From Moorella humiferrea (GTDB taxonomy: Bacteria > Bacillota > DSM-521 > Neomoorellales > Neomoorellaceae): a DNA stretch of 64,000 bases. Below are positions 1 through 64,000 of this stretch, in pieces; the stretch's first letter is position 1, and each line of letters starts with the position of its first letter. Below the pieces are notes generated by a model. It had not been told where the DNA came from. It did no database searches and saw nothing but the letters and a program-made list of their open reading frames with translations. A program made the position numbers and the translations under genes. The stretch is from contig NZ_CP136419.1 of NCBI RefSeq assembly GCF_039233145.1, positions 1,152,001 to 1,216,000 of the forward strand. Direction: 5' to 3'.

Positions 1-1
1 A

Positions 2-1882
2 GGCATTATCTCTTTTCTCCTGGTTACCGGCGTTTCTTTAACGCGTATGACGGCACGTCTCATACGGGTATGCAGTGCCTCTTTTCATATCATTAAGGGC
101 TGGCTTGTGGCCTTTTTGTTTACCGAGGTAGACGAAGAAGAAGGAGAAGAGCCCAAGGCGCCGGTAAAGAAAAACCGTAAAGTCAAAGAAAGGGAACGGA
201 GCGTTCCCCAGGAGCGGGAAGTAATTCCTGTAGTTATAAATCAACCGCCGGAGCCGCCGGCGCTGCCGATTGTCCGGACGACGGCCGGAGAAGATGCGCC
301 GGTCGAGGCCAAAATCTATCCGGAAAGCCCGGTCCCGCCTGGCGGTGAAGAGGAAAAGAAAATACGGCGTCGACCGCCCCGGGTGAACCTTCAGGCGGAA
401 GATAATGCCGCCGTCAAAGAAGAAGGAGGTAATCCCTCAGCAGAAGCGGTCCCTTATGTTTTACCCCCTTTAAGCCTTTTGACCCGTCCGGTAAGGGTAA
501 AAAATCCGCGTTTAGAAAAAGATATAACCGACAGGATTAAAATACTGGAAGACACCCTGGACAGCTTCGGGGTAAAGGTCAAGGTAACCCAAGTAAGCTG
601 CGGGCCAACGGTGACCCGCTATGAAGTGCAGCCGGCCCCGGGGGTAAAGGTGAGTCGTATCGTCAGCCTGGCCGACGATATTGCCTTAAGCCTGGCGGCC
701 GCCCAGGTGAGGATTGAAGCTCCAATTCCGGGCAAAGCGGCGGTGGGTATAGAGGTCCCCAACAAAGAGATTGCCGTGGTCCACCTGCGGGAGGTTTTAG
801 AGGATCCCGCTTTTCTCGAGTCTAACAGCAAACTAACGGTAGCCCTGGGTAAAGATATCGCCGGCAACCCGGTAATAGCCGATTTGGCAAAAATGCCACA
901 TCTCCTGATTGCCGGAACGACCGGCTCTGGTAAAAGCGTTTGCTTAAATGCCTTGATCTGTAGCCTGCTGTTTAAGGCCACCCCCCAGGAGCTAAAACTT
1001 TTAATGATCGATCCCAAAATGGTAGAATTGACCCAGTATAACGGCATTCCCCACCTTTTGGCCCCGGTAGTGAGCCAGCCCAAAAAGGCCGCCACGGCCC
1101 TGCAGTGGATGGTCAGCGAAATGGAGAAGCGTTATGAACTCTTTGCCGGCGCCGGGGTTAAGGATATTACCCGCTATAACCGCTTAATGCAGAAAGAAAA
1201 CAACGGTCAAGGCGCTCTGCCCCTGGTGGTAGTCCTGATTGACGAGCTCGCCGATTTGATGATGGTGGCTCCGGCCGATGTGGAAGACGCCATCTGCCGT
1301 CTCGCCCAGATGGCCCGGGCGGCGGGTATTCATCTTGTCGTAGCCACCCAGCGACCGTCAGTAGACGTCATTACCGGGTTGATCAAGGCCAATATTTCAT
1401 CCCGCATTGCTTTTGCCGTTTCTTCCCAGGTTGATTCCCGTACCATTCTTGATATGGCGGGGGCAGAAAAGCTTTTAGGCCGCGGTGATATGCTATTTTT
1501 GCCGATAGGAGCCAGCAAGCCCATTCGTGTTCAGGGTGTTTACGTATCCGACCGGGAGGTTGAGGATCTTGTAACCTATGTTAAACAGCAGGGACGCCCC
1601 GAATACGATCCGAATTTCCTTAAAGGAGAAGAGGTTGCTGGCGAAACAGGGGAAGCGGAAGACGAGCTTTTCCCGGCCGCCGTCAGGGTGATTTTAGAGA
1701 CGGGGCAGGCTTCCATTTCCATGCTCCAGCGGCGGTTGCGGATAGGTTATACGCGAGCGGCGCGCCTGATGGATATGATGGAGGCCAGGGGTTTCGTGGG
1801 CGGTCATGAAGGAACAAAAGCCCGCGCCATCCTTACGAGTTGGGAAGAATACGAGGAATTATTTGGCCACAAGGAAGGATGA
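2..1882 (+). CDS. spoIIIE: DNA translocase SpoIIIE/FtsK, C-terminal part (5' end outside window)
   Basis: ATP-driven double-strand DNA translocase that moves chromosome through the division or sporulation septum. The frame is open to the window edge: before the ATG at 47 it already reads hydrophobic residues ([13 protein letters not shown]), which fit the last membrane helix of the family, so the true start lies upstream. Counting from 47, an acidic/proline-rich linker (about 25-140) precedes the alpha/beta motor. Walker A GTTGSGKS is near residue 290, Walker B VVLIDEL near 396, and the C-terminal gamma winged helix (EARGFVGG) recognises orienting DNA sequences. The next gene is a RodZ-like protein. 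SpoIIIE and FtsK cannot be told apart without the N-terminus; a sporulating host favours SpoIIIE. Confidence 0.93.
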
Positions 1883-1940
1883 TACGGGGGAGGATTTCCC
1901 CGTAGCCGTGTCGAAGAACTTTATCCATGGAGGTGAGGCT

Positions 1941-2705
1941 GTGGAAAAGGTAGGGGATTTGCTCCACTCCGCACGGGAGGCCAAAGGAATATCTTTAAGG
2001 GAGGCGGAAGAGGCCACGAAAATCCGTCTCCGCTATCTGGAAGCCTTAGAAAAAGGCGATTATGCTCTCCTCCCGGGTAGGGTGTATGCCCTGGGATTTT
2101 TGCGAAGCTATGCCCGCTATCTGGGCCTTGACGTTCAGGCGGTGGTGGAGCAGTTTAAACGAGAATATCCCGCCGCCGAAGATAATGGCCCGGGAAGCGA
2201 GGGGCGTCTTCCGGCGGAAGGCCCTAAAAGAGGAAACCCGAAGAAGTACTGGCTGGTGGCTGCTGCAGTTATTGTAGCGCTGTGGTGTATAAACATGTTG
2301 TATAACTATTTGCGGCCCTCCCTGGAACAACTTTCCCCGCCAACACAGCCCCAGGTTACGGTGCCGGAACCTGGGCCATCGTCTCCGCAGCCGCCTCAAA
2401 GCGTGGTACCTCCCGTATCTTCTCCACCCCGGTTCCAGGGTGTTGAAGTTACCATAAAGTCCAATGGTAACTGCTGGGTTGGGGCTACGGTAGACGGCAA
2501 AGACGATTTTTCCGGTATATTAAAGGCCGGCGAAAGCAGGGTGCTACAAGGCAAGGAAAAAATTGTCGTAACCCTCGGCAGCGCCGGTGCTGTAGAAGTG
2601 ACTGTCAACGGCCTGCTCCAGCCTTCTTTAGGAAGGGTCGGCGAAGTTGTTACCTTTGAAGCAGACAAAGATTCCACCCAGGCTAAGGTAACGAGGAAAA
2701 GATGA
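1941..2705 (+). CDS. RodZ-like HTH membrane protein
   Basis: Cytoskeleton-linked bitopic membrane protein of the RodZ/YmfM type, 254 aa. I chose the GTG at 1941 because GGAGGTGAG (1929-1937) sits just upstream; the open frame reaches back into spoIIIE but has no such site there. Residues about 8-70 form an HTH_25 domain (LLHSAREAKGISLREAEEAT, then LPGRVYALGFLRSYARYLG). A basic stretch leads into one transmembrane helix at about 102-124 (WLVAAAVIVALWCINML). A Pro/Ser/Gln-rich spacer precedes a C-terminal beta domain of DUF4115 type (about 178-250). The stop overlaps the rimO start (ATGA), so the two are translationally coupled. In RodZ proteins the HTH binds MreB; that role here is inferred from family. 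Confidence 0.85.
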   Translation: MEKVGDLLHSAREAKGISLREAEEATKIRLRYLEALEKGDYALLPGRVYALGFLRSYARYLGLDVQAVVEQFKREYPAAEDNGPGSEGRLPAEGPKRGNPKKYWLVAAAVIVALWCINMLYNYLRPSLEQLSPPTQPQVTVPEPGPSSPQPPQSVVPPVSSPPRFQGVEVTIKSNGNCWVGATVDGKDDFSGILKAGESRVLQGKEKIVVTLGSAGAVEVTVNGLLQPSLGRVGEVVTFEADKDSTQAKVTRKR

Positions 2706-4000
2706 TTAAGACTGCTGTTGTAACATTGGGTTGCCCTAAAAACCAGGTTGATAGTGAATATATCCTGGGCGTTCTCGATAAAAATCGTTTCATACTTGTG
2801 GGGGATACCCGTGAGGCGGAGGTTGTGATCGTTAACACCTGCAGCTTTATTGCCGACGCTAAACGGGAGTCTCTGGAAACGATCTTCGAACTGACCACCA
2901 GGGAACCCAAACCCTATATTATAGTGGCTGGGTGTATGGTGCAGCAGCATGGACGGGAACTATGGCAGGAGTTACCGGAAGTAGCCGCTTTTATCGGCCC
3001 GGGTGCCATCGGGCATCTTCCTGCAATTATCGAGAGGGTGTTAAAAGGAGAACGTTTGCTGGAATTATCCTCCTCCACGGAAGGGGAAGAGGGACTTCCC
3101 CGCCTCACAGTGGAGGGTAAACCCTACGCTTATTTAAAAATTGCTGAGGGCTGCGACAATCGCTGTGCCTATTGTACAATTCCGGCCATCAAAGGCCCCT
3201 ACCGCAGCCGTCCCGTTGAAAGGCTCGTTGCCGAGGCCAGGGCCCTGGCTGCGACCGGAATTAAAGAACTCATTCTTGTAGCCCAAGACACCACGGCTTA
3301 CGGCCTGGATTGCTACGGCGAGTACCGCCTGCCACAACTGCTGCAGGCACTGGCCCGCATCCCGGGAATAGAATGGCTGCGCCTTCTATATGCCTACCCT
3401 ACCAGAATCACACCGCAATTGGTGGAGGTTATGGCCGGGGAGGAGAAAGTTGTACCTTACCTGGATTTGCCCCTCCAGCATGCCAGCGAAGACGTGCTGC
3501 GGCGCATGAACAGACCCGGCGGCTTAAAAGCGAGCCTCAAGGCCATCGATCTCCTGCGCAACGCAATGCCGGACATAGCCCTGCGTTCCACCTTCATAGT
3601 CGGCTTTCCGGGAGAAAGGGAAGAAGATTTTTACAGGCTGTTGGAATTTTTAAAGGCCGTACGGTTTGACTGGGTGGGGGCTTTTAAATATTCTCCGGAG
3701 GACGGTACCGCTGCCGCTTCCATGCCCGGACAGGTACCGGAAGAGGTGAAGGAAGAGCGCTACCGAAGGCTGATGCTTTCCCAGCAAACCATTACCAAAG
3801 CTCTAAATGAACGCTGGGTGGACAGGGAAATGCCGATTCTTGTGGAAGAACCGGGCATTGGCCGCTCCTTCCGCCAGGCGCCGGAGATTGACGGGTTGAT
3901 CTATTTAGAAGGGAGTTATGTCCCTCCCGGGACCTTTATCACCGCCAGGATTACGAAGGTTCGCGGCCCCTATGATCTGGTAGGACAGGTAATAACCTGA
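2702..4000 (+). CDS. rimO: Ribosomal protein S12 methylthiotransferase RimO
   Basis: Radical-SAM enzyme that adds a methylthio group to the conserved aspartate of ribosomal protein S12. The 432-aa protein has the UPF0004 N-terminal domain with three cluster cysteines (in LGCPKNQ, NTCSF and AGCMVQ). The radical-SAM motif CDNRCAYC follows at about residue 151 and a TRAM RNA-binding domain closes the protein. The motif GCPKNQVDSE separates RimO from its paralogue MiaB, which is encoded at 33592. It starts inside the stop of the RodZ-like gene. A short gap with an extended -10 element separates it from the next unit. Confidence 0.96.
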   Translation: MIKTAVVTLGCPKNQVDSEYILGVLDKNRFILVGDTREAEVVIVNTCSFIADAKRESLETIFELTTREPKPYIIVAGCMVQQHGRELWQELPEVAAFIGPGAIGHLPAIIERVLKGERLLELSSSTEGEEGLPRLTVEGKPYAYLKIAEGCDNRCAYCTIPAIKGPYRSRPVERLVAEARALAATGIKELILVAQDTTAYGLDCYGEYRLPQLLQALARIPGIEWLRLLYAYPTRITPQLVEVMAGEEKVVPYLDLPLQHASEDVLRRMNRPGGLKASLKAIDLLRNAMPDIALRSTFIVGFPGEREEDFYRLLEFLKAVRFDWVGAFKYSPEDGTAAASMPGQVPEEVKEERYRRLMLSQQTITKALNERWVDREMPILVEEPGIGRSFRQAPEIDGLIYLEGSYVPPGTFITARITKVRGPYDLVGQVIT

Positions 4001-4047
4001 GGTGGCAGTCCTGCCAGGCGTTTCATAAAGCCCGATTAAACGAAATT

Positions 4048-4056
4048 TGTTATAAT
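4048..4056 (+). promoter_or_regulatory. Putative extended -10 promoter for the membrane protein/FtsH-like pair
   Basis: TGTTATAAT, a TG-n-TATAAT extended -10, lies in the gap after rimO about 35 nt before the TTG start at 4091. No good -35 hexamer is seen at the usual distance, which is common for extended -10 promoters. Confidence 0.45.
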
Positions 4057-4090
4057 TGAAGGTGTTACCCGTGGGAGAGGAGTGTGAACC

Positions 4091-4636
4091 TTGCACTTCA
4101 AAGGGTGGCGCCTTCATTTTATTATTCTGGCAGCCCTTTTAACCCTTGTTTTATTAATTGGAGGGCAGTGGGTCTACCTGCATTTCAGCCAGGAAAAACC
4201 CCTGGCGGATACTTTAAAGGCCAACCCGGCTGTGCAGGCGATGGAAGTAACCCGAACGGCCGAGGTTTTAGAAGTTAGGGTTATTTTGAGTCCCGGGGTT
4301 GATCTGCCCGTGGTATATCGCCAGGTTCAGGAGGCGGTGGCGAAACATTACGGCCGCGAAGGAGTTAAACTGATAATCCAGGATCACCGTTCTCCGGCCC
4401 TGGAAAATTTATGGCGCCAGAGTCAGTTCGCCGTTTACGAAGCGACGGTGCGCGGCAACTTCACCCAGATGGCGGCAACCGTTTCAGAGCTTGCACGTCA
4501 GGCGGGCGTCGATCAATATGCCGTCAATATAGACGACAGCTATATTTATCTGCAGTTCAGCCGGGGACAGGATTACCTCTACCAGGTAATCCCCAGGAAT
4601 GATGCCCTCAACAGGGGGGAGGGGTTAGGTGTTTAA
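4091..4636 (+). CDS. Membrane-anchored extracytoplasmic protein, unrecognised
   Basis: I do not recognise a named family. The TTG start at 4091 follows GGAGAGGAGTG (4073-4083) at good spacing. The 181-aa product begins with a basic stretch and one hydrophobic helix (about 8-28, FIILAALLTLVLLIGGQWVYL). About 150 soluble residues follow and would lie outside the membrane. Repeating alpha/beta-like stretches are visible, without cysteines or catalytic motifs. The 3' end overlaps the start of the FtsH-like protease gene by 8 nt, so the two are co-translated. Because that protease lacks the usual extracytoplasmic domain, this protein may supply or cap it in trans; this is inference only. Confidence 0.75.
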   Translation: MHFKGWRLHFIILAALLTLVLLIGGQWVYLHFSQEKPLADTLKANPAVQAMEVTRTAEVLEVRVILSPGVDLPVVYRQVQEAVAKHYGREGVKLIIQDHRSPALENLWRQSQFAVYEATVRGNFTQMAATVSELARQAGVDQYAVNIDDSYIYLQFSRGQDYLYQVIPRNDALNRGEGLGV

Positions 4637-6131
4637 AGATTTTAAAGAGATTGTTGCCGGTGCGGCCTTGGGTTTGCTGATTTTTTTAAGTCTCAAAGGA
4701 GTCGACCTTACCCCCATAATCCTTTTGGCCGGAATGGGGTTCTTCACCTATTGGGTAATTGAAAAAAAGGGGGGGCTGCCGGGCCTGCCGGCGACCCTGG
4801 GCGGCAAAGGGTACGAGCCTTCGGTGAAGGTAACCTTTGCCGACGTAGGCGGCCAGGCTACTGCCGTTCAGGAGTTAAAAGAGGCATTAGAATTTTTGCT
4901 ACGCAGCGATGAAGTTGCTGCTATGGGTATCCGCCCCTTAAAGGGGATTCTTTTGAGTGGTCCGCCGGGGACGGGGAAAACCCTTTTGGCCAAGGCGGCC
5001 GCCACCTACACGGACGCCGTATTTCTCGAAGCCAGCGGCAGCGAGTTTATCGAAATGTATGCCGGCGTCGGCGCCCAGAGGGTTCGGACCATTTTTAACC
5101 GGGCCCGGGAGCTGGCCCGCCGCAGACAAAAAAAGCGGGCGATTATATTCATTGATGAGCTGGAAGTTTTAGGAGGCAAACGCGGCAGCCACACCTCCCA
5201 TCTGGAGTATGATCAGACTTTGAACCAGCTTCTCGTGGAAATGGATGGTTTAAAAAGCAGTCAGGACGTCCAGATTCTTGTTATCGGGGCTACCAACCGA
5301 CCTGATTTATTGGATCCGGCACTGCTGCGTCCGGGGCGTTTTGACCGGCAGGTCAAAGTCGACCTGCCTGACAAGGAGGGCAGGCTGGCCATATTAAAAC
5401 TGCACACGGCCAATAAACCCCTGGCGCCTGAGGTTGATCTGGAAGCCGTCGCCCGCGAAACCTTTGGGTTTTCCGGAGCGCACCTGGAAAGCGTGGCCAA
5501 TGAGGCCGCCATCCTGGCTTTGCGGGAAAAATCGCCCCTCATTACCCAAAAACATCTAATGGAAGCAGTAGATAAAGTCATGTTGGGGGAAAAGCTGGGC
5601 CGCAAACCGGCAGACGACGAGCTCTATCGGCTGGCCATCCATGAAGCCGGGCATGCCATAGTCGGCGAACTATTGAGACCCCGGTCGATCTCCCACGTGA
5701 CCATAACTTCCCGCGGCCAGGCTTTGGGGTATACCCGGCAAAAACCAGAGAATGATATGTATTTATATACCAGGGATTATCTGGAAGCACAGATGGATAT
5801 CTGTCTGGCCGGCGCCGTGGCCGAAGACATGATTTTGGGAAACCGCAGTACCGGTTCTTTGAACGATTTTAAAGAGGCCATACGCCTGGCCCGGGTTATT
5901 ATTACCGCCGGGCTTTCGGATTTAGGAGTGGTGGCTGAGGAAAATTTGACTAAGGAGCAGATGCATAACGCTTCGTCGGCCATCATCAATCAAGAAGAAA
6001 AAAAGGTAATGGTCCTTCTCCGGCCCTATCAAGAAACGTTAAAGGTTCTGGCGACCCGGCTGGTAGAAAAGGAAACGGTTACCGGCAGGGAATTACGGGC
6101 GCTGCTGCAGGACAACGCCCTCGCTTCTTGA
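4629..6131 (+). CDS. FtsH-like AAA+ zinc metalloprotease with a minimal membrane anchor
   Basis: Membrane-bound ATP-dependent protease of the FtsH family, 500 aa, GTG start. Two hydrophobic helices (about 8-24 and 29-44) are separated by only a few residues, so the roughly 75-residue extracytoplasmic domain of classical FtsH is missing. The AAA module has Walker A GPPGTGKT near residue 111, pore motif EMYAGVGAQRVR, Walker B IIFIDELEVLG and the second region of homology LLRPGRFDRQ. The peptidase has HEAGH near residue 338 and the distal aspartate in SLNDFKEA, so all zinc ligands appear present. It overlaps the upstream membrane protein gene. It is likely a paralogue of the housekeeping ftsH, which is not in the window. 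Confidence 0.9.
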   Translation: MFKDFKEIVAGAALGLLIFLSLKGVDLTPIILLAGMGFFTYWVIEKKGGLPGLPATLGGKGYEPSVKVTFADVGGQATAVQELKEALEFLLRSDEVAAMGIRPLKGILLSGPPGTGKTLLAKAAATYTDAVFLEASGSEFIEMYAGVGAQRVRTIFNRARELARRRQKKRAIIFIDELEVLGGKRGSHTSHLEYDQTLNQLLVEMDGLKSSQDVQILVIGATNRPDLLDPALLRPGRFDRQVKVDLPDKEGRLAILKLHTANKPLAPEVDLEAVARETFGFSGAHLESVANEAAILALREKSPLITQKHLMEAVDKVMLGEKLGRKPADDELYRLAIHEAGHAIVGELLRPRSISHVTITSRGQALGYTRQKPENDMYLYTRDYLEAQMDICLAGAVAEDMILGNRSTGSLNDFKEAIRLARVIITAGLSDLGVVAEENLTKEQMHNASSAIINQEEKKVMVLLRPYQETLKVLATRLVEKETVTGRELRALLQDNALAS

Positions 6132-6201
6132 AAATTTTGGCGCGCGACAGCAGGATTATAAAGAAGAAAAAGCGAATAAATTTATTATCCGGGGGATGGA
6201 C

Positions 6202-6780
6202 ATGCGGTTGTTTGTGGCTATAAATTTTTCGTCTACCTTGAAACAAGCCCTGGCGGAACTGTTGGAAGAACTGCGGCAGCTGGCACCTAACATCAAATGG
6301 GTGCCGCCGGAGAATATCCATTTAACCCTCAAGTTTTTGGGAGAAGTGGCCCCCACCGGAGTTGAGGAAATGGGGGCCGCCCTCCAGCGGGCCGCTGCAG
6401 GGCTCGGTCCCTGGCACCTGGAAATAAAGGGTACGGGGGTTTTCCCTGGATGGCGTAGTCCCCGGGTGGTTTGGGTGGGAGTAAACTCGGAGAAGCCCCT
6501 GTATATTTTACAGCAACAGTTGAGCCAGGAATATCTGGCCCTGGGTTTTCCCCTCACTCCCTTTACTCCCCACCTGACTTTGGGCCGCCTGCGGCCGGGG
6601 ACGACCCTGGGGGCAGTAGAGGAAAAGCTTAAAAGCTTGTTAGATCACTCCTGGGGACAGGAGAAAGTAACGGCGGTAAGCCTGATGGAGAGTCGTCTGA
6701 CGCCAAGGGGAGCCATTTATCGTCCGGTGCTAACGGTGCCCCTGCCGCAGGCTGAAGCGACACAGGCTTTTCCGACATAG
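6202..6780 (+). CDS. thpR: RNA 2',3'-cyclic phosphodiesterase ThpR (2H family)
   Basis: Opens 2',3'-cyclic phosphate ends of RNA; formerly called 2'-5' RNA ligase. Two HxTx motifs, both HLTL (in ENIHLTLKFLGE and TPHLTLGRL), are the hallmark of the 2H phosphoesterase superfamily and supply the catalytic histidines. I chose the ATG at 6202 (MRLFVAI) because GGGGGA at 6191-6196 is then well spaced; an in-frame ATG at 6196 overlaps that site. Length 192 aa is normal for ThpR. It lies directly upstream of recA, with no clear promoter or LexA-type box between them. Confidence 0.92.
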   Translation: MRLFVAINFSSTLKQALAELLEELRQLAPNIKWVPPENIHLTLKFLGEVAPTGVEEMGAALQRAAAGLGPWHLEIKGTGVFPGWRSPRVVWVGVNSEKPLYILQQQLSQEYLALGFPLTPFTPHLTLGRLRPGTTLGAVEEKLKSLLDHSWGQEKVTAVSLMESRLTPRGAIYRPVLTVPLPQAEATQAFPT

Positions 6781-6813
6781 TCAATCTTTATTGGCAGGAG
6801 GCGAAGTTACATA

Positions 6814-7851
6814 GTGATTTCTCCAGATAAACAGCGGGCTTTGGAAACGGCCTTACTTCAGATTGAAAGACACTTCGGCAAGGGCTCCATTATGAAGCTG
6901 GGTGAAAACGGCGCCCGCCTCAATGTAGAAGCAATCTCCACAGGCGCCCTGCCCCTGGATGTGGCCCTGGGGGTGGGGGGGCTGCCGCGTGGCCGGGTGA
7001 TAGAGATTTTTGGACCGGAGTCTTCGGGAAAAACGACGGTCGCCCTGCACGTCGTAGCGGAGGCCCAGCGTAACGGGGGTGCGGCGGCCTTTATCGATGC
7101 CGAACACGCCCTTGATCCAGTTTATGCCAAAAATTTGGGCGTGGATATTGATAATCTTCTCGTCTCGCAGCCGGATACCGGCGAACAGGCCCTGGAAATA
7201 GCCGAAGCGCTGGTGCGCAGCGGGGCCATCGACGTCATTGTCATCGATTCCGTAGCCGCCTTGGTACCCCGTGCCGAACTGGACGGTGAAATGGGCGACG
7301 CCCATGTAGGACTTCAGGCAAGACTTATGTCCCAGGCCTTGCGCAAGCTGGCGGGCGTTATCGCCAAATCGCGTACGGTGGCCATTTTCATCAACCAGCT
7401 ACGGGAAAAGGTGGGCGTCCTTTTCGGCAGCCCCGAAACCACTCCGGGCGGGCGAGCCCTGAAATTTTATGCTTCGGTACGCCTCGACGTACGCAAGCTT
7501 GACCAGGTAAAACAGGGAACGGAGATAATCGGCAGCCGCACCAGGGTCAAGGTTGTTAAAAACAAAGTCGCTCCTCCTTTCCGTCAGGCTGAATTCGACA
7601 TTATTTACGGCCGGGGAATAGATCGGGAAGGCTGCCTTCTTGACATGGGGACAGAATTAGATATAGTAAAGAAGAGTGGGGCCTGGTATTCACTGGGGGA
7701 GGAACGCCTGGGACAGGGACGCGAGGCGGCGAAGGAATACCTGCGTAATCATCCAGAAGTGGCAGCGGCCATTGAAAACCAGATTCGGATAAAAACTGGA
7801 TTGGTGAAGGTGGAAACAGGGGACGCGGCCGAAGGTGCAGAGGAAAGGTAA
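6814..7851 (+). CDS. recA: Recombinase RecA
   Basis: ATP-dependent strand-exchange protein of homologous recombination and co-protease for LexA cleavage. The 345-aa sequence has the family signature throughout: [10 protein letters not shown], Walker A GPESSGKT near residue 67, [15 protein letters not shown], the L2-region motif [11 protein letters not shown], and [11 protein letters not shown]. The GTG start at 6814 follows an AGGAGG site (6797-6802). The last 17 nt overlap recX. No SOS box of the CGAAC-n4-GTTC type is visible in the 200 nt upstream, so any LexA control would act from further away or through upstream readthrough. Confidence 0.98.
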
Positions 7852-8332
7852 TTCCCGGACGAAAAGCGCCTGGGACTATGCCCTGTATTTTTTAGCAAGA
7901 CGCAGTCACAGTGAATATGAAATACGGGAAAAACTGCTGGCTAAGGGATTTACCGAGGAAGCCGTGACGAAAGTATTAGAACGCCTGAAGGCTGCGGGAT
8001 TTCTGGATGATGTCCGCTTTGCCCGGAATTGGGCTGCCTATCGTATGGCTACTCACCCTTCCGGCAGCCGGCGGCTGCGCCAGGAACTGCAAGGGCGGGG
8101 CGTTTCACCGGAAATGGCGGCGGCGGTTGTGGCCGACCTCCTTCCTCGGGAAGAGGAACTGGAAGCAGCCCGCAGCCTGGCGGAAAGACACCGTCCACGC
8201 CGGGGAGAAAACCGGGAAAAATACGCTAGACGCCTTGCTCGTTTTCTATGGCAGCGGGGGTTCGATTTTGAAATAGTGCGCCAGGTGCTGGGAGAAAGGT
8301 TAGAGGGTTTATATATTGACATAGATAATTGA
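7835..8332 (+). CDS. recX: Regulatory protein RecX
   Basis: Modulator of RecA filament growth. The 165-aa protein is built of the three-helix RecX repeats: [24 protein letters not shown] is typical repeat 1, and [16 protein letters not shown]-like text (here [16 protein letters not shown]) marks repeat 2. It starts at a GTG 17 nt inside recA, giving tight coupling of RecA and its regulator. The 3' end contains the promoter of the following rny unit (8316-8344). Confidence 0.93.
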
Positions 8333-8344
8333 AATCTATAAAAT
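8316..8344 (+). promoter_or_regulatory. Strong sigma-A-type promoter for the rny leader
   Basis: A perfect -35 TTGACA (8316-8321), a 17-nt spacer and -10 TAAAAT (8339-8344) straddle the recX stop codon. Transcription from about 8351 would give an untranslated leader of roughly 210 nt before rny. Confidence 0.75.
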
Positions 8345-8395
8345 ATGATGGGAGAAACTAGGTGTAGGATCACCACCATAACCCTTTTATGGATA

Positions 8396-8427
8396 GATTT
8401 CACTACCAGGTTCAGCCTGGATGAAAT
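8396..8427 (+). promoter_or_regulatory. Hairpin in the rny 5' leader
   Basis: ATTTCA (8397-8402) pairs with TGAAAT (8422-8427) and CCAGG (8406-8410) with CCTGG (8416-8420), with a small internal loop (CTA against A) and loop TTCAG. It belongs to the untranslated leader and matches no riboswitch class I know. Confidence 0.5.
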
Positions 8428-8513
8428 ATATTTTCCTATGCAAAAATAAATATCAGGCAGAGAAGTCCTGGTTTTGTTTTAAAAGGGGATATTTGGTTGG
8501 TGTGCCTATTTTT

Positions 8514-8543
8514 AAGCCGGGTTTCTACTCGGCTTTATTTTAT
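8514..8543 (+). terminator. Terminator-like hairpin just before rny
   Basis: AAGCCG (8514-8519) pairs with CGGCTT (8530-8535) across a 10-nt loop and is followed by a T-rich tail (TATTTTAT). The rny ribosome-binding site comes directly after it. It could attenuate transcription into rny. Confidence 0.5.
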
Positions 8544-8562
8544 GGAAGGGAGGTGAGGGACG

Positions 8563-10095
8563 ATCCAGTATATACTGTATGCCTTGATAGCTTTCCTGGC
8601 AGGGGCAGCCGGGGGTTACGCTTTGCGTAAGTATCTTGCCGAAGCGAAAATAGCTTCGGCTGAGAAGGCTGCAGCTGCCATTATCGAAGAAGCTCAAAAA
8701 GAAGCCGAGGCTAAGAAACGCGAAGCGGTCCTGGAAGCTAAGGAAGAAGCCCACCGTATCCGCAATGAAGTGGAGCGGGAAAGTCGGGAAAGGCGCAATG
8801 AACTCCAGCGTTTCGAGCGTCGCCTGCTGCAAAAGGAAGAGGCTCTGGACCGCAAGACGGAAGCCCTCGAACGCAAAGAGGCCAATCTCCACCGCCAGGA
8901 AGAAGCCAACCAAAAGCTCAGGGAAGAACTGGAAGAGCTGCGCCGGAAACAGGTCAGCGAGCTGGAGCGCATTTCCGGTTTAACGACGGAAGAGGCCAGG
9001 ACGATATTACTGCAGAATGTTGAAAAGGAAGTCCGACATGAAGCGGCCATGTTGATCAAGCAAATTGAAGCAGAAACCAAGGAAGAGGCGGAAAAGAGAG
9101 CCCGGGAAATTATCACCCATGCCATTCAACATTGTGCAGCCGACTATGTGGCCGAGGCGACAGTTTCAGTAGTAAATCTCCCCAACGACGAAATGAAGGG
9201 ACGTATAATTGGCCGGGAAGGTCGTAATATTCGTGCCCTGGAAACGCTTACGGGCGTAGACCTGATAATTGATGATACGCCGGAAGCAGTAATACTCTCC
9301 AGCTTTGATCCCATCAGGCGCGAGGTGGCCCGTCTGGCCCTGGAGAAGTTAATCATTGACGGTCGTATTCATCCGGCACGCATCGAAGAAATGGTGGAAA
9401 AAGCCCGGAAAGAGGTTGAACAAAGGATCCGGGAAGAAGGAGAGAAGGCCACCTTTGAGGTGGGCATTCACGGCCTGCATCCGGAACTGGTGCGTCTCCT
9501 TGGCAAACTTAAGTACCGCACCAGTTATGGTCAAAACGTCCTCAAACATTCCCTGGAAGTGGCTTTCCTGGCCGGTGCCATGGCTGCCGAGCTGGGGGTA
9601 GACGTTCAGCTGGCCAAGCGGGCTGGTCTTCTCCACGATATTGGTAAAGCCGTTGACTTTGAGGTAGAAGGTCCCCATGTGGCGTTGGGAGTCGAACTGG
9701 CCAAGAAATATAAGGAATCCCCGGAAGTAATCCACGCCATCGAAGCCCACCATGGGGATGTGGAGCCGCGAAGCATTGAGGCCGGTCTGGTTCAGGCCGC
9801 CGATGCCATTTCGGCGGCACGTCCGGGTGCGCGGCGGGAAACGTTGGAGGCGTATATCAAACGCCTTGAAAAGCTGGAGGAGATTGCCGATTCCTTTGCC
9901 GGCGTAGAAAAATCCTATGCCATTCAAGCCGGCAGGGAAGTAAGGATTTTAGTAAAACCCGATAAAGTAGATGACGCCATGGCCGTCCATCTGGCCAGGG
10001 ATATAGTGAAGAAAATCGAGAAGGAAATGGAATATCCGGGTCAGATTAAAGTGGTCGTTATCCGCGAAACCCGTGCCGTTGATTACGCTAAATAG
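8563..10095 (+). CDS. rny: Ribonuclease Y
   Basis: Membrane-anchored endoribonuclease that initiates mRNA decay in Firmicutes. It has an N-terminal membrane helix, a long charged coiled coil (about 30-190), a KH RNA-binding domain ([17 protein letters not shown]) and a catalytic HD domain ([10 protein letters not shown], then [10 protein letters not shown]). The first conventional start in frame is TTG 8584, giving 503 aa, but it has no ribosome site and cuts the membrane helix short. A GGGAGGTGAG site at 8548-8557 instead points to ATC 8563 (or ACG 8560), which restores a helix beginning [15 protein letters not shown] therefore list 8563, with 8584 as the conservative alternative. Confidence 0.93.
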
Positions 10096-10101
10096 CCAAG
10101 G

Positions 10102-10140
10102 GGCAGGGAGGTTTTATACTACCATCCCTGCCATTAAATT
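10102..10140 (+). terminator. Rho-independent terminator after rny
   Basis: GGCAGGGA (10102-10109) pairs with TCCCTGCC (10125-10132), extended by GGT/ACC inside, followed by ATTAAATTTT. Confidence 0.7.
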
Positions 10141-10232
10141 TTCCTGCCAAGCTGGAGATTAGACAAGCAGGAATTTGCTTTAAGGTGCAGAAGTAGTGTG
10201 TTATATATGAAAGTACAAGGCAGGTGTTAACC

Positions 10233-10751
10233 TTGGGCCTTCAGTACAAACACGGCGGCGAAGTGTCTGATACCATTGGGTTATTGATTTCTATTCTGGT
10301 GCGTTATCCGGAAGTTGCTACCATTAACTATGAACCGGCTGAACAATTACTGCGTTTTACCTTTATGCTTTCTGAGCCCATAACAGGGGAGAAGATGGAA
10401 AAATTCGCCGAGAAATTCCGCAAATCCCTTGAGGTATATAATTATCTCGAAAATAGAGAAGCACGGATAATCGACCTTAAATATACACCTTACGACCAGC
10501 TTACTTCTCTAGAGGTACAGCGTGATGTAGCTACCCTATCCCGTGATGAGATTGACCTCATCATTGCTTTGGTACGGGAAGGTTTTAACTCAACCCTTGT
10601 GGCGGAGAACAACGACAATATTATGGAAGAAGAGCTTATGATCCAGGAGGAGCTGATTGACCGGATGCTGGAAAGCGTCCGGGGCACCGTGCCGGAACGA
10701 CGGCTTATCGCCTTTCGGGAAGAAGGAAGGGTCATGGTGTTTAATAAATAA
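10233..10751 (+). CDS. Conserved-looking protein of unknown function
   Basis: I do not recognise this 172-aa protein. TTG 10233 is preferred because AGGTG (10222-10226) is correctly spaced; an in-frame GTG at 10224 has poorer spacing. It is soluble and acidic, with no signal peptide or membrane helix. The first half alternates strand- and helix-like segments (TIGLLISILVRYPEVATINYE) and the second half is strongly helical and glutamate-rich (EELMIQEELIDRMLESV). It stands between rny and the YmdB-type phosphoesterase. A terminator precedes it and no clear terminator follows, so it probably shares a transcript with the phosphoesterase and PHP genes. Confidence 0.8.
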   Translation: MGLQYKHGGEVSDTIGLLISILVRYPEVATINYEPAEQLLRFTFMLSEPITGEKMEKFAEKFRKSLEVYNYLENREARIIDLKYTPYDQLTSLEVQRDVATLSRDEIDLIIALVREGFNSTLVAENNDNIMEEELMIQEELIDRMLESVRGTVPERRLIAFREEGRVMVFNK

Positions 10752-10796
10752 ATCCGCATCGCATAATATTTTTAAGGTCATTCGAGGGGAGCCTTA

Positions 10797-11585
10797 TTGT
10801 TGCGGGTTTTAATGATCGGCGACATCGTTGGGCGGCCGGGACGGAAAGCGGTACAGGAACTTCTACCTTATCTGCTTCATGAATACCGGCCCGATTTGGT
10901 AGTGGCTAACGGGGAAAACGCCGCCGGCGGCAACGGCATAACCCCACCTGTTGCCGCTGAATTATTTAATAGAGGTATTCACGTTTTAACAATGGGTAAC
11001 CATGTATGGGACAAACGCGAGGCTGAAAACCTTTTAGAAGAGGAGGCGCGGATCCTTCGACCGGCCAATTATCCCGACGGTACACCGGGCCGGGGATATA
11101 CGATCATACGGGTTAAGGAAGACCTTCAGGTAGGTATAATTAATCTCTCAGGACGGATATTTTTATCTACCCTGGAATGTCCCTTCCGCTTGGCGCGTCT
11201 TCTGGCGGAGGAAATCAGGGCCACAACCAGGATGATCTTGGTGGATTTTCATGCCGAAGCAACTTCGGAAAAGGTTGCTATGGGTTGGTATCTAGATGGC
11301 CTGGTGAGCGCAGTTGTCGGCACCCATACCCACATTCAAACGGCCGACGCCCGTATCCTGCCGGGCGGTACGGCCTACATTACCGATGTGGGTATGACTG
11401 GCCCCAGAGATTCTATCCTGGGAGTAAAAACGGAAATCGTCATAAAAAAATTTATCACCCAAATGCCTGTACGCTTTGAAGTTGCCACCGGCCCCGTTCA
11501 GTTGGAAGCCGTTTTAATCGATATCAATCCGGATACCGGCCGGGCGGAGGCCATTCAGAGGTTACAACTTTATGGTACATCCTGA
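10797..11585 (+). CDS. TIGR00282/YmdB-family metallophosphoesterase
   Basis: Two-metal phosphoesterase; the Bacillus relative YmdB hydrolyses 2',3'-cyclic nucleotides and affects sporulation and biofilm decisions. The 262-aa protein contains the ordered metal motifs GDIVGRPG (residue 8 Asp), NGENAAGG, TMGNHVWDKRE, VDFHAEATSEK and GTHTHIQTAD. Start is TTG 10797 after GAGGGGAG. Its last 14 nt overlap the PHP gene, so the two are coupled. YmdB genes are commonly beside rny, as here with one gene between. The substrate in this organism is inferred from family. Confidence 0.92.
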   Translation: MLRVLMIGDIVGRPGRKAVQELLPYLLHEYRPDLVVANGENAAGGNGITPPVAAELFNRGIHVLTMGNHVWDKREAENLLEEEARILRPANYPDGTPGRGYTIIRVKEDLQVGIINLSGRIFLSTLECPFRLARLLAEEIRATTRMILVDFHAEATSEKVAMGWYLDGLVSAVVGTHTHIQTADARILPGGTAYITDVGMTGPRDSILGVKTEIVIKKFITQMPVRFEVATGPVQLEAVLIDINPDTGRAEAIQRLQLYGTS

Positions 11586-12432
11586 TTTCCGGGCTGCCGA
11601 TTTACATAGCCATACTACGGCCTCCGACGGACGGTTTACACCAGAAGAACTAATAAGGCTTGCCAAGGAAAAGGGGCTGGCGGCCATCGGCGTTACCGAC
11701 CACGATACGGTGACCGGCCTGGAAGGTGCCCTGGCCGCTGGCAATAGTTACGGCATTACGGTGGTGCCCGGCGTCGAGCTGAGTACCGAATGGGAAGAAA
11801 AGGAGATCCATATCCTGGGATATTACCTCGATTGGCTTGAAGGAAACCTGCTGGGTTTCTTAGAGGCAATGCGGCGGGAGCGCAGCAGGCGCGTTGCCAG
11901 GATTGTAACAAGGTTACAGGAACTGGGTTACAACGTTAACTTGGGCGAGGTGCAGCGGGAAGCTCAAGGTGAGGCGGTGGGACGGCCCCACATTGCGGCC
12001 GCCCTGGTGCGCCGGGGCTATTTCCCCAACCTCAAAACTGCCTTTAAGACTCTCCTGGCGCGGGGTCGCCCGGCTTACGTACCGCGGGCCAAAGTCGCGC
12101 CTGTCCGGGCGGTAGAGGTGATATTAAAGGCCGGCGGCGTTCCTGTTCTGGCCCATCCCGGCTTGAGCCAGGCCGACCCCCTCATTCCCGACCTTGTGGC
12201 CGCAGGTCTGCAAGGTATCGAAGTCTATTACCCCTATCATAGCGCCGGTGTTACCAGACATTACCTGGAACTGGCAGCAAGGTTTGATTTGGTGGTTACC
12301 GGCGGATCGGATTTTCATGGCATAGTTGACGAAAGCCACGGCGATCTGGGTGCTTGTTGTGTGAGTATGGCAAAAGTTGAGGAACTGCAGGCACGGGCGA
12401 AAAAGATAAAAGAGCGAACGACTAAGGTTTGA
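11572..12432 (+). CDS. PHP-domain phosphoesterase (RNase AM/TrpH type)
   Basis: Polymerase-and-histidinol-phosphatase fold hydrolase, 286 aa. Metal-binding motifs occur in the expected order: DLHSHTTASDGR, VTDHDTVTG, GVELSTEW with EIHILGY, LAHPG and the C-terminal GGSDFHG. Family members are 5'-3' exonucleases on RNA 5' ends (RNase AM) or 3',5'-bisphosphate nucleotidases. Start is ATG 11572, overlapping the upstream phosphoesterase by 14 nt. With rny and the YmdB-type gene it forms a group of RNA/nucleotide-turnover functions. The exact substrate cannot be read from sequence. Confidence 0.9.
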   Translation: MVHPDFRAADLHSHTTASDGRFTPEELIRLAKEKGLAAIGVTDHDTVTGLEGALAAGNSYGITVVPGVELSTEWEEKEIHILGYYLDWLEGNLLGFLEAMRRERSRRVARIVTRLQELGYNVNLGEVQREAQGEAVGRPHIAAALVRRGYFPNLKTAFKTLLARGRPAYVPRAKVAPVRAVEVILKAGGVPVLAHPGLSQADPLIPDLVAAGLQGIEVYYPYHSAGVTRHYLELAARFDLVVTGGSDFHGIVDESHGDLGACCVSMAKVEELQARAKKIKERTTKV

Positions 12433-12480
12433 TTTCCGGGCATATATTTTAGAAAACCTTAAAGCTAGGGGGTGAGGGCG

Positions 12481-12747
12481 TTGATCGACGGCGATCCGGG
12501 CGCCCTTTACCGGCGGATTCAAGAGCTGGAGGACAAGGTGGAACAGCTACGCATCAGTCGCCGGGTATTGATGCATCTGGTGGAAAAGAGCGAGAACGAG
12601 AAATGGGAAATGATCAACCGTCTGCTTCAGGAAAAGGAAAGTCTTAAGGTGCGCAACCGCCGTTATGCCCGGTTGCTCTGGGAAAAGAATAAAGAGCTGG
12701 CCCTTTTGGCCGGTAAATTGCAGGGCCTTCCTTTACCCAGGCCTTGA
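12481..12747 (+). CDS. Small coiled-coil protein, unknown function
   Basis: 88-aa charged helical protein with no recognised family. The TTG at 12481 is best because GGGGTGAGG (12469-12476 region) is well placed; an in-frame GTG at 12472 would have the site overlapping it. Nearly all of the protein (residues about 10-80) is predicted helix with heptad-like hydrophobics (YRRIQELEDKVEQLRISRR). It is the last gene before the cobalamin promoter, whose -35 hexamer overlaps its stop codon. Confidence 0.75.
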   Translation: MIDGDPGALYRRIQELEDKVEQLRISRRVLMHLVEKSENEKWEMINRLLQEKESLKVRNRRYARLLWEKNKELALLAGKLQGLPLPRP

Positions 12748-12773
12748 CGGAAAAGGTAGCCAAAGTTTATACT
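12744..12773 (+). promoter_or_regulatory. Promoter of the cobalamin operon
   Basis: TTGACG (12744-12749), 18-nt spacer, TATACT (12768-12773). Transcription would begin near 12780, just upstream of the riboswitch. The 17-nt palindrome at 12782-12798 (CTTATTAA, T, TTAATAAG) would be the first hairpin of the transcript. Confidence 0.65.
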
Positions 12774-12799
12774 ATAGTTAACTTATTAATTTAATAAGG

Positions 12800-12952
12800 G
12801 ACAGGTGCCGAAAAGGTTAAAAGGGAATCAGGTGAAAATCCTGAGCGGTCGCGCCACTGTAACCGGGGAGCCCGCTTCAAAGCCACTGGTATCTGTACCG
12901 GGAAGGCGAAGCAGGGCAAGGAGCCGGAGCCAGGAAACCTGCCTGTTCATTA
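12800..12952 (+). ncRNA. Cobalamin riboswitch (adenosylcobalamin class I type)
   Basis: The conserved blocks occur in order: AAAAGGGAATCAGGTGAAA, then CGCCACTGTAACCGG, GCCACTGG, GGGAAGGCGA, GGAGCCGGAGCC and the B12 box AGCCAGGAAACCTGCC (12928-12943). It precedes a terminator (12990-13026) and cobU. In this class, bound cobalamin favours premature termination or ribosome-site masking; the terminator here points to transcriptional control of the whole downstream operon. Confidence 0.95.
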
Positions 12953-12989
12953 AACCCTCGCGTCAAGGGGCCTATGGGTATAGATTACG

Positions 12990-13026
12990 ACTCCAGCTCT
13001 TCGTGGGGGCTGGAGTTTTTCTTTTA
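12990..13026 (+). terminator. Riboswitch-controlled terminator before cobU
   Basis: ACTCCAGC (12990-12997) pairs with GCTGGAGT (13009-13016) and runs into TTTTTCTTTT. It lies between the riboswitch aptamer and the cobU ribosome site (AGGAGG), the standard place for an expression platform. Confidence 0.85.
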
Positions 13027-13037
13027 GGAGGTTTTAC

Positions 13038-13616
13038 ATGGAACGCGGGCCGTTGATCATGGTCACCGGAGGAGCTAGAAGCGGTAAAAGCCGGTTGGCC
13101 GAGGAGCTGGCTGCCGCCGGGGGAGGACGGGTGGTTTACCTGGCCACTGCTGTAATAGGGGATGATGAAATGGCGGCCCGGGTGGCGGCCCACCGGCGCC
13201 GGCGCCCCCCCGGGTGGCTGACGGTGGAAGCCCCCCTGGCCGTCACCGAAGCCATGGCCCGGGAGGGTAAACGCGCCGACACCATCCTCTTGGATAGCAT
13301 GGGTATGTGGATTAACAACCTTTTGGGCGGCTTGCAGCAGGGTGGGGCGTCAGACGGAGGGGAAGACCATGATGTCGTAATTGAAAATATTATGAACTTG
13401 GTACGGAAACTCGTCGTGACAGCCTGGGAGGTTCCGGCGCGGGTGATTATCGTTACCGAAGAAACGGGCCTCGGCCTTGTTCCCCCATATCCCCTGGGAA
13501 GGCTTTTTCGCGATCTCCTGGGTCTGGCCAACCAGGAAATCGCCTCCCGGGCCGATAGGGTATATCTGGTGATGGCCGGTTTGCCCCTTATCTTAAAAGA
13601 CCTTTTATCTGAATAA
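13038..13616 (+). CDS. cobU: Adenosylcobinamide kinase/adenosylcobinamide-phosphate guanylyltransferase
   Basis: Phosphorylates adenosylcobinamide and then transfers GMP to it, activating the corrinoid for nucleotide-loop assembly. The 192-aa protein starts MERGPLIMVTGGARSGKS, with P-loop GGARSGKS. AAHRRRRPPGW carries the histidine position that is guanylylated in the family, VILLDSM-like text (TILLDSMGMW) is the Walker B region, and VTEETGLGLVP is the usual C-terminal motif. It is the first gene of the operon after the riboswitch, which is unusual only in that the late gene comes first. Confidence 0.95.
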   Translation: MERGPLIMVTGGARSGKSRLAEELAAAGGGRVVYLATAVIGDDEMAARVAAHRRRRPPGWLTVEAPLAVTEAMAREGKRADTILLDSMGMWINNLLGGLQQGGASDGGEDHDVVIENIMNLVRKLVVTAWEVPARVIIVTEETGLGLVPPYPLGRLFRDLLGLANQEIASRADRVYLVMAGLPLILKDLLSE

Positions 13617-13658
13617 GACTTCTCGAAAAATATCGCAAAAAATGGGGAGGAACTATTT

Positions 13659-14756
13659 TTGCCTGAAAAGTTGCGTCGGGGCTATACCACCGGCACCTGT
13701 GCTGCCGCCGCCGCCAGGGCGGCCGCTATGGCTTTATACCAAAGGCGCTTGGTCCAAGAAGTTACATTAACCCTGCCGGCGGGTGATACGGTGACCCTAC
13801 CGGTCACCGTCCGGCGGGAAGCGGACCGGGCGGAAGCCGTGGTAATCAAAGACGCCGGCGACGATCCCGATGTTACCAATGGTGTCGCCATCCACGTTTG
13901 CGCTCGCCTATGTCCGAAAGGTTTAATACTGCGCGGCGGTTCCGGGGTAGGGAGGGTGACACTACCGGGTTTAGCCATACCTCCGGGTGAACCGGCCATT
14001 AACCCCGTGCCCCGGCGAATGATCGCCGCGGCAGTCGCCGATCTTATTCCCCCTGGAGGGGGGATGGAACTGGAAATCAGTATTCCCGGCGGTGAGGAAC
14101 TGGCGCGGCGTACCCTCAATCCCCGCCTGGGAATCGAAGGCGGGCTTTCCATCCTGGGTACCACCGGTATTGTCGAACCCATGTCCGTAGAAGCCTACCG
14201 TGCCTCCCTTGTGCCACAGATAGACGTCGCCCTGGCCGCCGGTTATAATACCCTCATATTGACTCCGGGCCGTTTGGGGCAGCGTTATGCCGAAGAGAAA
14301 TATCAACTGCCCCCCGGGGCGGTAGTTCTTACGAGCAATTTCATCGGGTATATGCTGGAGGCCTGTGTCGAACGAAAAGTCAGGGGAGTGCTTCTTTGGG
14401 GTCATGCCGGCAAGCTCATTAAAATAGCCGGGGGTATTTTTTATACCCATAGCCGAATGGCAGACGGACGCCAAGAAGTCCTGGCCGCTTGGGCCGCTGT
14501 AAAAGGCGCTTCTTCAACTTATGTAGACAAGATTTTACAGGCAACAACGGTCGAAGGAGCCATAGAAATTATCGCTGCCGCAGGTTTGGGGCGGGATTTC
14601 TGGGATGATTTGGCGGCAAGGGCGAGCCATAGGGCTTTAACCTTTGTCCGAAAGGAATTAGCTGTCGGCACTGCCTTCCTCAGCCTGCAGGGTGATCTTA
14701 TAGGCGCGGACGCAACGGCCCGCCAAATGATGGAGGAATTGCGTCAAGGTGTTTAA
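13659..14756 (+). CDS. cbiD: Cobalt-precorrin-5B C1-methyltransferase CbiD
   Basis: Methylates C1 of cobalt-precorrin-5B in the anaerobic pathway. The 365-aa protein begins MPEKLRRGYTTGTCAAAAA, the family N-terminal signature (GYTTGTCA). It then has KDAGDDPDVTNG and GGSGVGRVTLPGL, as in all CbiD proteins. The TTG start at 13659 follows GGGGAGG. CbiD has no aerobic-pathway equivalent with this fold, so it marks the oxygen-independent route. The gene overlaps cbiE by 8 nt. Confidence 0.96.
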   Translation: MPEKLRRGYTTGTCAAAAARAAAMALYQRRLVQEVTLTLPAGDTVTLPVTVRREADRAEAVVIKDAGDDPDVTNGVAIHVCARLCPKGLILRGGSGVGRVTLPGLAIPPGEPAINPVPRRMIAAAVADLIPPGGGMELEISIPGGEELARRTLNPRLGIEGGLSILGTTGIVEPMSVEAYRASLVPQIDVALAAGYNTLILTPGRLGQRYAEEKYQLPPGAVVLTSNFIGYMLEACVERKVRGVLLWGHAGKLIKIAGGIFYTHSRMADGRQEVLAAWAAVKGASSTYVDKILQATTVEGAIEIIAAAGLGRDFWDDLAARASHRALTFVRKELAVGTAFLSLQGDLIGADATARQMMEELRQGV

Positions 14757-15396
14757 AGACAGTTGGCTGACGGTAATAGGGGTGGGCCCCGGTAGTGGGG
14801 AATATGTAACGCCGGCGGCACGGAGGGCGGCGGCGGCGGCCGAGGTTCTTATCGGCGGCCGAAAGGCCCTCGATCTTTTTGCCGATTTAGAATGCGAAAA
14901 AATGCTGATTACTGGGGATCTAGAAAGACTGCGCGATTTTCTTCTTAAGATTCGCGGGCGACCCACGGCTGTACTTGTTTCTGGGGACCCCGGCCTATTC
15001 AGCCTTCTCCCCTGGGTAAAAAGACAGTTCCCGGGAGAAAAAATTAACGTTATTCCCGGTATCAGTTCCATACAACTTGCCTTCGCCCGTCTGGCCTGCG
15101 GATGGGAAGACGTCGTTTTTTTAAGCTGTCACGGCCGTTCGTTGGAGGTTCTTGAGCCTTATTTGCCGCGGTTGAAGTCCGCCCAGGTGCGACTGGCTAT
15201 TCTTACCGGCGGTGCCAACACCCCCCCGGTTATAGGAAGATATTTAGTCGACCACGGCCTCGAAGGCCTGATGGTATGGGTAGGTATCGAACTGGGCGGC
15301 GACGGAGAGCAAACGGCCTGGCTGACGGCGGCCGAGCTGGCCCGCAGTGATTTTCTCGGCCCAGGGGTGGTGATAGCCGGCTGTGAACCTGATTGA
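14749..15396 (+). CDS. cbiE: Cobalt-precorrin-7 C5-methyltransferase CbiE
   Basis: SAM-dependent tetrapyrrole methylase acting at C5. The 215-aa protein has the class III methylase layout: VIGVGPGSGEYVT at the N-terminus, VLVSGDPGLFSL and VIPGISSIQLAFARL. The GTG start lies 8 nt inside cbiD, and its end overlaps cbiT by 14 nt. CbiE and CbiT are fused as CobL in aerobic organisms; here they are separate but coupled. Confidence 0.94.
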   Translation: MFKDSWLTVIGVGPGSGEYVTPAARRAAAAAEVLIGGRKALDLFADLECEKMLITGDLERLRDFLLKIRGRPTAVLVSGDPGLFSLLPWVKRQFPGEKINVIPGISSIQLAFARLACGWEDVVFLSCHGRSLEVLEPYLPRLKSAQVRLAILTGGANTPPVIGRYLVDHGLEGLMVWVGIELGGDGEQTAWLTAAELARSDFLGPGVVIAGCEPD

Positions 15397-15991
15397 TTGG
15401 CCTTATTCTACCCCGGGTATACCCGACAACTGCTTCAGTCGCAGCCGGGTCCCAATGACCAAAGAAGAAATCAGGGTCTTGACCCTGGCCAAAGCCCGGC
15501 TGGGTCCGGGGATGACGGTTTACGATATTGGTTCGGGTACGGGGAGCCTGGCAGTGGAGGCGGCCCGGCTGGTGGCGCCGGCAGAAGTCCTGGCCGTGGA
15601 CGGCAACCCGGAAGCCTGCACCCTGGTCCGGGAGAATGCTCGGCGTTTCGGCCTCAAAAACGTCAGGGTCATAACCGGTATGGCGCCGGCGGCCTTAAAG
15701 GGTTTGCCGCCGCCGGACCGGGTGTTCATCGGTGGCAGCGGCGGGCATCTGGAAGATATTCTGGCAGACTGCCATCAAGTTTTGCGGCCGGGGGGCATTA
15801 TCGTTGTCAACGCCATTACCGTGGAAACCCTGGGGACGGTCCTGTCCTGGGGCCGCAGCAGGGGTTACCAGGTGGAAGCCCTGGCCGTGAACCTGGCCCG
15901 CTTGGAAATGGTCGGCCGTTACCACATCTGGCGGCCTTTGAACCCCGTATATATCGTGCAGCTGACAATACAGCTGGGGCATGAGGAATAG
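15383..15991 (+). CDS. cbiT: Cobalt-precorrin-6B C15-methyltransferase (decarboxylating) CbiT
   Basis: Rossmann-fold methyltransferase that methylates C15 and decarboxylates the C12 side chain. The 202-aa protein contains the start motif PGIPDNCFSR and the SAM-binding loop VYDIGSGTGSLAVEAA. AVDGNPEACTLVRENA and the family motif RVFIGGSGGHLEDIL follow. GTG start 15383 overlaps cbiE. The cobI ribosome site follows after a short gap. Confidence 0.95.
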   Translation: MNLIDWPYSTPGIPDNCFSRSRVPMTKEEIRVLTLAKARLGPGMTVYDIGSGTGSLAVEAARLVAPAEVLAVDGNPEACTLVRENARRFGLKNVRVITGMAPAALKGLPPPDRVFIGGSGGHLEDILADCHQVLRPGGIIVVNAITVETLGTVLSWGRSRGYQVEALAVNLARLEMVGRYHIWRPLNPVYIVQLTIQLGHEE

Positions 15992-16003
15992 GAGGCAGGA
16001 GCG

Positions 16004-16735
16004 GTGAGTGGAACCCTATACGGCCTCGGGGTCGGCCCGGGGGACCCGGAACTTTTGACCTTGAAGGCGAAAGCCATTTTAGAACAGGTGCCGGTTCTGG
16101 CGGTACCCGTATCTCAGCGCGGCGAGGAAAGCCTGGCCCTCCAGGTGGTTCGCCCTTTTACCAGGCCCGACCAGGAAATAATGAATCTTTTTATGCCTAT
16201 GACCCGGGACCGGGATTACCTGGAGAGGGCATGGGATGCAGCGGCGGCTGAACTGCTGACCGTCCTCGTTGCCGGTAGGGACGTGGCCTTTCTGACCCTG
16301 GGGGATGCTTCTCTTTACAGTACCTACAGCTATTTAATGGAGCGTCTGCAAAGGCTCAAACCTGATTTGCAAATCGTAACCGTGCCCGGTATCACCTCCT
16401 TTGCCGCGGCGGCCGCCAGACTGAATGTTCCTCTGGCGGTAGGGGACGAGCCCCTGGCCATTATCCCGGCTTTAAAAGACCCTGCCGTTTTGAAGGAATA
16501 TTTAACCCTTTTCCCCAACCTCGTCCTGATGAAGGTCGCCCGGCGTTACGACGCCATCGTTTCTGTGCTTGAAGAAGCAGGGGTTGCTGGGCCAGGGGTT
16601 GCTGGGCAGGCTTATCTAGCCAGCCGCTGCGGGTGCCCCGGAGAAAGCTACAGCCGGGATATTACAGCGGAAAAAGGGAAAAAACAGGATTACTTGTCAT
16701 TGATTATAGTAAAAAGGGCGGTGGGTGCCTCATAG
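16004..16735 (+). CDS. cobI: Precorrin-2/cobalt-factor-II C20-methyltransferase (CbiL)
   Basis: Methylates C20 early in the pathway. It is a class III methylase of 243 aa with GLGVGPGDPELLTLKA, FLTLGDASLYSTYSYL and VPGITSFAAAAA, the set that separates CobI/CbiL from the other methylases. GTG start 16004 follows AGGAGG. A perfect 15-nt tandem duplication at 16578-16607 adds the pentapeptide repeat in GVAGPGVAGQ. The anaerobic context suggests it uses cobalt-containing substrate, hence CbiL. Confidence 0.94.
   Translation: MSGTLYGLGVGPGDPELLTLKAKAILEQVPVLAVPVSQRGEESLALQVVRPFTRPDQEIMNLFMPMTRDRDYLERAWDAAAAELLTVLVAGRDVAFLTLGDASLYSTYSYLMERLQRLKPDLQIVTVPGITSFAAAAARLNVPLAVGDEPLAIIPALKDPAVLKEYLTLFPNLVLMKVARRYDAIVSVLEEAGVAGPGVAGQAYLASRCGCPGESYSRDITAEKGKKQDYLSLIIVKRAVGAS
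16578..16607 (+). repeat. 15-nt perfect tandem duplication inside cobI
   Basis: CAGGGGTTGCTGGGC occurs twice in direct succession (16578-16592 and 16593-16607). It keeps the reading frame and encodes a repeated five-residue unit in a likely surface loop. Confidence 0.9.
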
Positions 16736-16760
16736 TTATTTTCGGAGGAGCGGTTGAACA

Positions 16761-17525
16761 ATGAAGGTTTACTTTGTCGGAGCCGGTCCGGGAGACCCGG
16801 AGCTCATTACCGTAAAGGGGCGCCGCCTCCTGGAAGAAGCCGACGTAGTTATCTATGCCGGTTCTTTGGTTAACCCGGAAATTTTAAAATACGCGCGGCC
16901 GGAAGCAAGGCTTTATAACAGCGCCTCCCTAACCCTGGAAGAAGTCTTGGCCATTATCCGGGAGGCGGTGAGCGAAGGCAAAAGGGTTGTCCGCCTGCAC
17001 ACGGGTGATCCTTCCCTGTACGGTGCCATCCAGGAGCAAATGGACGCCCTGGAAAGCCTGGGTATCCCCTATGAGATCGTGCCCGGCGTCAGTTCCTTTG
17101 CGGCAGCGGCGGCGGCCGTCAAAAGGGAGTTCACCCTGCCCGGCGTCAGTCAGACTGTGATCCTTACCCGCCGGACCGGCCGTACCCCGGTGCCCGCTGG
17201 GGAAAACCTGCCCGATTTAAGTCGTCACCGCGCCAGCCTGTGCCTTTTCCTCAGCAGCCGGGACCTGGAGGCGGCGACGGCCGAGCTGGCCTTGGGGTAC
17301 GGGAACGAGACTCCGGCGGCAGTAGTCTACAAGGCTTCCTGGCCGGAAGAAAGAGTTATCTACGGTACCCTGGGGAATATCGCCGCTAAAAGCCGGGAAG
17401 CAGGCATCGAGCGGACGGCCCTCCTTCTGGTAGGTGATTTCCTGTCCGGCCCTTACCGGCGCTCCTGCCTCTACAATCCGAACTTCAGCCACGGCTACCG
17501 TAAGGGGGAGAAATCCGGTGGATGA
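16761..17525 (+). CDS. cobM: Precorrin-4/cobalt-precorrin-4 C11-methyltransferase (CbiF)
   Basis: SAM-dependent methylase acting at C11, 254 aa. The signature text includes VYFVGAGPGDPELITVKG, VIYAGSLVNPEIL, RLHTGDPSLYGAIQEQ and VPGVSSFAAAAA, all characteristic of CobM/CbiF. The ATG follows GGAGGAG. The gene overlaps cbiG by 8 nt if cbiG starts at 17518. Anaerobic context favours the cobalt-containing substrate. Confidence 0.96.
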   Translation: MKVYFVGAGPGDPELITVKGRRLLEEADVVIYAGSLVNPEILKYARPEARLYNSASLTLEEVLAIIREAVSEGKRVVRLHTGDPSLYGAIQEQMDALESLGIPYEIVPGVSSFAAAAAAVKREFTLPGVSQTVILTRRTGRTPVPAGENLPDLSRHRASLCLFLSSRDLEAATAELALGYGNETPAAVVYKASWPEERVIYGTLGNIAAKSREAGIERTALLLVGDFLSGPYRRSCLYNPNFSHGYRKGEKSGG

Positions 17526-18609
17526 AGGCGGGGAAGTAGCCATCGTCACCCTGACCCGGCCCGGATATGAGACGGCCCTGCGGCTGGCCCAGGCTTTGCC
17601 GGGGAAGATTACCGTCTTTATCCCCGCCGATCTGAGCTTACCGGCAGGAAGATTGGATGGAAATACACTCAATATCAAAAGCTATGCCGGGCCTCTATCC
17701 CAGTTCCTGGGTCAAATTTTTCACCGCTACCCCTCACTTATTATGGTTATGGCCGTAGGAATTGCCGTGCGGGCGCTGAGCCCCCACCTTGTTTCAAAAA
17801 AGACAGACCCGGCGGTGGTCGTGGTGGACGTGGCGGGACAACATGCCGTCAGCCTCCTTTCCGGCCACCTTGGGGGAGCCAACGCTCTGGCCCGCCGGGT
17901 GGCGGCTGTCCTGAACGGCCGGGCGGTCATTACTACCGCCAGCGAGGTGCAGGGGCTTCCGCCCCTAGATCTGGTAGCCCGCGATTTGAACATGGATGTC
18001 CGGCCGGCGGCCGCCTTTAGCAGAGTGATGGCGGCCCTGGTCAACGGCGTGCCGGTGGAGGTGCTGGTGGAAAGGCCTTTGCTCAAGACCGTGGAGAGAG
18101 CCTTGCGGGATTTAAGACCGCGACCCCTGGAGAACTGCTTTCCCGAAGGTGTGGCCGAAGCCGGGATTTTGGTAACGTGGCGGCGTCTGCCCCTGCCGGG
18201 GCCGCAGTGGGTCTACTGGCGGCCCCGGGTAATCAGCGCCGGTATCGGCTGCCGCCGCGGAACACCCGCGAAGACGATTCTTTACGCCCTGGGCCTGGCC
18301 ATGGCAGAGGCGGGCCTCAGCCGCCGCAGCCTGGCCGCCCTGGCCAGCGTTGATTTTAAGGGCGAAGAGCCCGGCCTAAAAGAAGCGGCTGCGCGGCTTA
18401 ACGTTAAGCTTTTAACCTTTACCTCTGAAGAGCTAGCACGTTGCTTGGAGCACCGGCCCAATCTCAATCGCTCGGAAAGGGTTAAAAGGTTCATCGGCAT
18501 CCCGGGGGTTTGCGAGCCGGCGGCAATCCTGGCTGCAGGAGGGGGGGAATTATTATGGCCGAAAAAGAGCTACCGGGGAGTTACGGTCGCCCTGGCCCTG
18601 GCGAAATAG
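17518..18609 (+). CDS. cbiG: Cobalt-precorrin-5A hydrolase CbiG
   Basis: Opens the delta-lactone ring of cobalt-precorrin-5A and releases acetaldehyde, a step unique to the anaerobic pathway. I chose GTG 17518 because TAAGGGGGAG (17501-17510) precedes it; the frame is open further back into cobM but without a site. The 363-aa protein has the CbiG N-terminal core (VMAVGIAVRALSPHL, DPAVVVVD, HAVSLLSGHLGGAN) and the C-terminal CobE/CbiG domain (ISAGIGCRRGTPA, LASVDFKGEE). It overlaps cobJ by 55 nt. Confidence 0.94.
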   Translation: MDEGGEVAIVTLTRPGYETALRLAQALPGKITVFIPADLSLPAGRLDGNTLNIKSYAGPLSQFLGQIFHRYPSLIMVMAVGIAVRALSPHLVSKKTDPAVVVVDVAGQHAVSLLSGHLGGANALARRVAAVLNGRAVITTASEVQGLPPLDLVARDLNMDVRPAAAFSRVMAALVNGVPVEVLVERPLLKTVERALRDLRPRPLENCFPEGVAEAGILVTWRRLPLPGPQWVYWRPRVISAGIGCRRGTPAKTILYALGLAMAEAGLSRRSLAALASVDFKGEEPGLKEAAARLNVKLLTFTSEELARCLEHRPNLNRSERVKRFIGIPGVCEPAAILAAGGGELLWPKKSYRGVTVALALAK

Positions 18610-19334
18610 CGGTTGTGGGTTTGGGACCCGGCGGGGAGGAAGAGATGACGCCCCGCGCCAGGCAGGCCCTGGAGCGGGCGGAAGTAATCGTCGGTTACCG
18701 CACTTATATTGATTTAATAGCCTCCCTGGCGGCCGGACGGGAGGTAGTGGTTACCGGCATGACGGGGGAAGTGGCCCGCTGCCGGGAAGCGGTGGAGAGG
18801 GCCGCCGCCGGAGCCCGTGTGGCCGTTGTTTCCAGCGGCGATCCCGGTGTCTACGGTATGGCCGGGCTGCTTCTGGAAATCCTGGCCGCACACCCCCGGG
18901 GCAAAGAGATAAAAGTCGAGGTCGTTCCCGGGGTGACGGCGGCCACTGCGGCGGCAGCCGCCCTGGGGGCGCCCCTGATGCATGACTTTGCCGTAATCAG
19001 CCTAAGCGATCGTTTAACTCCGTGGGAGGTAATCGCCGACCGCCTCGAGCATGCGGCGGCGGCAGATTTCGTTCTTGTTCTGTACAACCCCCGCAGCCAC
19101 GGGCGTCCAGATCATCTCCGCCGCGCCCGGGACATTATCCTCCGATACCGTCACCCGACCACCCCTGTGGGGGTGGTGCGCAACGCCGGGCGGGAAGGGG
19201 AAGAAGCCTGGATCCGTGACCTGAACACCTTTCTGGATTTACCGGTAGATATGGTGAGTACGGTAATCATCGGCAACAGCCAGACCAGGGTGCTGGACGG
19301 CCGTCTGGTGACACCCAGGGGGTATCGGTTGTGA
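18555..19334 (+). CDS. cobJ: Precorrin-3B/cobalt-factor-III C17-methyltransferase (CbiH)
   Basis: Methylates C17 and drives ring contraction. I chose ATG 18555, preceded by GGAGGGGGGG; the frame is open back to 18510 without a better site. The protein is 259 aa. After a short extension rich in Pro and Gly, AVVGLGPGGEEEMTPRA begins the methylase core, followed by VIVGYRTYIDLI, VSSGDPGVYGMAG, VPGVTAATAAAA and LYNPRSHGRPDHL, all CobJ/CbiH signatures. It overlaps cbiG by 55 nt and shares GTGA with cobK. Confidence 0.95.
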   Translation: MAEKELPGSYGRPGPGEIAVVGLGPGGEEEMTPRARQALERAEVIVGYRTYIDLIASLAAGREVVVTGMTGEVARCREAVERAAAGARVAVVSSGDPGVYGMAGLLLEILAAHPRGKEIKVEVVPGVTAATAAAAALGAPLMHDFAVISLSDRLTPWEVIADRLEHAAAADFVLVLYNPRSHGRPDHLRRARDIILRYRHPTTPVGVVRNAGREGEEAWIRDLNTFLDLPVDMVSTVIIGNSQTRVLDGRLVTPRGYRL

Positions 19335-20089
19335 TCCTGGTACTGGCTGGTACCAAAGACGCCGGCAGAATTATCGGTGTTTTAAAGTCAGAGGGTTACC
19401 GGGTGGCCGCCAGCGTTGTTACCGAGTACGGGGCCAGACTGGCCGGAGAAGCAGGAGCCGATCTGGTCCACACAGGCCCCCTGGGGAAAGAAGAACTGGA
19501 AAAATATCTAAAAAAACACGGCATTGTTGCAGTGATTGACGCCACCCATCCCTTCGCCGTCGCCATAACCGAAGCTGCCCGGGAAACCTGTCGCTCCCTG
19601 GGACTGCCCTATTTCCGTTACCGTCGGCCGGAAGTGCAACTACCTTCCCATCCGTACCTGTTGCCGGCCTCAAGTTTTGAGGAAGCTGCCGTGCTGGCCG
19701 CCCGCGGCCGGGTAATATTTCTCACCATCGGGACGCGCCATCTGGAGTGTTTTACAGAGGCACCGGCCCTGAAGGGGAAGAGACTCGTCGTCCGGGTGTT
19801 GCCCGAAGAGGATTCCCTTGCTAAATGCCGGCGTTTAGGGATCTGGCCCCGGGATATTGTGGCCATCCAGGGTCCCTTGAGCTATGAATTGAACCGGGCC
19901 TTATATCGACAATACAATGCCGATGTGGTTGTTACTAAAGACAGCGGAAGTGTTGGCGGGGTTGAGGAAAAAGTTCGAGCCGCCCTTGACCTGGGTCTAA
20001 CGGTCGTGGTCGTTCGCCGCCCGCCTGAAGCCGGCGCTCTGTCTTTGGAGGAGCTCATCCCCTTGCTGGAGGAAGCCATAGAGCTATAG
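19331..20089 (+). CDS. cobK: Precorrin-6A/cobalt-precorrin-6A reductase (CbiJ)
   Basis: NAD(P)H-dependent reductase of the macrocycle, 252 aa. Family motifs include ILVLAGTKDAGRII at the N-terminus, DATHPFAVAITE, FLTIGTRHLECF, and the C-terminal VVTKDSGSVGG. The GTG start sits on the cobJ stop (GTGA). CbiX follows after an 18-nt gap with its own AGGAGG site. Confidence 0.94.
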   Translation: MILVLAGTKDAGRIIGVLKSEGYRVAASVVTEYGARLAGEAGADLVHTGPLGKEELEKYLKKHGIVAVIDATHPFAVAITEAARETCRSLGLPYFRYRRPEVQLPSHPYLLPASSFEEAAVLAARGRVIFLTIGTRHLECFTEAPALKGKRLVVRVLPEEDSLAKCRRLGIWPRDIVAIQGPLSYELNRALYRQYNADVVVTKDSGSVGGVEEKVRAALDLGLTVVVVRRPPEAGALSLEELIPLLEEAIEL

Positions 20090-20107
20090 GAAGATAGGAG
20101 GACGGAA

Positions 20108-20491
20108 ATGAATACAGGTATTATATTACTTGGCCACGGCAGCCGTATCCCCGAGGCCAACGAGCATTTGAAGGTGCTGGCAGCCCAGGTGCGGGAGTTT
20201 TTGGGTGAGGTCCGGGTACAGCCCTGCTACATGATGCGCACCCATCCGGATCTTTTAGAGGGAATTACCATGCTGGTGGAGGAAGGCCTGCGGCAGATCA
20301 TCGTCATACCCATGTTTTTCTGCAACGGTCTTCACGTCCAGCGGGACATTCCCGAGCTTTTGGAGGCCGCACGGGAGCGTTTTCCCGGGGTTACCTTGAT
20401 TTACGGTACCAACCTTGGCGCCGATCGGCGAATCGCCGAGGTTATAGTCGAGCGCATCAGGGAGGTGGCTCCCGGTGTCGTACCTCAATAA
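20108..20491 (+). CDS. cbiX: Sirohydrochlorin cobaltochelatase, short form CbiX
   Basis: Inserts cobalt into sirohydrochlorin, committing the tetrapyrrole to the anaerobic route. At 127 aa it is the short single-domain CbiX(S), which acts as a symmetric homodimer. The two metal-handling histidines are seen in LLGHGSRIPEAN (residue 10) and FFCNGLHVQRDIP (near residue 77). ATG 20108 follows AGGAGG. It overlaps cbiC by 17 nt. Its presence explains the absence of cbiK. Confidence 0.94.
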   Translation: MNTGIILLGHGSRIPEANEHLKVLAAQVREFLGEVRVQPCYMMRTHPDLLEGITMLVEEGLRQIIVIPMFFCNGLHVQRDIPELLEAARERFPGVTLIYGTNLGADRRIAEVIVERIREVAPGVVPQ

Positions 20492-21113
20492 TCCCCGGGC
20501 CATCGAGGCCCAGAGCCGGGCCATCATCGCAGCGCGGCTAGGCGCTCTCGGACTGGGAGCAGGGGAAAGGGACATCGTTACCCGGATTATCCATGCCACC
20601 GGCGACCTGGAATATGCCCGACTGGTGGTCATTCACCCCCGACTGGTTGCAGCGGCTACTGCCGCCCTGCGTGGCGGTGCGGACATCATTACCGACATCG
20701 AAATGGTGCGCCAGGGGATCAATAGCTCAATGCTTGCCAGGGGCGGCGGCCAGGTAATCTGCGCCATCCGGGAAAGGGAGGTGGCCGCGGCAGCGGCGGC
20801 CAGGGGGGTTACCAGAGCCATGGCCGCCATGGAATTCCTGGCGCCCCGGATGACGGGAGCAGTTGTGGCCATCGGCAATGCTCCCACGGCCCTTTTCCGC
20901 TTGCTGGAACTGATGGCCGCCGGTCGGGCGGCACCGGCGGCCATAATCGGTACGCCGGTAGGCTTTGTAGGAGCGGCGGAAGCCAAGGCGGCCCTAGAGA
21001 AAGCCGACGTACCATTTATCACCGTGCGGGGCACCAGGGGCGGCAGCACGGTGGCGGTGGCCGCCGTCAACGCCTTGCTGCATCTGACTTGGGACGAAGA
21101 AGGTGATGATTAA
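20475..21113 (+). CDS. cbiC: Cobalt-precorrin-8 methylmutase CbiC
   Basis: Moves the methyl group from C11 to C12, giving cobyrinic acid. The 212-aa protein contains VTRIIHATGDLEYA with the catalytic histidine, GADIITDIEMVRQGI, and AIGNAPTALFRLLEL near the C-terminus, all CbiC/CobH signatures. The GTG start overlaps cbiX and the stop TAA shares one base with the cobQ ATG. Confidence 0.95.
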   Translation: MSYLNNPRAIEAQSRAIIAARLGALGLGAGERDIVTRIIHATGDLEYARLVVIHPRLVAAATAALRGGADIITDIEMVRQGINSSMLARGGGQVICAIREREVAAAAAARGVTRAMAAMEFLAPRMTGAVVAIGNAPTALFRLLELMAAGRAAPAAIIGTPVGFVGAAEAKAALEKADVPFITVRGTRGGSTVAVAAVNALLHLTWDEEGDD

Positions 21114-22663
21114 TGGCCCGGGCGATCATGCTCCAGGGCACCAGTTCCAATGTCGGCAAGAGCGTCCTGGCGGCAGCGCTGTGCCGCATCTTTTACCGCT
21201 CCGGCTTCCGGGTGGCTCCTTTTAAATCCCAGAACATGGCCTTAAATTCCGGTGCCACCCCTGACGGTGGGGAAATGGGACGCGCCCAGCTGGTGCAGGC
21301 TTATGCCGCCGGGGTAGAACCGCGGGTGGAGATGAATCCGGTTTTGCTCAAACCCACGGCCCACGCCCGCTCCCAGGTAATTTTACTGGGACGCCCGGTC
21401 GGCAACGTAGGGGCCAGGGAGTACCATGGAAGCTTTAATCAGGAGCTGTGGCGATACGTGGAGGAGGCTTATGCCGTCCTGGATAAGGAATTTGAGGTAA
21501 TCGTTATAGAAGGCGCCGGCAGCCCGGCGGAGGTTAACCTTAAAGCCCGGGAGATAGCCAACATGCGGGTGGCCAAAATGGCCAGGGCGCCGGTACTCTT
21601 GGTGGCCGATATCGACCGCGGCGGCGCCCTGGCGGCCATTGTGGGGACCCTTGAGCTCCTGGATGAAGACGAAAGGGAGCTGGTGGCGGGCTTGATTATC
21701 AACAAGTTCCGGGGCGACGTGGCTCTGCTGCAGCCTGCTCTAGAATTTTTAGAAAGAAAAACCGGCAAGCCCGTTCTTGGGGTCATCCCCTTTCTGACCC
21801 ACGGCCTGCCCGAGGAAGATTCCGTAGCCCTGGAACAAGTAGTCAATCGTCCAACCGCCCCTGATGAAGTAGAAATTGTCGTAATAAAGCTGCCCTGCAT
21901 CGCCAACTTTACCGATTTTGATGCCCTACAAAGGGAACAGGGCGTCAACCTGCGCTATGTAGAAGACAAAAACGACCTTGGCAATCCGGATCTCATCATC
22001 ATACCGGGAAGCAAAAATACCATTGGGGATTTGCTTTGGCTGCGGCAGCGGGGCCTGGAAGAAGCCGTTAAAGGGCTGGCATCACGGGGCACACCGGTGG
22101 TGGGCATATGCGGCGGCTATCAAATGCTGGGGCTGGAAATTGCCGATCCCGGCCATGTGGAAACCGACCATGACGGCATAGACGGCATGGGGCTTCTGCC
22201 GGTGCGTACCATTTTTCAACCCACCAAGGCTACCAACCTCGTTCGGGGCCGGGTAACCGGTACGGGGCCTTTTCTGGGGCCGCTGCAGGGCCTGGAGGTA
22301 AAGGGCTATGAGATCCACATGGGGTCAAGCAGCCTGGCTGAAGGTCGGCCGGCCTTTAAAATTACTAAGCGCGGCAACACCCCTGTGGATATCGACGACG
22401 GCGCCCAAAGTAGCGACGGTCTGGTGTGGGGTACTTACATCCACGGCATCTGGGACAATGACGCCTTCCGCCACCGGATACTGGCCGTTTTACGGGCCAG
22501 GCGCGGTTTTGTAGACAGGGTGGGCAGCCTGAAATTTGCCGCCGATCTGGAGCGCCGTTTTGACGCTCTGGCGGCTGCGGTGGCCAGGCATTTAGATTTA
22601 AAACGACTGGCGGCCATCATGGGTCTGGAGCGGCCCCTGGCAGGTGAAGGATTTGGATCCTAG
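21113..22663 (+). CDS. cobQ: Cobyric acid synthase (CbiP)
   Basis: Glutamine-dependent amidation of side chains b, d, e and g. The 516-aa protein has the N-terminal synthetase domain starting IMLQGTSSNVGKSVLAAALCR (P-loop), with KSQNMALNSG and EGAGSPAEVNL. A class I glutamine amidotransferase-like domain carries the nucleophile in VGICGGYQMLG and the histidine in GTYIHGIWD. The start shares a base with the cbiC stop and the end overlaps cbiB by 20 nt. Confidence 0.96.
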   Translation: MARAIMLQGTSSNVGKSVLAAALCRIFYRSGFRVAPFKSQNMALNSGATPDGGEMGRAQLVQAYAAGVEPRVEMNPVLLKPTAHARSQVILLGRPVGNVGAREYHGSFNQELWRYVEEAYAVLDKEFEVIVIEGAGSPAEVNLKAREIANMRVAKMARAPVLLVADIDRGGALAAIVGTLELLDEDERELVAGLIINKFRGDVALLQPALEFLERKTGKPVLGVIPFLTHGLPEEDSVALEQVVNRPTAPDEVEIVVIKLPCIANFTDFDALQREQGVNLRYVEDKNDLGNPDLIIIPGSKNTIGDLLWLRQRGLEEAVKGLASRGTPVVGICGGYQMLGLEIADPGHVETDHDGIDGMGLLPVRTIFQPTKATNLVRGRVTGTGPFLGPLQGLEVKGYEIHMGSSSLAEGRPAFKITKRGNTPVDIDDGAQSSDGLVWGTYIHGIWDNDAFRHRILAVLRARRGFVDRVGSLKFAADLERRFDALAAAVARHLDLKRLAAIMGLERPLAGEGFGS

Positions 22664-23615
22664 CGTCCTTGTCCTGGTACTTGCCCTCCTCCTCGACCTG
22701 GCGGTGGGGGATCCGACCTGGCTTGTACATCCGACCCAGATCATGGGTGCGGGAATAAACGCTCTGGAAAAATTACTCTGGCGGCCGAAGGCGTCCCGGA
22801 GCTACCTGCTGGCTGCAGGAGCGGTGGTAGCAGTGATCATTGTCGCCGCGGCATGGCTGATTACCCGGGAACTGCTGGTGGCGGCCGGGCGGCTCAATTA
22901 CTGGGCGGGAGTATTGCTGGGGGGCTGGCTCCTGGCGACAACCATCGCCCCCCGGGGTCTGGCAGCGGCGGCCGCTGGTGTCCTCCGGGCCCTGGAGGAA
23001 GGCGATCTGGTCCAGGCCCGCCGCCGGGTCGGCAGGATTGTAGGGCGTGATACAGAAGGCCTGGATGAAGGGGAAGTGGTCCGGGCGACGGTGGAAACCG
23101 TAGCCGAAAATAGTTGTGACGGCGTTATCGCTCCCCTGTTCTATTTTTTCCTTGGGGGAGTACCACTGGCCATGGCCTATCGCGCCGTCAATACCCTGGA
23201 TTCCATGCTGGGGTATAAAAACGACCGTTACCTTTACTTCGGTCGGGCGGCGGCCAGACTGGACGATGCGGCCAACTATTTACCAGCCAGGTTGACGGGC
23301 CTTGCCTTATGTGCGGCGGCCGTGCTGCTGGGCTGTGGAAGACAGGCCTGGAAGGTTATGCTGCGCGATGCCCGTCGTCACCCCAGCCCCAACAGCGGTT
23401 TTCCAGAGGCGGCAGTTGCCGGCGCCCTGGGCGTGCAGCTGGGTGGCCTTAACTACTACCAGGGACGGCCTTCCCGGCGCCCCCTGATCGGCGAGGCCCG
23501 GCAGCCTTTAAGGAGAGAGCATATCACCAGGGCCGTCTGCCTTATGGCGGCCGCCACTTTACTCATTTCCTTGGCCGGCGGGTTGATTTTGACCCAAAAG
23601 GGGCGCTGGTATTAA
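22644..23615 (+). CDS. cbiB: Adenosylcobinamide-phosphate synthase CbiB
   Basis: Integral membrane enzyme that attaches aminopropanol (phosphate) to adenosylcobyric acid. The 323-aa protein has about five hydrophobic helices and family motifs ALLLDLAVGDPTWLVHPTQ, VGRDTEGLDEGEV, ETVAENSCDGVIAPLFY, NTLDSMLGYKNDRY and HPSPNSGFPEAAVAGAL. The listed start is GTG 22644; a TTG at 22653 is also in frame and has AGGTGAAGG before it. It overlaps cobQ. Confidence 0.94.
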   Translation: MKDLDPSVLVLVLALLLDLAVGDPTWLVHPTQIMGAGINALEKLLWRPKASRSYLLAAGAVVAVIIVAAAWLITRELLVAAGRLNYWAGVLLGGWLLATTIAPRGLAAAAAGVLRALEEGDLVQARRRVGRIVGRDTEGLDEGEVVRATVETVAENSCDGVIAPLFYFFLGGVPLAMAYRAVNTLDSMLGYKNDRYLYFGRAAARLDDAANYLPARLTGLALCAAAVLLGCGRQAWKVMLRDARRHPSPNSGFPEAAVAGALGVQLGGLNYYQGRPSRRPLIGEARQPLRREHITRAVCLMAAATLLISLAGGLILTQKGRWY

Positions 23616-23629
23616 AAAGGGGTATTTAT

Positions 23630-25042
23630 ATGAGCCACAAGCGAATTGTCATTGCCGGTACCCGCAGCGGTGTGGGCAAGACGAGTATTGCCACCGGTTT
23701 AATGGCTGCCCTGGCGGCCGGGGGGCTGAAGGTCCAGGGCTTTAAGATCGGGCCGGACTACATCGACCCCGGCTACCATACCCTGGCCACCGGCCGGCCC
23801 TCCCGCAACCTGGATACCTTTTTAACGGCACCGGCCGACGTCCTGGAGGTTTTTTCCCGGGCCATCGCTGATGCTGATATCGCCATTATCGAAGGGGTCA
23901 TGGGCCTTTATGACGGCCATAAGGAAGACGGCGGCGGCAGTACGGCGGCCATCGCCCGCCTGCTGGCCGCCCCGGTTCTCCTGGTTTTGGATGCCACATC
24001 CCTGGGCCAGAGTGCGGCCGCCGAAGTCTTGGGTTACCGGGAATTTGATCCCGGGCTGCATCTAGCCGGGGTCATCCTCAACCGGGTCGGCAGCGAGGGC
24101 CACCTGCAGCTCCTCCGCCGGGCCATTGAAGATTACACCGGGGTAAGGGTGGTGGGGTGGCTTTTCAAAGATGCCCTGCCCTCCCTTCCTTCCAGGCACC
24201 TGGGATTGATCCCGGCCGTTGAGCAAAGGGAAATAAAGGCCATCCTTCAGGAACTGGCCGCCGGTGTGGCTGCCGGCATCGATTTACGGGAAATCGTGGC
24301 TCTGGCCGGGAAGGCCGGACCCTTACCACCAGGGGCGGGCGAGAGCTTTGCGAGGGCCACCGCCCAAGCAGGTGCGAGGGTGCCGGTGGCCGTAGCCAGG
24401 GATGAGGCTTTCAACTTTTACTATCAGGATTCCCTGGATTTTTTAGCGGCCCTGGGGGCAGAACTCCTGCCCTTCAGTCCTTTACACGATACCGCGCTGC
24501 CGGAAGAAGCGGCAGGGGCGATTATCGGCGGCGGCTTTCCGGAGATCTTCCTCGCGTCCCTTGCCGACAATAAGTCTTTGTTGGTCGACCTTCGACGTCG
24601 GGTGAAGGAAGGCATGCCCCTTTATGCCGAGTGTGGCGGACTTATGTATTTGACGAGGAGCATAACCGACCTCGAAGGCCGGACCTGGGAGATGGCGGGG
24701 ATAGTACCGGCCGACTGCCGCATGCAGACCAGATTGGCCGGCCTGGGTTATCGGAAAGCCCGTTTTTGCCGGGACAACATTTTGGGTAAAAATGGTGATA
24801 CCATCCGGGGTCACGAGTTCCATTATTCGACGCTGACCCCTTTGGCCGATGCTTTCTCGCCCGCCTATTCCTGGCAGGTGGGGGAAAGCTTTTACTACGA
24901 CGGTTATACCGCACAGGGAATACTGGCCTCCTACATACATTTACATTTCCTGGGTAACAAGCAGGCTGCAGCCAATTTTATAGCGGCATGTAAGCGCTTT
25001 TTAAAAGCCTACCGGAGGAGGAATGCTTCATGCAATTATTAA
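23630..25042 (+). CDS. cbiA: Cobyrinic acid a,c-diamide synthase CbiA
   Basis: ATP- and glutamine-dependent amidation of the a and c side chains. The 470-aa protein has P-loop AGTRSGVGKTSIATGL, GFKIGPDYIDPGYH, IEGVMGLYDG, then the amidotransferase domain with GGGFPEIFLA and the nucleophile in LYAECGGLMYL. The C-terminal histidine is in SYIHLHF. It overlaps cobT by 13 nt. Called cobB in aerobic nomenclature. Confidence 0.96.
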   Translation: MSHKRIVIAGTRSGVGKTSIATGLMAALAAGGLKVQGFKIGPDYIDPGYHTLATGRPSRNLDTFLTAPADVLEVFSRAIADADIAIIEGVMGLYDGHKEDGGGSTAAIARLLAAPVLLVLDATSLGQSAAAEVLGYREFDPGLHLAGVILNRVGSEGHLQLLRRAIEDYTGVRVVGWLFKDALPSLPSRHLGLIPAVEQREIKAILQELAAGVAAGIDLREIVALAGKAGPLPPGAGESFARATAQAGARVPVAVARDEAFNFYYQDSLDFLAALGAELLPFSPLHDTALPEEAAGAIIGGGFPEIFLASLADNKSLLVDLRRRVKEGMPLYAECGGLMYLTRSITDLEGRTWEMAGIVPADCRMQTRLAGLGYRKARFCRDNILGKNGDTIRGHEFHYSTLTPLADAFSPAYSWQVGESFYYDGYTAQGILASYIHLHFLGNKQAAANFIAACKRFLKAYRRRNASCNY

Positions 25043-26091
25043 ACCAAACCCTGGCCGCCATCAAACCCCTAAACGGGGAGGCAATGGCCCGTGCCCAGGC
25101 CCACCTCGACGACCTCACTAAACCCCCCGGAAGCCTTGGCACCCTGGAAGCCATTGCCCGTCAACTAGCCGGTATAAAAGGGGAAGTTCCGCGGCAACTG
25201 AACCGCAAGACCCATATCCTTATGGCCGGCGATCATGGTGTGGTGGCGGAAGGTGTAAGCGCCTTTCCCCAGGAAGTTACGCCCCAGATGGTATTAAATT
25301 TTGCCAGGGGCGGGGCAGCAATCAACGTTCTAGCCCGCCATGCCGGGGCGGAGCTGGTCCTGGTGGATATAGGTGTCGCGGTGGAACTTCCGGACCTTCC
25401 CGGATTGCTTAAAAGAAAGGTCGCTCCTGGGACTGCCAATCTGGCAAGGGGCCCGGCCATGACCAGAGAGCAGGCCATCGCTGCCCTGGAAACAGGTATC
25501 GAAGTCGCCGACGAGCAAATTGCCGCCGGTGGCGAACTTTTGGGCATTGGAGAAATGGGCATTGGCAACACCACCCCCAGCACGGCCATTGTTGCCGCCT
25601 TCAGCGGTCTGCCGGTGGAAAAGATAACCGGGCGGGGGACGGGGGTGGATGATAAGCGCCTGCAGCTGAAAATCAATGCCATTCGCCGGGGGCTGGAAGT
25701 AAATCGCCCCGATCCTACCGACCCGCTGGATGTTCTGGCCAAGGTTGGCGGCCTGGAAATAGCCGGTATGGCCGGGGTGATACTGGCCGGAGCCGCCAAA
25801 CGAGTGCCGGTAATTATCGACGGCTTCATCTCCGGGGCTGCCGCCCTGGTAGCCGTCAAACTTGCTCCGGAGGCAAGGGGATACATCCTGGCGTCCCATC
25901 TTTCAGAAGAGCCCGGCCATGCCGCTGTCCTGGAACTTTTAGGCCTCAAACCCATGTTGACCATGGCGATGCGCCTTGGTGAGGGTACCGGGGCCGCCCT
26001 GGGCATGACTTTAGTCGAAGCGGCCATTAAAATCTATCATGAAATGGCTACCTTCAGCCAGGCCGGGGTTTCGGGGGCGCTGGATAGTTGA
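25030..26091 (+). CDS. cobT: Nicotinate-nucleotide-dimethylbenzimidazole phosphoribosyltransferase
   Basis: Activates the lower-ligand base by phosphoribosyl transfer from NaMN. The 353-aa protein has LTKPPGSLGTLE, MAGDHGVVAEGVSAFPQEVT, GIGEMGIGNTTPSTA, and the catalytic-glutamate region ending HLSEEPGH and MRLGEGTGAALG. ATG 25030 overlaps cbiA and the TGA stop overlaps the cobS TTG. Genes for making the base (bluB or bza) are not in the window. Confidence 0.97.
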   Translation: MQLLNQTLAAIKPLNGEAMARAQAHLDDLTKPPGSLGTLEAIARQLAGIKGEVPRQLNRKTHILMAGDHGVVAEGVSAFPQEVTPQMVLNFARGGAAINVLARHAGAELVLVDIGVAVELPDLPGLLKRKVAPGTANLARGPAMTREQAIAALETGIEVADEQIAAGGELLGIGEMGIGNTTPSTAIVAAFSGLPVEKITGRGTGVDDKRLQLKINAIRRGLEVNRPDPTDPLDVLAKVGGLEIAGMAGVILAGAAKRVPVIIDGFISGAAALVAVKLAPEARGYILASHLSEEPGHAAVLELLGLKPMLTMAMRLGEGTGAALGMTLVEAAIKIYHEMATFSQAGVSGALDS

Positions 26092-26852
26092 AGGGTTTAA
26101 ATGCCTTTCTGGTGGCCTTGAAATTTTTAACCCGGCTACCCATCAGGGGCGGCGACAATACTGTAGAAGCCTGGCAGCAAAGCGTAGCTTACTTTCCCCT
26201 GGTGGGGCTGGTTTTAGGTCTTATCCTGGCCGTTGCCTGGCAGGTATTGAGCTTACTGGTCCCCTCCCTTCCCCGGGCCGGACTGGTCCTGGCCCTGGCA
26301 GTTTTTTTAAGCGGCGGTCTGCACCTGGACGGTTTTATCGACAGCATGGATGGGCTTTTTTCCGGGAAGGATCGTGAACGCATTTTAACTATCATGAAGG
26401 ATACCCATGTGGGTGCCCACGGCGTTACAGCTGTCGTCACTTTGCTGGTTTTGAAATTTAGCCTGTTAGCTGCTTTACCGTCTGAACGTCTCCGGCTGGG
26501 CGATCTGGGGCTGCCGCCGTCGCTCATATTGATGCCCGTCCTGGGTCGCTGGGCCATGGTCGTGGCATTGACCTCTTTTCCTTACGCCCGGAAGGAAGGG
26601 TTGGGTTCCCTTTTTCAGGCCGGCCGGGGACGTTATAGCCTTTTTTTCGCCACCCTGGCAGCCGTCCTGCTGGCGTGGTTTATCATGGGCCCTGCGGGCT
26701 TAATTTATCTCTTCCTTACGGCCCTGGTGTCCTTGGGATGGTGTAGCTGGCTCCGGCGGCTCCTGGGGGGGTTGACGGGCGATACCTACGGTGCTTTGGC
26801 CGAAATTGTTGAGGTATTTTTCCTGACAGTTTATTATTTACGCCCCTGGTAG
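26088..26852 (+). CDS. cobS: Adenosylcobinamide-GDP ribazoletransferase (cobalamin synthase)
   Basis: Membrane enzyme joining adenosylcobinamide-GDP and alpha-ribazole (phosphate). The 254-aa protein starts at TTG 26088 on the cobT stop (MKGLNAFLVALKFLTRLPI). It has the family motif SGGLHLDGFIDSMDGLFSGKDRERIL, rich in metal-binding aspartates, then KDTHVGAHGV and several hydrophobic helices. A short gap with GGGAGGAG leads to pduX. Confidence 0.95.
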   Translation: MKGLNAFLVALKFLTRLPIRGGDNTVEAWQQSVAYFPLVGLVLGLILAVAWQVLSLLVPSLPRAGLVLALAVFLSGGLHLDGFIDSMDGLFSGKDRERILTIMKDTHVGAHGVTAVVTLLVLKFSLLAALPSERLRLGDLGLPPSLILMPVLGRWAMVVALTSFPYARKEGLGSLFQAGRGRYSLFFATLAAVLLAWFIMGPAGLIYLFLTALVSLGWCSWLRRLLGGLTGDTYGALAEIVEVFFLTVYYLRPW

Positions 26853-26867
26853 AGGGAGGAGTGAAGC

Positions 26868-27818
26868 ATGCGGGGTGTGGCCCGGGCCCATGGTGCCTGC
26901 GGCGAATTAGTCCAGGGAATAGTCGACGGAAGGTATTTTTTGATTACCTGCCCCATAGACATCAACGCCGAAGTAACCGTTACTTTAATTCCCGGAGGAC
27001 GCTTCGAGGCCCCTCCGGGAAAGAGCAAGGCTTTGGCGGCAGCCCGTTTGACCATGGAACGGCTGGGAGAAAAACGCTGGGGCGCAGGCCTGTCAATTTA
27101 CAACCCCCTGCCGCCGGGTAAGGGTTTGGCCAGCAGTACCGCCGACGTGGCGGCGGCGGCAGCGGCTACGGCCAAAGCATTGGGAGCGGAGCTTTCCCTG
27201 GAAGACATTAAAGACATAGCTCTGGCCGTTGAACCGAGCGATGGCACCTTTATGCCGGGTGTCGTCCTGTTCGACCATCTACAGGGTCGTTTCTGGGAAT
27301 ATTTGGGAGAGCCTCCTCCTCTGGACTTATTGATTATCGATCTGGGAGGTACGGTCGACACCGTCCTTTTTAACCGACGCCGGGATTTATTAAAATTAAA
27401 CCTTAACAAAGAAGAAAATGTACGCCGGGCGGTGAAGCTGGTGCGGGAAGGCCTGGCCTATGGCAGGGAAGATTTGCTCTGCGAAGGAGCTACCATTAGC
27501 GCCCTGGCCAACCAGGAGATACTCTATAAACCTGAACTGGAAACGCTGATTGAAATAGCGACAACCATGGGAGCATTGGGAGTTAATATAGCACATAGCG
27601 GCACAGTAATCGGCATCTTTTACCGGTCCCACGAGGTAGATTGTAAGGGGCTGGAGGTAAAGATTCGTTCGGTTTTTCCCCATGTAAATTTTCTGCGGGC
27701 GAAGATGACCGGCGGGGGAGTGGAGGCTAGACGTGCATCATGTTTTGGTGGCACAAGGTTTTTATGGAACAGGCATCGGGTAGGTCCTTTCACGGCGGTG
27801 ACTGGCAGGGGGCGGTAG
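26868..27818 (+). CDS. pduX: L-threonine kinase PduX (GHMP family), possibly frameshifted at the 3' end
   Basis: Makes L-threonine O-3-phosphate, the precursor CobD decarboxylates for the aminopropanol linker. The 316-aa frame has the GHMP kinase layout: HGACGELVQG near the N-terminus, PPGKGLASSTADVAAAA as the nucleotide loop, and the C-terminal glycine motif MTGGGV. The last 30 or so residues (Arg-rich, from 27719) look like out-of-frame reading of cobD. Skipping one G in the G5 run at 27714-27718 would instead give a C-terminus WRLDVHHVLVAQGFYGTGIG ending at TAG 27783. It overlaps cobD by at least 55 nt as read. Confidence 0.88.
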   Translation: MRGVARAHGACGELVQGIVDGRYFLITCPIDINAEVTVTLIPGGRFEAPPGKSKALAAARLTMERLGEKRWGAGLSIYNPLPPGKGLASSTADVAAAAAATAKALGAELSLEDIKDIALAVEPSDGTFMPGVVLFDHLQGRFWEYLGEPPPLDLLIIDLGGTVDTVLFNRRRDLLKLNLNKEENVRRAVKLVREGLAYGREDLLCEGATISALANQEILYKPELETLIEIATTMGALGVNIAHSGTVIGIFYRSHEVDCKGLEVKIRSVFPHVNFLRAKMTGGGVEARRASCFGGTRFLWNRHRVGPFTAVTGRGR

Positions 27819-28864
27819 ATAAATACGGATGGCAGCCGGATGAGATTCTGGATTTCAGCTCCAACATCAACCCCCTGGGACCGCCGTCCCGGGTAATTGC
27901 AGCCCTGCAGGAGAACCTGAAGGCCGTTCGGCGTTATCCCGATCCCCAGTGCCGGCAGTTAAAGCAGGCTCTGGCTAAATATTTACAGGTTAATCCGGCC
28001 GCCCTTATTGCCGCCAACGGGGCGAGTGAATTGATTTATCTTATTGTGCAGGCTTTGAGACCGCGGCGTGTCCTGGTTGCCGAGCCCACCTTCGGCGAAT
28101 ATCAGCGGTCCGCGGCAATGGTCGGAGCCGAGGTGGTCACCTTAGAACTCGAACCCGCGTCGGCTTTTGTTTTAGATATTGACAGCTGGCGGAAAAAGCT
28201 ACCGGGGGTTGATCTTGCTTTTTTATGTAACCCCAACAATCCTACCGGAAAGCTCCTGGAAACTGGGATTTTGCATGCCATCGTGGAATCCTGCCGACAA
28301 CAAGGTGTTTTTCTTGTTTTAGACGAATCTTTTCTCGATTTTTGCCATAACTGGAGGGAGTTATCTTTAGTGGCCACGGCGGCGGCGCAGGAAGGAATTT
28401 TAATCCTTCGTTCCCTTACCAAAATTTTTGCCCTTCCCGGGCTGCGTCTGGGATGCGGCGTGGCCCATCCAAAGCTGGTGGCCGGGTTGGAAGGACGGCG
28501 GGATCCCTGGAGCGTGAATATTCTGGCCCAGATAGCCGGCGTCGTGGCCCTGGCGGATACAGGGTATCTTACCAAAACCCAGGAATTAATCAGGCGGGAA
28601 AAAGAATATCTCTATTATGGGTTGGCGGAACTGGCAGGATTCCGGCCGTTCCATCCCGAAGTAAATTTTATCCTTACGGATATTTCCGCCAGCGGCCTTA
28701 CTGCTTCCGAGCTGGCGCATCATTTGGCCCGGGAACGTATTTTAATCCGTGACTGTTCTTCATTCCCCGGACTGGGGCCGACCTATTTTCGTACGGCCGT
28801 CCTCGATCGGGCGGCCAACCATAAGTTACTTCAGGCGTTAAAGAAGATAGTGGAGGAGAATTGA
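27764..28864 (+). CDS. cobD: Threonine-phosphate decarboxylase CobD
   Basis: PLP enzyme converting threonine phosphate into (R)-1-amino-2-propanol phosphate. I prefer ATG 27764 (AAGG five bases before); ATG 27740 is also in frame and adds 8 residues. The 366-aa protein has FHGGDWQGAVDKYGW, LDFSSNINPLGPP, NGASELIYLI, CNPNNPTG and the Schiff-base lysine in RSLTKIFALPGLRLG, with the C-terminal arginine in YFRTAV. It is a class I aminotransferase fold; the alternative histidinol-phosphate aminotransferase is ruled down by operon context. Overlaps pduX and abuts cobC. Confidence 0.93.
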   Translation: MEQASGRSFHGGDWQGAVDKYGWQPDEILDFSSNINPLGPPSRVIAALQENLKAVRRYPDPQCRQLKQALAKYLQVNPAALIAANGASELIYLIVQALRPRRVLVAEPTFGEYQRSAAMVGAEVVTLELEPASAFVLDIDSWRKKLPGVDLAFLCNPNNPTGKLLETGILHAIVESCRQQGVFLVLDESFLDFCHNWRELSLVATAAAQEGILILRSLTKIFALPGLRLGCGVAHPKLVAGLEGRRDPWSVNILAQIAGVVALADTGYLTKTQELIRREKEYLYYGLAELAGFRPFHPEVNFILTDISASGLTASELAHHLARERILIRDCSSFPGLGPTYFRTAVLDRAANHKLLQALKKIVEEN

Positions 28865-29509
28865 TTGCAAGGAACAAGGGTTTACTTAGTGCGCCATGGA
28901 GAAACGGAATGGAACAACTCGGGACGTTATCAGGGGCACTCGGACGTAGCTTTGAGTTCTCAGGGTAGGCGGCAGGCGGAACTGTTACGAGAGCGTCTGC
29001 GTCATATATCATTTGATGCCGTTTATAGCAGCGACCTCCTCCGGGCACGGGAAACGGCCGCCATTATCGCCGCCGTCCATGGACTTAACGTTAAAACGGA
29101 CGAGGCATTCCGGGAAATCAATTTTGGAGCATGGGAAGGTTTGACCTATCAGGAAATAGTGGCGGCTTTTCCTCACGAATGGGAAAGCTGGCGACGGGAC
29201 CCTGCCAACGTAGTGATACCCGGGGGCGAAAGCTTCCGTCAGGTTAAGGAGCGGGTGTGGCGGGCCTTCCGAATGATGGTAGAAAGAGAGAAGGGACACA
29301 ATCTTCTCCTTGTAGCCCATGGCGGTAGTTTAAGGGCCCTTATCTGTGCCGTTTTGGGGATGGATTTAACTGCTGTATGGCGTTTCCGCCTGGACAATAC
29401 CGGGGTTAGTATCGTCGATTGTTATAATGGCGATTTTATCCTGGCTTTACTTAACGATAGCCACCATCTCGAGACTTTGGGCGGTCCAAACGAAAGCGGT
29501 ATATTGTAA
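28865..29509 (+). CDS. cobC: Histidine phosphatase, probable alpha-ribazole phosphatase
   Basis: Dephosphorylates alpha-ribazole-5'-phosphate or adenosylcobalamin phosphate at the end of the pathway. The 214-aa protein carries the phosphohistidine motif VRHGETEWN, SSDLLRARETA, FGAWEG and the second catalytic histidine in LLVAHGGSLRALI. The TTG start follows the cobD stop immediately. The family is broad (phosphoglycerate-mutase-like) and the specific call relies on being last in the cobalamin operon. Confidence 0.88.
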   Translation: MQGTRVYLVRHGETEWNNSGRYQGHSDVALSSQGRRQAELLRERLRHISFDAVYSSDLLRARETAAIIAAVHGLNVKTDEAFREINFGAWEGLTYQEIVAAFPHEWESWRRDPANVVIPGGESFRQVKERVWRAFRMMVEREKGHNLLLVAHGGSLRALICAVLGMDLTAVWRFRLDNTGVSIVDCYNGDFILALLNDSHHLETLGGPNESGIL

Positions 29510-29567
29510 TGGTGACGGCGTAAAATAACGTCCATTAAGGCAAAATACCTTTTAGGAGGTGCTTGCC

Positions 29568-29795
29568 GTGGACGCGACCTTTAAACCTGCGCGAGTGCCC
29601 TGGAGTACAAGGCCCGGTTTAAAGGAAATGGCTGCTGAAGCTGGAGTGGATTATGATCGTTTTCTGGCCGGGCTGGCGGCCAACCGCTCCGACACCGAGC
29701 TGGCGGCGGAATTCGGGGTGGAAACAGAGGTTATTTATCACCTGCGGGATCACTTTGAGCGTTATGGCATCCACTCTATAATGGGACAGGATTAG
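29568..29795 (+). CDS. Small helix-turn-helix-like protein, unknown function
   Basis: 75-aa protein. GTG 29568 is favoured by AGGAGGT (29554-29560); an in-frame GTG at 29559 overlaps that site. The middle (DYDRFLAGLAANRSDTELAAEFGVETEVIYHLRDHFER) reads as a helix-turn-helix of the kind found in resolvase-like or sigma-70-like DNA-binding modules. No other domain is present. It lies between cobC and guaB, 58 nt after cobC and before a weak terminator, so it may be the last gene of the cobalamin operon. Confidence 0.75.
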   Translation: MDATFKPARVPWSTRPGLKEMAAEAGVDYDRFLAGLAANRSDTELAAEFGVETEVIYHLRDHFERYGIHSIMGQD

Positions 29796-29820
29796 CCGGG
29801 TACTCCCGGCTATTTAGTTT
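29794..29820 (+). terminator. Weak rho-independent terminator
   Basis: AGCCGGG (29794-29800) pairs with CCCGGCT (29805-29811), then ATTTAGTTTTA. It would end the cobalamin transcript before guaB. Confidence 0.55.
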
Positions 29821-29852
29821 TAGTCCTCTGGGGAGAACCCTTGGGGGGTGGC

Positions 29853-31372
<1,520 letters not shown>

Positions 31373-31400
31373 AATAGCTTTGAAGGAGAGGAGCAAACGG

Positions 31401-32498
31401 ATGGCGTCAGAAGTTTTTTGGGCTGATATGCGCACGAAAAAAGGGAAAAACCTGGTGAATAAAGTAGCCGGTTTGTGGCGGAAGGCCGGTTTTAAAAGGG
31501 CTATTGCCGACCAAGATTTGGTGGCCGTTAAAATTCATTTCGGCGAGAAAGGTAACCTTGCCTACATCAACCCGGTTTTTGCCCGTCAGATCGTAGAGTT
31601 GGTGAAAGCAAGCAAGGGCATGCCCTTCCTTACCGATTCCAACACCCTTTACGTCGGTTCCCGCTCCAACGCCGTCGAACATTTACAGACGGCCATTGAA
31701 AACGGTTTTGCCTATGCCGTGGTCGGCGCACCTGTAATCATTGCCGACGGCTTAAAGGGCAAGGATTATTACGAAGTCCCCATCGAAGGCAAACATTTCC
31801 GGCAGGTTAAAATTAGTAGCGCCATTTATCACGCCGATAGTATGGTGGTGATGAGTCATTTTAAGGGCCATGAATTAACGGCATTCGGTGGAACTATTAA
31901 AAACCTCGGCATGGGATGCGGCAGTCCCGGCGGCAAGCAAATGATGCACAGTGACGTTCTGCCCGAGGTGCAGGAGGAAAAGTGCGTCGGCTGCGGTTTA
32001 TGTCGGCGCTGGTGTCCGGCAGAAGCCATCACCGTAAACGAAAAAGCCAGCATTGATGCCGGATTGTGTATAGGATGCGGTGAATGTACTGTAACCTGCC
32101 CGGAAAGGGCAATTAAGGCCAGCTTCAAAAGCGATCCTGTCGTGTTGCAGGAAAAAATCGTTGAATTTGCCCTGGGGGCCGTCAAAGACAAAAAGGATAA
32201 ATGTGTTTATTTTAACTTTTTGACCCATGTTGCCCCCGAGTGCGACTGTAACTCGTGGAACGACGCCGCCATTATTCCCGACGTCGGCATCCTGGCTTCC
32301 TGGGACCCTGTGGCCTTAGATCAGGCCAGCCTGGACCTGGCCAACGCTCAGCCCGCTTTGCCGGGAACGCGCCTGGACGGAAGGGATAACGTAAAGGACA
32401 AATTCCAGGCTATCAGCGGTTATGACGGGACGCATCTTCTGCGGTACGCCGAGGAAGTAGGCCTAGGAACAAGGGAATATAAGCTCATTAAGATTTAA
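31401..32498 (+). CDS. DUF362 protein with two 4Fe-4S ferredoxin motifs
   Basis: 365 aa from ATG 31401, which AAGGAGAGG (31383-31391) precedes; the frame is open to 31380 without support. The DUF362 domain fills both ends (VAVKIHFGEKGN, SHFKGHELTAFGGTIKNLGMGCG, and DPVALDQASLDLAN). A ferredoxin insert at about 195-245 has CVGCGLCRRWCP and CIGCGECTVTCP, ligands for two 4Fe-4S clusters. The physiological reaction of DUF362 proteins is not established; an electron-transfer or flavin-linked role is inferred from the clusters. It follows guaB closely and precedes the PPC gene. Confidence 0.88.
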   Translation: MASEVFWADMRTKKGKNLVNKVAGLWRKAGFKRAIADQDLVAVKIHFGEKGNLAYINPVFARQIVELVKASKGMPFLTDSNTLYVGSRSNAVEHLQTAIENGFAYAVVGAPVIIADGLKGKDYYEVPIEGKHFRQVKISSAIYHADSMVVMSHFKGHELTAFGGTIKNLGMGCGSPGGKQMMHSDVLPEVQEEKCVGCGLCRRWCPAEAITVNEKASIDAGLCIGCGECTVTCPERAIKASFKSDPVVLQEKIVEFALGAVKDKKDKCVYFNFLTHVAPECDCNSWNDAAIIPDVGILASWDPVALDQASLDLANAQPALPGTRLDGRDNVKDKFQAISGYDGTHLLRYAEEVGLGTREYKLIKI

Positions 32499-32528
32499 GA
32501 ACACCATGGAGCAGGAGGATTTAAAAAA

Positions 32529-32972
32529 ATGGCGAATTTATATGTTAAGAAGCTGGAAGGGAGACCGGGTCGGCATCTGGCCTATCGCCTTTCTTATGGC
32601 TGTGATTTACTGGAAGCCCTGCAGGGTATAGTGGAAGAAGAAGATATTCGTTTCGGCTCCATCAACTTTTTGGGCAGCGTTTCCAAGGCAAAGGTAGGGT
32701 ATTTTGTGGTAGAAGAGAAGCGTTTTATAACAATAGAGATTGACCAGCTGCTGGAGATTTTAAGCGGCCTGGGCAATGTTTCCTTAAAAGACGGTAAACC
32801 CTTTGTGCATGCCCACGTAACTTTTCTCGATCGTGAAGGCAAGGTGCACGGAGGCCACCTTTTGCCGGGTACCATTGTATATGCGGGAGAAGTCTTTATA
32901 GAAGAAATCGAGCTGCCGGCGCCGCCGGAGCGTGTTTACGACCCGGTTACAGGGTTAAACTTATGGAAATGA
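32529..32972 (+). CDS. PPC/DUF296-domain protein
   Basis: 147-aa single-domain protein of the PPC (plant and prokaryote conserved, DUF296) family, which forms trimers and in plants sits beside AT-hooks. The diagnostic segments are visible: GCDLLEALQGIVEEEDIRFGSINFLGSV near the start, HAHVTFLDREGKVHGGHLLPG with metal- or ligand-binding histidines, then AGEVFIEEIEL. Bacterial function is not defined and DNA binding is not shown by this sequence. ATG after AGGAGG; overlaps the frame of the DUF151 gene slightly if that gene starts at 32963. Confidence 0.85.
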   Translation: MANLYVKKLEGRPGRHLAYRLSYGCDLLEALQGIVEEEDIRFGSINFLGSVSKAKVGYFVVEEKRFITIEIDQLLEILSGLGNVSLKDGKPFVHAHVTFLDREGKVHGGHLLPGTIVYAGEVFIEEIELPAPPERVYDPVTGLNLWK

Positions 32973-32998
32973 GACCTACCTTAACGGGGGTGAGGATA

Positions 32999-33481
32999 GT
33001 GCTCATACCGGTAAAGGTAAAACAAATAGTCCTGGATCAATCCTTGAGCCCGGTAGTGCTGTTGAGCGATCAAGAGGAAACCCAGATTCTTCCCATCTGG
33101 GTCGGTCCCTTTGAAGCCCAGGCCATAGCCCTGGCCCTCCAGGGTATCCTTACGCCGCGTCCCCTCACCCACGATCTGATGCGTTCCCTCTGTGAAAACT
33201 TGGGGGTGGAGGTCAGCAAGGTCCTGGTCCAGGATATACGCGACGGTACTTATTATGCCGAGCTTTACCTCCGGCAGGGGGAGAAAGAAATAGTAGTAGA
33301 TGCGCGTCCGAGTGATGCCATTGCCCTGGCTTTAAGGACTAACGCCCCCCTTTATATAACGGAAAAGGTCGCTGCCTACACTTTGAATATCGAGGATTTA
33401 GTTAGCGCCGAGCAGGCTGAAGAGCTGCAGCAATTGCTAGAAGAGAACAAACCAGAAGATGATAAAAAACACCTGCATTAA
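32999..33481 (+). CDS. Bifunctional nuclease-family (DUF151) protein
   Basis: 160 aa from GTG 32999, which GGGGGTGAGG (32986-32995) precedes; ATG 32963 would add 12 residues overlapping the PPC gene. The DUF151 core is clear: VVLLSDQEETQILPIWVGPFEAQAIALAL, RPLTHDLM, ARPSDAIALALRTNAP and an acidic C-terminal tail. Some plant and thermophile relatives have DNase/RNase activity; activity here is unproven. A strong terminator follows. Confidence 0.88.
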   Translation: MLIPVKVKQIVLDQSLSPVVLLSDQEETQILPIWVGPFEAQAIALALQGILTPRPLTHDLMRSLCENLGVEVSKVLVQDIRDGTYYAELYLRQGEKEIVVDARPSDAIALALRTNAPLYITEKVAAYTLNIEDLVSAEQAEELQQLLEENKPEDDKKHLH

Positions 33482-33500
33482 TGGAATGAAAAACTTCCAT

Positions 33501-33528
33501 CCCGGCCGGAGAGAGGCCGGGTTTATTT
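33501..33528 (+). terminator. Rho-independent terminator after the DUF151 gene
   Basis: CCCGGCC (33501-33507) pairs perfectly with GGCCGGG (33515-33521), loop GGAGAGA, then TTTATTT. Confidence 0.85.
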
Positions 33529-33555
33529 GTAGCCGAGACCGTGAGCATGTATAAT
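33528..33555 (+). promoter_or_regulatory. Promoter for miaB-mutS-mutL-miaA-hfq
   Basis: TTGTAG (33528-33533), 16-nt spacer, perfect -10 TATAAT (33550-33555). It lies right after the terminator and 37 nt before the miaB start. Confidence 0.65.
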
Positions 33556-33591
33556 AAAAGGAGCTATATCTAGCTTTCCGGAGGGTTAAAA

Positions 33592-34926
33592 TTGGCAGGT
33601 CAAGGGAAAACCTTTAAGATTGTTACCTATGGTTGTCAGATGAATCAACGGGACAGCGAAATGATGGCCGATCTCCTTCAGGCGGCGGGATATGAACCGG
33701 TGGACGATGAGGCGGAAGCCGGGTTGATTATCCTTGATACCTGCTGTGTACGGGAAAAGGCTGAAAATAAAGTGTATGGCAAGCTCGGCCAGATAGAAAA
33801 GTTTAAAAGCGCCAACCCGGATCTGGTGATTGCCGTTGCCGGTTGTATGGTACAGCAGCCGGGAGCGGCGGAGAGGATCCGCCAGCAGGCTCCTTACGTC
33901 GACCTGCTCCTGGGGACCCACAATTTGGCGGAACTGCCCCGTCTGATCGAGGAAGTCAGGAAGATGCGGCGGCCCGTGGTTGCCGTTCAGGGAGGGGAGG
34001 GTCCTGTAGTTGAAAACCTTCCCCGGCGACGGGCCCGGGGTGCCCAGGCGTTTGTTACCATTACTTATGGCTGCAATAATTTTTGCACTTACTGCATCGT
34101 TCCTTACGTCCGCGGCCGGGAGAGAAGCCGGCGACCGGAAGACATTTTGAAAGAAATCGAGGATTTGGTCGACCAGGGAGTTATTGAGGTAACCCTACTG
34201 GGCCAGAATGTTAATTCCTACGGCCGGGATCTGGAAAATAAAGTTACCTTTGCCGACCTGTTAACTATGGTCAACGCCGTTGCGGGTTTAAAACGTATCC
34301 GCTACGTAACTTCCCATCCCCGCGATTTTACTACCGAACTGGTGGAAACCATCAGCCGCCTGGAAAAAGTATGCGAACATGTACATTTGCCCGTTCAAGC
34401 CGGCAGTAACCGCATTTTGGAACTTATGCACCGCGGTTATACGCGGGAGCAATACCTGGAGCTGGTGACTAATTTACGCCGCCACATTCCCGGAATCGGC
34501 CTGACTACAGATCTGATCGTCGGTTTTCCGGGAGAAACAGAGGAAGACTTCCAGGAAACCCTTGATTTAGTTGCCAAAGTGGAGTTTGATAATGCTTTTA
34601 CCTTTATGTTTTCTCCCCGGAAGGGAACTGTTGCCGCCGGCCTTCCGGGACAGTTGCCCCAGGAAGTAAAAAAGGAACGGCTTAAAAGGTTAATGGAGCT
34701 TCAAAATAAAATTAGCCTAGCGAAAAACGAGGCCCTGGTTGGAGAGGTAGTCGAGGTGCTGGTGGAAGGCCCGAGCAAGACCGATCCTTCCAAGTTAAGC
34801 GGGCGCACCCGTACAAACAAGTTAGTCATCTTTCCGGGTGACGCGGAGTTAACCGGCCGCCTGGTAAATGTGCGGCTTACCAAAGCCCAAACCTGGCTGT
34901 TAAAAGGGGAAATAAGCCGTGCCTAA
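33592..34926 (+). CDS. miaB: tRNA-2-methylthio-N6-dimethylallyladenosine synthase MiaB
   Basis: Radical-SAM methylthiotransferase acting on i6A37 of tRNA, product of MiaA encoded later in the same operon. The 444-aa protein has the UPF0004 cysteines in [24 protein letters not shown] and AGCMVQ. The radical-SAM motif CNNFCTYC and a C-terminal TRAM domain follow. TTG 33592 follows GGAGGG. MNQRDSE and CVREKAE distinguish it from RimO at 2702. Overlaps mutS by 8 nt. Confidence 0.97.
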
Positions 34927-37495
34927 AGGACAGGCCCTTACCCCGATGATGGAGCAATACCGCCAGATTAAAGCCCAATATCCCGACAGTATTCTTTTTT
35001 TTCGCCTGGGCGATTTCTATGAAATGTTTTATGAGGATGCCGAATTGGTGTCCAAAGAACTGGATCTGGTTTTAACTACACGAGGCGGGAAAGATGCGGC
35101 CCCCATGTGCGGGGTACCCTACCATGCCGCCGACGGCTATTTAGCCCGTCTGATTGCGAAGGGTTATAAAGTCGCCATTTGTGAACAAATGGAAGATCCA
35201 CGCCAGGCAAAGGGTCTGGTGCGTCGTCAGGTCGTGCGGGTGGTTACGCCCGGGACGATAATCGACGAAAAAGCTCTGCCGGCCGGCGGCAATAATTACC
35301 TGGCGGCAATTGTAAAAGATGACAGCGGCTTCGGCCTGGCGTGGGTCGACGCCTCTACGGGGGAATTTCAATATACTTTTTGTCCGGGAGTGGATGAACT
35401 CCTCGACGAGCTGGTACGGTTAATGCCTGCGGAATACCTATTGCCTCCGGAACTGGCGGGGGACACCTCCTTTTGCCGGCGTCTGCAGCTCTTTACACGA
35501 GGTGTAATTACCACCTGGGATGCAGCCCACGAGGCTGAAGAAGCCCGTCAGGAGCTCTGCCGCCATTTTGGTGAAGAAAACTTTTGCCGGAATGACGTAC
35601 CGCCGACGGTGTACCTGGCTACAGCCATGGTTTTAACTTTCCTAAAAACTACCCAGCAGAGTTCCCTGCCCCATTTGGACGTACCAACACCGGCGGCCAC
35701 CGCCAGCCGGATGATACTCGATCAGGCCACAAGGCGCAACTTGGAGCTGGTTACTTGCGGTCGGGAAGAAAAGAGGGAGGGCTCCCTCCTGTGGGTTCTC
35801 GATAAAACGGTCACCGCCATGGGTGCCCGCACCTTGAAACGCTGGCTGGACCAGCCCCTGGTGGACGTTAAGGCCATTAAAAAACGTCAGGAGGCTGTGG
35901 GGGATCTGGTCGACAACTTTATTCTCCGCCAGGAGCTGCGGGAAGCGCTGCAGTCTGTGAAGGATCTGGAGCGTCTGGCCGGTCGGGTGGCCTACGGTAC
36001 GGCCGGCGGACGGGATCTCCAGGCCTTAAGGAAATCCCTGTCGGTAGTGCCCGAGGTTTTAACCCTTTTGGCCGGCACCCGGGCTGGGCTATTATTGGAG
36101 CTCAGCAGGCAGCTGGACCCTTTAAGCGATCTCGTAGCGCTCCTTGGCCGGGCCTTGGTAGACGAACCGCCTTTAAACGTCAACGAGGGAGGTATTATTA
36201 GGGCCGGTTATAATCCCGAAGTTGACGAATTAAGGCGGGCGGCGGAACACGGCCGCGAATGGATTGCCGCCCTGGAAACCGAAGAAAGGGAACGTACGGG
36301 GATTAAATCCCTTAAAGTCGGATACAATAGGGTTTTCGGTTATTACATAGAGGTGACGCGACCCAACCTGCCCCAGGTGCCATCAGACTATGAACGTAAG
36401 CAGACTTTGGCCAATGCCGAACGCTTTGTTACCAGACGCCTTTTGGAACTGGAACGGCAGGTTCTGGGAGCCGAAGAGAGATTGATCCAACTGGAATATG
36501 AACTATTTCAAGCCCTGCGCGATGAAGTACTGAAAGTCCTTCCCCAAATTCGGCGTACGGCCCGTGCCCTGGGAGTGCTTGATGCCCTCCAGTCCCTGGC
36601 AACTGTAGCTGTGGATCGTAATTACACCTGTCCCCAGGTAGATACGGGGATGGTAATTCACATTGAAGGAGGGCGCCATCCCGTTGTCGAATTGGTTGAA
36701 ACTTACGGGAGTTTTGTGCCCAATGACACGTACCTAGATCAAGAACAGCGGGTGCATATTATTACCGGTCCTAATATGGCCGGCAAATCTACCTACATCC
36801 GTCAGGTAGCTTTAATCGTCCTTCTGGCCCAGATCGGTAGTTTTGTGCCGGCGAGAAGGGCAAGGATCGGGATTGTAGACAGGATTTTTACCAGGGTGGG
36901 TGCGGCCGACGATCTCTTTGCCGGTCAGAGCACCTTTATGGTGGAAATGCAGGAAGTAGCCAACATCCTGCGCCATGCCACTGCAAAAAGCCTGGTTATT
37001 TTAGACGAAGTGGGAAGGGGAACGAGTACTGCCGACGGTTTGAGTATTGCTCGGGCGGTGACGGAGTACCTACATGACGTTATCGGCGCCAGGACCCTAT
37101 TTGCCACCCATTACCATGAGCTGGTTACACTGGCTGATCAGCTTCCGGGAGTAAAAAACTATTGCGTGGCCGTACGTGAGGAAGGAGAAGATATTACCTT
37201 TTTACGTACTATCCTCCCCGGCAGTACCGATAAAAGCTATGGCATACATGTAGCCCGCCTGGCAGGTTTACCCAGCGCAGTACTTAAAAGAGCTCAGGAT
37301 CTACTGGAAAATATGCCTGAAAATGGAGATAATTATACAATTATGCCGGTTAAAACGTCTCTGTCAGAAGTAGAAAAACAGGTACTGCAGGAATTGGCCA
37401 GCTTTGCCCTGATGGCCTCCACACCCCTCCAAGCCATGGAACAAATATTTCGTTGGCAGCAGATATTAAACAACAGGGAAAGGAAAAAAGTATAA
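34919..37495 (+). CDS. mutS: DNA mismatch repair protein MutS
   Basis: Mismatch recognition ATPase, 858 aa, GTG start inside miaB. Domain I holds the mismatch-wedging motif [15 protein letters not shown] (Phe and Glu). The lever and clamp domains follow, and the ATPase has Walker [30 protein letters not shown], Walker [17 protein letters not shown] and FATHYHEL. The C-terminal helix-loop-helix completes a normal-length MutS1. The stop shares a base with the mutL ATG. Confidence 0.98.
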
Positions 37496-39267
37496 TGTAC
37501 CCTGAAGATTATCCCAGAATAAAAGTCCTGGATGTCGAGACGGCCAACCAGATTGCCGCTGGCGAAGTGGTCGAAAGACCTGCTTCGGTCGTAAAAGAAC
37601 TGGTAGAAAATTCCATAGATGCCGCCGCCCGGCATATAACTGTAGAAGTCATGGGAGGCGGATTAACATTAATTCGTGTGCGCGACGACGGCATAGGCAT
37701 CAGGCCCGAAGACGCCCCCCTGGCTTTTGCCCGTCATGCTACAAGTAAAATCCGCCGTGCCAGCGATCTGTTTCAGATTAACACTCTGGGTTTTAGAGGG
37801 GAAGCTTTACCCAGTATTGCCGCCGTGGCACGGGTGGAAATGGATACCAGGGCTGTTGGCGAAAAAATAGGGGTAAGGGTAAGGGTGGCCGGCGGCGGCG
37901 AGCCCGAAGTTAACGTTGTCGGCTGTCCGCCGGGAACGACGGTTACGGTTACTGATTTATTTTATAACACACCGGCGCGGCGGCAGTTTTTAAAAAAACC
38001 GACAAGCGAAGCCCGGGCCGCAGTGGCTATAGCTGAAAAACTGGCTTTGGCCCATCCTGAGGTTGCCTTTGCCATGTATCTTGAAGGGAAACGATTGTTT
38101 GCTACCCAGGGTAACGGTGAACTACTGGCGGTGATAACTGCCTTATACGGCCTGGAAATGGGTAGGGAGCTATTACCTTTATCTGACACGGGCGAAGGAT
38201 GGGCCCTTAAAGGATACATCTCGCCTCCATGGCTTCATAGAGCCGGCCGTAGCCATCAAGTATTAATTGTAAACGGACGTTACATATTTAATCGTACCAT
38301 CACCAGGGCCGTCGAAGATTGCTATCGCACCGTCATTCCTTCTGGACGTTATCCCATCTTTGTCCTTCACCTGGCCATTGATCCGCAAAAGATTGACGTC
38401 AACGTCCATCCGGCCAAATTAGAAGTGAAATTTCAGCAGGAACACGAACTGGCCCAAAAGATCGGCGTCGCAATAAATAAAACTTTACATACTCCTCGAG
38501 CCGTTATGCCGGCGTCGACCTCCCCCAGAACTCATCAACCCAGACCTTCTGTCATGCAGCCACAGCTTTCCTTTGAGAAGGAAAAACGGTCCGGTTTTTG
38601 GGGAGAATATATCCTTAGGGAAAGTCCCGGGCGTGAAGAGAAAAAGACGGTTAAAATTGAAACGAAAGATATAAAACCTTCCATAGAAAAAAGCGATCAG
38701 GGCGCGGCACAAAACCTGCCGCCGTTAAAGGTTTTGGGTCAGCTGGGTAGTACATATATTCTGGCCGAAGGCCAAGACGGTCTTTATATTATCGATCAGC
38801 ACGCGGCCCATGAACGCTGTCGCTATGAAAAGCTGTGCGGGCAAATAAATTCTGGTAGCTGGCCGGCCCAAATGCTGGAACCGCCCAAGACTCTACATTT
38901 ATCACCGGACATGGCAATAAAAGTCAGGGAGGAAATCGGGGTTTTAGAAAAAATGGGGTTTATTATAGAAGCCTTCGGTAACGCTACCTTTTTGCTAAGG
39001 GCGGTTCCGGTGGGAATGCCCATTGATAAAGCAAAGGAGGTTCTCGAAGACTTCTTGAGTGAGGGCGATCTGCCTGCAGAAGAAAGGCTGCTGAAAATAA
39101 TTGCCTGTCGTGGAGCCGTAAAAGGGGGAGACGTGCTTAGTGTCATGGAAATGCAGGAGCTTCTTGATGCGCTGCGAGGAAGCCAATGCCCTTATACCTG
39201 CCCCCACGGTAGACCGGCTTTGATCCGTCTGGAGTGGTCCGCCATTGCCCGTTATTTTCAACGCTAA
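37495..39267 (+). CDS. mutL: DNA mismatch repair protein MutL
   Basis: Mismatch-repair mediator with a likely nicking activity. ATG 37495 (GGAAAGG upstream, one base overlap with mutS) gives 590 aa; the frame is open further upstream inside mutS. The GHKL ATPase has IAAGEVVERPASVVKELVENSIDA, DDGIGI, and TLGFRGEALPSI. The C-terminal domain keeps the metal-dependent endonuclease motif DQHAAHERCRYE and the zinc-site text CPHGRP, as in methyl-independent MutL. The linker is about 100 residues. Confidence 0.97.
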   Translation: MYPEDYPRIKVLDVETANQIAAGEVVERPASVVKELVENSIDAAARHITVEVMGGGLTLIRVRDDGIGIRPEDAPLAFARHATSKIRRASDLFQINTLGFRGEALPSIAAVARVEMDTRAVGEKIGVRVRVAGGGEPEVNVVGCPPGTTVTVTDLFYNTPARRQFLKKPTSEARAAVAIAEKLALAHPEVAFAMYLEGKRLFATQGNGELLAVITALYGLEMGRELLPLSDTGEGWALKGYISPPWLHRAGRSHQVLIVNGRYIFNRTITRAVEDCYRTVIPSGRYPIFVLHLAIDPQKIDVNVHPAKLEVKFQQEHELAQKIGVAINKTLHTPRAVMPASTSPRTHQPRPSVMQPQLSFEKEKRSGFWGEYILRESPGREEKKTVKIETKDIKPSIEKSDQGAAQNLPPLKVLGQLGSTYILAEGQDGLYIIDQHAAHERCRYEKLCGQINSGSWPAQMLEPPKTLHLSPDMAIKVREEIGVLEKMGFIIEAFGNATFLLRAVPVGMPIDKAKEVLEDFLSEGDLPAEERLLKIIACRGAVKGGDVLSVMEMQELLDALRGSQCPYTCPHGRPALIRLEWSAIARYFQR

Positions 39268-39312
39268 AGACTAGACTACAACATGGAAGCCCTTGAAGGA
39301 GGATGAAAGGGG

Positions 39313-40278
39313 TTGGCTGTCAAGGAGCCCCTGGCGGCCATTGTCGGACCTACGGCTACCGGAAAATCGGTCCTTGCCCTCCATGTGGCTGCCAGGTTAA
39401 AGGCCGAAATAATTTCCGTTGATTCGGCTCAAGTTTATCGGGGTATGGATATCGGTACCGCCAAAGTACCGCCGGAAGAACGAGTGGGTCCCGGAGGTGT
39501 ACCGATCGCCCATCATCTAATTGATATAGCTGATCCGGATGAACCATTTAGCGTGGCCGATTTTCAAAAGATGGCCCGCACGACAATAACATCTATCTTG
39601 CAAAGGGGCCATTTACCTATGCTGGTAGGGGGGACGGGTCTTTATTATCAGGCGGTAGTTGATCCCTATATTTTTACGCCAATGCCCGGTGATAAAAAGA
39701 TAAGACATAATTTGGAGGCGATGGCGCAAAAATATGGTAACGAGTATCTGTATGCTGAGTTGCAAAAAGTAGATCCTGTGGCAGCCGAGCGCATTCACCT
39801 TCATGATCGACGCCGCTTGATTAGAGCCCTGGAGGTTTACCTCATGACAGGCAAGCCCATCTCCGCAGCCCTGGAGTGGCGGCGGAAACAGGAATCCCCC
39901 TATCGTTTGGCCGCAGTGGCATTGACCATGCCCCGTCATAAGCTATATCGCCGTATTGAAGCCAGGGTAGATGCCATGATTGCCCAGGGACTGGTAGAAG
40001 AAGTACGCGGACTGCTTAAAAGATACGATTATCGACTTCCAGCACTGCAGGCATTGGGATATAAAGAGATTGGGGCATATCTCCGCGGAGAGATGGGGTT
40101 GGCAGAAGCAATCGAGTTATTGAAACGTAACACCAGGCGCCTGGCCAAAAGACAGCTCACCTGGTTTAGGCGGGACAAACGCCTGTACTGGCTGGAAGTA
40201 GAGCCTAACAATATAGAGGAAATGGCAGAGAAGATTGTGGGTTATATTGCAGAGCACCTTGATATTAATGTACAATAA
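39313..40278 (+). CDS. miaA: tRNA dimethylallyltransferase MiaA
   Basis: Adds the dimethylallyl group to A37 of tRNAs reading UNN codons; its product is the MiaB substrate. The 321-aa protein has P-loop IVGPTATGKSVLA, ISVDSAQVYRGMDIGTAK, HHLIDIADPDEPFSVADF, VGGTGLYY and the tRNA-binding basic C-terminus (RNTRRLAKRQLTWFRRD). TTG 39313 follows GGAGGATGAAAGG. Hfq follows as in many bacteria. Confidence 0.97.
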   Translation: MAVKEPLAAIVGPTATGKSVLALHVAARLKAEIISVDSAQVYRGMDIGTAKVPPEERVGPGGVPIAHHLIDIADPDEPFSVADFQKMARTTITSILQRGHLPMLVGGTGLYYQAVVDPYIFTPMPGDKKIRHNLEAMAQKYGNEYLYAELQKVDPVAAERIHLHDRRRLIRALEVYLMTGKPISAALEWRRKQESPYRLAAVALTMPRHKLYRRIEARVDAMIAQGLVEEVRGLLKRYDYRLPALQALGYKEIGAYLRGEMGLAEAIELLKRNTRRLAKRQLTWFRRDKRLYWLEVEPNNIEEMAEKIVGYIAEHLDINVQ

Positions 40279-40318
40279 GGTTATACTAAACAAAAAATAC
40301 CAACCTGGAGGGTAAAAG

Positions 40319-40561
40319 ATGAACAAAACAGGAAACCTGCAGGATTTGTTTTTAAACGTCTTGCGCAGGGATAATACCCCCGTCACTATTTACCTAATTA
40401 ACGGCTTTCAATTAAAGGGGATAGTGCGGGGCTTTGACAATTTTACCGTTGTTTTAGATTCCGACGGCAGACAGCAAATGATTTACAAACATGCCATTTC
40501 TACCATTACGCCCTCACGTCCAGTGAACCTTCTGGCGGAGAGCAAGACTGAAGATAAATAG
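40319..40561 (+). CDS. hfq: RNA chaperone Hfq
   Basis: Hexameric Sm-like RNA-binding protein, 80 aa. Sm1 is [42 protein letters not shown] and Sm2 is IYKHAISTI (YKHA is the classical motif). Start ATG 40319 after GGAGGG. Last gene of the miaB operon, followed by a strong terminator. Confidence 0.98.
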
Positions 40562-40577
40562 GATACTTATTTCAAAA

Positions 40578-40618
40578 ACCCCTGTTTCCTTATTTGAGGA
40601 ACAGGGGCTTTTATTTTG
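40578..40618 (+). terminator. Rho-independent terminator after hfq
   Basis: CCCCTGTTTCC (from 40578) pairs with the GGAACAGGGG arm (to 40607), followed by CTTTTATTTT. Confidence 0.85.
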
Positions 40619-40665
40619 GTTCTCAAGAAAAGGGGGTATAAACCAAGAAAGTGAAGAGGAACAAT

Positions 40666-41076
40666 ATGAGCAGGGAGGAATTGAAGATAATGGACGGACC
40701 GAAGGTAAAATGCAAGGTGAATACCTGTAACCATTGGATGAACGGTGACCTGTGCTCGGCAGGTAATATAGATATAACCCATGAAGAAGAGGGGAAAATG
40801 GCTCAAAATCCCGAACAAACCCAGTGCAAGACCTTTTATGTCCGCCGGGGTTTGGCCAATATGCTCGGTTCCCTTGATAATGTCAACTGGGGCGGTCTGT
40901 TGAGCAACACCTTTTTACCGGGAGGCGAACTTTATCCTTCAGTCACCTGTATTGTAAATACCTGCGCTTACTGGACGGAAGGGAACCGTTGTCAAGCTAA
41001 AAAAATAGACGTCGTCGGCGTTAACGCCGATGAGAGTCAGGACACTAACTGTTTTACCTTTAAACGTAAAGTTTAG
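40666..41076 (+). CDS. Protein with two DUF1540 cysteine modules
   Basis: 136 aa from ATG 40666 (AAGAGGA upstream); GTG 40651 is an alternative. Two copies of a Cys module are evident: VKCKVNTCNHWMNGDLCSA ending TQCKTF, and VTCIVNTCAYWTEGNRCQA ending TNCFTF. Each has four cysteines spaced as in DUF1540, a likely metal-binding fold. A 40-residue linker with GGLLSNTF joins them. DUF1540 proteins are common in spore-formers and of unknown function. The gene stands alone between two terminators. Confidence 0.85.
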   Translation: MSREELKIMDGPKVKCKVNTCNHWMNGDLCSAGNIDITHEEEGKMAQNPEQTQCKTFYVRRGLANMLGSLDNVNWGGLLSNTFLPGGELYPSVTCIVNTCAYWTEGNRCQAKKIDVVGVNADESQDTNCFTFKRKV

Positions 41077-41094
41077 GAGAGGAAGGAAATAACA

Positions 41095-41119
41095 AGGTCG
41101 GGATTACCGACCTTTTTTC
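41095..41119 (+). terminator. Rho-independent terminator after the DUF1540 gene
   Basis: GGTCGG (41096-41101) pairs with CCGACC (41107-41112), loop GATTA, followed by TTTTTT. Confidence 0.85.
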
Positions 41120-41171
41120 TTGCCCGCAATGTGTGCGCGTATAAATAAAATTAAGAGAACAGGGGAAGCGG

Positions 41172-42185
41172 GTGAGGGAGTTGCAGATTAAATTTGGGAC
41201 GGGCAGCGCCAAAGGTAACGGTAAATCATTGATTAGGCCCCTTCAAAGGGAAAAGGGAAACTGGGAAAATGAATTATCCACCAGGCGGCGGGTAGATGCC
41301 ATTATGGCCGAATTGGACAAGATGATCGGCCTTCAAAGTATTAAAGACTTAATTAAAGAATTAAGGGCTTTTATCGAAATCCAGCGCCGTCGGCAAAGGG
41401 AAGGATTAATAAATAGTACCTGCACTCTGCATATGATTTTTAAGGGCAATCCAGGAACGGGTAAGAGCACTGTTGCTAGATTGATGGGTAGGCTGTTTAA
41501 AGAGTTGGGGGTATTATCCCAGGGGCACCTAATAGAAGTTGAAAGGGCGGATCTGGTAGGGGAATATATAGGTCACACGGCCCATAAAGCGCGGGAACAG
41601 TTAAAAAGGGCTATAGGAGGTATACTCTTTATCGACGAAGCCTATTCCCTGGCCCGTGGTGGGGAAAAGGACTTCGGCCGGGAAGCCATAGACGTTCTGG
41701 TTAAAGGGATGGAGGATTATCGAGATAATCTTGTGCTTATCCTCGCCGGTTACAAAGAAGAAATGGATTATTTTTTAGAAACTAACCCGGGCTTAAGATC
41801 CCGTTTTCCCATCCAGCTAGAATTTCCAGATTATACTATTGCCGAATTGATGGCTATTGCCAAATTGATGGTGGCAGAAAAACAATACGTATTGACGCCG
41901 GGGGCGATGGTTGAGTTGGAAAGAATTTTACGCCGGGAAGTTTTGTTTGGTCATCCGTATAACGGCAATGCCCGTTTGGTTCGCAACATAATCGAAAGGG
42001 CCATGCGTCGCCAGGCCCTTCGTTTGATTAACAAAAAAAACCTCACCCGCCAGGATTTAATGAATATTGAAAGGGAAGATCTGCTGCCGCCAACCATGAC
42101 GGGGGAAGAAGCATTTCCGTCGGATAGCCGTTCTGTTATAATAACACCTGACAGTTTTAAAAACACGGGGGTTAAATTTAATTGA
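41172..42185 (+). CDS. spoVK: AAA+ protein of SpoVK/CbxX type
   Basis: 337-aa AAA+ ATPase resembling stage V sporulation protein K, needed for spore maturation. A short basic N-terminus precedes MIGLQSIKDLIKELRAFIEIQRRRQREG. Walker A GNPGTGKST, Walker B GGILFIDEAYSLARG, and sensor text LILAGYKEEMDYFLETNPGLRSRFP follow, all typical of the CbxX/CfxQ/SpoVK group. GTG 41172 is listed; TTG 41181 also has a site. The stop overlaps the start of the next gene. Placement beside hfq and a YnbB-like gene mirrors the Bacillus hfq-spoVK-ynbB order. Confidence 0.9.
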   Translation: MRELQIKFGTGSAKGNGKSLIRPLQREKGNWENELSTRRRVDAIMAELDKMIGLQSIKDLIKELRAFIEIQRRRQREGLINSTCTLHMIFKGNPGTGKSTVARLMGRLFKELGVLSQGHLIEVERADLVGEYIGHTAHKAREQLKRAIGGILFIDEAYSLARGGEKDFGREAIDVLVKGMEDYRDNLVLILAGYKEEMDYFLETNPGLRSRFPIQLEFPDYTIAELMAIAKLMVAEKQYVLTPGAMVELERILRREVLFGHPYNGNARLVRNIIERAMRRQALRLINKKNLTRQDLMNIEREDLLPPTMTGEEAFPSDSRSVIITPDSFKNTGVKFN

Positions 42186-43477
42186 ACTGGAGCAAAGCAT
42201 TAGTCGAACTTTTTTCCATTTCCCCATGGCTGGTAGAAAGGCTGGAAGAAGCGGAAGAGGAAAGCCGTAGGGCAATTGCCGTCGTCGACGACGTTAGCTC
42301 TAGCAATCATTTAAAGGTACTAAAAGCTTTTCAACGGCACCAGGTAAATGAATTTCATTTTCAGGATTCAACGGGGTATGGCTACGGAGATTTAGGGCGT
42401 ACTACCCTGGAACGTATATATGCCGATATTTTCGGCGGCAGGGCCGCCCTGGTTAGACCGCAGATTGTTTCCGGCACCCATGCCCTAACGTTGGGTCTAG
42501 GAGCCCTTTTACGGCCGGGTGATACTCTTCTTTCGGTATGCGGTCGGCCTTATGACACCCTGGCTACGGTTATCGGCATCGGACCGCGGGTTGTCGGCAG
42601 CCTTATGGAATGGGGTATAGAGTATAAAGAAGTAAGCCTCGGTCCTAAAGGAAAACCGGATTTAGGTAAAATAGGCGAGGCAGTATCCACCCTGCGCCCA
42701 CGCCTTTGCCTCATCCAGCGTTCGCGCGGCTATTCTCTGCGCCCTGCTTTGGGAGTAGAGGAAATCAGCCAAATTATTAAAACAATTAAAAATGCCAATA
42801 GTAATACCTTATGCCTGGTAGATAATTGTTATGGAGAATTGGTAGAGGAGAGGGAACCGGGTGAAGTCGGCGCCGATCTCGTCATCGGTTCTTTGATTAA
42901 GAACCCGGGGGGTGGCCTGGCTCCCGGCGGGGGTTATATTGTGGGACGGGAGGATTTGGTGGAAAAAGTAGCGGCGCGCCTAACCGCCCCCGGATTGGGA
43001 AGCGAGGTAGGTGCATTTACTGAAAAGCGCCTTTACTATCAGGGCCTATATTTAGCTCCCCTTATAGTGAGGGAAGCCCTAACGGGCGCCATAGTTGCTG
43101 CAGCATTTTTTCAAAAGCTTGGTTTTATAGTTGATCCCCTTCCGGAAACACCGAGACGGGACATAGTTCAGTGTATCATAACAGAAAAACAAGAAGCCCT
43201 TTTGGCCTTTTGTGAAGGTCTACAAAAGGGCTGTCCTGTAGAAGCAGGTACGATACCGGAACCCGCAGGTCTGCCGGGTTATAAGGATTTAATCATTATG
43301 GCCGGTGGTACCTTTATCCAAGGATCTTCCATTGAACTGAGCGCCGATGCGCCCTTAAGACCGCCCTATGCCGTTTTTCTGCAGGGGGGGCTATCCTATC
43401 CTTATACCCGTGTGGCCCTTCTTACGGCGGCTCAGGAGCTGTTGAAACGGGGATTGATTCAAGAAATACGTCGGTAA
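42182..43477 (+). CDS. PLP-dependent YnbB family protein (methionine gamma-lyase/aluminium-resistance type)
   Basis: 431-aa fold-type I PLP enzyme. Recognisable segments include FHFQDSTGYGYGDLGRTTLE, the substrate-loop VSGTHALTLGLGALLRPGD, VDNCYGELVEEREPGEVGADL, and the likely Schiff-base lysine in GSLIKNPGGGLAPGGGYIVG. In this family the proteins are annotated both as aluminium-resistance and as methionine gamma-lyase-like; the substrate is not known. TTG 42182 lies on the spoVK stop. Its 3' end overlaps the lexA 3' end (convergent) by 19 nt. Confidence 0.88.
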   Translation: MNWSKALVELFSISPWLVERLEEAEEESRRAIAVVDDVSSSNHLKVLKAFQRHQVNEFHFQDSTGYGYGDLGRTTLERIYADIFGGRAALVRPQIVSGTHALTLGLGALLRPGDTLLSVCGRPYDTLATVIGIGPRVVGSLMEWGIEYKEVSLGPKGKPDLGKIGEAVSTLRPRLCLIQRSRGYSLRPALGVEEISQIIKTIKNANSNTLCLVDNCYGELVEEREPGEVGADLVIGSLIKNPGGGLAPGGGYIVGREDLVEKVAARLTAPGLGSEVGAFTEKRLYYQGLYLAPLIVREALTGAIVAAAFFQKLGFIVDPLPETPRRDIVQCIITEKQEALLAFCEGLQKGCPVEAGTIPEPAGLPGYKDLIIMAGGTFIQGSSIELSADAPLRPPYAVFLQGGLSYPYTRVALLTAAQELLKRGLIQEIRR

Positions 43478-44079
43478 AGGCCGATAACTTTACCCAGTAT
43501 CTTCACCTGTTCGGTCCTGATAGGCTGCATGTGGCTGTTGGCAGGGACCAGTTCAATATGGTCGTCGTAGCGGTAAAAATATTTAACAGTCGCTTCTTCA
43601 CCGAGGAGGGCGACGACGATATCGCCGTTATCAGCATGATCTTGAGGCCGGACGAAGAGGTAATCACCCTCGTGGATACCGGCTTCGATCATGCTGTCAC
43701 CTTGGACTTGTAGCATAAAAGCATTTTCGCTACCTGCGAATTCGGAGGGCAAGGGAAATACGTCTTCGATGTTTTCCACGGCAAGAATGGGTTGACCGGC
43801 AGTGATCTTACCGAGTAGGGGTACGGAGACTATATTTCTGCTAGGACGGGGCAACCCTTGGGCTGTAGCTACGATTTCTATGGCCCGGGAACGTGTAGGA
43901 TCGCGACGAATATAGCCTTTTTTCTCAAGACGACTCAAGTGACCGTGGACGGTTGAACTGGAACGGAGGCCGGTGGCCCGGCAAATATCTCGTACTGTAG
44001 GCGGATAGCCGTGTACTTCGATAAAATGGCGGATATAATTTAAAACCATTTCCTGTCGGGGAGTTAAATCCGGTGTCAA
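43459..44079 (-). CDS. lexA: SOS repressor LexA
   Basis: Repressor and self-cleaving serine peptidase of the SOS response. I chose TTG at 44079 because GGAGG lies 8 nt upstream; GTG 44094 would place that site inside the gene. The 206-aa protein has the winged HTH (LTPRQEMVLNYIRHFIEVHGYPPTVRDICRATGL, SSTVHGHLSRLEKKGYI). The Ala-Gly cleavage pair is in GKITAGQPI, the catalytic serine in QGDSMIEAGI and the lysine in EEATVKYFYR. An operator-like box overlaps its promoter. Convergent with the YnbB-type gene, overlapping by 19 nt. Confidence 0.97.
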   Translation of the reverse strand: MTPDLTPRQEMVLNYIRHFIEVHGYPPTVRDICRATGLRSSSTVHGHLSRLEKKGYIRRDPTRSRAIEIVATAQGLPRPSRNIVSVPLLGKITAGQPILAVENIEDVFPLPSEFAGSENAFMLQVQGDSMIEAGIHEGDYLFVRPQDHADNGDIVVALLGEEATVKYFYRYDDHIELVPANSHMQPIRTEQVKILGKVIGLYRRIS

Positions 44080-44109
44080 TCTCCATACCTCCACGTTGGG
44101 CTTTAATTT

Positions 44110-44138
44110 ATCGTATCATATTTTTTTACCAAAAACAA
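44110..44138 (-). promoter_or_regulatory. lexA promoter
   Basis: On the minus strand TTGTTT (44138-44133) and TACGAT (44115-44110) are separated by 17 nt, placing the transcript start about 24 nt before the lexA TTG. The -35 overlaps the LexA-box-like site. Confidence 0.55.
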
Positions 44139-44145
44139 CCGTTCG
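44132..44145 (-). promoter_or_regulatory. LexA operator (Gram-positive SOS/Cheo-box-like)
   Basis: Read on the minus strand the site is CGAACGGTTGTTTT, 12 of 14 matches to CGAACRNRYGTTYC. It covers the -35 region of lexA, as expected for autoregulation. Confidence 0.6.
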
Positions 44146-44161
44146 TCGCATTCAAACCTTA

Positions 44162-44211
44162 AGGAAAAATAACTTCCCATAATAATCATTATGTTAACTA
44201 ATGAGGGAAGT
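44162..44211 (-). terminator. Terminator of the metallochaperone gene
   Basis: Minus-strand ACTTCCC (44211-44205) pairs with GGGAAGT (44178-44172), with an inner CATTA/TAATG stem, and is followed by TATTTTTCC. It lies 17 nt past the TAA at 44228, supporting translation through the upstream TGA. Confidence 0.65.
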
Positions 44212-44227
44212 AAATAACCGCACATTA

Positions 44228-44695
44228 TTATTTGTCGGCGCGCATAGCTAATCCCTGGGCAATCACCGATTGCACCGCCGGACTGCATCAGGTTCCGGCC
44301 GGGTTTTTGATAAGGCATTCACGGCCACCATTGGCACCCGTGTGCTCCCGGATGTCCTGCAAATTGTGACAGCATTGGCGGTTAACTATATGCTCGAGGA
44401 TCTCCCTGTCGGTGACGTTATTGCAGTAGCATATTATTCGGGGCGTTTCTTCCTTAAACCATACCGGCACCCGGACATGTTCCTTGGTAAAAATGGTGCC
44501 GTTGTCGCCATAATAGACTACATTACAAGCAGAGGATAGGCACAAATTATACTGGACGTCCTCCAAGGATTCTGCCGCTTCCGTATTAAGTAAACTAGCT
44601 ATCGTTATCGGAGCAACCTTTTGCCCCCTTTCACCGCAGCGCGGGCAGACCGTAGCGGCTTCCCGTCCTTTGCCGCCGCAAACTCCATGGGCCAT
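44228..44695 (-). CDS. CopZ-N-terminal-like Fe-S/zinc metallochaperone, probable selenoprotein (TGA 44290-44288 read as Sec)
   Basis: Minus-strand ORF of 135 codons, then in-frame TGA, then 19 codons to TAA; 155 aa with Sec at position 136. Start ATG 44695 follows AAAGGGTGA. It resembles the N-terminal domain of archaeal CopZ: zinc-type CPRCG (17-20), C52 and C57, CYCNNVT (89-95), C127 in GGRECLIKNPAGT. The residue pair after that (TGA then Cys137) corresponds to the Cys-Cys pair that, as I recall the family, contains the last [2Fe-2S] ligand. No HMA copper-binding domain follows. A conventional call ending at 44288 would lose Cys137. The downstream hairpin (44257-44276) has SECIS features. 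A Cys-to-stop mutation is the alternative. Confidence 0.8.
44257..44276 (-). promoter_or_regulatory. Bacterial SECIS-like hairpin
   Basis: On the minus strand GCAATC pairs perfectly with GATTGC around a GGT loop, and an outer GG/CC pair encloses a single bulged U on the 5' side. The loop begins 20 nt after the TGA, close to the roughly 18 nt in the E. coli fdhF SECIS, which also has a GGU-containing loop and bulged U. Confidence 0.7.
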
Positions 44696-44740
44696 TTTGC
44701 GTTCACCCTTTCTTTCGTTTTTAATTTTAATTAAATTAAA

Positions 44741-44778
44741 AGCTGGCCCGTAGTTCCAGGAAAAATCCGGGACCAGCT
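44741..44778 (-). terminator. Terminator-like hairpin between the small basic protein and metallochaperone genes
   Basis: Minus-strand AGCTGG-T-CCCG pairs with CGGG-CCAGCT (one bulged T), followed by TTTTAATTT. The metallochaperone lacks a clear promoter after it, so some readthrough may occur. Confidence 0.6.
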
Positions 44779-44793
44779 CGTTTTATAGCCTTG

Positions 44794-44928
44794 TTATTTG
44801 TTTTCCGGACCCCTTTCGGGATCGATGATTACCTGATTACCCCGTATACGATGAAATTCACGGGCTCTAACCTTTGAACGTCGATCTTGATTGGGGCCGT
44901 TACGGCTCAATTTAAAACGTTTGGTCAT
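44794..44928 (-). CDS. Small basic protein, 44 aa, unknown function
   Basis: ATG 44928 on the minus strand follows a strong ribosome site, AAGGGGTGAAGGAG. The product begins MTKRFKLSRNGPNQDRR and ends DPERGPENK. It is strongly basic and polar, has no cysteines and no membrane helix, and is not recognised. The good site, clean stop and downstream hairpin argue for a real gene. It might bind nucleic acid, judging only from charge. Confidence 0.6.
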   Translation of the reverse strand: MTKRFKLSRNGPNQDRRSKVRAREFHRIRGNQVIIDPERGPENK

Positions 44929-45015
44929 CTCCTTCACCCCTTACAACTTTAAAAAACTTTAGCTTAGTTTGTGTACTTAATTATATCGTTACCCAGGTAA
45001 TTCCCGGGCATTATG

Positions 45016-45043
45016 TTAACAAAAAGGCAAGAATAGATATTAT
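45016..45043 (+). promoter_or_regulatory. Putative promoter of the 50-aa membrane protein gene
   Basis: TTAACA (45016-45021), 16-nt spacer, TATTAT (45038-45043). The -10 lies within the left arm of a 9-bp inverted repeat (45036-45062). Confidence 0.45.
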
Positions 45044-45062
45044 CTTTATGTACGATAATATC
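45036..45062 (+). promoter_or_regulatory. 9-9-9 inverted repeat, possible operator
   Basis: GATATTATC (45036-45044) and GATAATATC (45054-45062) are perfect inverted repeats around a 9-nt spacer. They overlap the -10 and transcript start region upstream of the 50-aa gene, the place for a dimeric repressor site; an RNA hairpin is the alternative. Confidence 0.5.
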
Positions 45063-45082
45063 TTTTAAAGGAGGGATTGGAG

Positions 45083-45235
45083 GTGTTTAGAGCCCGTTTT
45101 ACCATGGGATCGCGCTCCCGCGGGCGCGGTTTACCGTGGTGGCTCACCCTGCTGGCTTACCCCATGGGTCTGCTGGACGGTTATCTGCTAAGTATTTGGA
45201 TGCGGCGACGCCAGCAGCAAGAACCTGCCAGCTAG
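45083..45235 (+). CDS. Small membrane protein, 50 aa, unknown function
   Basis: GTG 45083 follows AAAGGAGGG (45067-45075). The protein has a basic N-terminus (MFRARFTMGSRSRGRG), one hydrophobic helix (LPWWLTLLAYPMGLLDGYLL) and a basic tail (MRRRQQQEPAS). It looks like a single-pass small membrane protein. No family is recognised. An inverted repeat upstream and a weak terminator downstream frame it as its own unit. Confidence 0.6.
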   Translation: MFRARFTMGSRSRGRGLPWWLTLLAYPMGLLDGYLLSIWMRRRQQQEPAS

Positions 45236-45262
45236 GCGGGGTTAAGCCCCCCTCCTTTTTAT
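45236..45262 (+). terminator. Weak terminator after the 50-aa gene
   Basis: GGGG (45238-45241) pairs with CCCC (45247-45250), then CCTCCTTTTT. A short stem. Confidence 0.4.
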
Positions 45263-45363
45263 ATATTCGTTCTAGTCCCCGCAGGCGTGCAGAAAAATTG
45301 ACGTTTTATTGGGTAGCGATAAAATAGTAAAGCAGCCGGTTTTTAACCGGCTGCCGCGAACAA

Positions 45364-45439
45364 TGGTAGCCCTACGGGGATTCGAACCCCGGTTACCGCC
45401 GTGAGAGGGCGGCGTCCTAGGCCACTAGACGATAGGGCC
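45364..45439 (-). tRNA. tRNA-Glu (anticodon CTC)
   Basis: 76-nt cloverleaf with encoded CCA. The minus strand starts GGCCCTATCGTCTAGTGG; the anticodon stem CCGCC/GGCGG encloses loop CTCTCAC with anticodon CTC (decodes GAG). The T arm is CCGGGGTTCGAATCCCCG. The first acceptor pair is G-U. Confidence 0.95.
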
Positions 45440-45453
45440 TCAACCGATTGTTA

Positions 45454-46314
45454 TTATAGCACAGGTTTCTCGTCATCGTCAAGATTTAGTTGTTTAACTA
45501 GGGCAATTTCATCCCCGTATTCCTTATAGTTTTTTACCGGTGTTTCTAAAATCAAGGTCAACGTGCTAAAGAATCTATCGTTGACAATATTGGCTATCCC
45601 CTCCCTCCCCAATTCTCCCCTACCGATGCCGGCATGGCGATCCCGATGACTGCCCAAGGGTACCAGAGAATCGTTTAAATGCATAACCTTTACCTTCTCT
45701 AACCCAAAACTTGTTTCCAACTCTTTTACCAACTGACTACATCCTGAAAGGGTCCGCAGATCCCATCCAGAAGCAAACAAATGGGCGGAGTCCAGGCAGA
45801 CACCTACCCGTTCCGGCCAGCCCAGTCCCGCTAATATAAAACGCAAGTCCTCCAGGGAACCGATCTCTTTTCCCTGACCCGCCATGGTTTCCAGCAAAAG
45901 CATGGGTACGGGATCGGGGATACTTAAATAGGCCTCTTCTATCGACTGGATAATCCTCTTTAAAGCAGCCTCGCGGTCCCCGTCATGGTGTCCTGGATGG
46001 GTAATTAAGTATTCCCCCCCAATGGCGGCTACCCTGAGGGTATCTTCATAAAGTACCATACGGGCAAATTCCTGTTGCCTGCCCAGCGTCGCTCCCAGAT
46101 TGACGGTGTAGGGCAGGTGGCCGGCGATGGGATAGAGATCGAACTTTTTTCTCACCTCTTGCCAGGCAGTAATTTCGTTCGCTGGGATTGTTCTCGCCGC
46201 GCCGCCGCGGGGGTTGCGGGTGAAGAACTGGAAGGTATTTGCCTTTATTTCGGCGGCCATTGTTACGGTGTTTAGTAAACCTTTGGCAATGGAAAGGTGG
46301 GCTCCCAATCTCAC
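45454..46314 (-). CDS. nfo: Endonuclease IV (AP endonuclease)
   Basis: Zinc-dependent AP endonuclease of base-excision repair, 286-aa TIM barrel. Metal-site motifs: RLGAHLSIAKG, FQFFTRNPRG, IAGHLPYTVNLG, LITHPGHHDGD, LLLETMAGQGKEIG, VCLDSAHLFASGWD, VMHLNDSLVPLGSHRDRHAGIGRGELG, and LILETPV. Start ATG 46314 follows AAAGAAGGT. It lies just upstream (in its own direction) of tRNA-Glu. Confidence 0.96.
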   Translation of the reverse strand: MRLGAHLSIAKGLLNTVTMAAEIKANTFQFFTRNPRGGAARTIPANEITAWQEVRKKFDLYPIAGHLPYTVNLGATLGRQQEFARMVLYEDTLRVAAIGGEYLITHPGHHDGDREAALKRIIQSIEEAYLSIPDPVPMLLLETMAGQGKEIGSLEDLRFILAGLGWPERVGVCLDSAHLFASGWDLRTLSGCSQLVKELETSFGLEKVKVMHLNDSLVPLGSHRDRHAGIGRGELGREGIANIVNDRFFSTLTLILETPVKNYKEYGDEIALVKQLNLDDDEKPVL

Positions 46315-46344
46315 ATTTTTTACCTTCTTTCAGGATGAAAAATT

Positions 46345-47220
46345 TTAGGTGGTATTTAGTTGCTGGCTTTTATGATCTTTAATTTCAGCTAAAAACATGC
46401 CTAAAAGGATAAAAAGGCAGCCCGCCACTTGGCGTCCGGTCAGGGTTTCCTGGCCCCAGAGATAGGCGGCCAGGGCCGCAAAGACGGGTTCCATGGTAAA
46501 AATAATGGCCGTATGTATAGCGGTAGTAAACTGCTGGACCTTGTTTTGAATTATATAGGCCAGGGAAGTAGCCGGTAGTGATGTAAGGATAAAGGCCTGC
46601 CAGACGGCGGGAGTGAAGCTATTCGGCAGTTTTTCGCTGGGGAGGGCCAGTAAAAAAGCAACCATGGCCACAGTGAACAACTGAATGCTGGTAAAAAGCC
46701 AGGTATTGTGAAGGCGCGCATAGCGTTCTACCATTAGTATCTGGCCGGCGAAACAAAGGGCGCCAAGGAAAACCAGGAAATCTCCAGGATTAAAATTAAG
46801 GCCGGGGTTAAGGGTCAAGAGGGCCAGACCGGCAGTTGCGATCAAAGCACCGGTTAAAGTTAAAGGGCCAGGTAAAACCCGATAAAAGACGGCGTTTAAA
46901 AGGGGTACAAGGATGACCGATAAGCCGGTGATGAAACCTGCTGTAGCCGCCGATGTAAATTTGAGCCCCAAGGTTTGGAAGATATAGCCACCACACAAAA
47001 TTAAACCAACGAGACATCCATGGCGTAAAGTGAATCGGTCGAGGTTCAGCCACTGTCGCCCGGCTGCCAGAGCTAAAAAAATAAAAGCCAAGGCAAAACG
47101 CAGGGTAATAAAATATAGAGGTCCAATTCCCGTTAAGGCCCGCTGGACAAAGACAAAGGTAGTGCCCCAAATAAAAGTCACCAATAAAAGGGCCATATCG
47201 GCTAGAAGTTGTTTTGCCAA
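46345..47220 (-). CDS. EamA/DMT-family transporter
   Basis: 291-aa integral membrane protein with ten predicted helices, built as two EamA repeats (FIWGTTFVFVQRALTGIGPLYF in the first, SLAYIIQNKVQQF and EPVFAALAAYLWGQETLTGRQ in the second). The drug/metabolite superfamily exports amino acids or other metabolites; the substrate cannot be read from sequence. ATG 47220 on the minus strand. Precedes nfo by 30 nt, so the two may share a transcript. Confidence 0.9.
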   Translation of the reverse strand: MAKQLLADMALLLVTFIWGTTFVFVQRALTGIGPLYFITLRFALAFIFLALAAGRQWLNLDRFTLRHGCLVGLILCGGYIFQTLGLKFTSAATAGFITGLSVILVPLLNAVFYRVLPGPLTLTGALIATAGLALLTLNPGLNFNPGDFLVFLGALCFAGQILMVERYARLHNTWLFTSIQLFTVAMVAFLLALPSEKLPNSFTPAVWQAFILTSLPATSLAYIIQNKVQQFTTAIHTAIIFTMEPVFAALAAYLWGQETLTGRQVAGCLFILLGMFLAEIKDHKSQQLNTT

Positions 47221-47269
47221 TCAGATCACCGACTTTATTATCTGTTCCGTGCGAAAAGCTGTCAAGAAT

Positions 47270-47298
47270 TTGATCTCTTTAAGGAGGATTTTTATTAA
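47270..47298 (+). promoter_or_regulatory. Putative promoter of the amino-acid ABC transporter operon
   Basis: TTGATC (47270-47275), 17-nt spacer, TATTAA (47293-47298), about 70 nt before the binding-protein start. Confidence 0.45.
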
Positions 47299-47367
47299 TT
47301 AAAGCGAATAAATATTAGATTGTTGCCCGGCATTAAAATTAATATTAAATTTGAGGAGGAAAAATTT

Positions 47368-48219
47368 ATGAAGCCTTTACGAAGATTAGGCCTGCTGCTG
47401 GTAGTCGTTTTAATGTTTCTTTTGGCCGGCTGCGGCGGCGCTTCCCAGGAAAAGGGTGCGGCAACCTCCGGCGGCACATCCTCTGCAGGTACCTCAAATC
47501 CCACTAAACCTAAATATACCGTAGCCTTGGAAGCGACCTTTGCCCCCTTTGAATTCCGGGATATGAAGACGGGTGACTTCACCGGATTTGATATTGACCT
47601 TATTAAAGCCGTTGGCCAGGTGGCCGGCTTTGACGTTGAAATCAAAGAAATGGGCTTTGATGGTATCATTACGGCTTTACAGACCAATAACGTCGATTTG
47701 GCCATTTCCGGCATCAGTATTGATGATGAACGTAAGAAAGCTGTAGATTTTTCTATGCCGTACTATCAATCGGGATTGGTGGTGGCGGTAAAGACAGACA
47801 ACAATACTATTAAAGGATTTGACGATTTGAACGGCAAGAAGATTGCCGTCCAAATCGGTACCACCAGCGCCAAAGAAGCCAAAAAAATTCCCGGAGCTAA
47901 AGTTACAGAACTGGATAAGGTGCCGGATCTTTTCCTGGAGCTGAAAAATGGCGGTGTCGATGCGGTGGTAAACGATTTACCGGTAACTGCCTATTACATC
48001 CAGCAGGGTAATAAAGATATCAAGATTGTAGGCGATGTGAGGGCGGCCGAGTACTACGGGATAGCCGTACCCAAAGGGAAAACCGAGGTACTGCAAAAGA
48101 TTAATGAAGGTTTAAAGACCTTAAAGGAAAACGGCCAGTATGCCGAGATTTATAAAAAATGGTTCGGGCAGGATCCACCGTCTTTTCTTCCCGGCGAACC
48201 GCCCCAGCAGAAACAATAA
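47368..48219 (+). CDS. Amino-acid ABC transporter substrate-binding lipoprotein
   Basis: Extracytoplasmic binding protein, 283 aa from ATG 47368 (GAGGAGG upstream). It has a lipoprotein signal with lipobox LLAGC (Cys about 23) and a Gly/Ser/Thr linker. The SBP_bac_3 fold follows: YTVALEATFAPFEF, FTGFDIDLIKAVGQ, DGIITALQTNNVDLAISGISI, and YYGIAVPKGK. This class binds polar or basic amino acids such as glutamine, arginine or cystine; which one is not determined. A 44-nt palindrome separates it from the permease gene. Confidence 0.93.
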   Translation: MKPLRRLGLLLVVVLMFLLAGCGGASQEKGAATSGGTSSAGTSNPTKPKYTVALEATFAPFEFRDMKTGDFTGFDIDLIKAVGQVAGFDVEIKEMGFDGIITALQTNNVDLAISGISIDDERKKAVDFSMPYYQSGLVVAVKTDNNTIKGFDDLNGKKIAVQIGTTSAKEAKKIPGAKVTELDKVPDLFLELKNGGVDAVVNDLPVTAYYIQQGNKDIKIVGDVRAAEYYGIAVPKGKTEVLQKINEGLKTLKENGQYAEIYKKWFGQDPPSFLPGEPPQQKQ

Positions 48220-48231
48220 ACTCTATAGAAC

Positions 48232-48275
48232 ACAAACGTATGCGTAACACCGACCGGTGTTACGCATACGTTTGT
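48232..48275. repeat. Perfect palindrome with 21-bp arms
   Basis: Arms 48232-48252 (begins ACAAACGTATGCG) and 48255-48275 (ends CGCATACGTTTGT) are exact reverse complements around AC. It lies between the binding-protein stop and the permease ribosome site. No T-tract follows, so it does not look like a usual terminator. A transcript hairpin that raises the ratio of binding protein to permease is likely. Confidence 0.9.
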
Positions 48276-48299
48276 ATCGGTCTAGTGAGGTGAAATTGT

Positions 48300-49013
48300 T
48301 TGGGCCTTATTATCCAATCCTTACCCTATTTAGTAATGGGGGCCGTGCAGACTTTAAAAATAACTGCGGTTGCCGTTACCTTGGGTTGTATTTTCGGACT
48401 GTTTGCCGGTATGGGCCGTCTTTCACGCCGTCGTCTGACAAGTTTTTTGGCTACTTGTTATGTTGATTTTTTTCGGGGTACACCGTTGCTGGTGCAAATA
48501 TTTATCGTCTATTACGGTTTTCCCCAACTGCTCAATGAAGTACAACAGTTTTTAATCACCCATTTTGGATTACCCCAACTATTGCAGACCACCCATATAC
48601 CTGTCTTTGTTGCGGCCACCGTTTCCACCAGCCTTAACAGCGGTGCCTATGTGGCCGAGATTTTTCGCGCCGGCATCCAGTCCATTGATAGGGGTCAGGT
48701 GGAGGCGGCCCGTTCCCTGGGCATGACCGAAGGGCAGACCATGCGCTATATTGTTCTGCCCCAGGCTTTCAAAAGGGTAATCCCCCCTCTAGGAAACGAA
48801 TTTATCGCCATGCTTAAGGATACCTCCCTTCTTTCTGTTATCGGATATGTGGAATTGACCAGACAGGGACAGTTAATTAGCGCCGCTACCTTTAAACCTT
48901 TGCAAGTTTATTTTGCCGTTGCCCTTATATACCTGGCCATGACCTTTACCATCTCCCGTCTGGTGGATTATCTAGAAAGGAGGCTCCGGACAGGTGACCA
49001 TGATCGAGGTTAG
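48300..49013 (+). CDS. Amino-acid ABC transporter permease
   Basis: 237-aa inner-membrane subunit of the His/Glu/Gln/Arg/opine family. Several hydrophobic helices and the EAA loop [35 protein letters not shown], which docks on the ATPase, are visible. The N-terminal family motif is [19 protein letters not shown] 48300 follows GTGAGGTG. Overlaps the ATPase gene by 20 nt. Confidence 0.94.
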
Positions 49014-49722
49014 GGATTTATATAAAAGCTTCGGTGCCCTGGAGGTATTGCGGGGCATCAACTGTACCGTTGCCTCCCGAGAGGTGGTTGTCGTTATAGG
49101 TCCCAGCGGCTCCGGAAAGAGTACCTTTCTCCGCTGTCTCAACTTATTGGAAAAACCTACGCGCGGAGAGATTATTATAAACGGGATTTCCCTTACCGAT
49201 CCCCGTACCGATATTAATGCCGTGCGCCAGGAAGTCGGCATGGTATTCCAGCGTTTTAATCTTTTTCCCCACATGACTGTCCTTGAGAATATAACCCTGG
49301 CGCCTATCAAGGTACGTCGTCTTCCCGTCGCTCAAGCTGAAAAGCAGGCCCGGGAACTGCTGGCCAGGGTGGGTTTAAGTGATAAAGCCGATGTTTATCC
49401 GGAACAGCTGTCGGGCGGCCAGCAGCAGCGTGTGGCCATTGCCCGCGCTTTGGCCATGCAGCCCAAGGTTATGCTCTTTGATGAACCGACCTCGGCATTG
49501 GACCCGGAAATGGTCGGGGAGGTACTGGCGGTCATGAAAGATTTGGCACGGGAAGGTATGACCATGGTGGTTGTAACCCATGAAATGGGTTTTGCTCGGG
49601 AAGTGGGCGATAGGGTGCTCTTTATGGATGAAGGAGTGATTATTGAAGAAGGTACTCCCGAACAAATCTTTAATAACTGCCAGAATGAGCGTACCAAGGC
49701 TTTCTTGAGCAAAATACTGTGA
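48994..49722 (+). CDS. Amino-acid ABC transporter ATP-binding protein
   Basis: 242-aa ATPase of the polar amino-acid uptake family. Walker A is [10 protein letters not shown]-loop [17 protein letters not shown], signature LSGGQQQR, Walker [15 protein letters not shown], and switch histidine [12 protein letters not shown] 48994 overlaps the permease; an ATG at 49000 is an alternative. Ends the transporter operon before a bidirectional terminator. Confidence 0.96.
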
Positions 49723-49734
49723 TAGAGCTTATTT

Positions 49735-49775
49735 AAAAAATGGCCACCCCGGTAAAGCGGCGTGGCCTTTATTTT
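49735..49775. terminator. Bidirectional terminator
   Basis: GGCCAC (49742-49747) pairs with GTGGCC (49762-49767). T-rich sequence follows on the + strand (TTTATTTT) and the A-run before it serves the minus strand, between convergent genes. Confidence 0.75.
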
Positions 49776-49781
49776 GGGTGA

Positions 49782-50384
49782 TTATCGAGGTTGCTTCGGG
49801 GCGGGAAACTTGCTCAGGTCCACCTGTTCGAGGTGTTTTAAAAACACATCTGCCTTTTCCTTCGTAAGTTTGCCGTTGTTTACGGCTTCATCCAATTTGC
49901 TTTTAACATTGTTAATTAATTGTTCTTTGAGCTGGTCCAGGGTTAAACCTTTGCCTGTGACGATTTGCTCCAGGGTTTTACCGCTGTTTAGTTCCTGGAG
50001 GAGCTCTTCGGGAGTAGTTCCCAAAATGCCGGCTATTTCAGTACTGAAATTGAATCCCCAACCGTGGGGCGGTTTTCTGAATCCGGCAAAGTCTGGCCAG
50101 GCGCCGTTTTCTATACTTTTCTGCAGCTTTTGGGCCCTGGTGCCGTCGATCAAACCGGATGCTTGGGCGGCTTCAATGGTCTGCTGTCCTGCGGTTTTCA
50201 TGGCCTCCTGCAGGCGGCTGACATCTATGCCGAGGTTGGCGGCCAGCTTTTCTAGATAGAGCTGTTTTAGATTTATGCCAACTTTCCCGTTAGAGCCCGC
50301 TTGGGCTGCGGCCACACCGGCAGCGGCCAGACTTAAAACCAACACCAGGACTAGCAGCAGGACGAAGCGCCTTTTCATTTTCAA
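49782..50384 (-). CDS. Secreted DUF2680-type protein
   Basis: 200 aa from TTG 50384 (AAGGAGGTG upstream); ATG 50378 is also in frame. The N-terminus is a clear signal peptide (KMKRRFVLLLVLVLVLSLAAAGVAAAQA). The mature part has repeated helical segments of the type LYLEKLAANLGIDVSRLQEAMKTA and GTTPEELLQELNSGKTLEQIVTGKGLTLDQLKEQLI, resembling DUF2680 repeats. It has no catalytic motif. It sits beside a two-component system and could be the secreted output or sensed partner, which is inference. Confidence 0.8.
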   Translation of the reverse strand: MKMKRRFVLLLVLVLVLSLAAAGVAAAQAGSNGKVGINLKQLYLEKLAANLGIDVSRLQEAMKTAGQQTIEAAQASGLIDGTRAQKLQKSIENGAWPDFAGFRKPPHGWGFNFSTEIAGILGTTPEELLQELNSGKTLEQIVTGKGLTLDQLKEQLINNVKSKLDEAVNNGKLTKEKADVFLKHLEQVDLSKFPAPKQPR

Positions 50385-50466
50385 TATGTTTCACCTCCTT
50401 CCCTGTGTTTATTTTAACCACTTCTGTTAAGAATAAGCTGAAAGCTTCCTGAGAAAAAGATAAGAA

Positions 50467-51882
50467 TCAGCCTTTTTGCAACAAGGGCAGGACAACCGTA
50501 AATACGGTCCCCTCCCCCACCCTACTTTCGACCTTAATTTCCCCCTGATGCTGTTCGACGATCCATTTGGCTATGGCCAATCCCAGGCCCGTACCGCTGC
50601 TGCTCCTCGTGGTATCGGCACGGTAGAAACGTTCAAAAATATGTTCTAAATCCGCTGGGGCAATACCTATTCCGGTGTCCTTAACCCGGATGAGGAGAAA
50701 ACCTTTAGGGTCTATTTTTGCCGTTAGCTCAATCTTCCCTTCACCGGGGGTATATTTAAAGGCATTGTCCAATAATATGAAAAGCAGCTGCTTTAAATAA
50801 TCGCGATTGCCGAGAACCTGACAACCGCTTATACTATCAAGACCCCTTACTATAAAAGCAGCCTCTCCCAGCAGGGGGGCCTGACGGGCTACTTCATGCA
50901 AAAGTTCGGTTATGTCCATGGGCTGGCGGACGATTTCCAGTCCGGCATCCGCCCGGGCCAGGGTGAGGAGGTTGTTGATTAAGCGGCTCATGCGTTCGGC
51001 TTCGCTGGCAATGTCAGCCAAGGCCTCTTCTTGTATGGCCATATCCGCACCCTTCATTTTGCGCAACAAGTCGATATTGCCGCGAATGGTAGTTAAAGGG
51101 GTACGCAGTTCATGGGAAGCATCGGCGACAAAGCGACGCTGGGCGCTGTACGCTTCTTCCAGGCGAGTATAGGCCTTCTGCAAGCGGCCGAGCATGGCAT
51201 TAAATGTGGCTGCCAGGCGACCAATCTCATCCATGGGACCGTGATAAGGAACGCGTTGAGCCAGATCCCTGCCCTCCCCTATTTGGGCCGCCACCTGGGT
51301 CAGTCGTTCGATGGGTTTTAGAGCGGTTCGAGCCAGAACATATCCCAGAACTGTGGCGATAAAAACGGCAAGGAGACCTAAAAATATAAGGACTTGTCGG
51401 AGGTTGCCGAGGGTCTTTTTTACTGGATTGAGGAGCCGGGCAACCTGTAAGATGCCTACCGTCTGTCCTCCCAGCATAAGGGGGACGTTGTAAATCCTTA
51501 AAGAGTAGTTGTCGATCTCTTCTGTTGTAAAGAAATCTTTGCCTTGATTGGCTTGAATCAACGTCTGGGGCCGAATGGGAAGGGTTTGGCGCCCCAGGTT
51601 GCTGGAACGGGTAACGATAAAGCCTTCGCGGTCGACGATTTGCAAAAAGATATCAGGAGCAGCAAAGACGTTGACGTCTGGGAGGGTAATGCGCTGCTGC
51701 CGCAGGAAACTGCTTTCTACCTTAATGGAACCGATGACTTCCTGGGCCCGAAAGGCCAGGGAACGATCAATGGAGCCCGTGAGATAGCGGCCCATGAGGA
51801 AATAAACCAGGCTTCCCAAGATAAGAAAGGCAATGGTTAGGATAAAGGTTACTAAAAGGGTAAGGCGCCAGCGTAAGGTCAT
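50467..51882 (-). CDS. Sensor histidine kinase (HAMP, HisKA, HATPase)
   Basis: 471-aa membrane sensor. Helix 1 ([23 protein letters not shown]), an extracytoplasmic domain of about 125 residues, helix 2 ([21 protein letters not shown]), HAMP ([22 protein letters not shown]), then HisKA with phospho-acceptor [16 protein letters not shown]. The ATPase N-box is [12 protein letters not shown], with G boxes DTGIGI and [10 protein letters not shown]. It starts 4 nt inside the regulator gene. The signal is unknown; envelope sensing is likely by architecture. Confidence 0.95.
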
Positions 51883-52559
51883 GGCTTTTGCTCCTTAAGT
51901 ACGTATCCTACACCCCGTACCGTATGAATAAGGCGCGGTTCGCCACCGGCTTCCAGTTTGGAACGCAAATAGCCTATGTAAACCTCGAGGACGTTGGATT
52001 CACCGCTAAAATCATACCCCCAGATATGGGTCATAAGTTCATCGCGGGTAAGTACCCGCATAGGGTTTTGTAAGAAATAAGCCAGGAGTTCGTATTCTTT
52101 GGCGGTAAGGGTAAAGGTCCGCTCTCCCCTTTTCCCCTCCCTTGTGGCCGTATTTAACGATAAATCGCTGTAACGCAGGATTTCACTTTCCTTGCCGCGG
52201 GAGCGGCGTCGTAAAATTGCGCGGATACGGGCTAGCAATTCTTCCAGGGCAAAGGGTTTGACCAAATAGTCATCGGCCCCTGTATCCAATCCCAGGACTC
52301 GATCGGCCGTGTCATCCCTGGCCGTCAGCATAAGGATGGGAATATCACTATGGGTGCGTAATTGCCGGCAGACGGCCAAACCGTCAATGCCGGGTAACAT
52401 AATATCGAGAATTATTAAATCAGGTTGGTTCGCCGCCAGGGCGAGGGCCTGGGGTCCGGTGCTTGCAACCTCGACCTCGTAACCTTCATAAGTTAGGGCC
52501 CTTTTAAGCATGGACGTTATTTTGGCATCATCATCAACGACCAAAATACGGGGACGCAA
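51879..52559 (-). CDS. OmpR/PhoB-family response regulator
   Basis: 226-aa regulator with TTG start 52559 after GAAGGTGATG. The receiver has acidic pair DDD (8-10 region), phospho-aspartate in [10 protein letters not shown], and lysine in [12 protein letters not shown]. The winged helix ends [32 protein letters not shown], typical of OmpR family. Pairs with the overlapping kinase gene. Confidence 0.96.
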
Positions 52560-52617
52560 AAATCATCACCTTCTTTAAAATGGTTTCCGGTATTATCAAG
52601 GGTACCCCTTGTAACCC

Positions 52618-52646
52618 TTGACTTTAACCTGTATTTATGATAATAT
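52618..52646 (+). promoter_or_regulatory. Promoter of tRNA-Gln
   Basis: TTGACT (52618-52623), 17-nt spacer, TAATAT (52641-52646), 19 nt before the tRNA 5' end. Confidence 0.75.
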
Positions 52647-52664
52647 ACTTTTTGCACAGGGCAA

Positions 52665-52738
52665 TGCGGGATGGTGTAGCGGTAGCACCCATGACTCTGG
52701 ATCATGTTGCCCAGGTTCGAATCCTGGTCCCGCAGCCA
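52665..52738 (+). tRNA. tRNA-Gln (anticodon CTG)
   Basis: 74-nt cloverleaf with encoded CCA. Acceptor TGCGGGA pairs with TCCCGCA; anticodon stem CATGA/TCATG encloses CTCTGGA with anticodon CTG (decodes CAG); T arm CCAGGTTCGAATCCTGG. Own promoter and terminator. Confidence 0.95.
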
Positions 52739-52743
52739 TTGGG

Positions 52744-52780
52744 AAATCCCCTTTCCATGATGGAAAGGGGATTTTATTTT
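52744..52780 (+). terminator. Terminator after tRNA-Gln
   Basis: AAATCCCCTTTCCA (52744-52757) pairs with TGGAAAGGGGATTT (52761-52774), then TATTTTT. Also possibly serves as the end of gltX transcription from the other side. Confidence 0.85.
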
Positions 52781-52829
52781 TAGGGGCCAGCCCGTTGTTA
52801 ATACTGGCCCCTTAAAGATATTAAGGTTC

Positions 52830-54299
52830 TTAAGTTAAGTTTTCCCGGATCCATTTGGCAGCCCGGGACATACGGGTTAGAACGGTTTCCCTGCCTAACA
52901 GCTCCAGGATCTCAAAGAGACCTGGTCCCATGGTACGTCCTGTCACGGCGAGCCGGGTCGGATGGAAGAGCTGTCCCGTATTTATTTCTTTTCTTTCGGC
53001 CAGGGTCCGATAAGCTTCCTCCGCTGTGGCGGCAGTAAACTGGGGCAGTGATGCCAGCTCTTCCCTTGCTTCATCGAGGAGATCGGCCACCCCGGGTTTA
53101 CTGAAATACTTGCGGACTCCTTTTTCGTCATAGGAGGTCACTTCGGTGAAAAAGTAACTGGCGGCGTCGGCTACTTCTGCCAGGGTTTTAACCCGGTCGC
53201 GTACGGCGGCTACTACCGCTTTAACATGATTGTAATTTTTCTCCGGCAAGGGCTCGGGCAAGAGCCCCTTAGCCTGTAAAAAAGGAATGGCCAGGCGTGT
53301 AATACGGTCAAGATCGCCTTCCCGCAAGTAATGACCGTTAATCCAGGTTAGTTTTTTGGTATCATAAATAGCTGCGTTTTTAGAAACCCGCTCCAGGGAA
53401 AAAGCGGCAATCATTTTTTCCAATGGAATAATTTCCTCTTCTCCCTCAGGAGACCAACCCAGGAGGGCCAAATAATTGATAATGGCTTCCGGTAGGTAAC
53501 CCTCGTCTCGATATTCCTCTACCGAAGTGGCCCCGTGACGTTTACTTAATTTGCTGCGGTCGGGGGCCAGAATCATGGGGACATGGGCAAAGGCCGGCAA
53601 TTCATAACCGAGGGCCTTATAAACAAGTATTTGTTTCGGGGTATTGGAAAGGTGTTCTTCTGCCCGTATTATGTGACTAATCTTCATAAAGTGATCGTCG
53701 ACGACGGTGGCAAAATTATAGGTCGGCATACCGTTAGATTTCACGATAATGAAATCATCAATGGTATCGTTATCAAAGGTTACTTCGCCGCGAATGATAT
53801 CGTTTACGGTTGTTGTCCCTGCTGGAATTGCCAACCTTATTACCGGCTGCCGCCCTTCTTTTTCTAGACGGGTTCTATCTTCGGGTGTAAGATAACGACA
53901 ACGACGGTCATACATGGGAGGACGTCCTTCAGCCTGGGCTATTTTACGCCGGGCGGCCAGCTCTTCAACGGTACAATAGCAAAGGTAGGCTTTACCTTCA
54001 TTTAAAAGGCGGGCCGCTTCCCGGCGGTAGAATTCCATCCTCTGGGATTGTAGATAGGGACCATAAGGACCGCCTTTTTCGGGACCTTCATCCCAATCAA
54101 GTCCCAGCCAGCGCATAGCGGCTAATATTTCCCGGTACGAAACGTCTGTTGAGCGTTCTGTATCGGTGTCATCAATTCGTAAGACAAAGGTGCCGCCGTG
54201 GTGGCGGGCAAAAAGCCAGTTAAATAAAGCCGTCCGTGCCCCGCCGATGTGTAGACTGCCGGTGGGACTGGGTGCAAAACGCACACGTACTTTTGACAA
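52830..54299 (-). CDS. gltX: Glutamyl-tRNA synthetase
   Basis: 489-aa class I synthetase. HIGH-type motif is [19 protein letters not shown] and KMSKS-type motif is [19 protein letters not shown]. Other marks are [10 protein letters not shown] and the anticodon-binding helical C-terminus. TTG 54299 on the minus strand. No glutaminyl-tRNA synthetase is seen in the window, so a non-discriminating enzyme working with GatCAB is possible (inference). It is beside tRNA-Gln, divergently arranged. Confidence 0.97.
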
Positions 54300-54318
54300 A
54301 GCAGCAACACTCCTATCT

Positions 54319-55461
54319 TTAAAGGGCTAATAGTGATTTATATTGAGCTTCCAGGCGACAGGCCATGGCTGAAGCGGCAAGCTCAGTGGCATTTTGACGT
54401 GCCTGCCGGCCCATTTGGCGCCGGAGGTTTAAATCTTTAACCAGCTGAATTACGGCGTTGGTAAAAGCATTGATATCGTGGGGTGTTAAAAAACCGTCTT
54501 CGCCGTTTTTCACCATGTCCTGGACGCCGAATGCCTTAACGGCAACTACAGGAAGGCCGGCTGCTTTTGCCTCGCCGATTACCAGGCCTTGAGTTTCGGT
54601 AATCGAGGCAAAAATAAACAAATCGGCCCCGGCGTATACATTTGGCATTTGTTCGAAGGGAAATTGCCCCGCAAAGGTTACGGACTGGTTGATCTTTAAA
54701 GCCGAAACCAGATTTTGAAGTTCATCTTTTAAGGGTCCACTGCCAACTAAGACCAAATGAGTGGTCGGCTCCTCCCGCAGAACCATGGCAAAAGATTTTA
54801 AGAGGAAAGGTATATTTTTTTCCTTACCCAGCCGCCCGACATGGAGGAGGATAATTTTTTCCGGTGGTAAATTAAGATGCCGTCGCAGCCACGTAGAATC
54901 GAGATTTTGAAAGCGTTCCAATTCAATTCCCGTGGGAATAGTTATTACGGGCACATGAACCCCATGTTCCCTTAAATATTCTGCTATAGGATTTGTAGGC
55001 GCTATTACCAGTTGGCAACGGTTGCCAAAAGAAATGGTATAATTTCGAACGGCATGACGCATAAGACGGGGTATAAAGGGAAAATAGTGAACATATTCTT
55101 CGTAAAGGGTATGATATGTAAATACGAGCGGCACCCCCATCCTTTTGGCCATATACGCTCCCACCCGACCCATTATGAAGGGGGAATGAACATGGATTAG
55201 GTCTATTTTTAAATCATCGAGGCGCCTGGATAAAGAAGGCGCCAGGGGGATGGCCAGGGCAAATTCTTTAAAAGTCGGGGCCCGTAATGAGGGGAAGCGG
55301 TATATATCGTTTTCCTCTTTTTCCTTTCTGTTTCCGTAAGTTGGCGCGAAAATTGATACTCGGTGTCCGCGCCGGCGCAACTCGTTGGTGAAGACAATAA
55401 TAGAGCGCACTACCCCGCTGGTATATGGTAGATAACTATCGGTGAAAATTCCTATATGCAA
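54319..55461 (-). CDS. GT4-family glycosyltransferase
   Basis: 380-aa GT-B fold enzyme. The N-terminus [21 protein letters not shown] and [37 protein letters not shown] match glycosyltransferases that build glycolipids such as diglucosyl-diacylglycerol. The donor-binding half has [26 protein letters not shown] and the EX7E-like [22 protein letters not shown]. No membrane helix. Sugar and acceptor are inferred from resemblance. ATG 55461 on the minus strand; 19 nt upstream of gltX. Confidence 0.9.
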
Positions 55462-55507
55462 TTTTTAAAAGCCGCCTTTCCCTTCGACACTGTTTATAAT
55501 TATACCA

Positions 55508-55975
55508 TTACGGGCGCATGGTAGCTACTACCCTCTTGGGATGGAGCAAAAAATCAAGGGCGGACAGAATATCAGGAAAAATGACGTCGGCGCCCTTTAG
55601 CGCCGAGACGGCACTGCCTTCTGGTCCCAATACCAATAACCCTAGCGCCGCCCGTTTAAGCATCAGAGCATCGTTTACGCCATTGCCAATCGCCGCCGTA
55701 TTTTCCGGCCCCAGGCGGTCGATTATTCGTTCTTTATCCAGTCCACCGGCATTCTTATCCACCGTCATTAAGGTTACCGGTAATCCCCGACAGGCAGCGG
55801 CGGCGGTATTATACGTATCGGAGGTTAAAACATATACGTTGCACCTTTCAGCCAAAGACTTTAAACGCTGCTCCACTCCCGGCAGGAGGCTGCCGTCACA
55901 GGCAAGGGTACCGTTAAAGTCCAAGACTATATTTTTAATTTTTATAGTGCGGTCAGGAAGATCATATATTACCAT
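55508..55975 (-). CDS. HAD-superfamily protein with variant motif I (DFNGT)
   Basis: 155 aa from ATG 55975 (GGGTGGGGG upstream); TTG 55993 is in frame but less supported. HAD motif I is NIVLDFNGTLA, where the usual second aspartate (DxDGT) is asparagine. Motif II is VLTSDTYNTA, and motif IV is AIGNGVNDALML. Loss of the second aspartate resembles P-type ATPase phosphorylation domains (DKTGT), and such proteins are often labelled ATPase P-like. Soluble; lacks any membrane domain. Natural substrate unknown. Confidence 0.85.
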   Translation of the reverse strand: MVIYDLPDRTIKIKNIVLDFNGTLACDGSLLPGVEQRLKSLAERCNVYVLTSDTYNTAAAACRGLPVTLMTVDKNAGGLDKERIIDRLGPENTAAIGNGVNDALMLKRAALGLLVLGPEGSAVSALKGADVIFPDILSALDFLLHPKRVVATMRP

Positions 55976-56087
55976 ATATTTTCCCCCACCCAAAAAAATT
56001 TATAATTTTCTTCCTGGTTGGCAGCAGGATTTATAGAAGGTCAAAAGAAATAAATTTAATAAAAGTACAGTCAGGAGGGTGGGTGTT

Positions 56088-56732
56088 ATGTTCGTACGCG
56101 ACCACATGAGCCCCAATCCCATTACCGTTACTAAAGAAACTTCCGTCCTTGATGCCCTGGAAATAATGAAAAAACATAAAATAAGACGTTTACCTGTAGT
56201 GCATAACGGAAGGTTGGTTGGGTTAGTAACCGAACGGGATATATTAAGGGTTTCTCCTTCGCCGGCTTCCACCCTCAGTGCCTTTGAAGTTAATTACCTG
56301 GTAGCCAAAATGACAGTAAAGGATGCTATGATCAAACGCCCTATTACCGTTCCTCCGGAGATGACCATTGAAGAAGCAGCCCTCTTGATGCGCGAACATA
56401 AAATAGATAATCTTCTCGTTATGGAAAACGAAAAACTTGTCGGTATTATTACTCAGACTGATCTTTTTGAAGCATTGATTAAACTTTTTGGCCTGCGCCG
56501 TCCCGGAGTGAGGGTGACGTTGGAGGTAGAAGACAGAATCGGCGTACTTGCCAATATTTCCCGGAAGGTGGCCGAAGCGGGCATCAATATTATTAATGTT
56601 GCCAGCCGCCAGAAGGACGATGTTCATACTTATGTCGTTCTGCGGCTGGCAACGGATGACGTAAGTGCCCTGTTACCGGTTTTAGAGGCTGAAGGTTACC
56701 GCGTGGTCCATGTCACTTCTTATAACGGTTAA
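56088..56732 (+). CDS. CBS-pair and ACT-domain protein (AcuB-like)
   Basis: 214 aa from ATG 56088, which AGGAGGG precedes at good spacing; GTG 56079 overlaps that site. Two CBS motifs are clear: VRDHMSPNPITVTKETSVLDALEIM and VKDAMIKRPITVPPEMTIEEAALLM. A C-terminal ACT domain reads VTLEVEDRIGVLANISRKVAEAGINI. The set resembles AcuB, linked in Bacillus to acetoin use, but here it stands alone. Probably an adenosine-nucleotide- and amino-acid-responsive regulator; target unknown. Divergent from the HAD gene, convergent with nrdJ. Confidence 0.88.
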   Translation: MFVRDHMSPNPITVTKETSVLDALEIMKKHKIRRLPVVHNGRLVGLVTERDILRVSPSPASTLSAFEVNYLVAKMTVKDAMIKRPITVPPEMTIEEAALLMREHKIDNLLVMENEKLVGIITQTDLFEALIKLFGLRRPGVRVTLEVEDRIGVLANISRKVAEAGINIINVASRQKDDVHTYVVLRLATDDVSALLPVLEAEGYRVVHVTSYNG

Positions 56733-56734
56733 AT

Positions 56735-59026
56735 TCAACCGCATTTGCTGAAACCGCAACTGCAGGTGACACAACCTTCCTGGAAATGGAGGGTTGAACC
56801 GCATTCAGGACAAATACCCCTCTTTATTAATTCCTCTTCCATCGCCGGGTTCAGTGGATGGCAGTCAACCGAAAGATTTTCTTTAGTGGCGCTAATCTCG
56901 GCCAGTGCCCGATTGTAAAAATCGTCCGGTAACGAATAAATACCCTGTTTTTGCCAAATTTTAAGTTCCTGGGCCAGTACGCGACCGATGATATCGGGAC
57001 AGGATTTTCCGATTATACTCTTGTCTGTAGCCCTTCGCCTTAGAAAGTTGGGACAGCTTACTGAAGTAAGCTGATCGATAATGGCTTCCGGAGCTATATT
57101 GGCGCGGAGGGCCAGGGAGATTAAACGGCTGACGCCTTCGGTAAAACCGCTGCACCCCCCGGATGAACCGGTGGTGATAAAGGTTTCAATTAAACCTTCT
57201 TGGTCGTAATTAACGGTTATATACATTTTACCGCAGCCCGTCTTAACCTGTTCGGTGACGCCGACGGTGCGTTTCGGCCGCGGCCGGGGATGGGTTTTAG
57301 CGGCAGGCTTACTTTGGGAGGAATTATTTTGGGTGCCGCTGATCAGAACTTCTTGCTCGCGACTGCCGGAACGGTAGACCGTTACCCCTTTGCAACCTAG
57401 CTTATAGGCCAGCTCATATACCCGGCGTACATCTTCCTTGGTGGCAGAGGAAGGAAAGTTGACTGTCTTAGAAACGGCGTTGTCAGTACCTTCCTGAAAG
57501 GCCGCTTGCATGCGAATATGCCACTCTGGAGCGATCTCCAGAGCTGTTGTAAAGACCCGGCGTATATCCGGGGGAATTTCCTCTATTTCGCGTACACTTT
57601 TCCCTGCCGCTATCTGCTGAAAAATAAGGTTAGCTTTCTCCGGGGCGAAATTTTCTTCTATATAGGCCCGAAAGACGGGATCGACCTCTATTAAACTTTC
57701 GCCATCTAAAACATTTTTGGTATATGCCAGGGCAAAAACAGGTTCTATACCAGAACTCGTACCAGCTATCATGCTTATGGTACCGGTGGGGGCAATGGTA
57801 GTACATGTGGCATTGCGCAGTTTTTGCCCGCGGTAAATGCTTTTGTCGATATTAGGAAAACTGCCCCGCTCCGCCGCCAGTTTCCTGGAGGCCTGGCGGG
57901 CTTCTTTTTGGATAAAGGCCATAACCCTTCGACCTAATTCCACAGCTTCCTCCGTGTCATAGGGGATGCGCAGGCGGAAAAGCATGTCGGCCCATCCCAT
58001 GACGCCAAGCCCGATTTTGCGGTTTCCCATAACCATGGTTTTTATTTTTTCCAGGGGGAATTCATTTATTTCAATAACGTTATCCAGGAAACGGACCGAC
58101 CAGTAAACAGTTTCGGCCAGCTTGTCCCAATCAACGCCGCCCCCACTAACCATGTTGGCTAGGTTCACGGAACCGAGGTTACAGGCTTCATAAGGTAATA
58201 AGGGTTGTTCTCCACAGGGATTGGTGGCCTCGATTTCTCCTAATTCCGGAGTGGGGTTGCCTTCATTTAAACGATCCAGAAAGATTATACCTGGTTCACC
58301 GTTGGCCCAGGCATGATCGACAATTTCTTCGAATACCTGTCGGGCCTTTAGTTTACCGTAAACTTTGCCTGCAAATTTAAGTTCATATTCCTCATCCCGG
58401 GCTACTGCTTCCATAAATTCCTTGGTCAGCCCTACGGAAATATTAAAGTTGGTCAGCTCGTTGTTATTCTCTTTACAGCGGATAAATTCCAGGATGTCGG
58501 GGTGATCGACCCGTAAGATACCCATATTGGCACCCCGTCTGGTTCCTCCCTGCTTGATGGCTTCAGTGGCGGCATTAAAGACTTTCATAAAGGAAACAGG
58601 TCCTGACGCAATGCCGCCGGTTGAGCGCACGGGGCTGTTTTTGGGCCGCAGGCGTGAAAAGGAAAAGCCCGTTCCTCCCCCACTTTTGTGAATCAGGGCG
58701 GCGTCTTTAACTGCGGTGAAGATGGCTTCCATACTATCCTCTACCGGCAGGACGAAACAGGCCGACAGTTGTCCAAGTTCTCGACCGGCGTTCATCAAGG
58801 TGGGACTATTCGGCAGAAAATCCCAGCCGGTCATGAGATTGTAAAAACGTCGGGTATATTCCTCTATCTCTACATCTGTTAAAGAAGGATTGAAGATTTT
58901 CTCTGCTCCGGCTACGGCCCGGGCGACCCGCATAAACATTTCTTCCGGAGTTTCCACCGGCACACCATTTTCCTTCTTAAGATAACGTTTTTCGAGGATG
59001 ATTCGGGCATTGTTAGTTAATTCCAT
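56735..59026 (-). CDS. nrdJ: Adenosylcobalamin-dependent ribonucleotide reductase (class II)
   Basis: Reduces ribonucleotides with a B12-derived radical, oxygen-independently. ATG 59026 (GGATGGTGA upstream) gives 763 aa; the frame is open to 59098 into the kinase 3' end without support. Catalytic text includes LSACFVLPVEDSMEAIF, SGGGTGFSFSRLRP, the cysteine in NPCGEQPLLPYEACNLGSVNLA, and CTTIAPTGTISMIAGTSSGIEP. The C-terminal tail has paired cysteines (ICPECGSTLHF, CVTCSCGFSKCG) for zinc or redox. It uses the cofactor made by the cob operon. Three DnaA-box-like sites lie at its promoter. Confidence 0.97.
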   Translation of the reverse strand: MELTNNARIILEKRYLKKENGVPVETPEEMFMRVARAVAGAEKIFNPSLTDVEIEEYTRRFYNLMTGWDFLPNSPTLMNAGRELGQLSACFVLPVEDSMEAIFTAVKDAALIHKSGGGTGFSFSRLRPKNSPVRSTGGIASGPVSFMKVFNAATEAIKQGGTRRGANMGILRVDHPDILEFIRCKENNNELTNFNISVGLTKEFMEAVARDEEYELKFAGKVYGKLKARQVFEEIVDHAWANGEPGIIFLDRLNEGNPTPELGEIEATNPCGEQPLLPYEACNLGSVNLANMVSGGGVDWDKLAETVYWSVRFLDNVIEINEFPLEKIKTMVMGNRKIGLGVMGWADMLFRLRIPYDTEEAVELGRRVMAFIQKEARQASRKLAAERGSFPNIDKSIYRGQKLRNATCTTIAPTGTISMIAGTSSGIEPVFALAYTKNVLDGESLIEVDPVFRAYIEENFAPEKANLIFQQIAAGKSVREIEEIPPDIRRVFTTALEIAPEWHIRMQAAFQEGTDNAVSKTVNFPSSATKEDVRRVYELAYKLGCKGVTVYRSGSREQEVLISGTQNNSSQSKPAAKTHPRPRPKRTVGVTEQVKTGCGKMYITVNYDQEGLIETFITTGSSGGCSGFTEGVSRLISLALRANIAPEAIIDQLTSVSCPNFLRRRATDKSIIGKSCPDIIGRVLAQELKIWQKQGIYSLPDDFYNRALAEISATKENLSVDCHPLNPAMEEELIKRGICPECGSTLHFQEGCVTCSCGFSKCG

Positions 59027-59041
59027 TTTGTCACCATCCAA

Positions 59042-59070
59042 GATATAACATTTTAGAAAGTTATCTACAA
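59042..59070 (-). promoter_or_regulatory. Putative nrdJ promoter
   Basis: Minus-strand TTGTAG (59070-59065) and TATATC (59047-59042) with a 17-nt spacer. The -35 overlaps the first DnaA-box-like site. Confidence 0.5.
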
Positions 59071-59090
59071 AGTTATGCACTTTATCCACT
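59061..59090 (+). promoter_or_regulatory. Three tandem DnaA-box-like 9-mers upstream of nrdJ
   Basis: TTATCTACA (59061-59069), TTATGCACT (59073-59081) and TTATCCACT (59082-59090) lie in the same orientation; they differ from TTATCCACA at one, two and one positions. They cover and flank the nrdJ -35. Confidence 0.6.
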
Positions 59091-59804
59091 GGTTCCATTT
59101 AAAGTTACGGGCAGACATATAGTAAAACGACTTCCCTCCCCCACTTTGCTCGTAACTAAAATTTTACCCCCATGGCTGGCCACAATACGCCTGCTCAACG
59201 TGAGGCCCAGACCGGTGCCGTTTTCTTTAGTGGTATAAAAGGGCTCAAAAATTAAATTTAATTTTTCCGGTGGGATTCCCGGCCCGTTATCTTCTACTGT
59301 GGTAACTACCTGTCTGTTGGCCGCATCAAAATACGAACTAATAATGACAATCCCCCCCGGACCGGTTGCCTGGATGGCATTGGAAGTCAAGTTTAGAATA
59401 ACCTGTTTCATCTGACCTGGATCTAAGCATAATAGGGGTAATTCCGGCGATAAATTTTGTATTAATTTAACATCATACATTATAGCTTCCTGTTCCGCTA
59501 AAAGTAAAGCTTCAGCAACTAACTGGTTAAAGGCTATAAATTGCAATTGGGGTTGAGCAGGTTTGGCCAGGGACAGGAATTCCTTGATAATATTATTAAT
59601 TCTATCCAGCTCTTCGAAGATAATAGTAAAATATTCTCGCTCGACACCCTGAGGATCGAATTTGTTCTGCAACAGCTGTAAAAAACCGCGAATAGAGGTC
59701 AGGGGATTACGTATTTCATGGGCCATACCGGCAGCCAACTCGCCGACGATGGCCAATTTTTCAGTTAAATATTCTTTATCTTCTTCGGGAAATGGATATA
59801 CCAT
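59082..59804 (-). CDS. Soluble histidine kinase without sensor domain
   Basis: 240-aa protein containing only HisKA and HATPase domains. Phospho-acceptor text is GELAAGMAHEIRNPLTSIRGFLQLL, the N-box VILNLTSNAIQA, G boxes VEDNGPGIPP and TKENGTGLGLTLSRRI. It lacks membrane helices and PAS domains, so input may come by protein partner. The HisKA text resembles sporulation kinases of Bacillus (KinA/KinB type). No cognate response regulator lies beside it; phosphorylation of Spo0F or Spo0A is inference. Confidence 0.9.
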   Translation of the reverse strand: MVYPFPEEDKEYLTEKLAIVGELAAGMAHEIRNPLTSIRGFLQLLQNKFDPQGVEREYFTIIFEELDRINNIIKEFLSLAKPAQPQLQFIAFNQLVAEALLLAEQEAIMYDVKLIQNLSPELPLLCLDPGQMKQVILNLTSNAIQATGPGGIVIISSYFDAANRQVVTTVEDNGPGIPPEKLNLIFEPFYTTKENGTGLGLTLSRRIVASHGGKILVTSKVGEGSRFTICLPVTLNGTSG

Positions 59805-59872
59805 GGCCCTTCACCTCCAAACTATAACTTATAATTTACCACGAGATGCATTTATTTCCTTCTATATAAATA

Positions 59873-62596
59873 CTAAGGTTGAATATTTTGTTGCATCTCT
59901 TGAAGAAGGCGACCCAGTTTTTGCATGTTTTCACCATAACCGTTCCAATCTCCCTGCTTTAATTTTTCTTGGGCTTCATTATACAGACGATTGGCTTCTT
60001 GAATAAAAGTTGCTAAATTACCGTTTGGAGGCAGGAAGGGTTTCGTTTCCTGTATCGGAGGAGCAGGGAGCTTTTCACCGAAAACGGCTTTTAAGGCATT
60101 ATCTAAGGTATTGGCCATGGCGATTTTTTCCCCGTATGCCACAATCACCTGGCGGAGTTCCGGCAGTTTGCTTTCCTGAGATTGAAGAAAAAGTGGTTCT
60201 ACATACAGCAATGATTCCCTTATGGGCAGGACTAGTAAATTTCCGCGGATAACCTGGGAACCGTGCTGGTCCCAAAGGGTCAGTTGCTGGGAGATGACCG
60301 GATCTTGATCGATGCGGGCCTCAATTTGCATAGGCCCGTATATTGAACGATTTTTAGGAAATGTATAGAGCAAGAGCTGGCCGTAATTAGGACCGTCGTT
60401 ACGGGCGGCAAGCCAGGCCACCATGTTAACCCTACGCGCCGGCGTAAAGGGTAGCATTAATATATATTCCTCCCGCACCTCACCCGGCAGGCGTAAGACT
60501 GTGTAGTAGGGTTCCATTGCCTGGCGCTCGTTGCCTACCATTTCTTCGGCGATATTCCATGCATCTTCTTTATTATAAAAGAGCATGGGGTTTTCCATAT
60601 GGTAATTGGCCAGCATCTTGGCCTGGATGGTCATGAGCTCCGGGGGGTAGCGGAGATGTTGCTTAATCTCGGAATCCATGGCCGTTATAGGTTTAAAAAG
60701 GCCGGGGAAAATCTTCGCCAAAGTTTGGCTTATCGGATCGTCGGGATCTATAAGGTAATAATTTACGGTACCGTTATAAGCATCAATAACTACTTTGACG
60801 GAGTTACGGATATAATTAAAGCCTTCTTCTGCCGGTTCGGCGTAGGGATACATATTAGTTAAAGTATAGGCGTCGAGGATCCAGTATAGCCTACCGCCGG
60901 CTATAACCAGGTAGGGGTCGTTGTCATAGTGCAGGTAGGGCATTATTTTGCGAACTCGTTCTTGAATTTGTCGGTAGTATAAAATTTTGCTTTCCGGTGT
61001 TATTTCCTTACTGGCTATTAAGCGGTAATCTTTAAAACGAAAAGCAAAAATGACTCGGCGCAGGTAATTTTTAAGGGGTACTCCTCCGCTGCCATCATAA
61101 CGATTTTCTACAAAATTGTCGCCGCTGCTTGAAGGGTAATCGAATTCGGCTTCCCTGCCGCCGGTGATGATATAATCGCCGGTAAGTTCACCATAATAGA
61201 TGCGCGGTTCGTTTAGCTGGAGACCGACGTTGCTCTGAAAAGGTAGATCGCCAGCAATAAATTGGGGTTGGCCACCAGAGGTAATGGCGCTGGCCGGATT
61301 CATAGCCAGACCGTAGCCGTGGGTGTAACGTATCCTTTCATTTATCCAATTTTTAGCTCGATCCGGCAATTTTTCCTGATCTAACTCCCGGGCTGCCAGC
61401 ATTACCTGGCAAAGTCTGTTGTCCAAAATATAGCGGTCGACATCGATATCCTTAAAGCTATAATAGGAACGTATTTCCTGGAGCTGGCTGTACGTCTGTT
61501 GCAGGGGGCGGTAATCCCACAAACGGATATTTTCCAGGGCGCTCCTTTCCTGTTCCAAATCCGCCGGGGTAAGACTGTCACGGGCCGGGAATTCCTGTGT
61601 TTTTATTCTATCTAACCCAAAGGCGCGGCGAGTATATTCAATATTAAAACGCAGGTAGGGCTCTTCCCGTACAAATTCATTGGGCTCGACTTGGAACTTT
61701 TGTACTGTCGCGGGTAAAATGAATACAATCAAAATGTATGCCAACAGGAACGCCATGATCCCCGCCACGACCAGCTTGAAATTACGGCGCAAGGTATTTA
61801 AAAGAATAAGTAGGGCACAGGCCAGGGAAATTGCTGCTAAAATATTGTATCCCGGCAAAAGGACATGGATATCCGTATAGCCGGCACCGAAAAATAAACC
61901 CTTGGGTGAACGAACCAAATCCAGGGCCTTAAGGCGAAAGCCCCAGGCCTGCACTATAAATAAAAGGGCAATTAAAATGGAAAAATGGGCGTGGTGACGG
62001 GAAAAGACTCCCTGACGCAAGCCTAGAAATTCTTTCGGAGCAAATAATAGGTAGAAAAAACCGGTAACCAGGGCGGCCCCTATTAAGGCCGTAACCAGCA
62101 GACTGAGGATAAAACGATAAAAAGGCAACTTGAAGACGTAAAAACCGATATCCCTGTGAAACAGGGGATCCGCTAAACCAAAATTACCAGCCTTGAGGTA
62201 TTGTTGAACGAGCAGCCATTTTCCTGCTGCCAGGGGACTGAAGAAAAATGCGCCGAAAAGGCTCACCGCAAGGTAAAAGATGATTAACCGCCGTCTGGTG
62301 ATAAAGCGGTTAACGAGGTACTCTTTTAAGGTCCAGCTCTCACGGGAAGATACGGGTGTAAAATTTAAACTCCTGGTGCTAAAAAGCAGATTGAGGAAAA
62401 AGAACAGAAAGAAAAAAGATATAACTGCCAAACGCACCCCTCCGTCGGATAATAGCCTGGTAATGAAGACATGACGGAGGCCGACTTCGCTAAAAAAGTA
62501 CCAGTCTGCTATATAATGGGAACCCAGAAAGACGATGGTAAAACCTGCCAAAAAGATGCTTAAGAGGGCTATCCTTATGCGGTTTAAAATGGTCAT
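59873..62596 (-). CDS. UPF0182 family membrane protein
   Basis: 907-aa protein of the large UPF0182 family. The N-terminal third holds about seven hydrophobic helices (IALLSIFLAGFTIVFLGSHYI, LIIFYLAVSLFGAFFFSPLAAG, and others). A long extracytoplasmic region follows with NEPRIYYGELTGDYIITGG, YRLIASKEITPESKILYYRQIQERV and NYHMENPMLFYNKEDAW, which define the family. The C-terminus is a Gln/Lys helical tail. Function is unknown. ATG 62596 follows AGGAGG on the minus strand. Confidence 0.93.
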   Translation of the reverse strand: MTILNRIRIALLSIFLAGFTIVFLGSHYIADWYFFSEVGLRHVFITRLLSDGGVRLAVISFFFLFFFLNLLFSTRSLNFTPVSSRESWTLKEYLVNRFITRRRLIIFYLAVSLFGAFFFSPLAAGKWLLVQQYLKAGNFGLADPLFHRDIGFYVFKLPFYRFILSLLVTALIGAALVTGFFYLLFAPKEFLGLRQGVFSRHHAHFSILIALLFIVQAWGFRLKALDLVRSPKGLFFGAGYTDIHVLLPGYNILAAISLACALLILLNTLRRNFKLVVAGIMAFLLAYILIVFILPATVQKFQVEPNEFVREEPYLRFNIEYTRRAFGLDRIKTQEFPARDSLTPADLEQERSALENIRLWDYRPLQQTYSQLQEIRSYYSFKDIDVDRYILDNRLCQVMLAARELDQEKLPDRAKNWINERIRYTHGYGLAMNPASAITSGGQPQFIAGDLPFQSNVGLQLNEPRIYYGELTGDYIITGGREAEFDYPSSSGDNFVENRYDGSGGVPLKNYLRRVIFAFRFKDYRLIASKEITPESKILYYRQIQERVRKIMPYLHYDNDPYLVIAGGRLYWILDAYTLTNMYPYAEPAEEGFNYIRNSVKVVIDAYNGTVNYYLIDPDDPISQTLAKIFPGLFKPITAMDSEIKQHLRYPPELMTIQAKMLANYHMENPMLFYNKEDAWNIAEEMVGNERQAMEPYYTVLRLPGEVREEYILMLPFTPARRVNMVAWLAARNDGPNYGQLLLYTFPKNRSIYGPMQIEARIDQDPVISQQLTLWDQHGSQVIRGNLLVLPIRESLLYVEPLFLQSQESKLPELRQVIVAYGEKIAMANTLDNALKAVFGEKLPAPPIQETKPFLPPNGNLATFIQEANRLYNEAQEKLKQGDWNGYGENMQKLGRLLQEMQQNIQP

Positions 62597-62671
62597 ATTA
62601 AAAACCTCCTGAAAAGGGGGGGTAAAAAATACTTCGCCACCGGGGTGGCTTTTTTCCTTCTTTAATTAAAG

Positions 62672-62692
62672 AAAAATCCCGGTAGAACCGGG
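62672..62692 (-). terminator. Terminator of ddl
   Basis: Minus-strand CCCGGT (62692-62687) pairs with ACCGGG (62683-62678), loop TCT, followed by ATTTTTC. A second short hairpin (GCCACC/GGTGGC, near 62636-62650) lies further on toward the UPF0182 gene. Confidence 0.7.
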
Positions 62693-62707
62693 AGTGCCCT
62701 TCCTTTT

Positions 62708-63646
62708 TTACGGTTCCAGGGCCAGGTCAACTATTTTTTGCACCAGGGCCTTAAAATCCATTCCGGCGGCACGGGCGGCATCGGGGACCAGACTGGTAGC
62801 CGTCATACCGGGAACACTGTTTACTTCAATGACATGGGGGTCTCGACCGTTGGCCACAATCATATCTACTCGCGCGAAACCGCGGCAGCCGAAGAGTTTA
62901 TAGGTTTGACGCGCAAGGGCGGCAGCCGTGGCCAATACAGTTTCCGGCAGCCTCGGCGGGATTATGTGTTCACTTAAACCGGGTGTATATTTGGCTGTAT
63001 AATCATAAAAGCCCGTCCGGGAAACGATTTCTATTAAAGGAAGGACTGTGGGGTTGTTGTTGCCTAAAACGGCTGCCGTTATTTCTGGTCCAGGGAGAAA
63101 AGCCTCGGCCATAAAGCAGGGATCATATTTTAAAGCAGCTTCAATGGCCGGCGTGAGTTCCTGTTTATCTTTGACAATAAAGGTCCCAATAGTAGATCCT
63201 TGCGTCGGCGCCTTTATGACCACCGGTAGTCCCAGGTCTTTTATAATCCCTTTTTCTATATCTCCTTTGCCGGCGGCATACTGTTCGGCGGTCCAGCTTA
63301 AAAAATCAGGTGTAGGTATACCGGCGTGTTTTAAAACGCGTTTGGTCATGATTTTATCCATAGTTATGGCACTGGCGAGGACACGACTGCCGGTATAAGG
63401 TATACCTAATATCTCCAGCATACCTTGGACGGAACCATCTTCACCTGGCTTGCCGTGAAGGGCGTTGAAGACGCAATGGGGCTTAAAAGACGTTAATTTC
63501 GCAATCACCTCCGCATCCAGGTCCAGTTTTATTACCTGGTGCCCCAGGACTGTCAGGGCTTCGGCCACGGCCTCACCGCTTTTTAAGGAAATTTCCCTTT
63601 CGGAAGAAGGGCCGCCCATTAAAACGGCTATTCTCATGCTTTGCAT
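62708..63646 (-). CDS. ddl: D-alanine-D-alanine ligase
   Basis: Makes the D-Ala-D-Ala dipeptide for peptidoglycan. The 312-aa ATP-grasp protein has VLMGGPSSEREISLKSGEAV, NALHGKPGEDGSVQGMLEILGIPYTGS, VIKAPTQGSTIGTFIV, FARVDMIVANGRD and EVNSVPGMTATSLVPDAA, the typical short-ligase set. Start ATG 63646 follows AAGGAGG; an in-frame ATG at 63637 is also possible. Terminator downstream. Confidence 0.97.
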   Translation of the reverse strand: MQSMRIAVLMGGPSSEREISLKSGEAVAEALTVLGHQVIKLDLDAEVIAKLTSFKPHCVFNALHGKPGEDGSVQGMLEILGIPYTGSRVLASAITMDKIMTKRVLKHAGIPTPDFLSWTAEQYAAGKGDIEKGIIKDLGLPVVIKAPTQGSTIGTFIVKDKQELTPAIEAALKYDPCFMAEAFLPGPEITAAVLGNNNPTVLPLIEIVSRTGFYDYTAKYTPGLSEHIIPPRLPETVLATAAALARQTYKLFGCRGFARVDMIVANGRDPHVIEVNSVPGMTATSLVPDAARAAGMDFKALVQKIVDLALEP

Positions 63647-63741
63647 GTTCCTCCTTGAAAACTATTAGCTTTTAGCTGTATATTTTTATCTATATTCGTT
63701 TAATATAACAAGAAACCTTCCAAATGAAGAAAAACATATTC

Positions 63742-63770
63742 TTGACTGGTGGGTAAAATATAGATATAAT
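63742..63770 (+). promoter_or_regulatory. Promoter of tRNA-Trp
   Basis: TTGACT (63742-63747), 17-nt spacer, TATAAT (63765-63770), 13 nt before the tRNA. One of the strongest promoters in the window. Confidence 0.8.
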
Positions 63771-63782
63771 ATTAAATGCCAT

Positions 63783-63858
63783 AGGGGTGTAGCTCAATTG
63801 GTAGAGTAGCGGTCTCCAAAACCGTTGGTTGCGGGTTCGAGTCCTGCCACCCCTGCCA
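63783..63858 (+). tRNA. tRNA-Trp (anticodon CCA)
   Basis: 76-nt cloverleaf with encoded 3' CCA. Acceptor AGGGGTG pairs with CACCCCT; the anticodon loop CTCCAAA carries CCA; T arm GCGGGTTCGAGTCCTGC. Strong own promoter and hairpin terminator. Confidence 0.95.
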
Positions 63859-63870
63859 TGATATGATATA

Positions 63871-63905
63871 ATAAATGATGGCCTGAAAAGGCCATCATTT
63901 ATTAT
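63871..63905 (+). terminator. Terminator after tRNA-Trp
   Basis: ATAAATGATGGCC (63871-63883) pairs with GGCCATCATTTAT (63890-63902), loop TGAAAA, then a T/A-rich tail. Confidence 0.7.
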
Positions 63906-63938
63906 TACATTTATAGAAGACCCGACACAAAATAATGT

Positions 63939-63965
63939 AAGCTCCCCTTGCGAGGGAGCTTTTTT
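63939..63965 (+). terminator. Second terminator near the right edge
   Basis: AAGCTCCC (63939-63946) pairs with GGGAGCTT (63954-63961), then TTTTT. It lies between tRNA-Trp and a convergent reading frame. Confidence 0.75.
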
Positions 63966-63968
63966 GAT

Positions 63969-64000
63969 TTACTCTTCTTTTTCGCGTTCACGTTTGGCTT
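63969..64000 (-). CDS. Possible C-terminal end of a minus-strand gene (cut by window edge)
   Basis: The minus strand from the edge reads AKREREKEE and stops at TAA 63971-63969, next to a hairpin. The short charged tail gives no family. Supported only by context and by lack of stops in this short stretch. Confidence 0.3.
   Translation of the reverse strand, partial: AKREREKEE

Follow-up and report, generated by a model that had tools for sequence, protein, structure and literature searches.

A probable selenocysteine codon in a CopZ N-terminal-domain protein of Moorella humiferrea and its relatives in the Bacillota

Organization of the locus

The window, i.e. the whole stretch of 64,000 nucleotides analysed here, belongs to the finished 2.67-Mb genome of Moorella humiferrea, whose nearest relatives are Moorella species. 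The frame under study lies on the minus strand (44695-44228): it opens with an ATG and runs through 135 sense codons, a TGA (44290-44288), a TGC coding for cysteine and 18 further sense codons to a TAA (44230-44228). If the UGA is read as selenocysteine (Sec, U), the gene (44228..44695) comprises 155 codons plus the TAA, and the predicted protein ends in CLIKNPAGT-U-CSPAVQSVIAQGLAMRADK. A preliminary description of this locus had given the same frame, the same TGA followed by Cys-Ser-Pro, and 19 sense codons before the TAA, all of which we confirm. The sequence AAGGGTG (44704..44710, minus strand), 8 nt 5' of the ATG at 44695, is a probable ribosome-binding site.

Under translation table 11, where TGA is a stop, only an ORF of 135 amino acids results. 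An open tail of 19 codons is expected by chance with a frequency of about 40% (uniform-codon estimate) and is therefore unremarkable in itself, so that the case for Sec has to be made by comparison. The terminator that had been proposed 17 nt past the TAA has weak support. An outer stem of 7 pairs, imperfect and followed by a run of T, begins at this distance, but the terminator scan listed none 3' of the gene.

The neighbours of the gene are lexA, a small ORF, a tRNA-Glu gene and nfo, where lexA and nfo are what we take these genes to be from recognition of their sequences. The small ORF lies just upstream (44929-44794, minus strand) and encodes about 44 residues (MTKRFKLSRNGPNQDRRSKVRAREFHRIRGNQVIIDPERGPENK). 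A limited check of relatives found no conserved gene neighbour.

Conservation of the UGA codon and presence of the Sec machinery

In all ten readable Moorella genomes, the one of the window included, the ortholog carries this TGA as its only one, followed by a tail that is conserved. In an eleventh, incomplete Moorella assembly the frame of the gene is broken, and the TGA is still present. A wider search, covering the phylum and named genomes, resulted in 43 distinct sequences with UGA followed by a cysteine codon (U-C sequences, hereafter form 1) and 33 sequences with Cys-Cys. The alignment of CopZ N-terminal homologs at site 136, suggested as a check in the preliminary description, is clear: codon 136 (44288..44290, minus strand) is UGA in 43/43 form-1 sequences, which form a clade within the Bacillota, and a cysteine codon in 33/33 outer homologs. 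Sec would thus replace the first cysteine of a Cys-Cys pair while the second one is kept, as had been proposed. The form-1 set spans Desulfosporosinus, Acididesulfobacillus, Desulforamulus, Syntrophomonas and other Peptococcaceae, and the sequence following the UGA is conserved throughout. Two form-1 copies (L094 and L095) come from one assembly labelled Actinobacteria and branch inside the Peptococcaceae group, which reflects either gene transfer or a mis-binned contig. The phage records searched contained no relative.

This distribution bears directly on the possibility that a sequencing error or a pseudogene mutation has turned a cysteine codon into the TGA. A single base change in TGC or TGT would suffice, and such an error could explain the additional TGA of L100, a metagenome-assembled relative (see below). 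However, 43 distinct sequences, which come from many genomes and include those of all ten readable congeners, share this TGA, and there is purifying selection on either side of it. This refutes the explanation, to which we assign hardly any weight at all.

In a phylogenetic tree the U-C sequences occupy one side of a branch (support 93/89), and this branch is also obtained, with a support of 94, in a quick tree from which the tail and the Cys-Cys columns were excluded. This placement of all U-C sequences fits the view that Sec originated once and was not reverted within the sampled tree.

The genome of M. humiferrea encodes a tRNA-Sec (71.9 bits, anticodon tca), SelB, SelA and SelD; the search for selA, selB, selC and selD that the preliminary description called for thus found all four. 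Across the homologs, selA was detected in 23/23 UGA-form genomes of more than 80% completeness versus 19/26 genomes with the Cys-Cys form only, one split copy being included in the latter count (p = 0.01). Homologs ending before the TGA, a tail without conservation and a lack of sel genes had been named beforehand as outcomes that speak against Sec, and none of them occurred.

The selD gene of the M. humiferrea genome (L035) has an in-frame TGA after CSSG, followed by a hairpin with a GG loop (GGGUCC..GGACCC). Judging from this arrangement, SelD is probably itself a selenoprotein. A further in-frame TGA, near the N-terminus of L040, occurs in a genome (G104) without a selA match. It probably reflects a true stop or a start that lies later, and serves as a useful negative control.

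The hairpin downstream of the UGA

Past the UGA, the DNA text GTG CAA TCG GTG ATT GCC forms a hairpin (44259..44273, minus strand) with a six-pair stem, GCAAUC / GAUUGC, and the loop GGU (44267-44265). It begins 14 nt past the UGA, and the gap between UGA and loop is 20 nt. The published model of the bacterial SECIS element expects a stem of 4-16 pairs, a loop of 3-9 nt that has G in its first two positions, and a gap of 16-37 nt, so that the earlier statement of a SECIS-like hairpin at the right distance holds. The folding energy in the window is -8.8 to -16 kcal/mol, and 39/43 form-1 sequences pass the energy limit for bacterial SECIS elements.

Compared with shuffled sequences, the single sequence has an ordinary folding energy (z about -0.4 to -0.95), and the significance of the hairpin derives from the comparison across sequences. 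All six stem pairs are kept in 42/43 form-1 sequences, and the synonymous sites of the hairpin are all but frozen: Ser143 is encoded by TCG in 43/43 sequences, V141 and V144 by GTG in 42/43 each, and I145 by ATT in 41/43. The mean relative codon entropy of these four codons is 0.17, versus 0.87 for 42 other conserved codons. In addition, two compensatory changes were observed, one from A-U to G-C, which results in Q142R (L097, L099), and one from G-C to U-A, which results in A146E (L079). The predicted RNA fold is maintained even where the protein changes. Since the compensatory changes alter amino acids, the RNA hairpin dictates, at least in part, the motif VQSVIA.

If the UGA were a real stop, the protein would end at residue 135 and the conservation downstream would be accidental or belong to another element. 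The 135-residue ORF obtained with table 11 and the ordinary folding energy of the tail are in line with this idea. On the other hand, the tail is conserved both as protein and as RNA over a clade of several families, and neither TAA nor TAG occurs at codon 136 in any of the 43 form-1 sequences. We consider a real stop very improbable. Conservation of the UGA, the constraint on the hairpin, the compensatory pairs and the presence of the Sec machinery strongly favour the reading of UGA 136 as selenocysteine, for which we estimate a probability of roughly 95%. The tRNA-Sec and SelB would decode UGA 136, guided by the downstream hairpin.

Domain structure and the probable cluster ligands

The N-terminal part of the protein (residues ~15-75; 44470..44653, minus strand) is a zf_CopZ zinc-binding domain with the cysteines C17, C20, C52 and C57, which are invariant across the broad alignment A1. 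It matches PF18423 with 70.7 bits (cut-off 28.4). The remainder (residues ~86-155; 44231..44440, minus strand) is a BFD-like [2Fe-2S] domain with C89, C91, C127 and U136/C137. The match of residues 87-146 to PF04324 (Fer2_BFD) has a score of 24.6 bits, just below the cut-off of 26; the assignment also draws on the AlphaFold model and on the structure 2hu9. The model (mean pLDDT 81) contains a helix at residues 138-154 (block pLDDT ~90), and its residues 86-152 superpose on Bfd from Pseudomonas (6e6r) with a Z-score of 9.3 and an rmsd of 1.4 A over 56 residues. As residues 138-154 form the final helix in this superposition, the last helix of the BFD fold, which includes VQSVIA and is conserved in the form-1 clade (44231..44284, minus strand), is predicted to be encoded 3' of the UGA.

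C137 directly precedes this helix and is kept in 43/43 form-1 sequences. The last cluster ligand of Bfd presumably stands at the same place, just before the final helix. We further take Cys75, Cys77, Cys109 and Cys119 to be the cluster ligands in 2hu9, the N-terminal part of CopZ from Archaeoglobus fulgidus, which agrees with C89, C91, C127 and C137. The latter four residues are probably the ligands of the [2Fe-2S] cluster. Given the place before the last helix and the ligands of 2hu9, Sec136 would probably adjoin the last ligand rather than replace one.

Alternatively, Sec136 and not C137 might ligate the cluster. The two residues are adjacent and either could reach it, and both spacings, C127-x8-U and C127-x9-C, are unlike that of Bfd. 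However, the invariance of C137 directly before the final helix and its alignment with Cys119, presumably the residue used by A. fulgidus CopZ, make this arrangement unlikely.

With C137 as the probable fourth ligand, a real stop at codon 136 would delete both this ligand and the final helix of the fold, which further argues against such a stop. The earlier claim that termination at the UGA removes the last ligand is therefore valid for C137, but Sec136 itself is probably no ligand. Standard gene calling cuts 20 residues off the protein, the probable cluster ligand among them.

A vicinal Cys-Cys pair and possible functions

Besides the Sec, the form-1 alignment reveals a vicinal Cys-Cys pair, C108-C109 (44369..44374, minus strand). 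All 43 form-1 sequences have C108, and 42 of them have C109 if the TGA of L100 is counted as Cys; the remaining one has Arg there. In the Cys-Cys homologs both residues are rare, and mostly Gly-Ala or similar is found instead. This suggests C108-C109 as a thiol partner for Sec. However, since the association of Sec and C108-C109 is confined to one clade, it does not constitute independent evidence.

L100, from the Peptococcaceae assembly BRH_c4a (6052-6468), has a second in-frame TGA at this pair, with GCURDI where L101 has GCCRDI. By eye, the text downstream of this second TGA differs little from that of the Cys-bearing L101. It is possible that L100 is a member with two Sec residues or that it contains a one-base error.

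We suppose that the gene encodes a small protein, probably located in the cytoplasm, that combines a Zn-binding domain with a Bfd-like [2Fe-2S] domain. Sec136 would be a non-ligand selenolate where the last helix begins, with C137 adjacent and C108-C109 in the same domain. The most probable role would then be in redox reactions or electron transfer, with selenol chemistry coupled to the cluster and the thiols, possibly as part of metal handling. From the domain type and the Cys/Sec pattern, a redox role in which Sec is no ligand appears somewhat favoured. A more specific and rather doubtful idea is that a Sec-Cys beside, or partly ligating, a Bfd-type cluster constitutes together with the second vicinal Cys-Cys a redox relay from selenol to cluster, perhaps with Sec as a switchable ligand. 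We know of no description of an active site of this type.

The preliminary description had named the protein a CopZ-type metallochaperone. A true copper metallochaperone would be compatible with the homology to the N-terminal half of CopZ, and MerR- or CsoR-like genes, as judged by motif, are located near a few relatives. However, the Moorella protein consists of the Zn and [2Fe-2S] half only: a Pfam search found no match to the HMA domain PF00403 in it. A CopA-type ATPase is encoded about 0.9 Mb away and HMA proteins likewise elsewhere in the genome, while the gene itself is surrounded by lexA, a tRNA gene and nfo. Using simple motifs, we found no general pattern of CopA, CsoR, MerR or HMA neighbours in the flanks of nine loci. 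Because an HMA domain is lacking and no copper genes are nearby, the term metallochaperone goes too far, and from sequence and gene context we regard a function of this kind as improbable.

With the present analysis, a selenoprotein family that is catalogued but uncharacterised gains a well-supported member from Moorella. The RNA-level evidence for the SECIS element is strong and includes compensatory changes in which the RNA takes precedence over the protein sequence. A testable arrangement of Sec, Cys, cluster and dithiol is indicated. New details are the pattern fitting one Sec origin without reversion in the sample, the motif VQSVIA as one at least partly dictated by the hairpin, and the Cys-Cys pair that accompanies the Sec form.

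Comparison with known proteins

The '(2Fe-2S)-binding protein (copper chaperone CopZ family)' has been reviewed as two selenoprotein forms (PMC9312934, PMC13188914). Form 1 has the motif GxUC and is represented by WP_245779778.1 (PMC13188914 Table 1; PMC9312934), whereas form 2 (Csac_0668, NF045877) has the motif CU. The entry for form 1 stands in a catalogue of 2026. In the original paper of 2008 to which form 1 is referred, the main text makes no mention of CopZ. Compared by family and motif, the Moorella protein likewise has the CopZ N-terminal domain, with PF18423 above the cut-off, and its GTUC matches GxUC; in these two respects it does not differ from the catalogued form. By motif, it is form 1 of a known family, and the earlier designation as a new selenoprotein is not supported (PMC9312934, PMC13188914).

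Form 2 has the two-domain architecture in common with the Moorella protein, which scores 135.4 bits against NF045877 and thus stays under the curated cut-off of 190. In form 2, however, Sec is located near the N-terminus (CU) and the C-terminal Cys-Cys is kept, whereas the Moorella protein has its Sec at position 136 of 155 and no N-terminal CU. The form-2 relatives L041, L044, L046, L051, L053 and L013 have the TGA after an N-terminal Cys and keep the C-terminal Cys-Cys. Going by the predicted Sec positions, one and the same architecture has acquired Sec at two distinct sites. With NF047645 (CopZ_Nterm_CC) the Moorella protein reaches 88.5 bits, also under the curated cut-off (100).

The N-terminal part of A. 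fulgidus CopZ (2hu9) aligns with an E-value of 2.8e-17, including all eight probable metal-binding cysteines. It has Cys118-Cys119 where the Moorella protein has U136-C137, and the Cys-Cys pair of archaeal CopZ that had been named for the TGA site is thus found there. Native A. fulgidus CopZ carries an additional copper-binding HMA domain, which is absent from the Moorella protein. Bfd (6e6r, 4e6k) resembles the BFD half, which superposes on it, but has neither a Zn domain nor Sec, and its loop before the last ligand is shorter. Since Bfd from P. aeruginosa likewise contains two vicinal cysteines where the Moorella protein has C108-C109, this pair is not unique.
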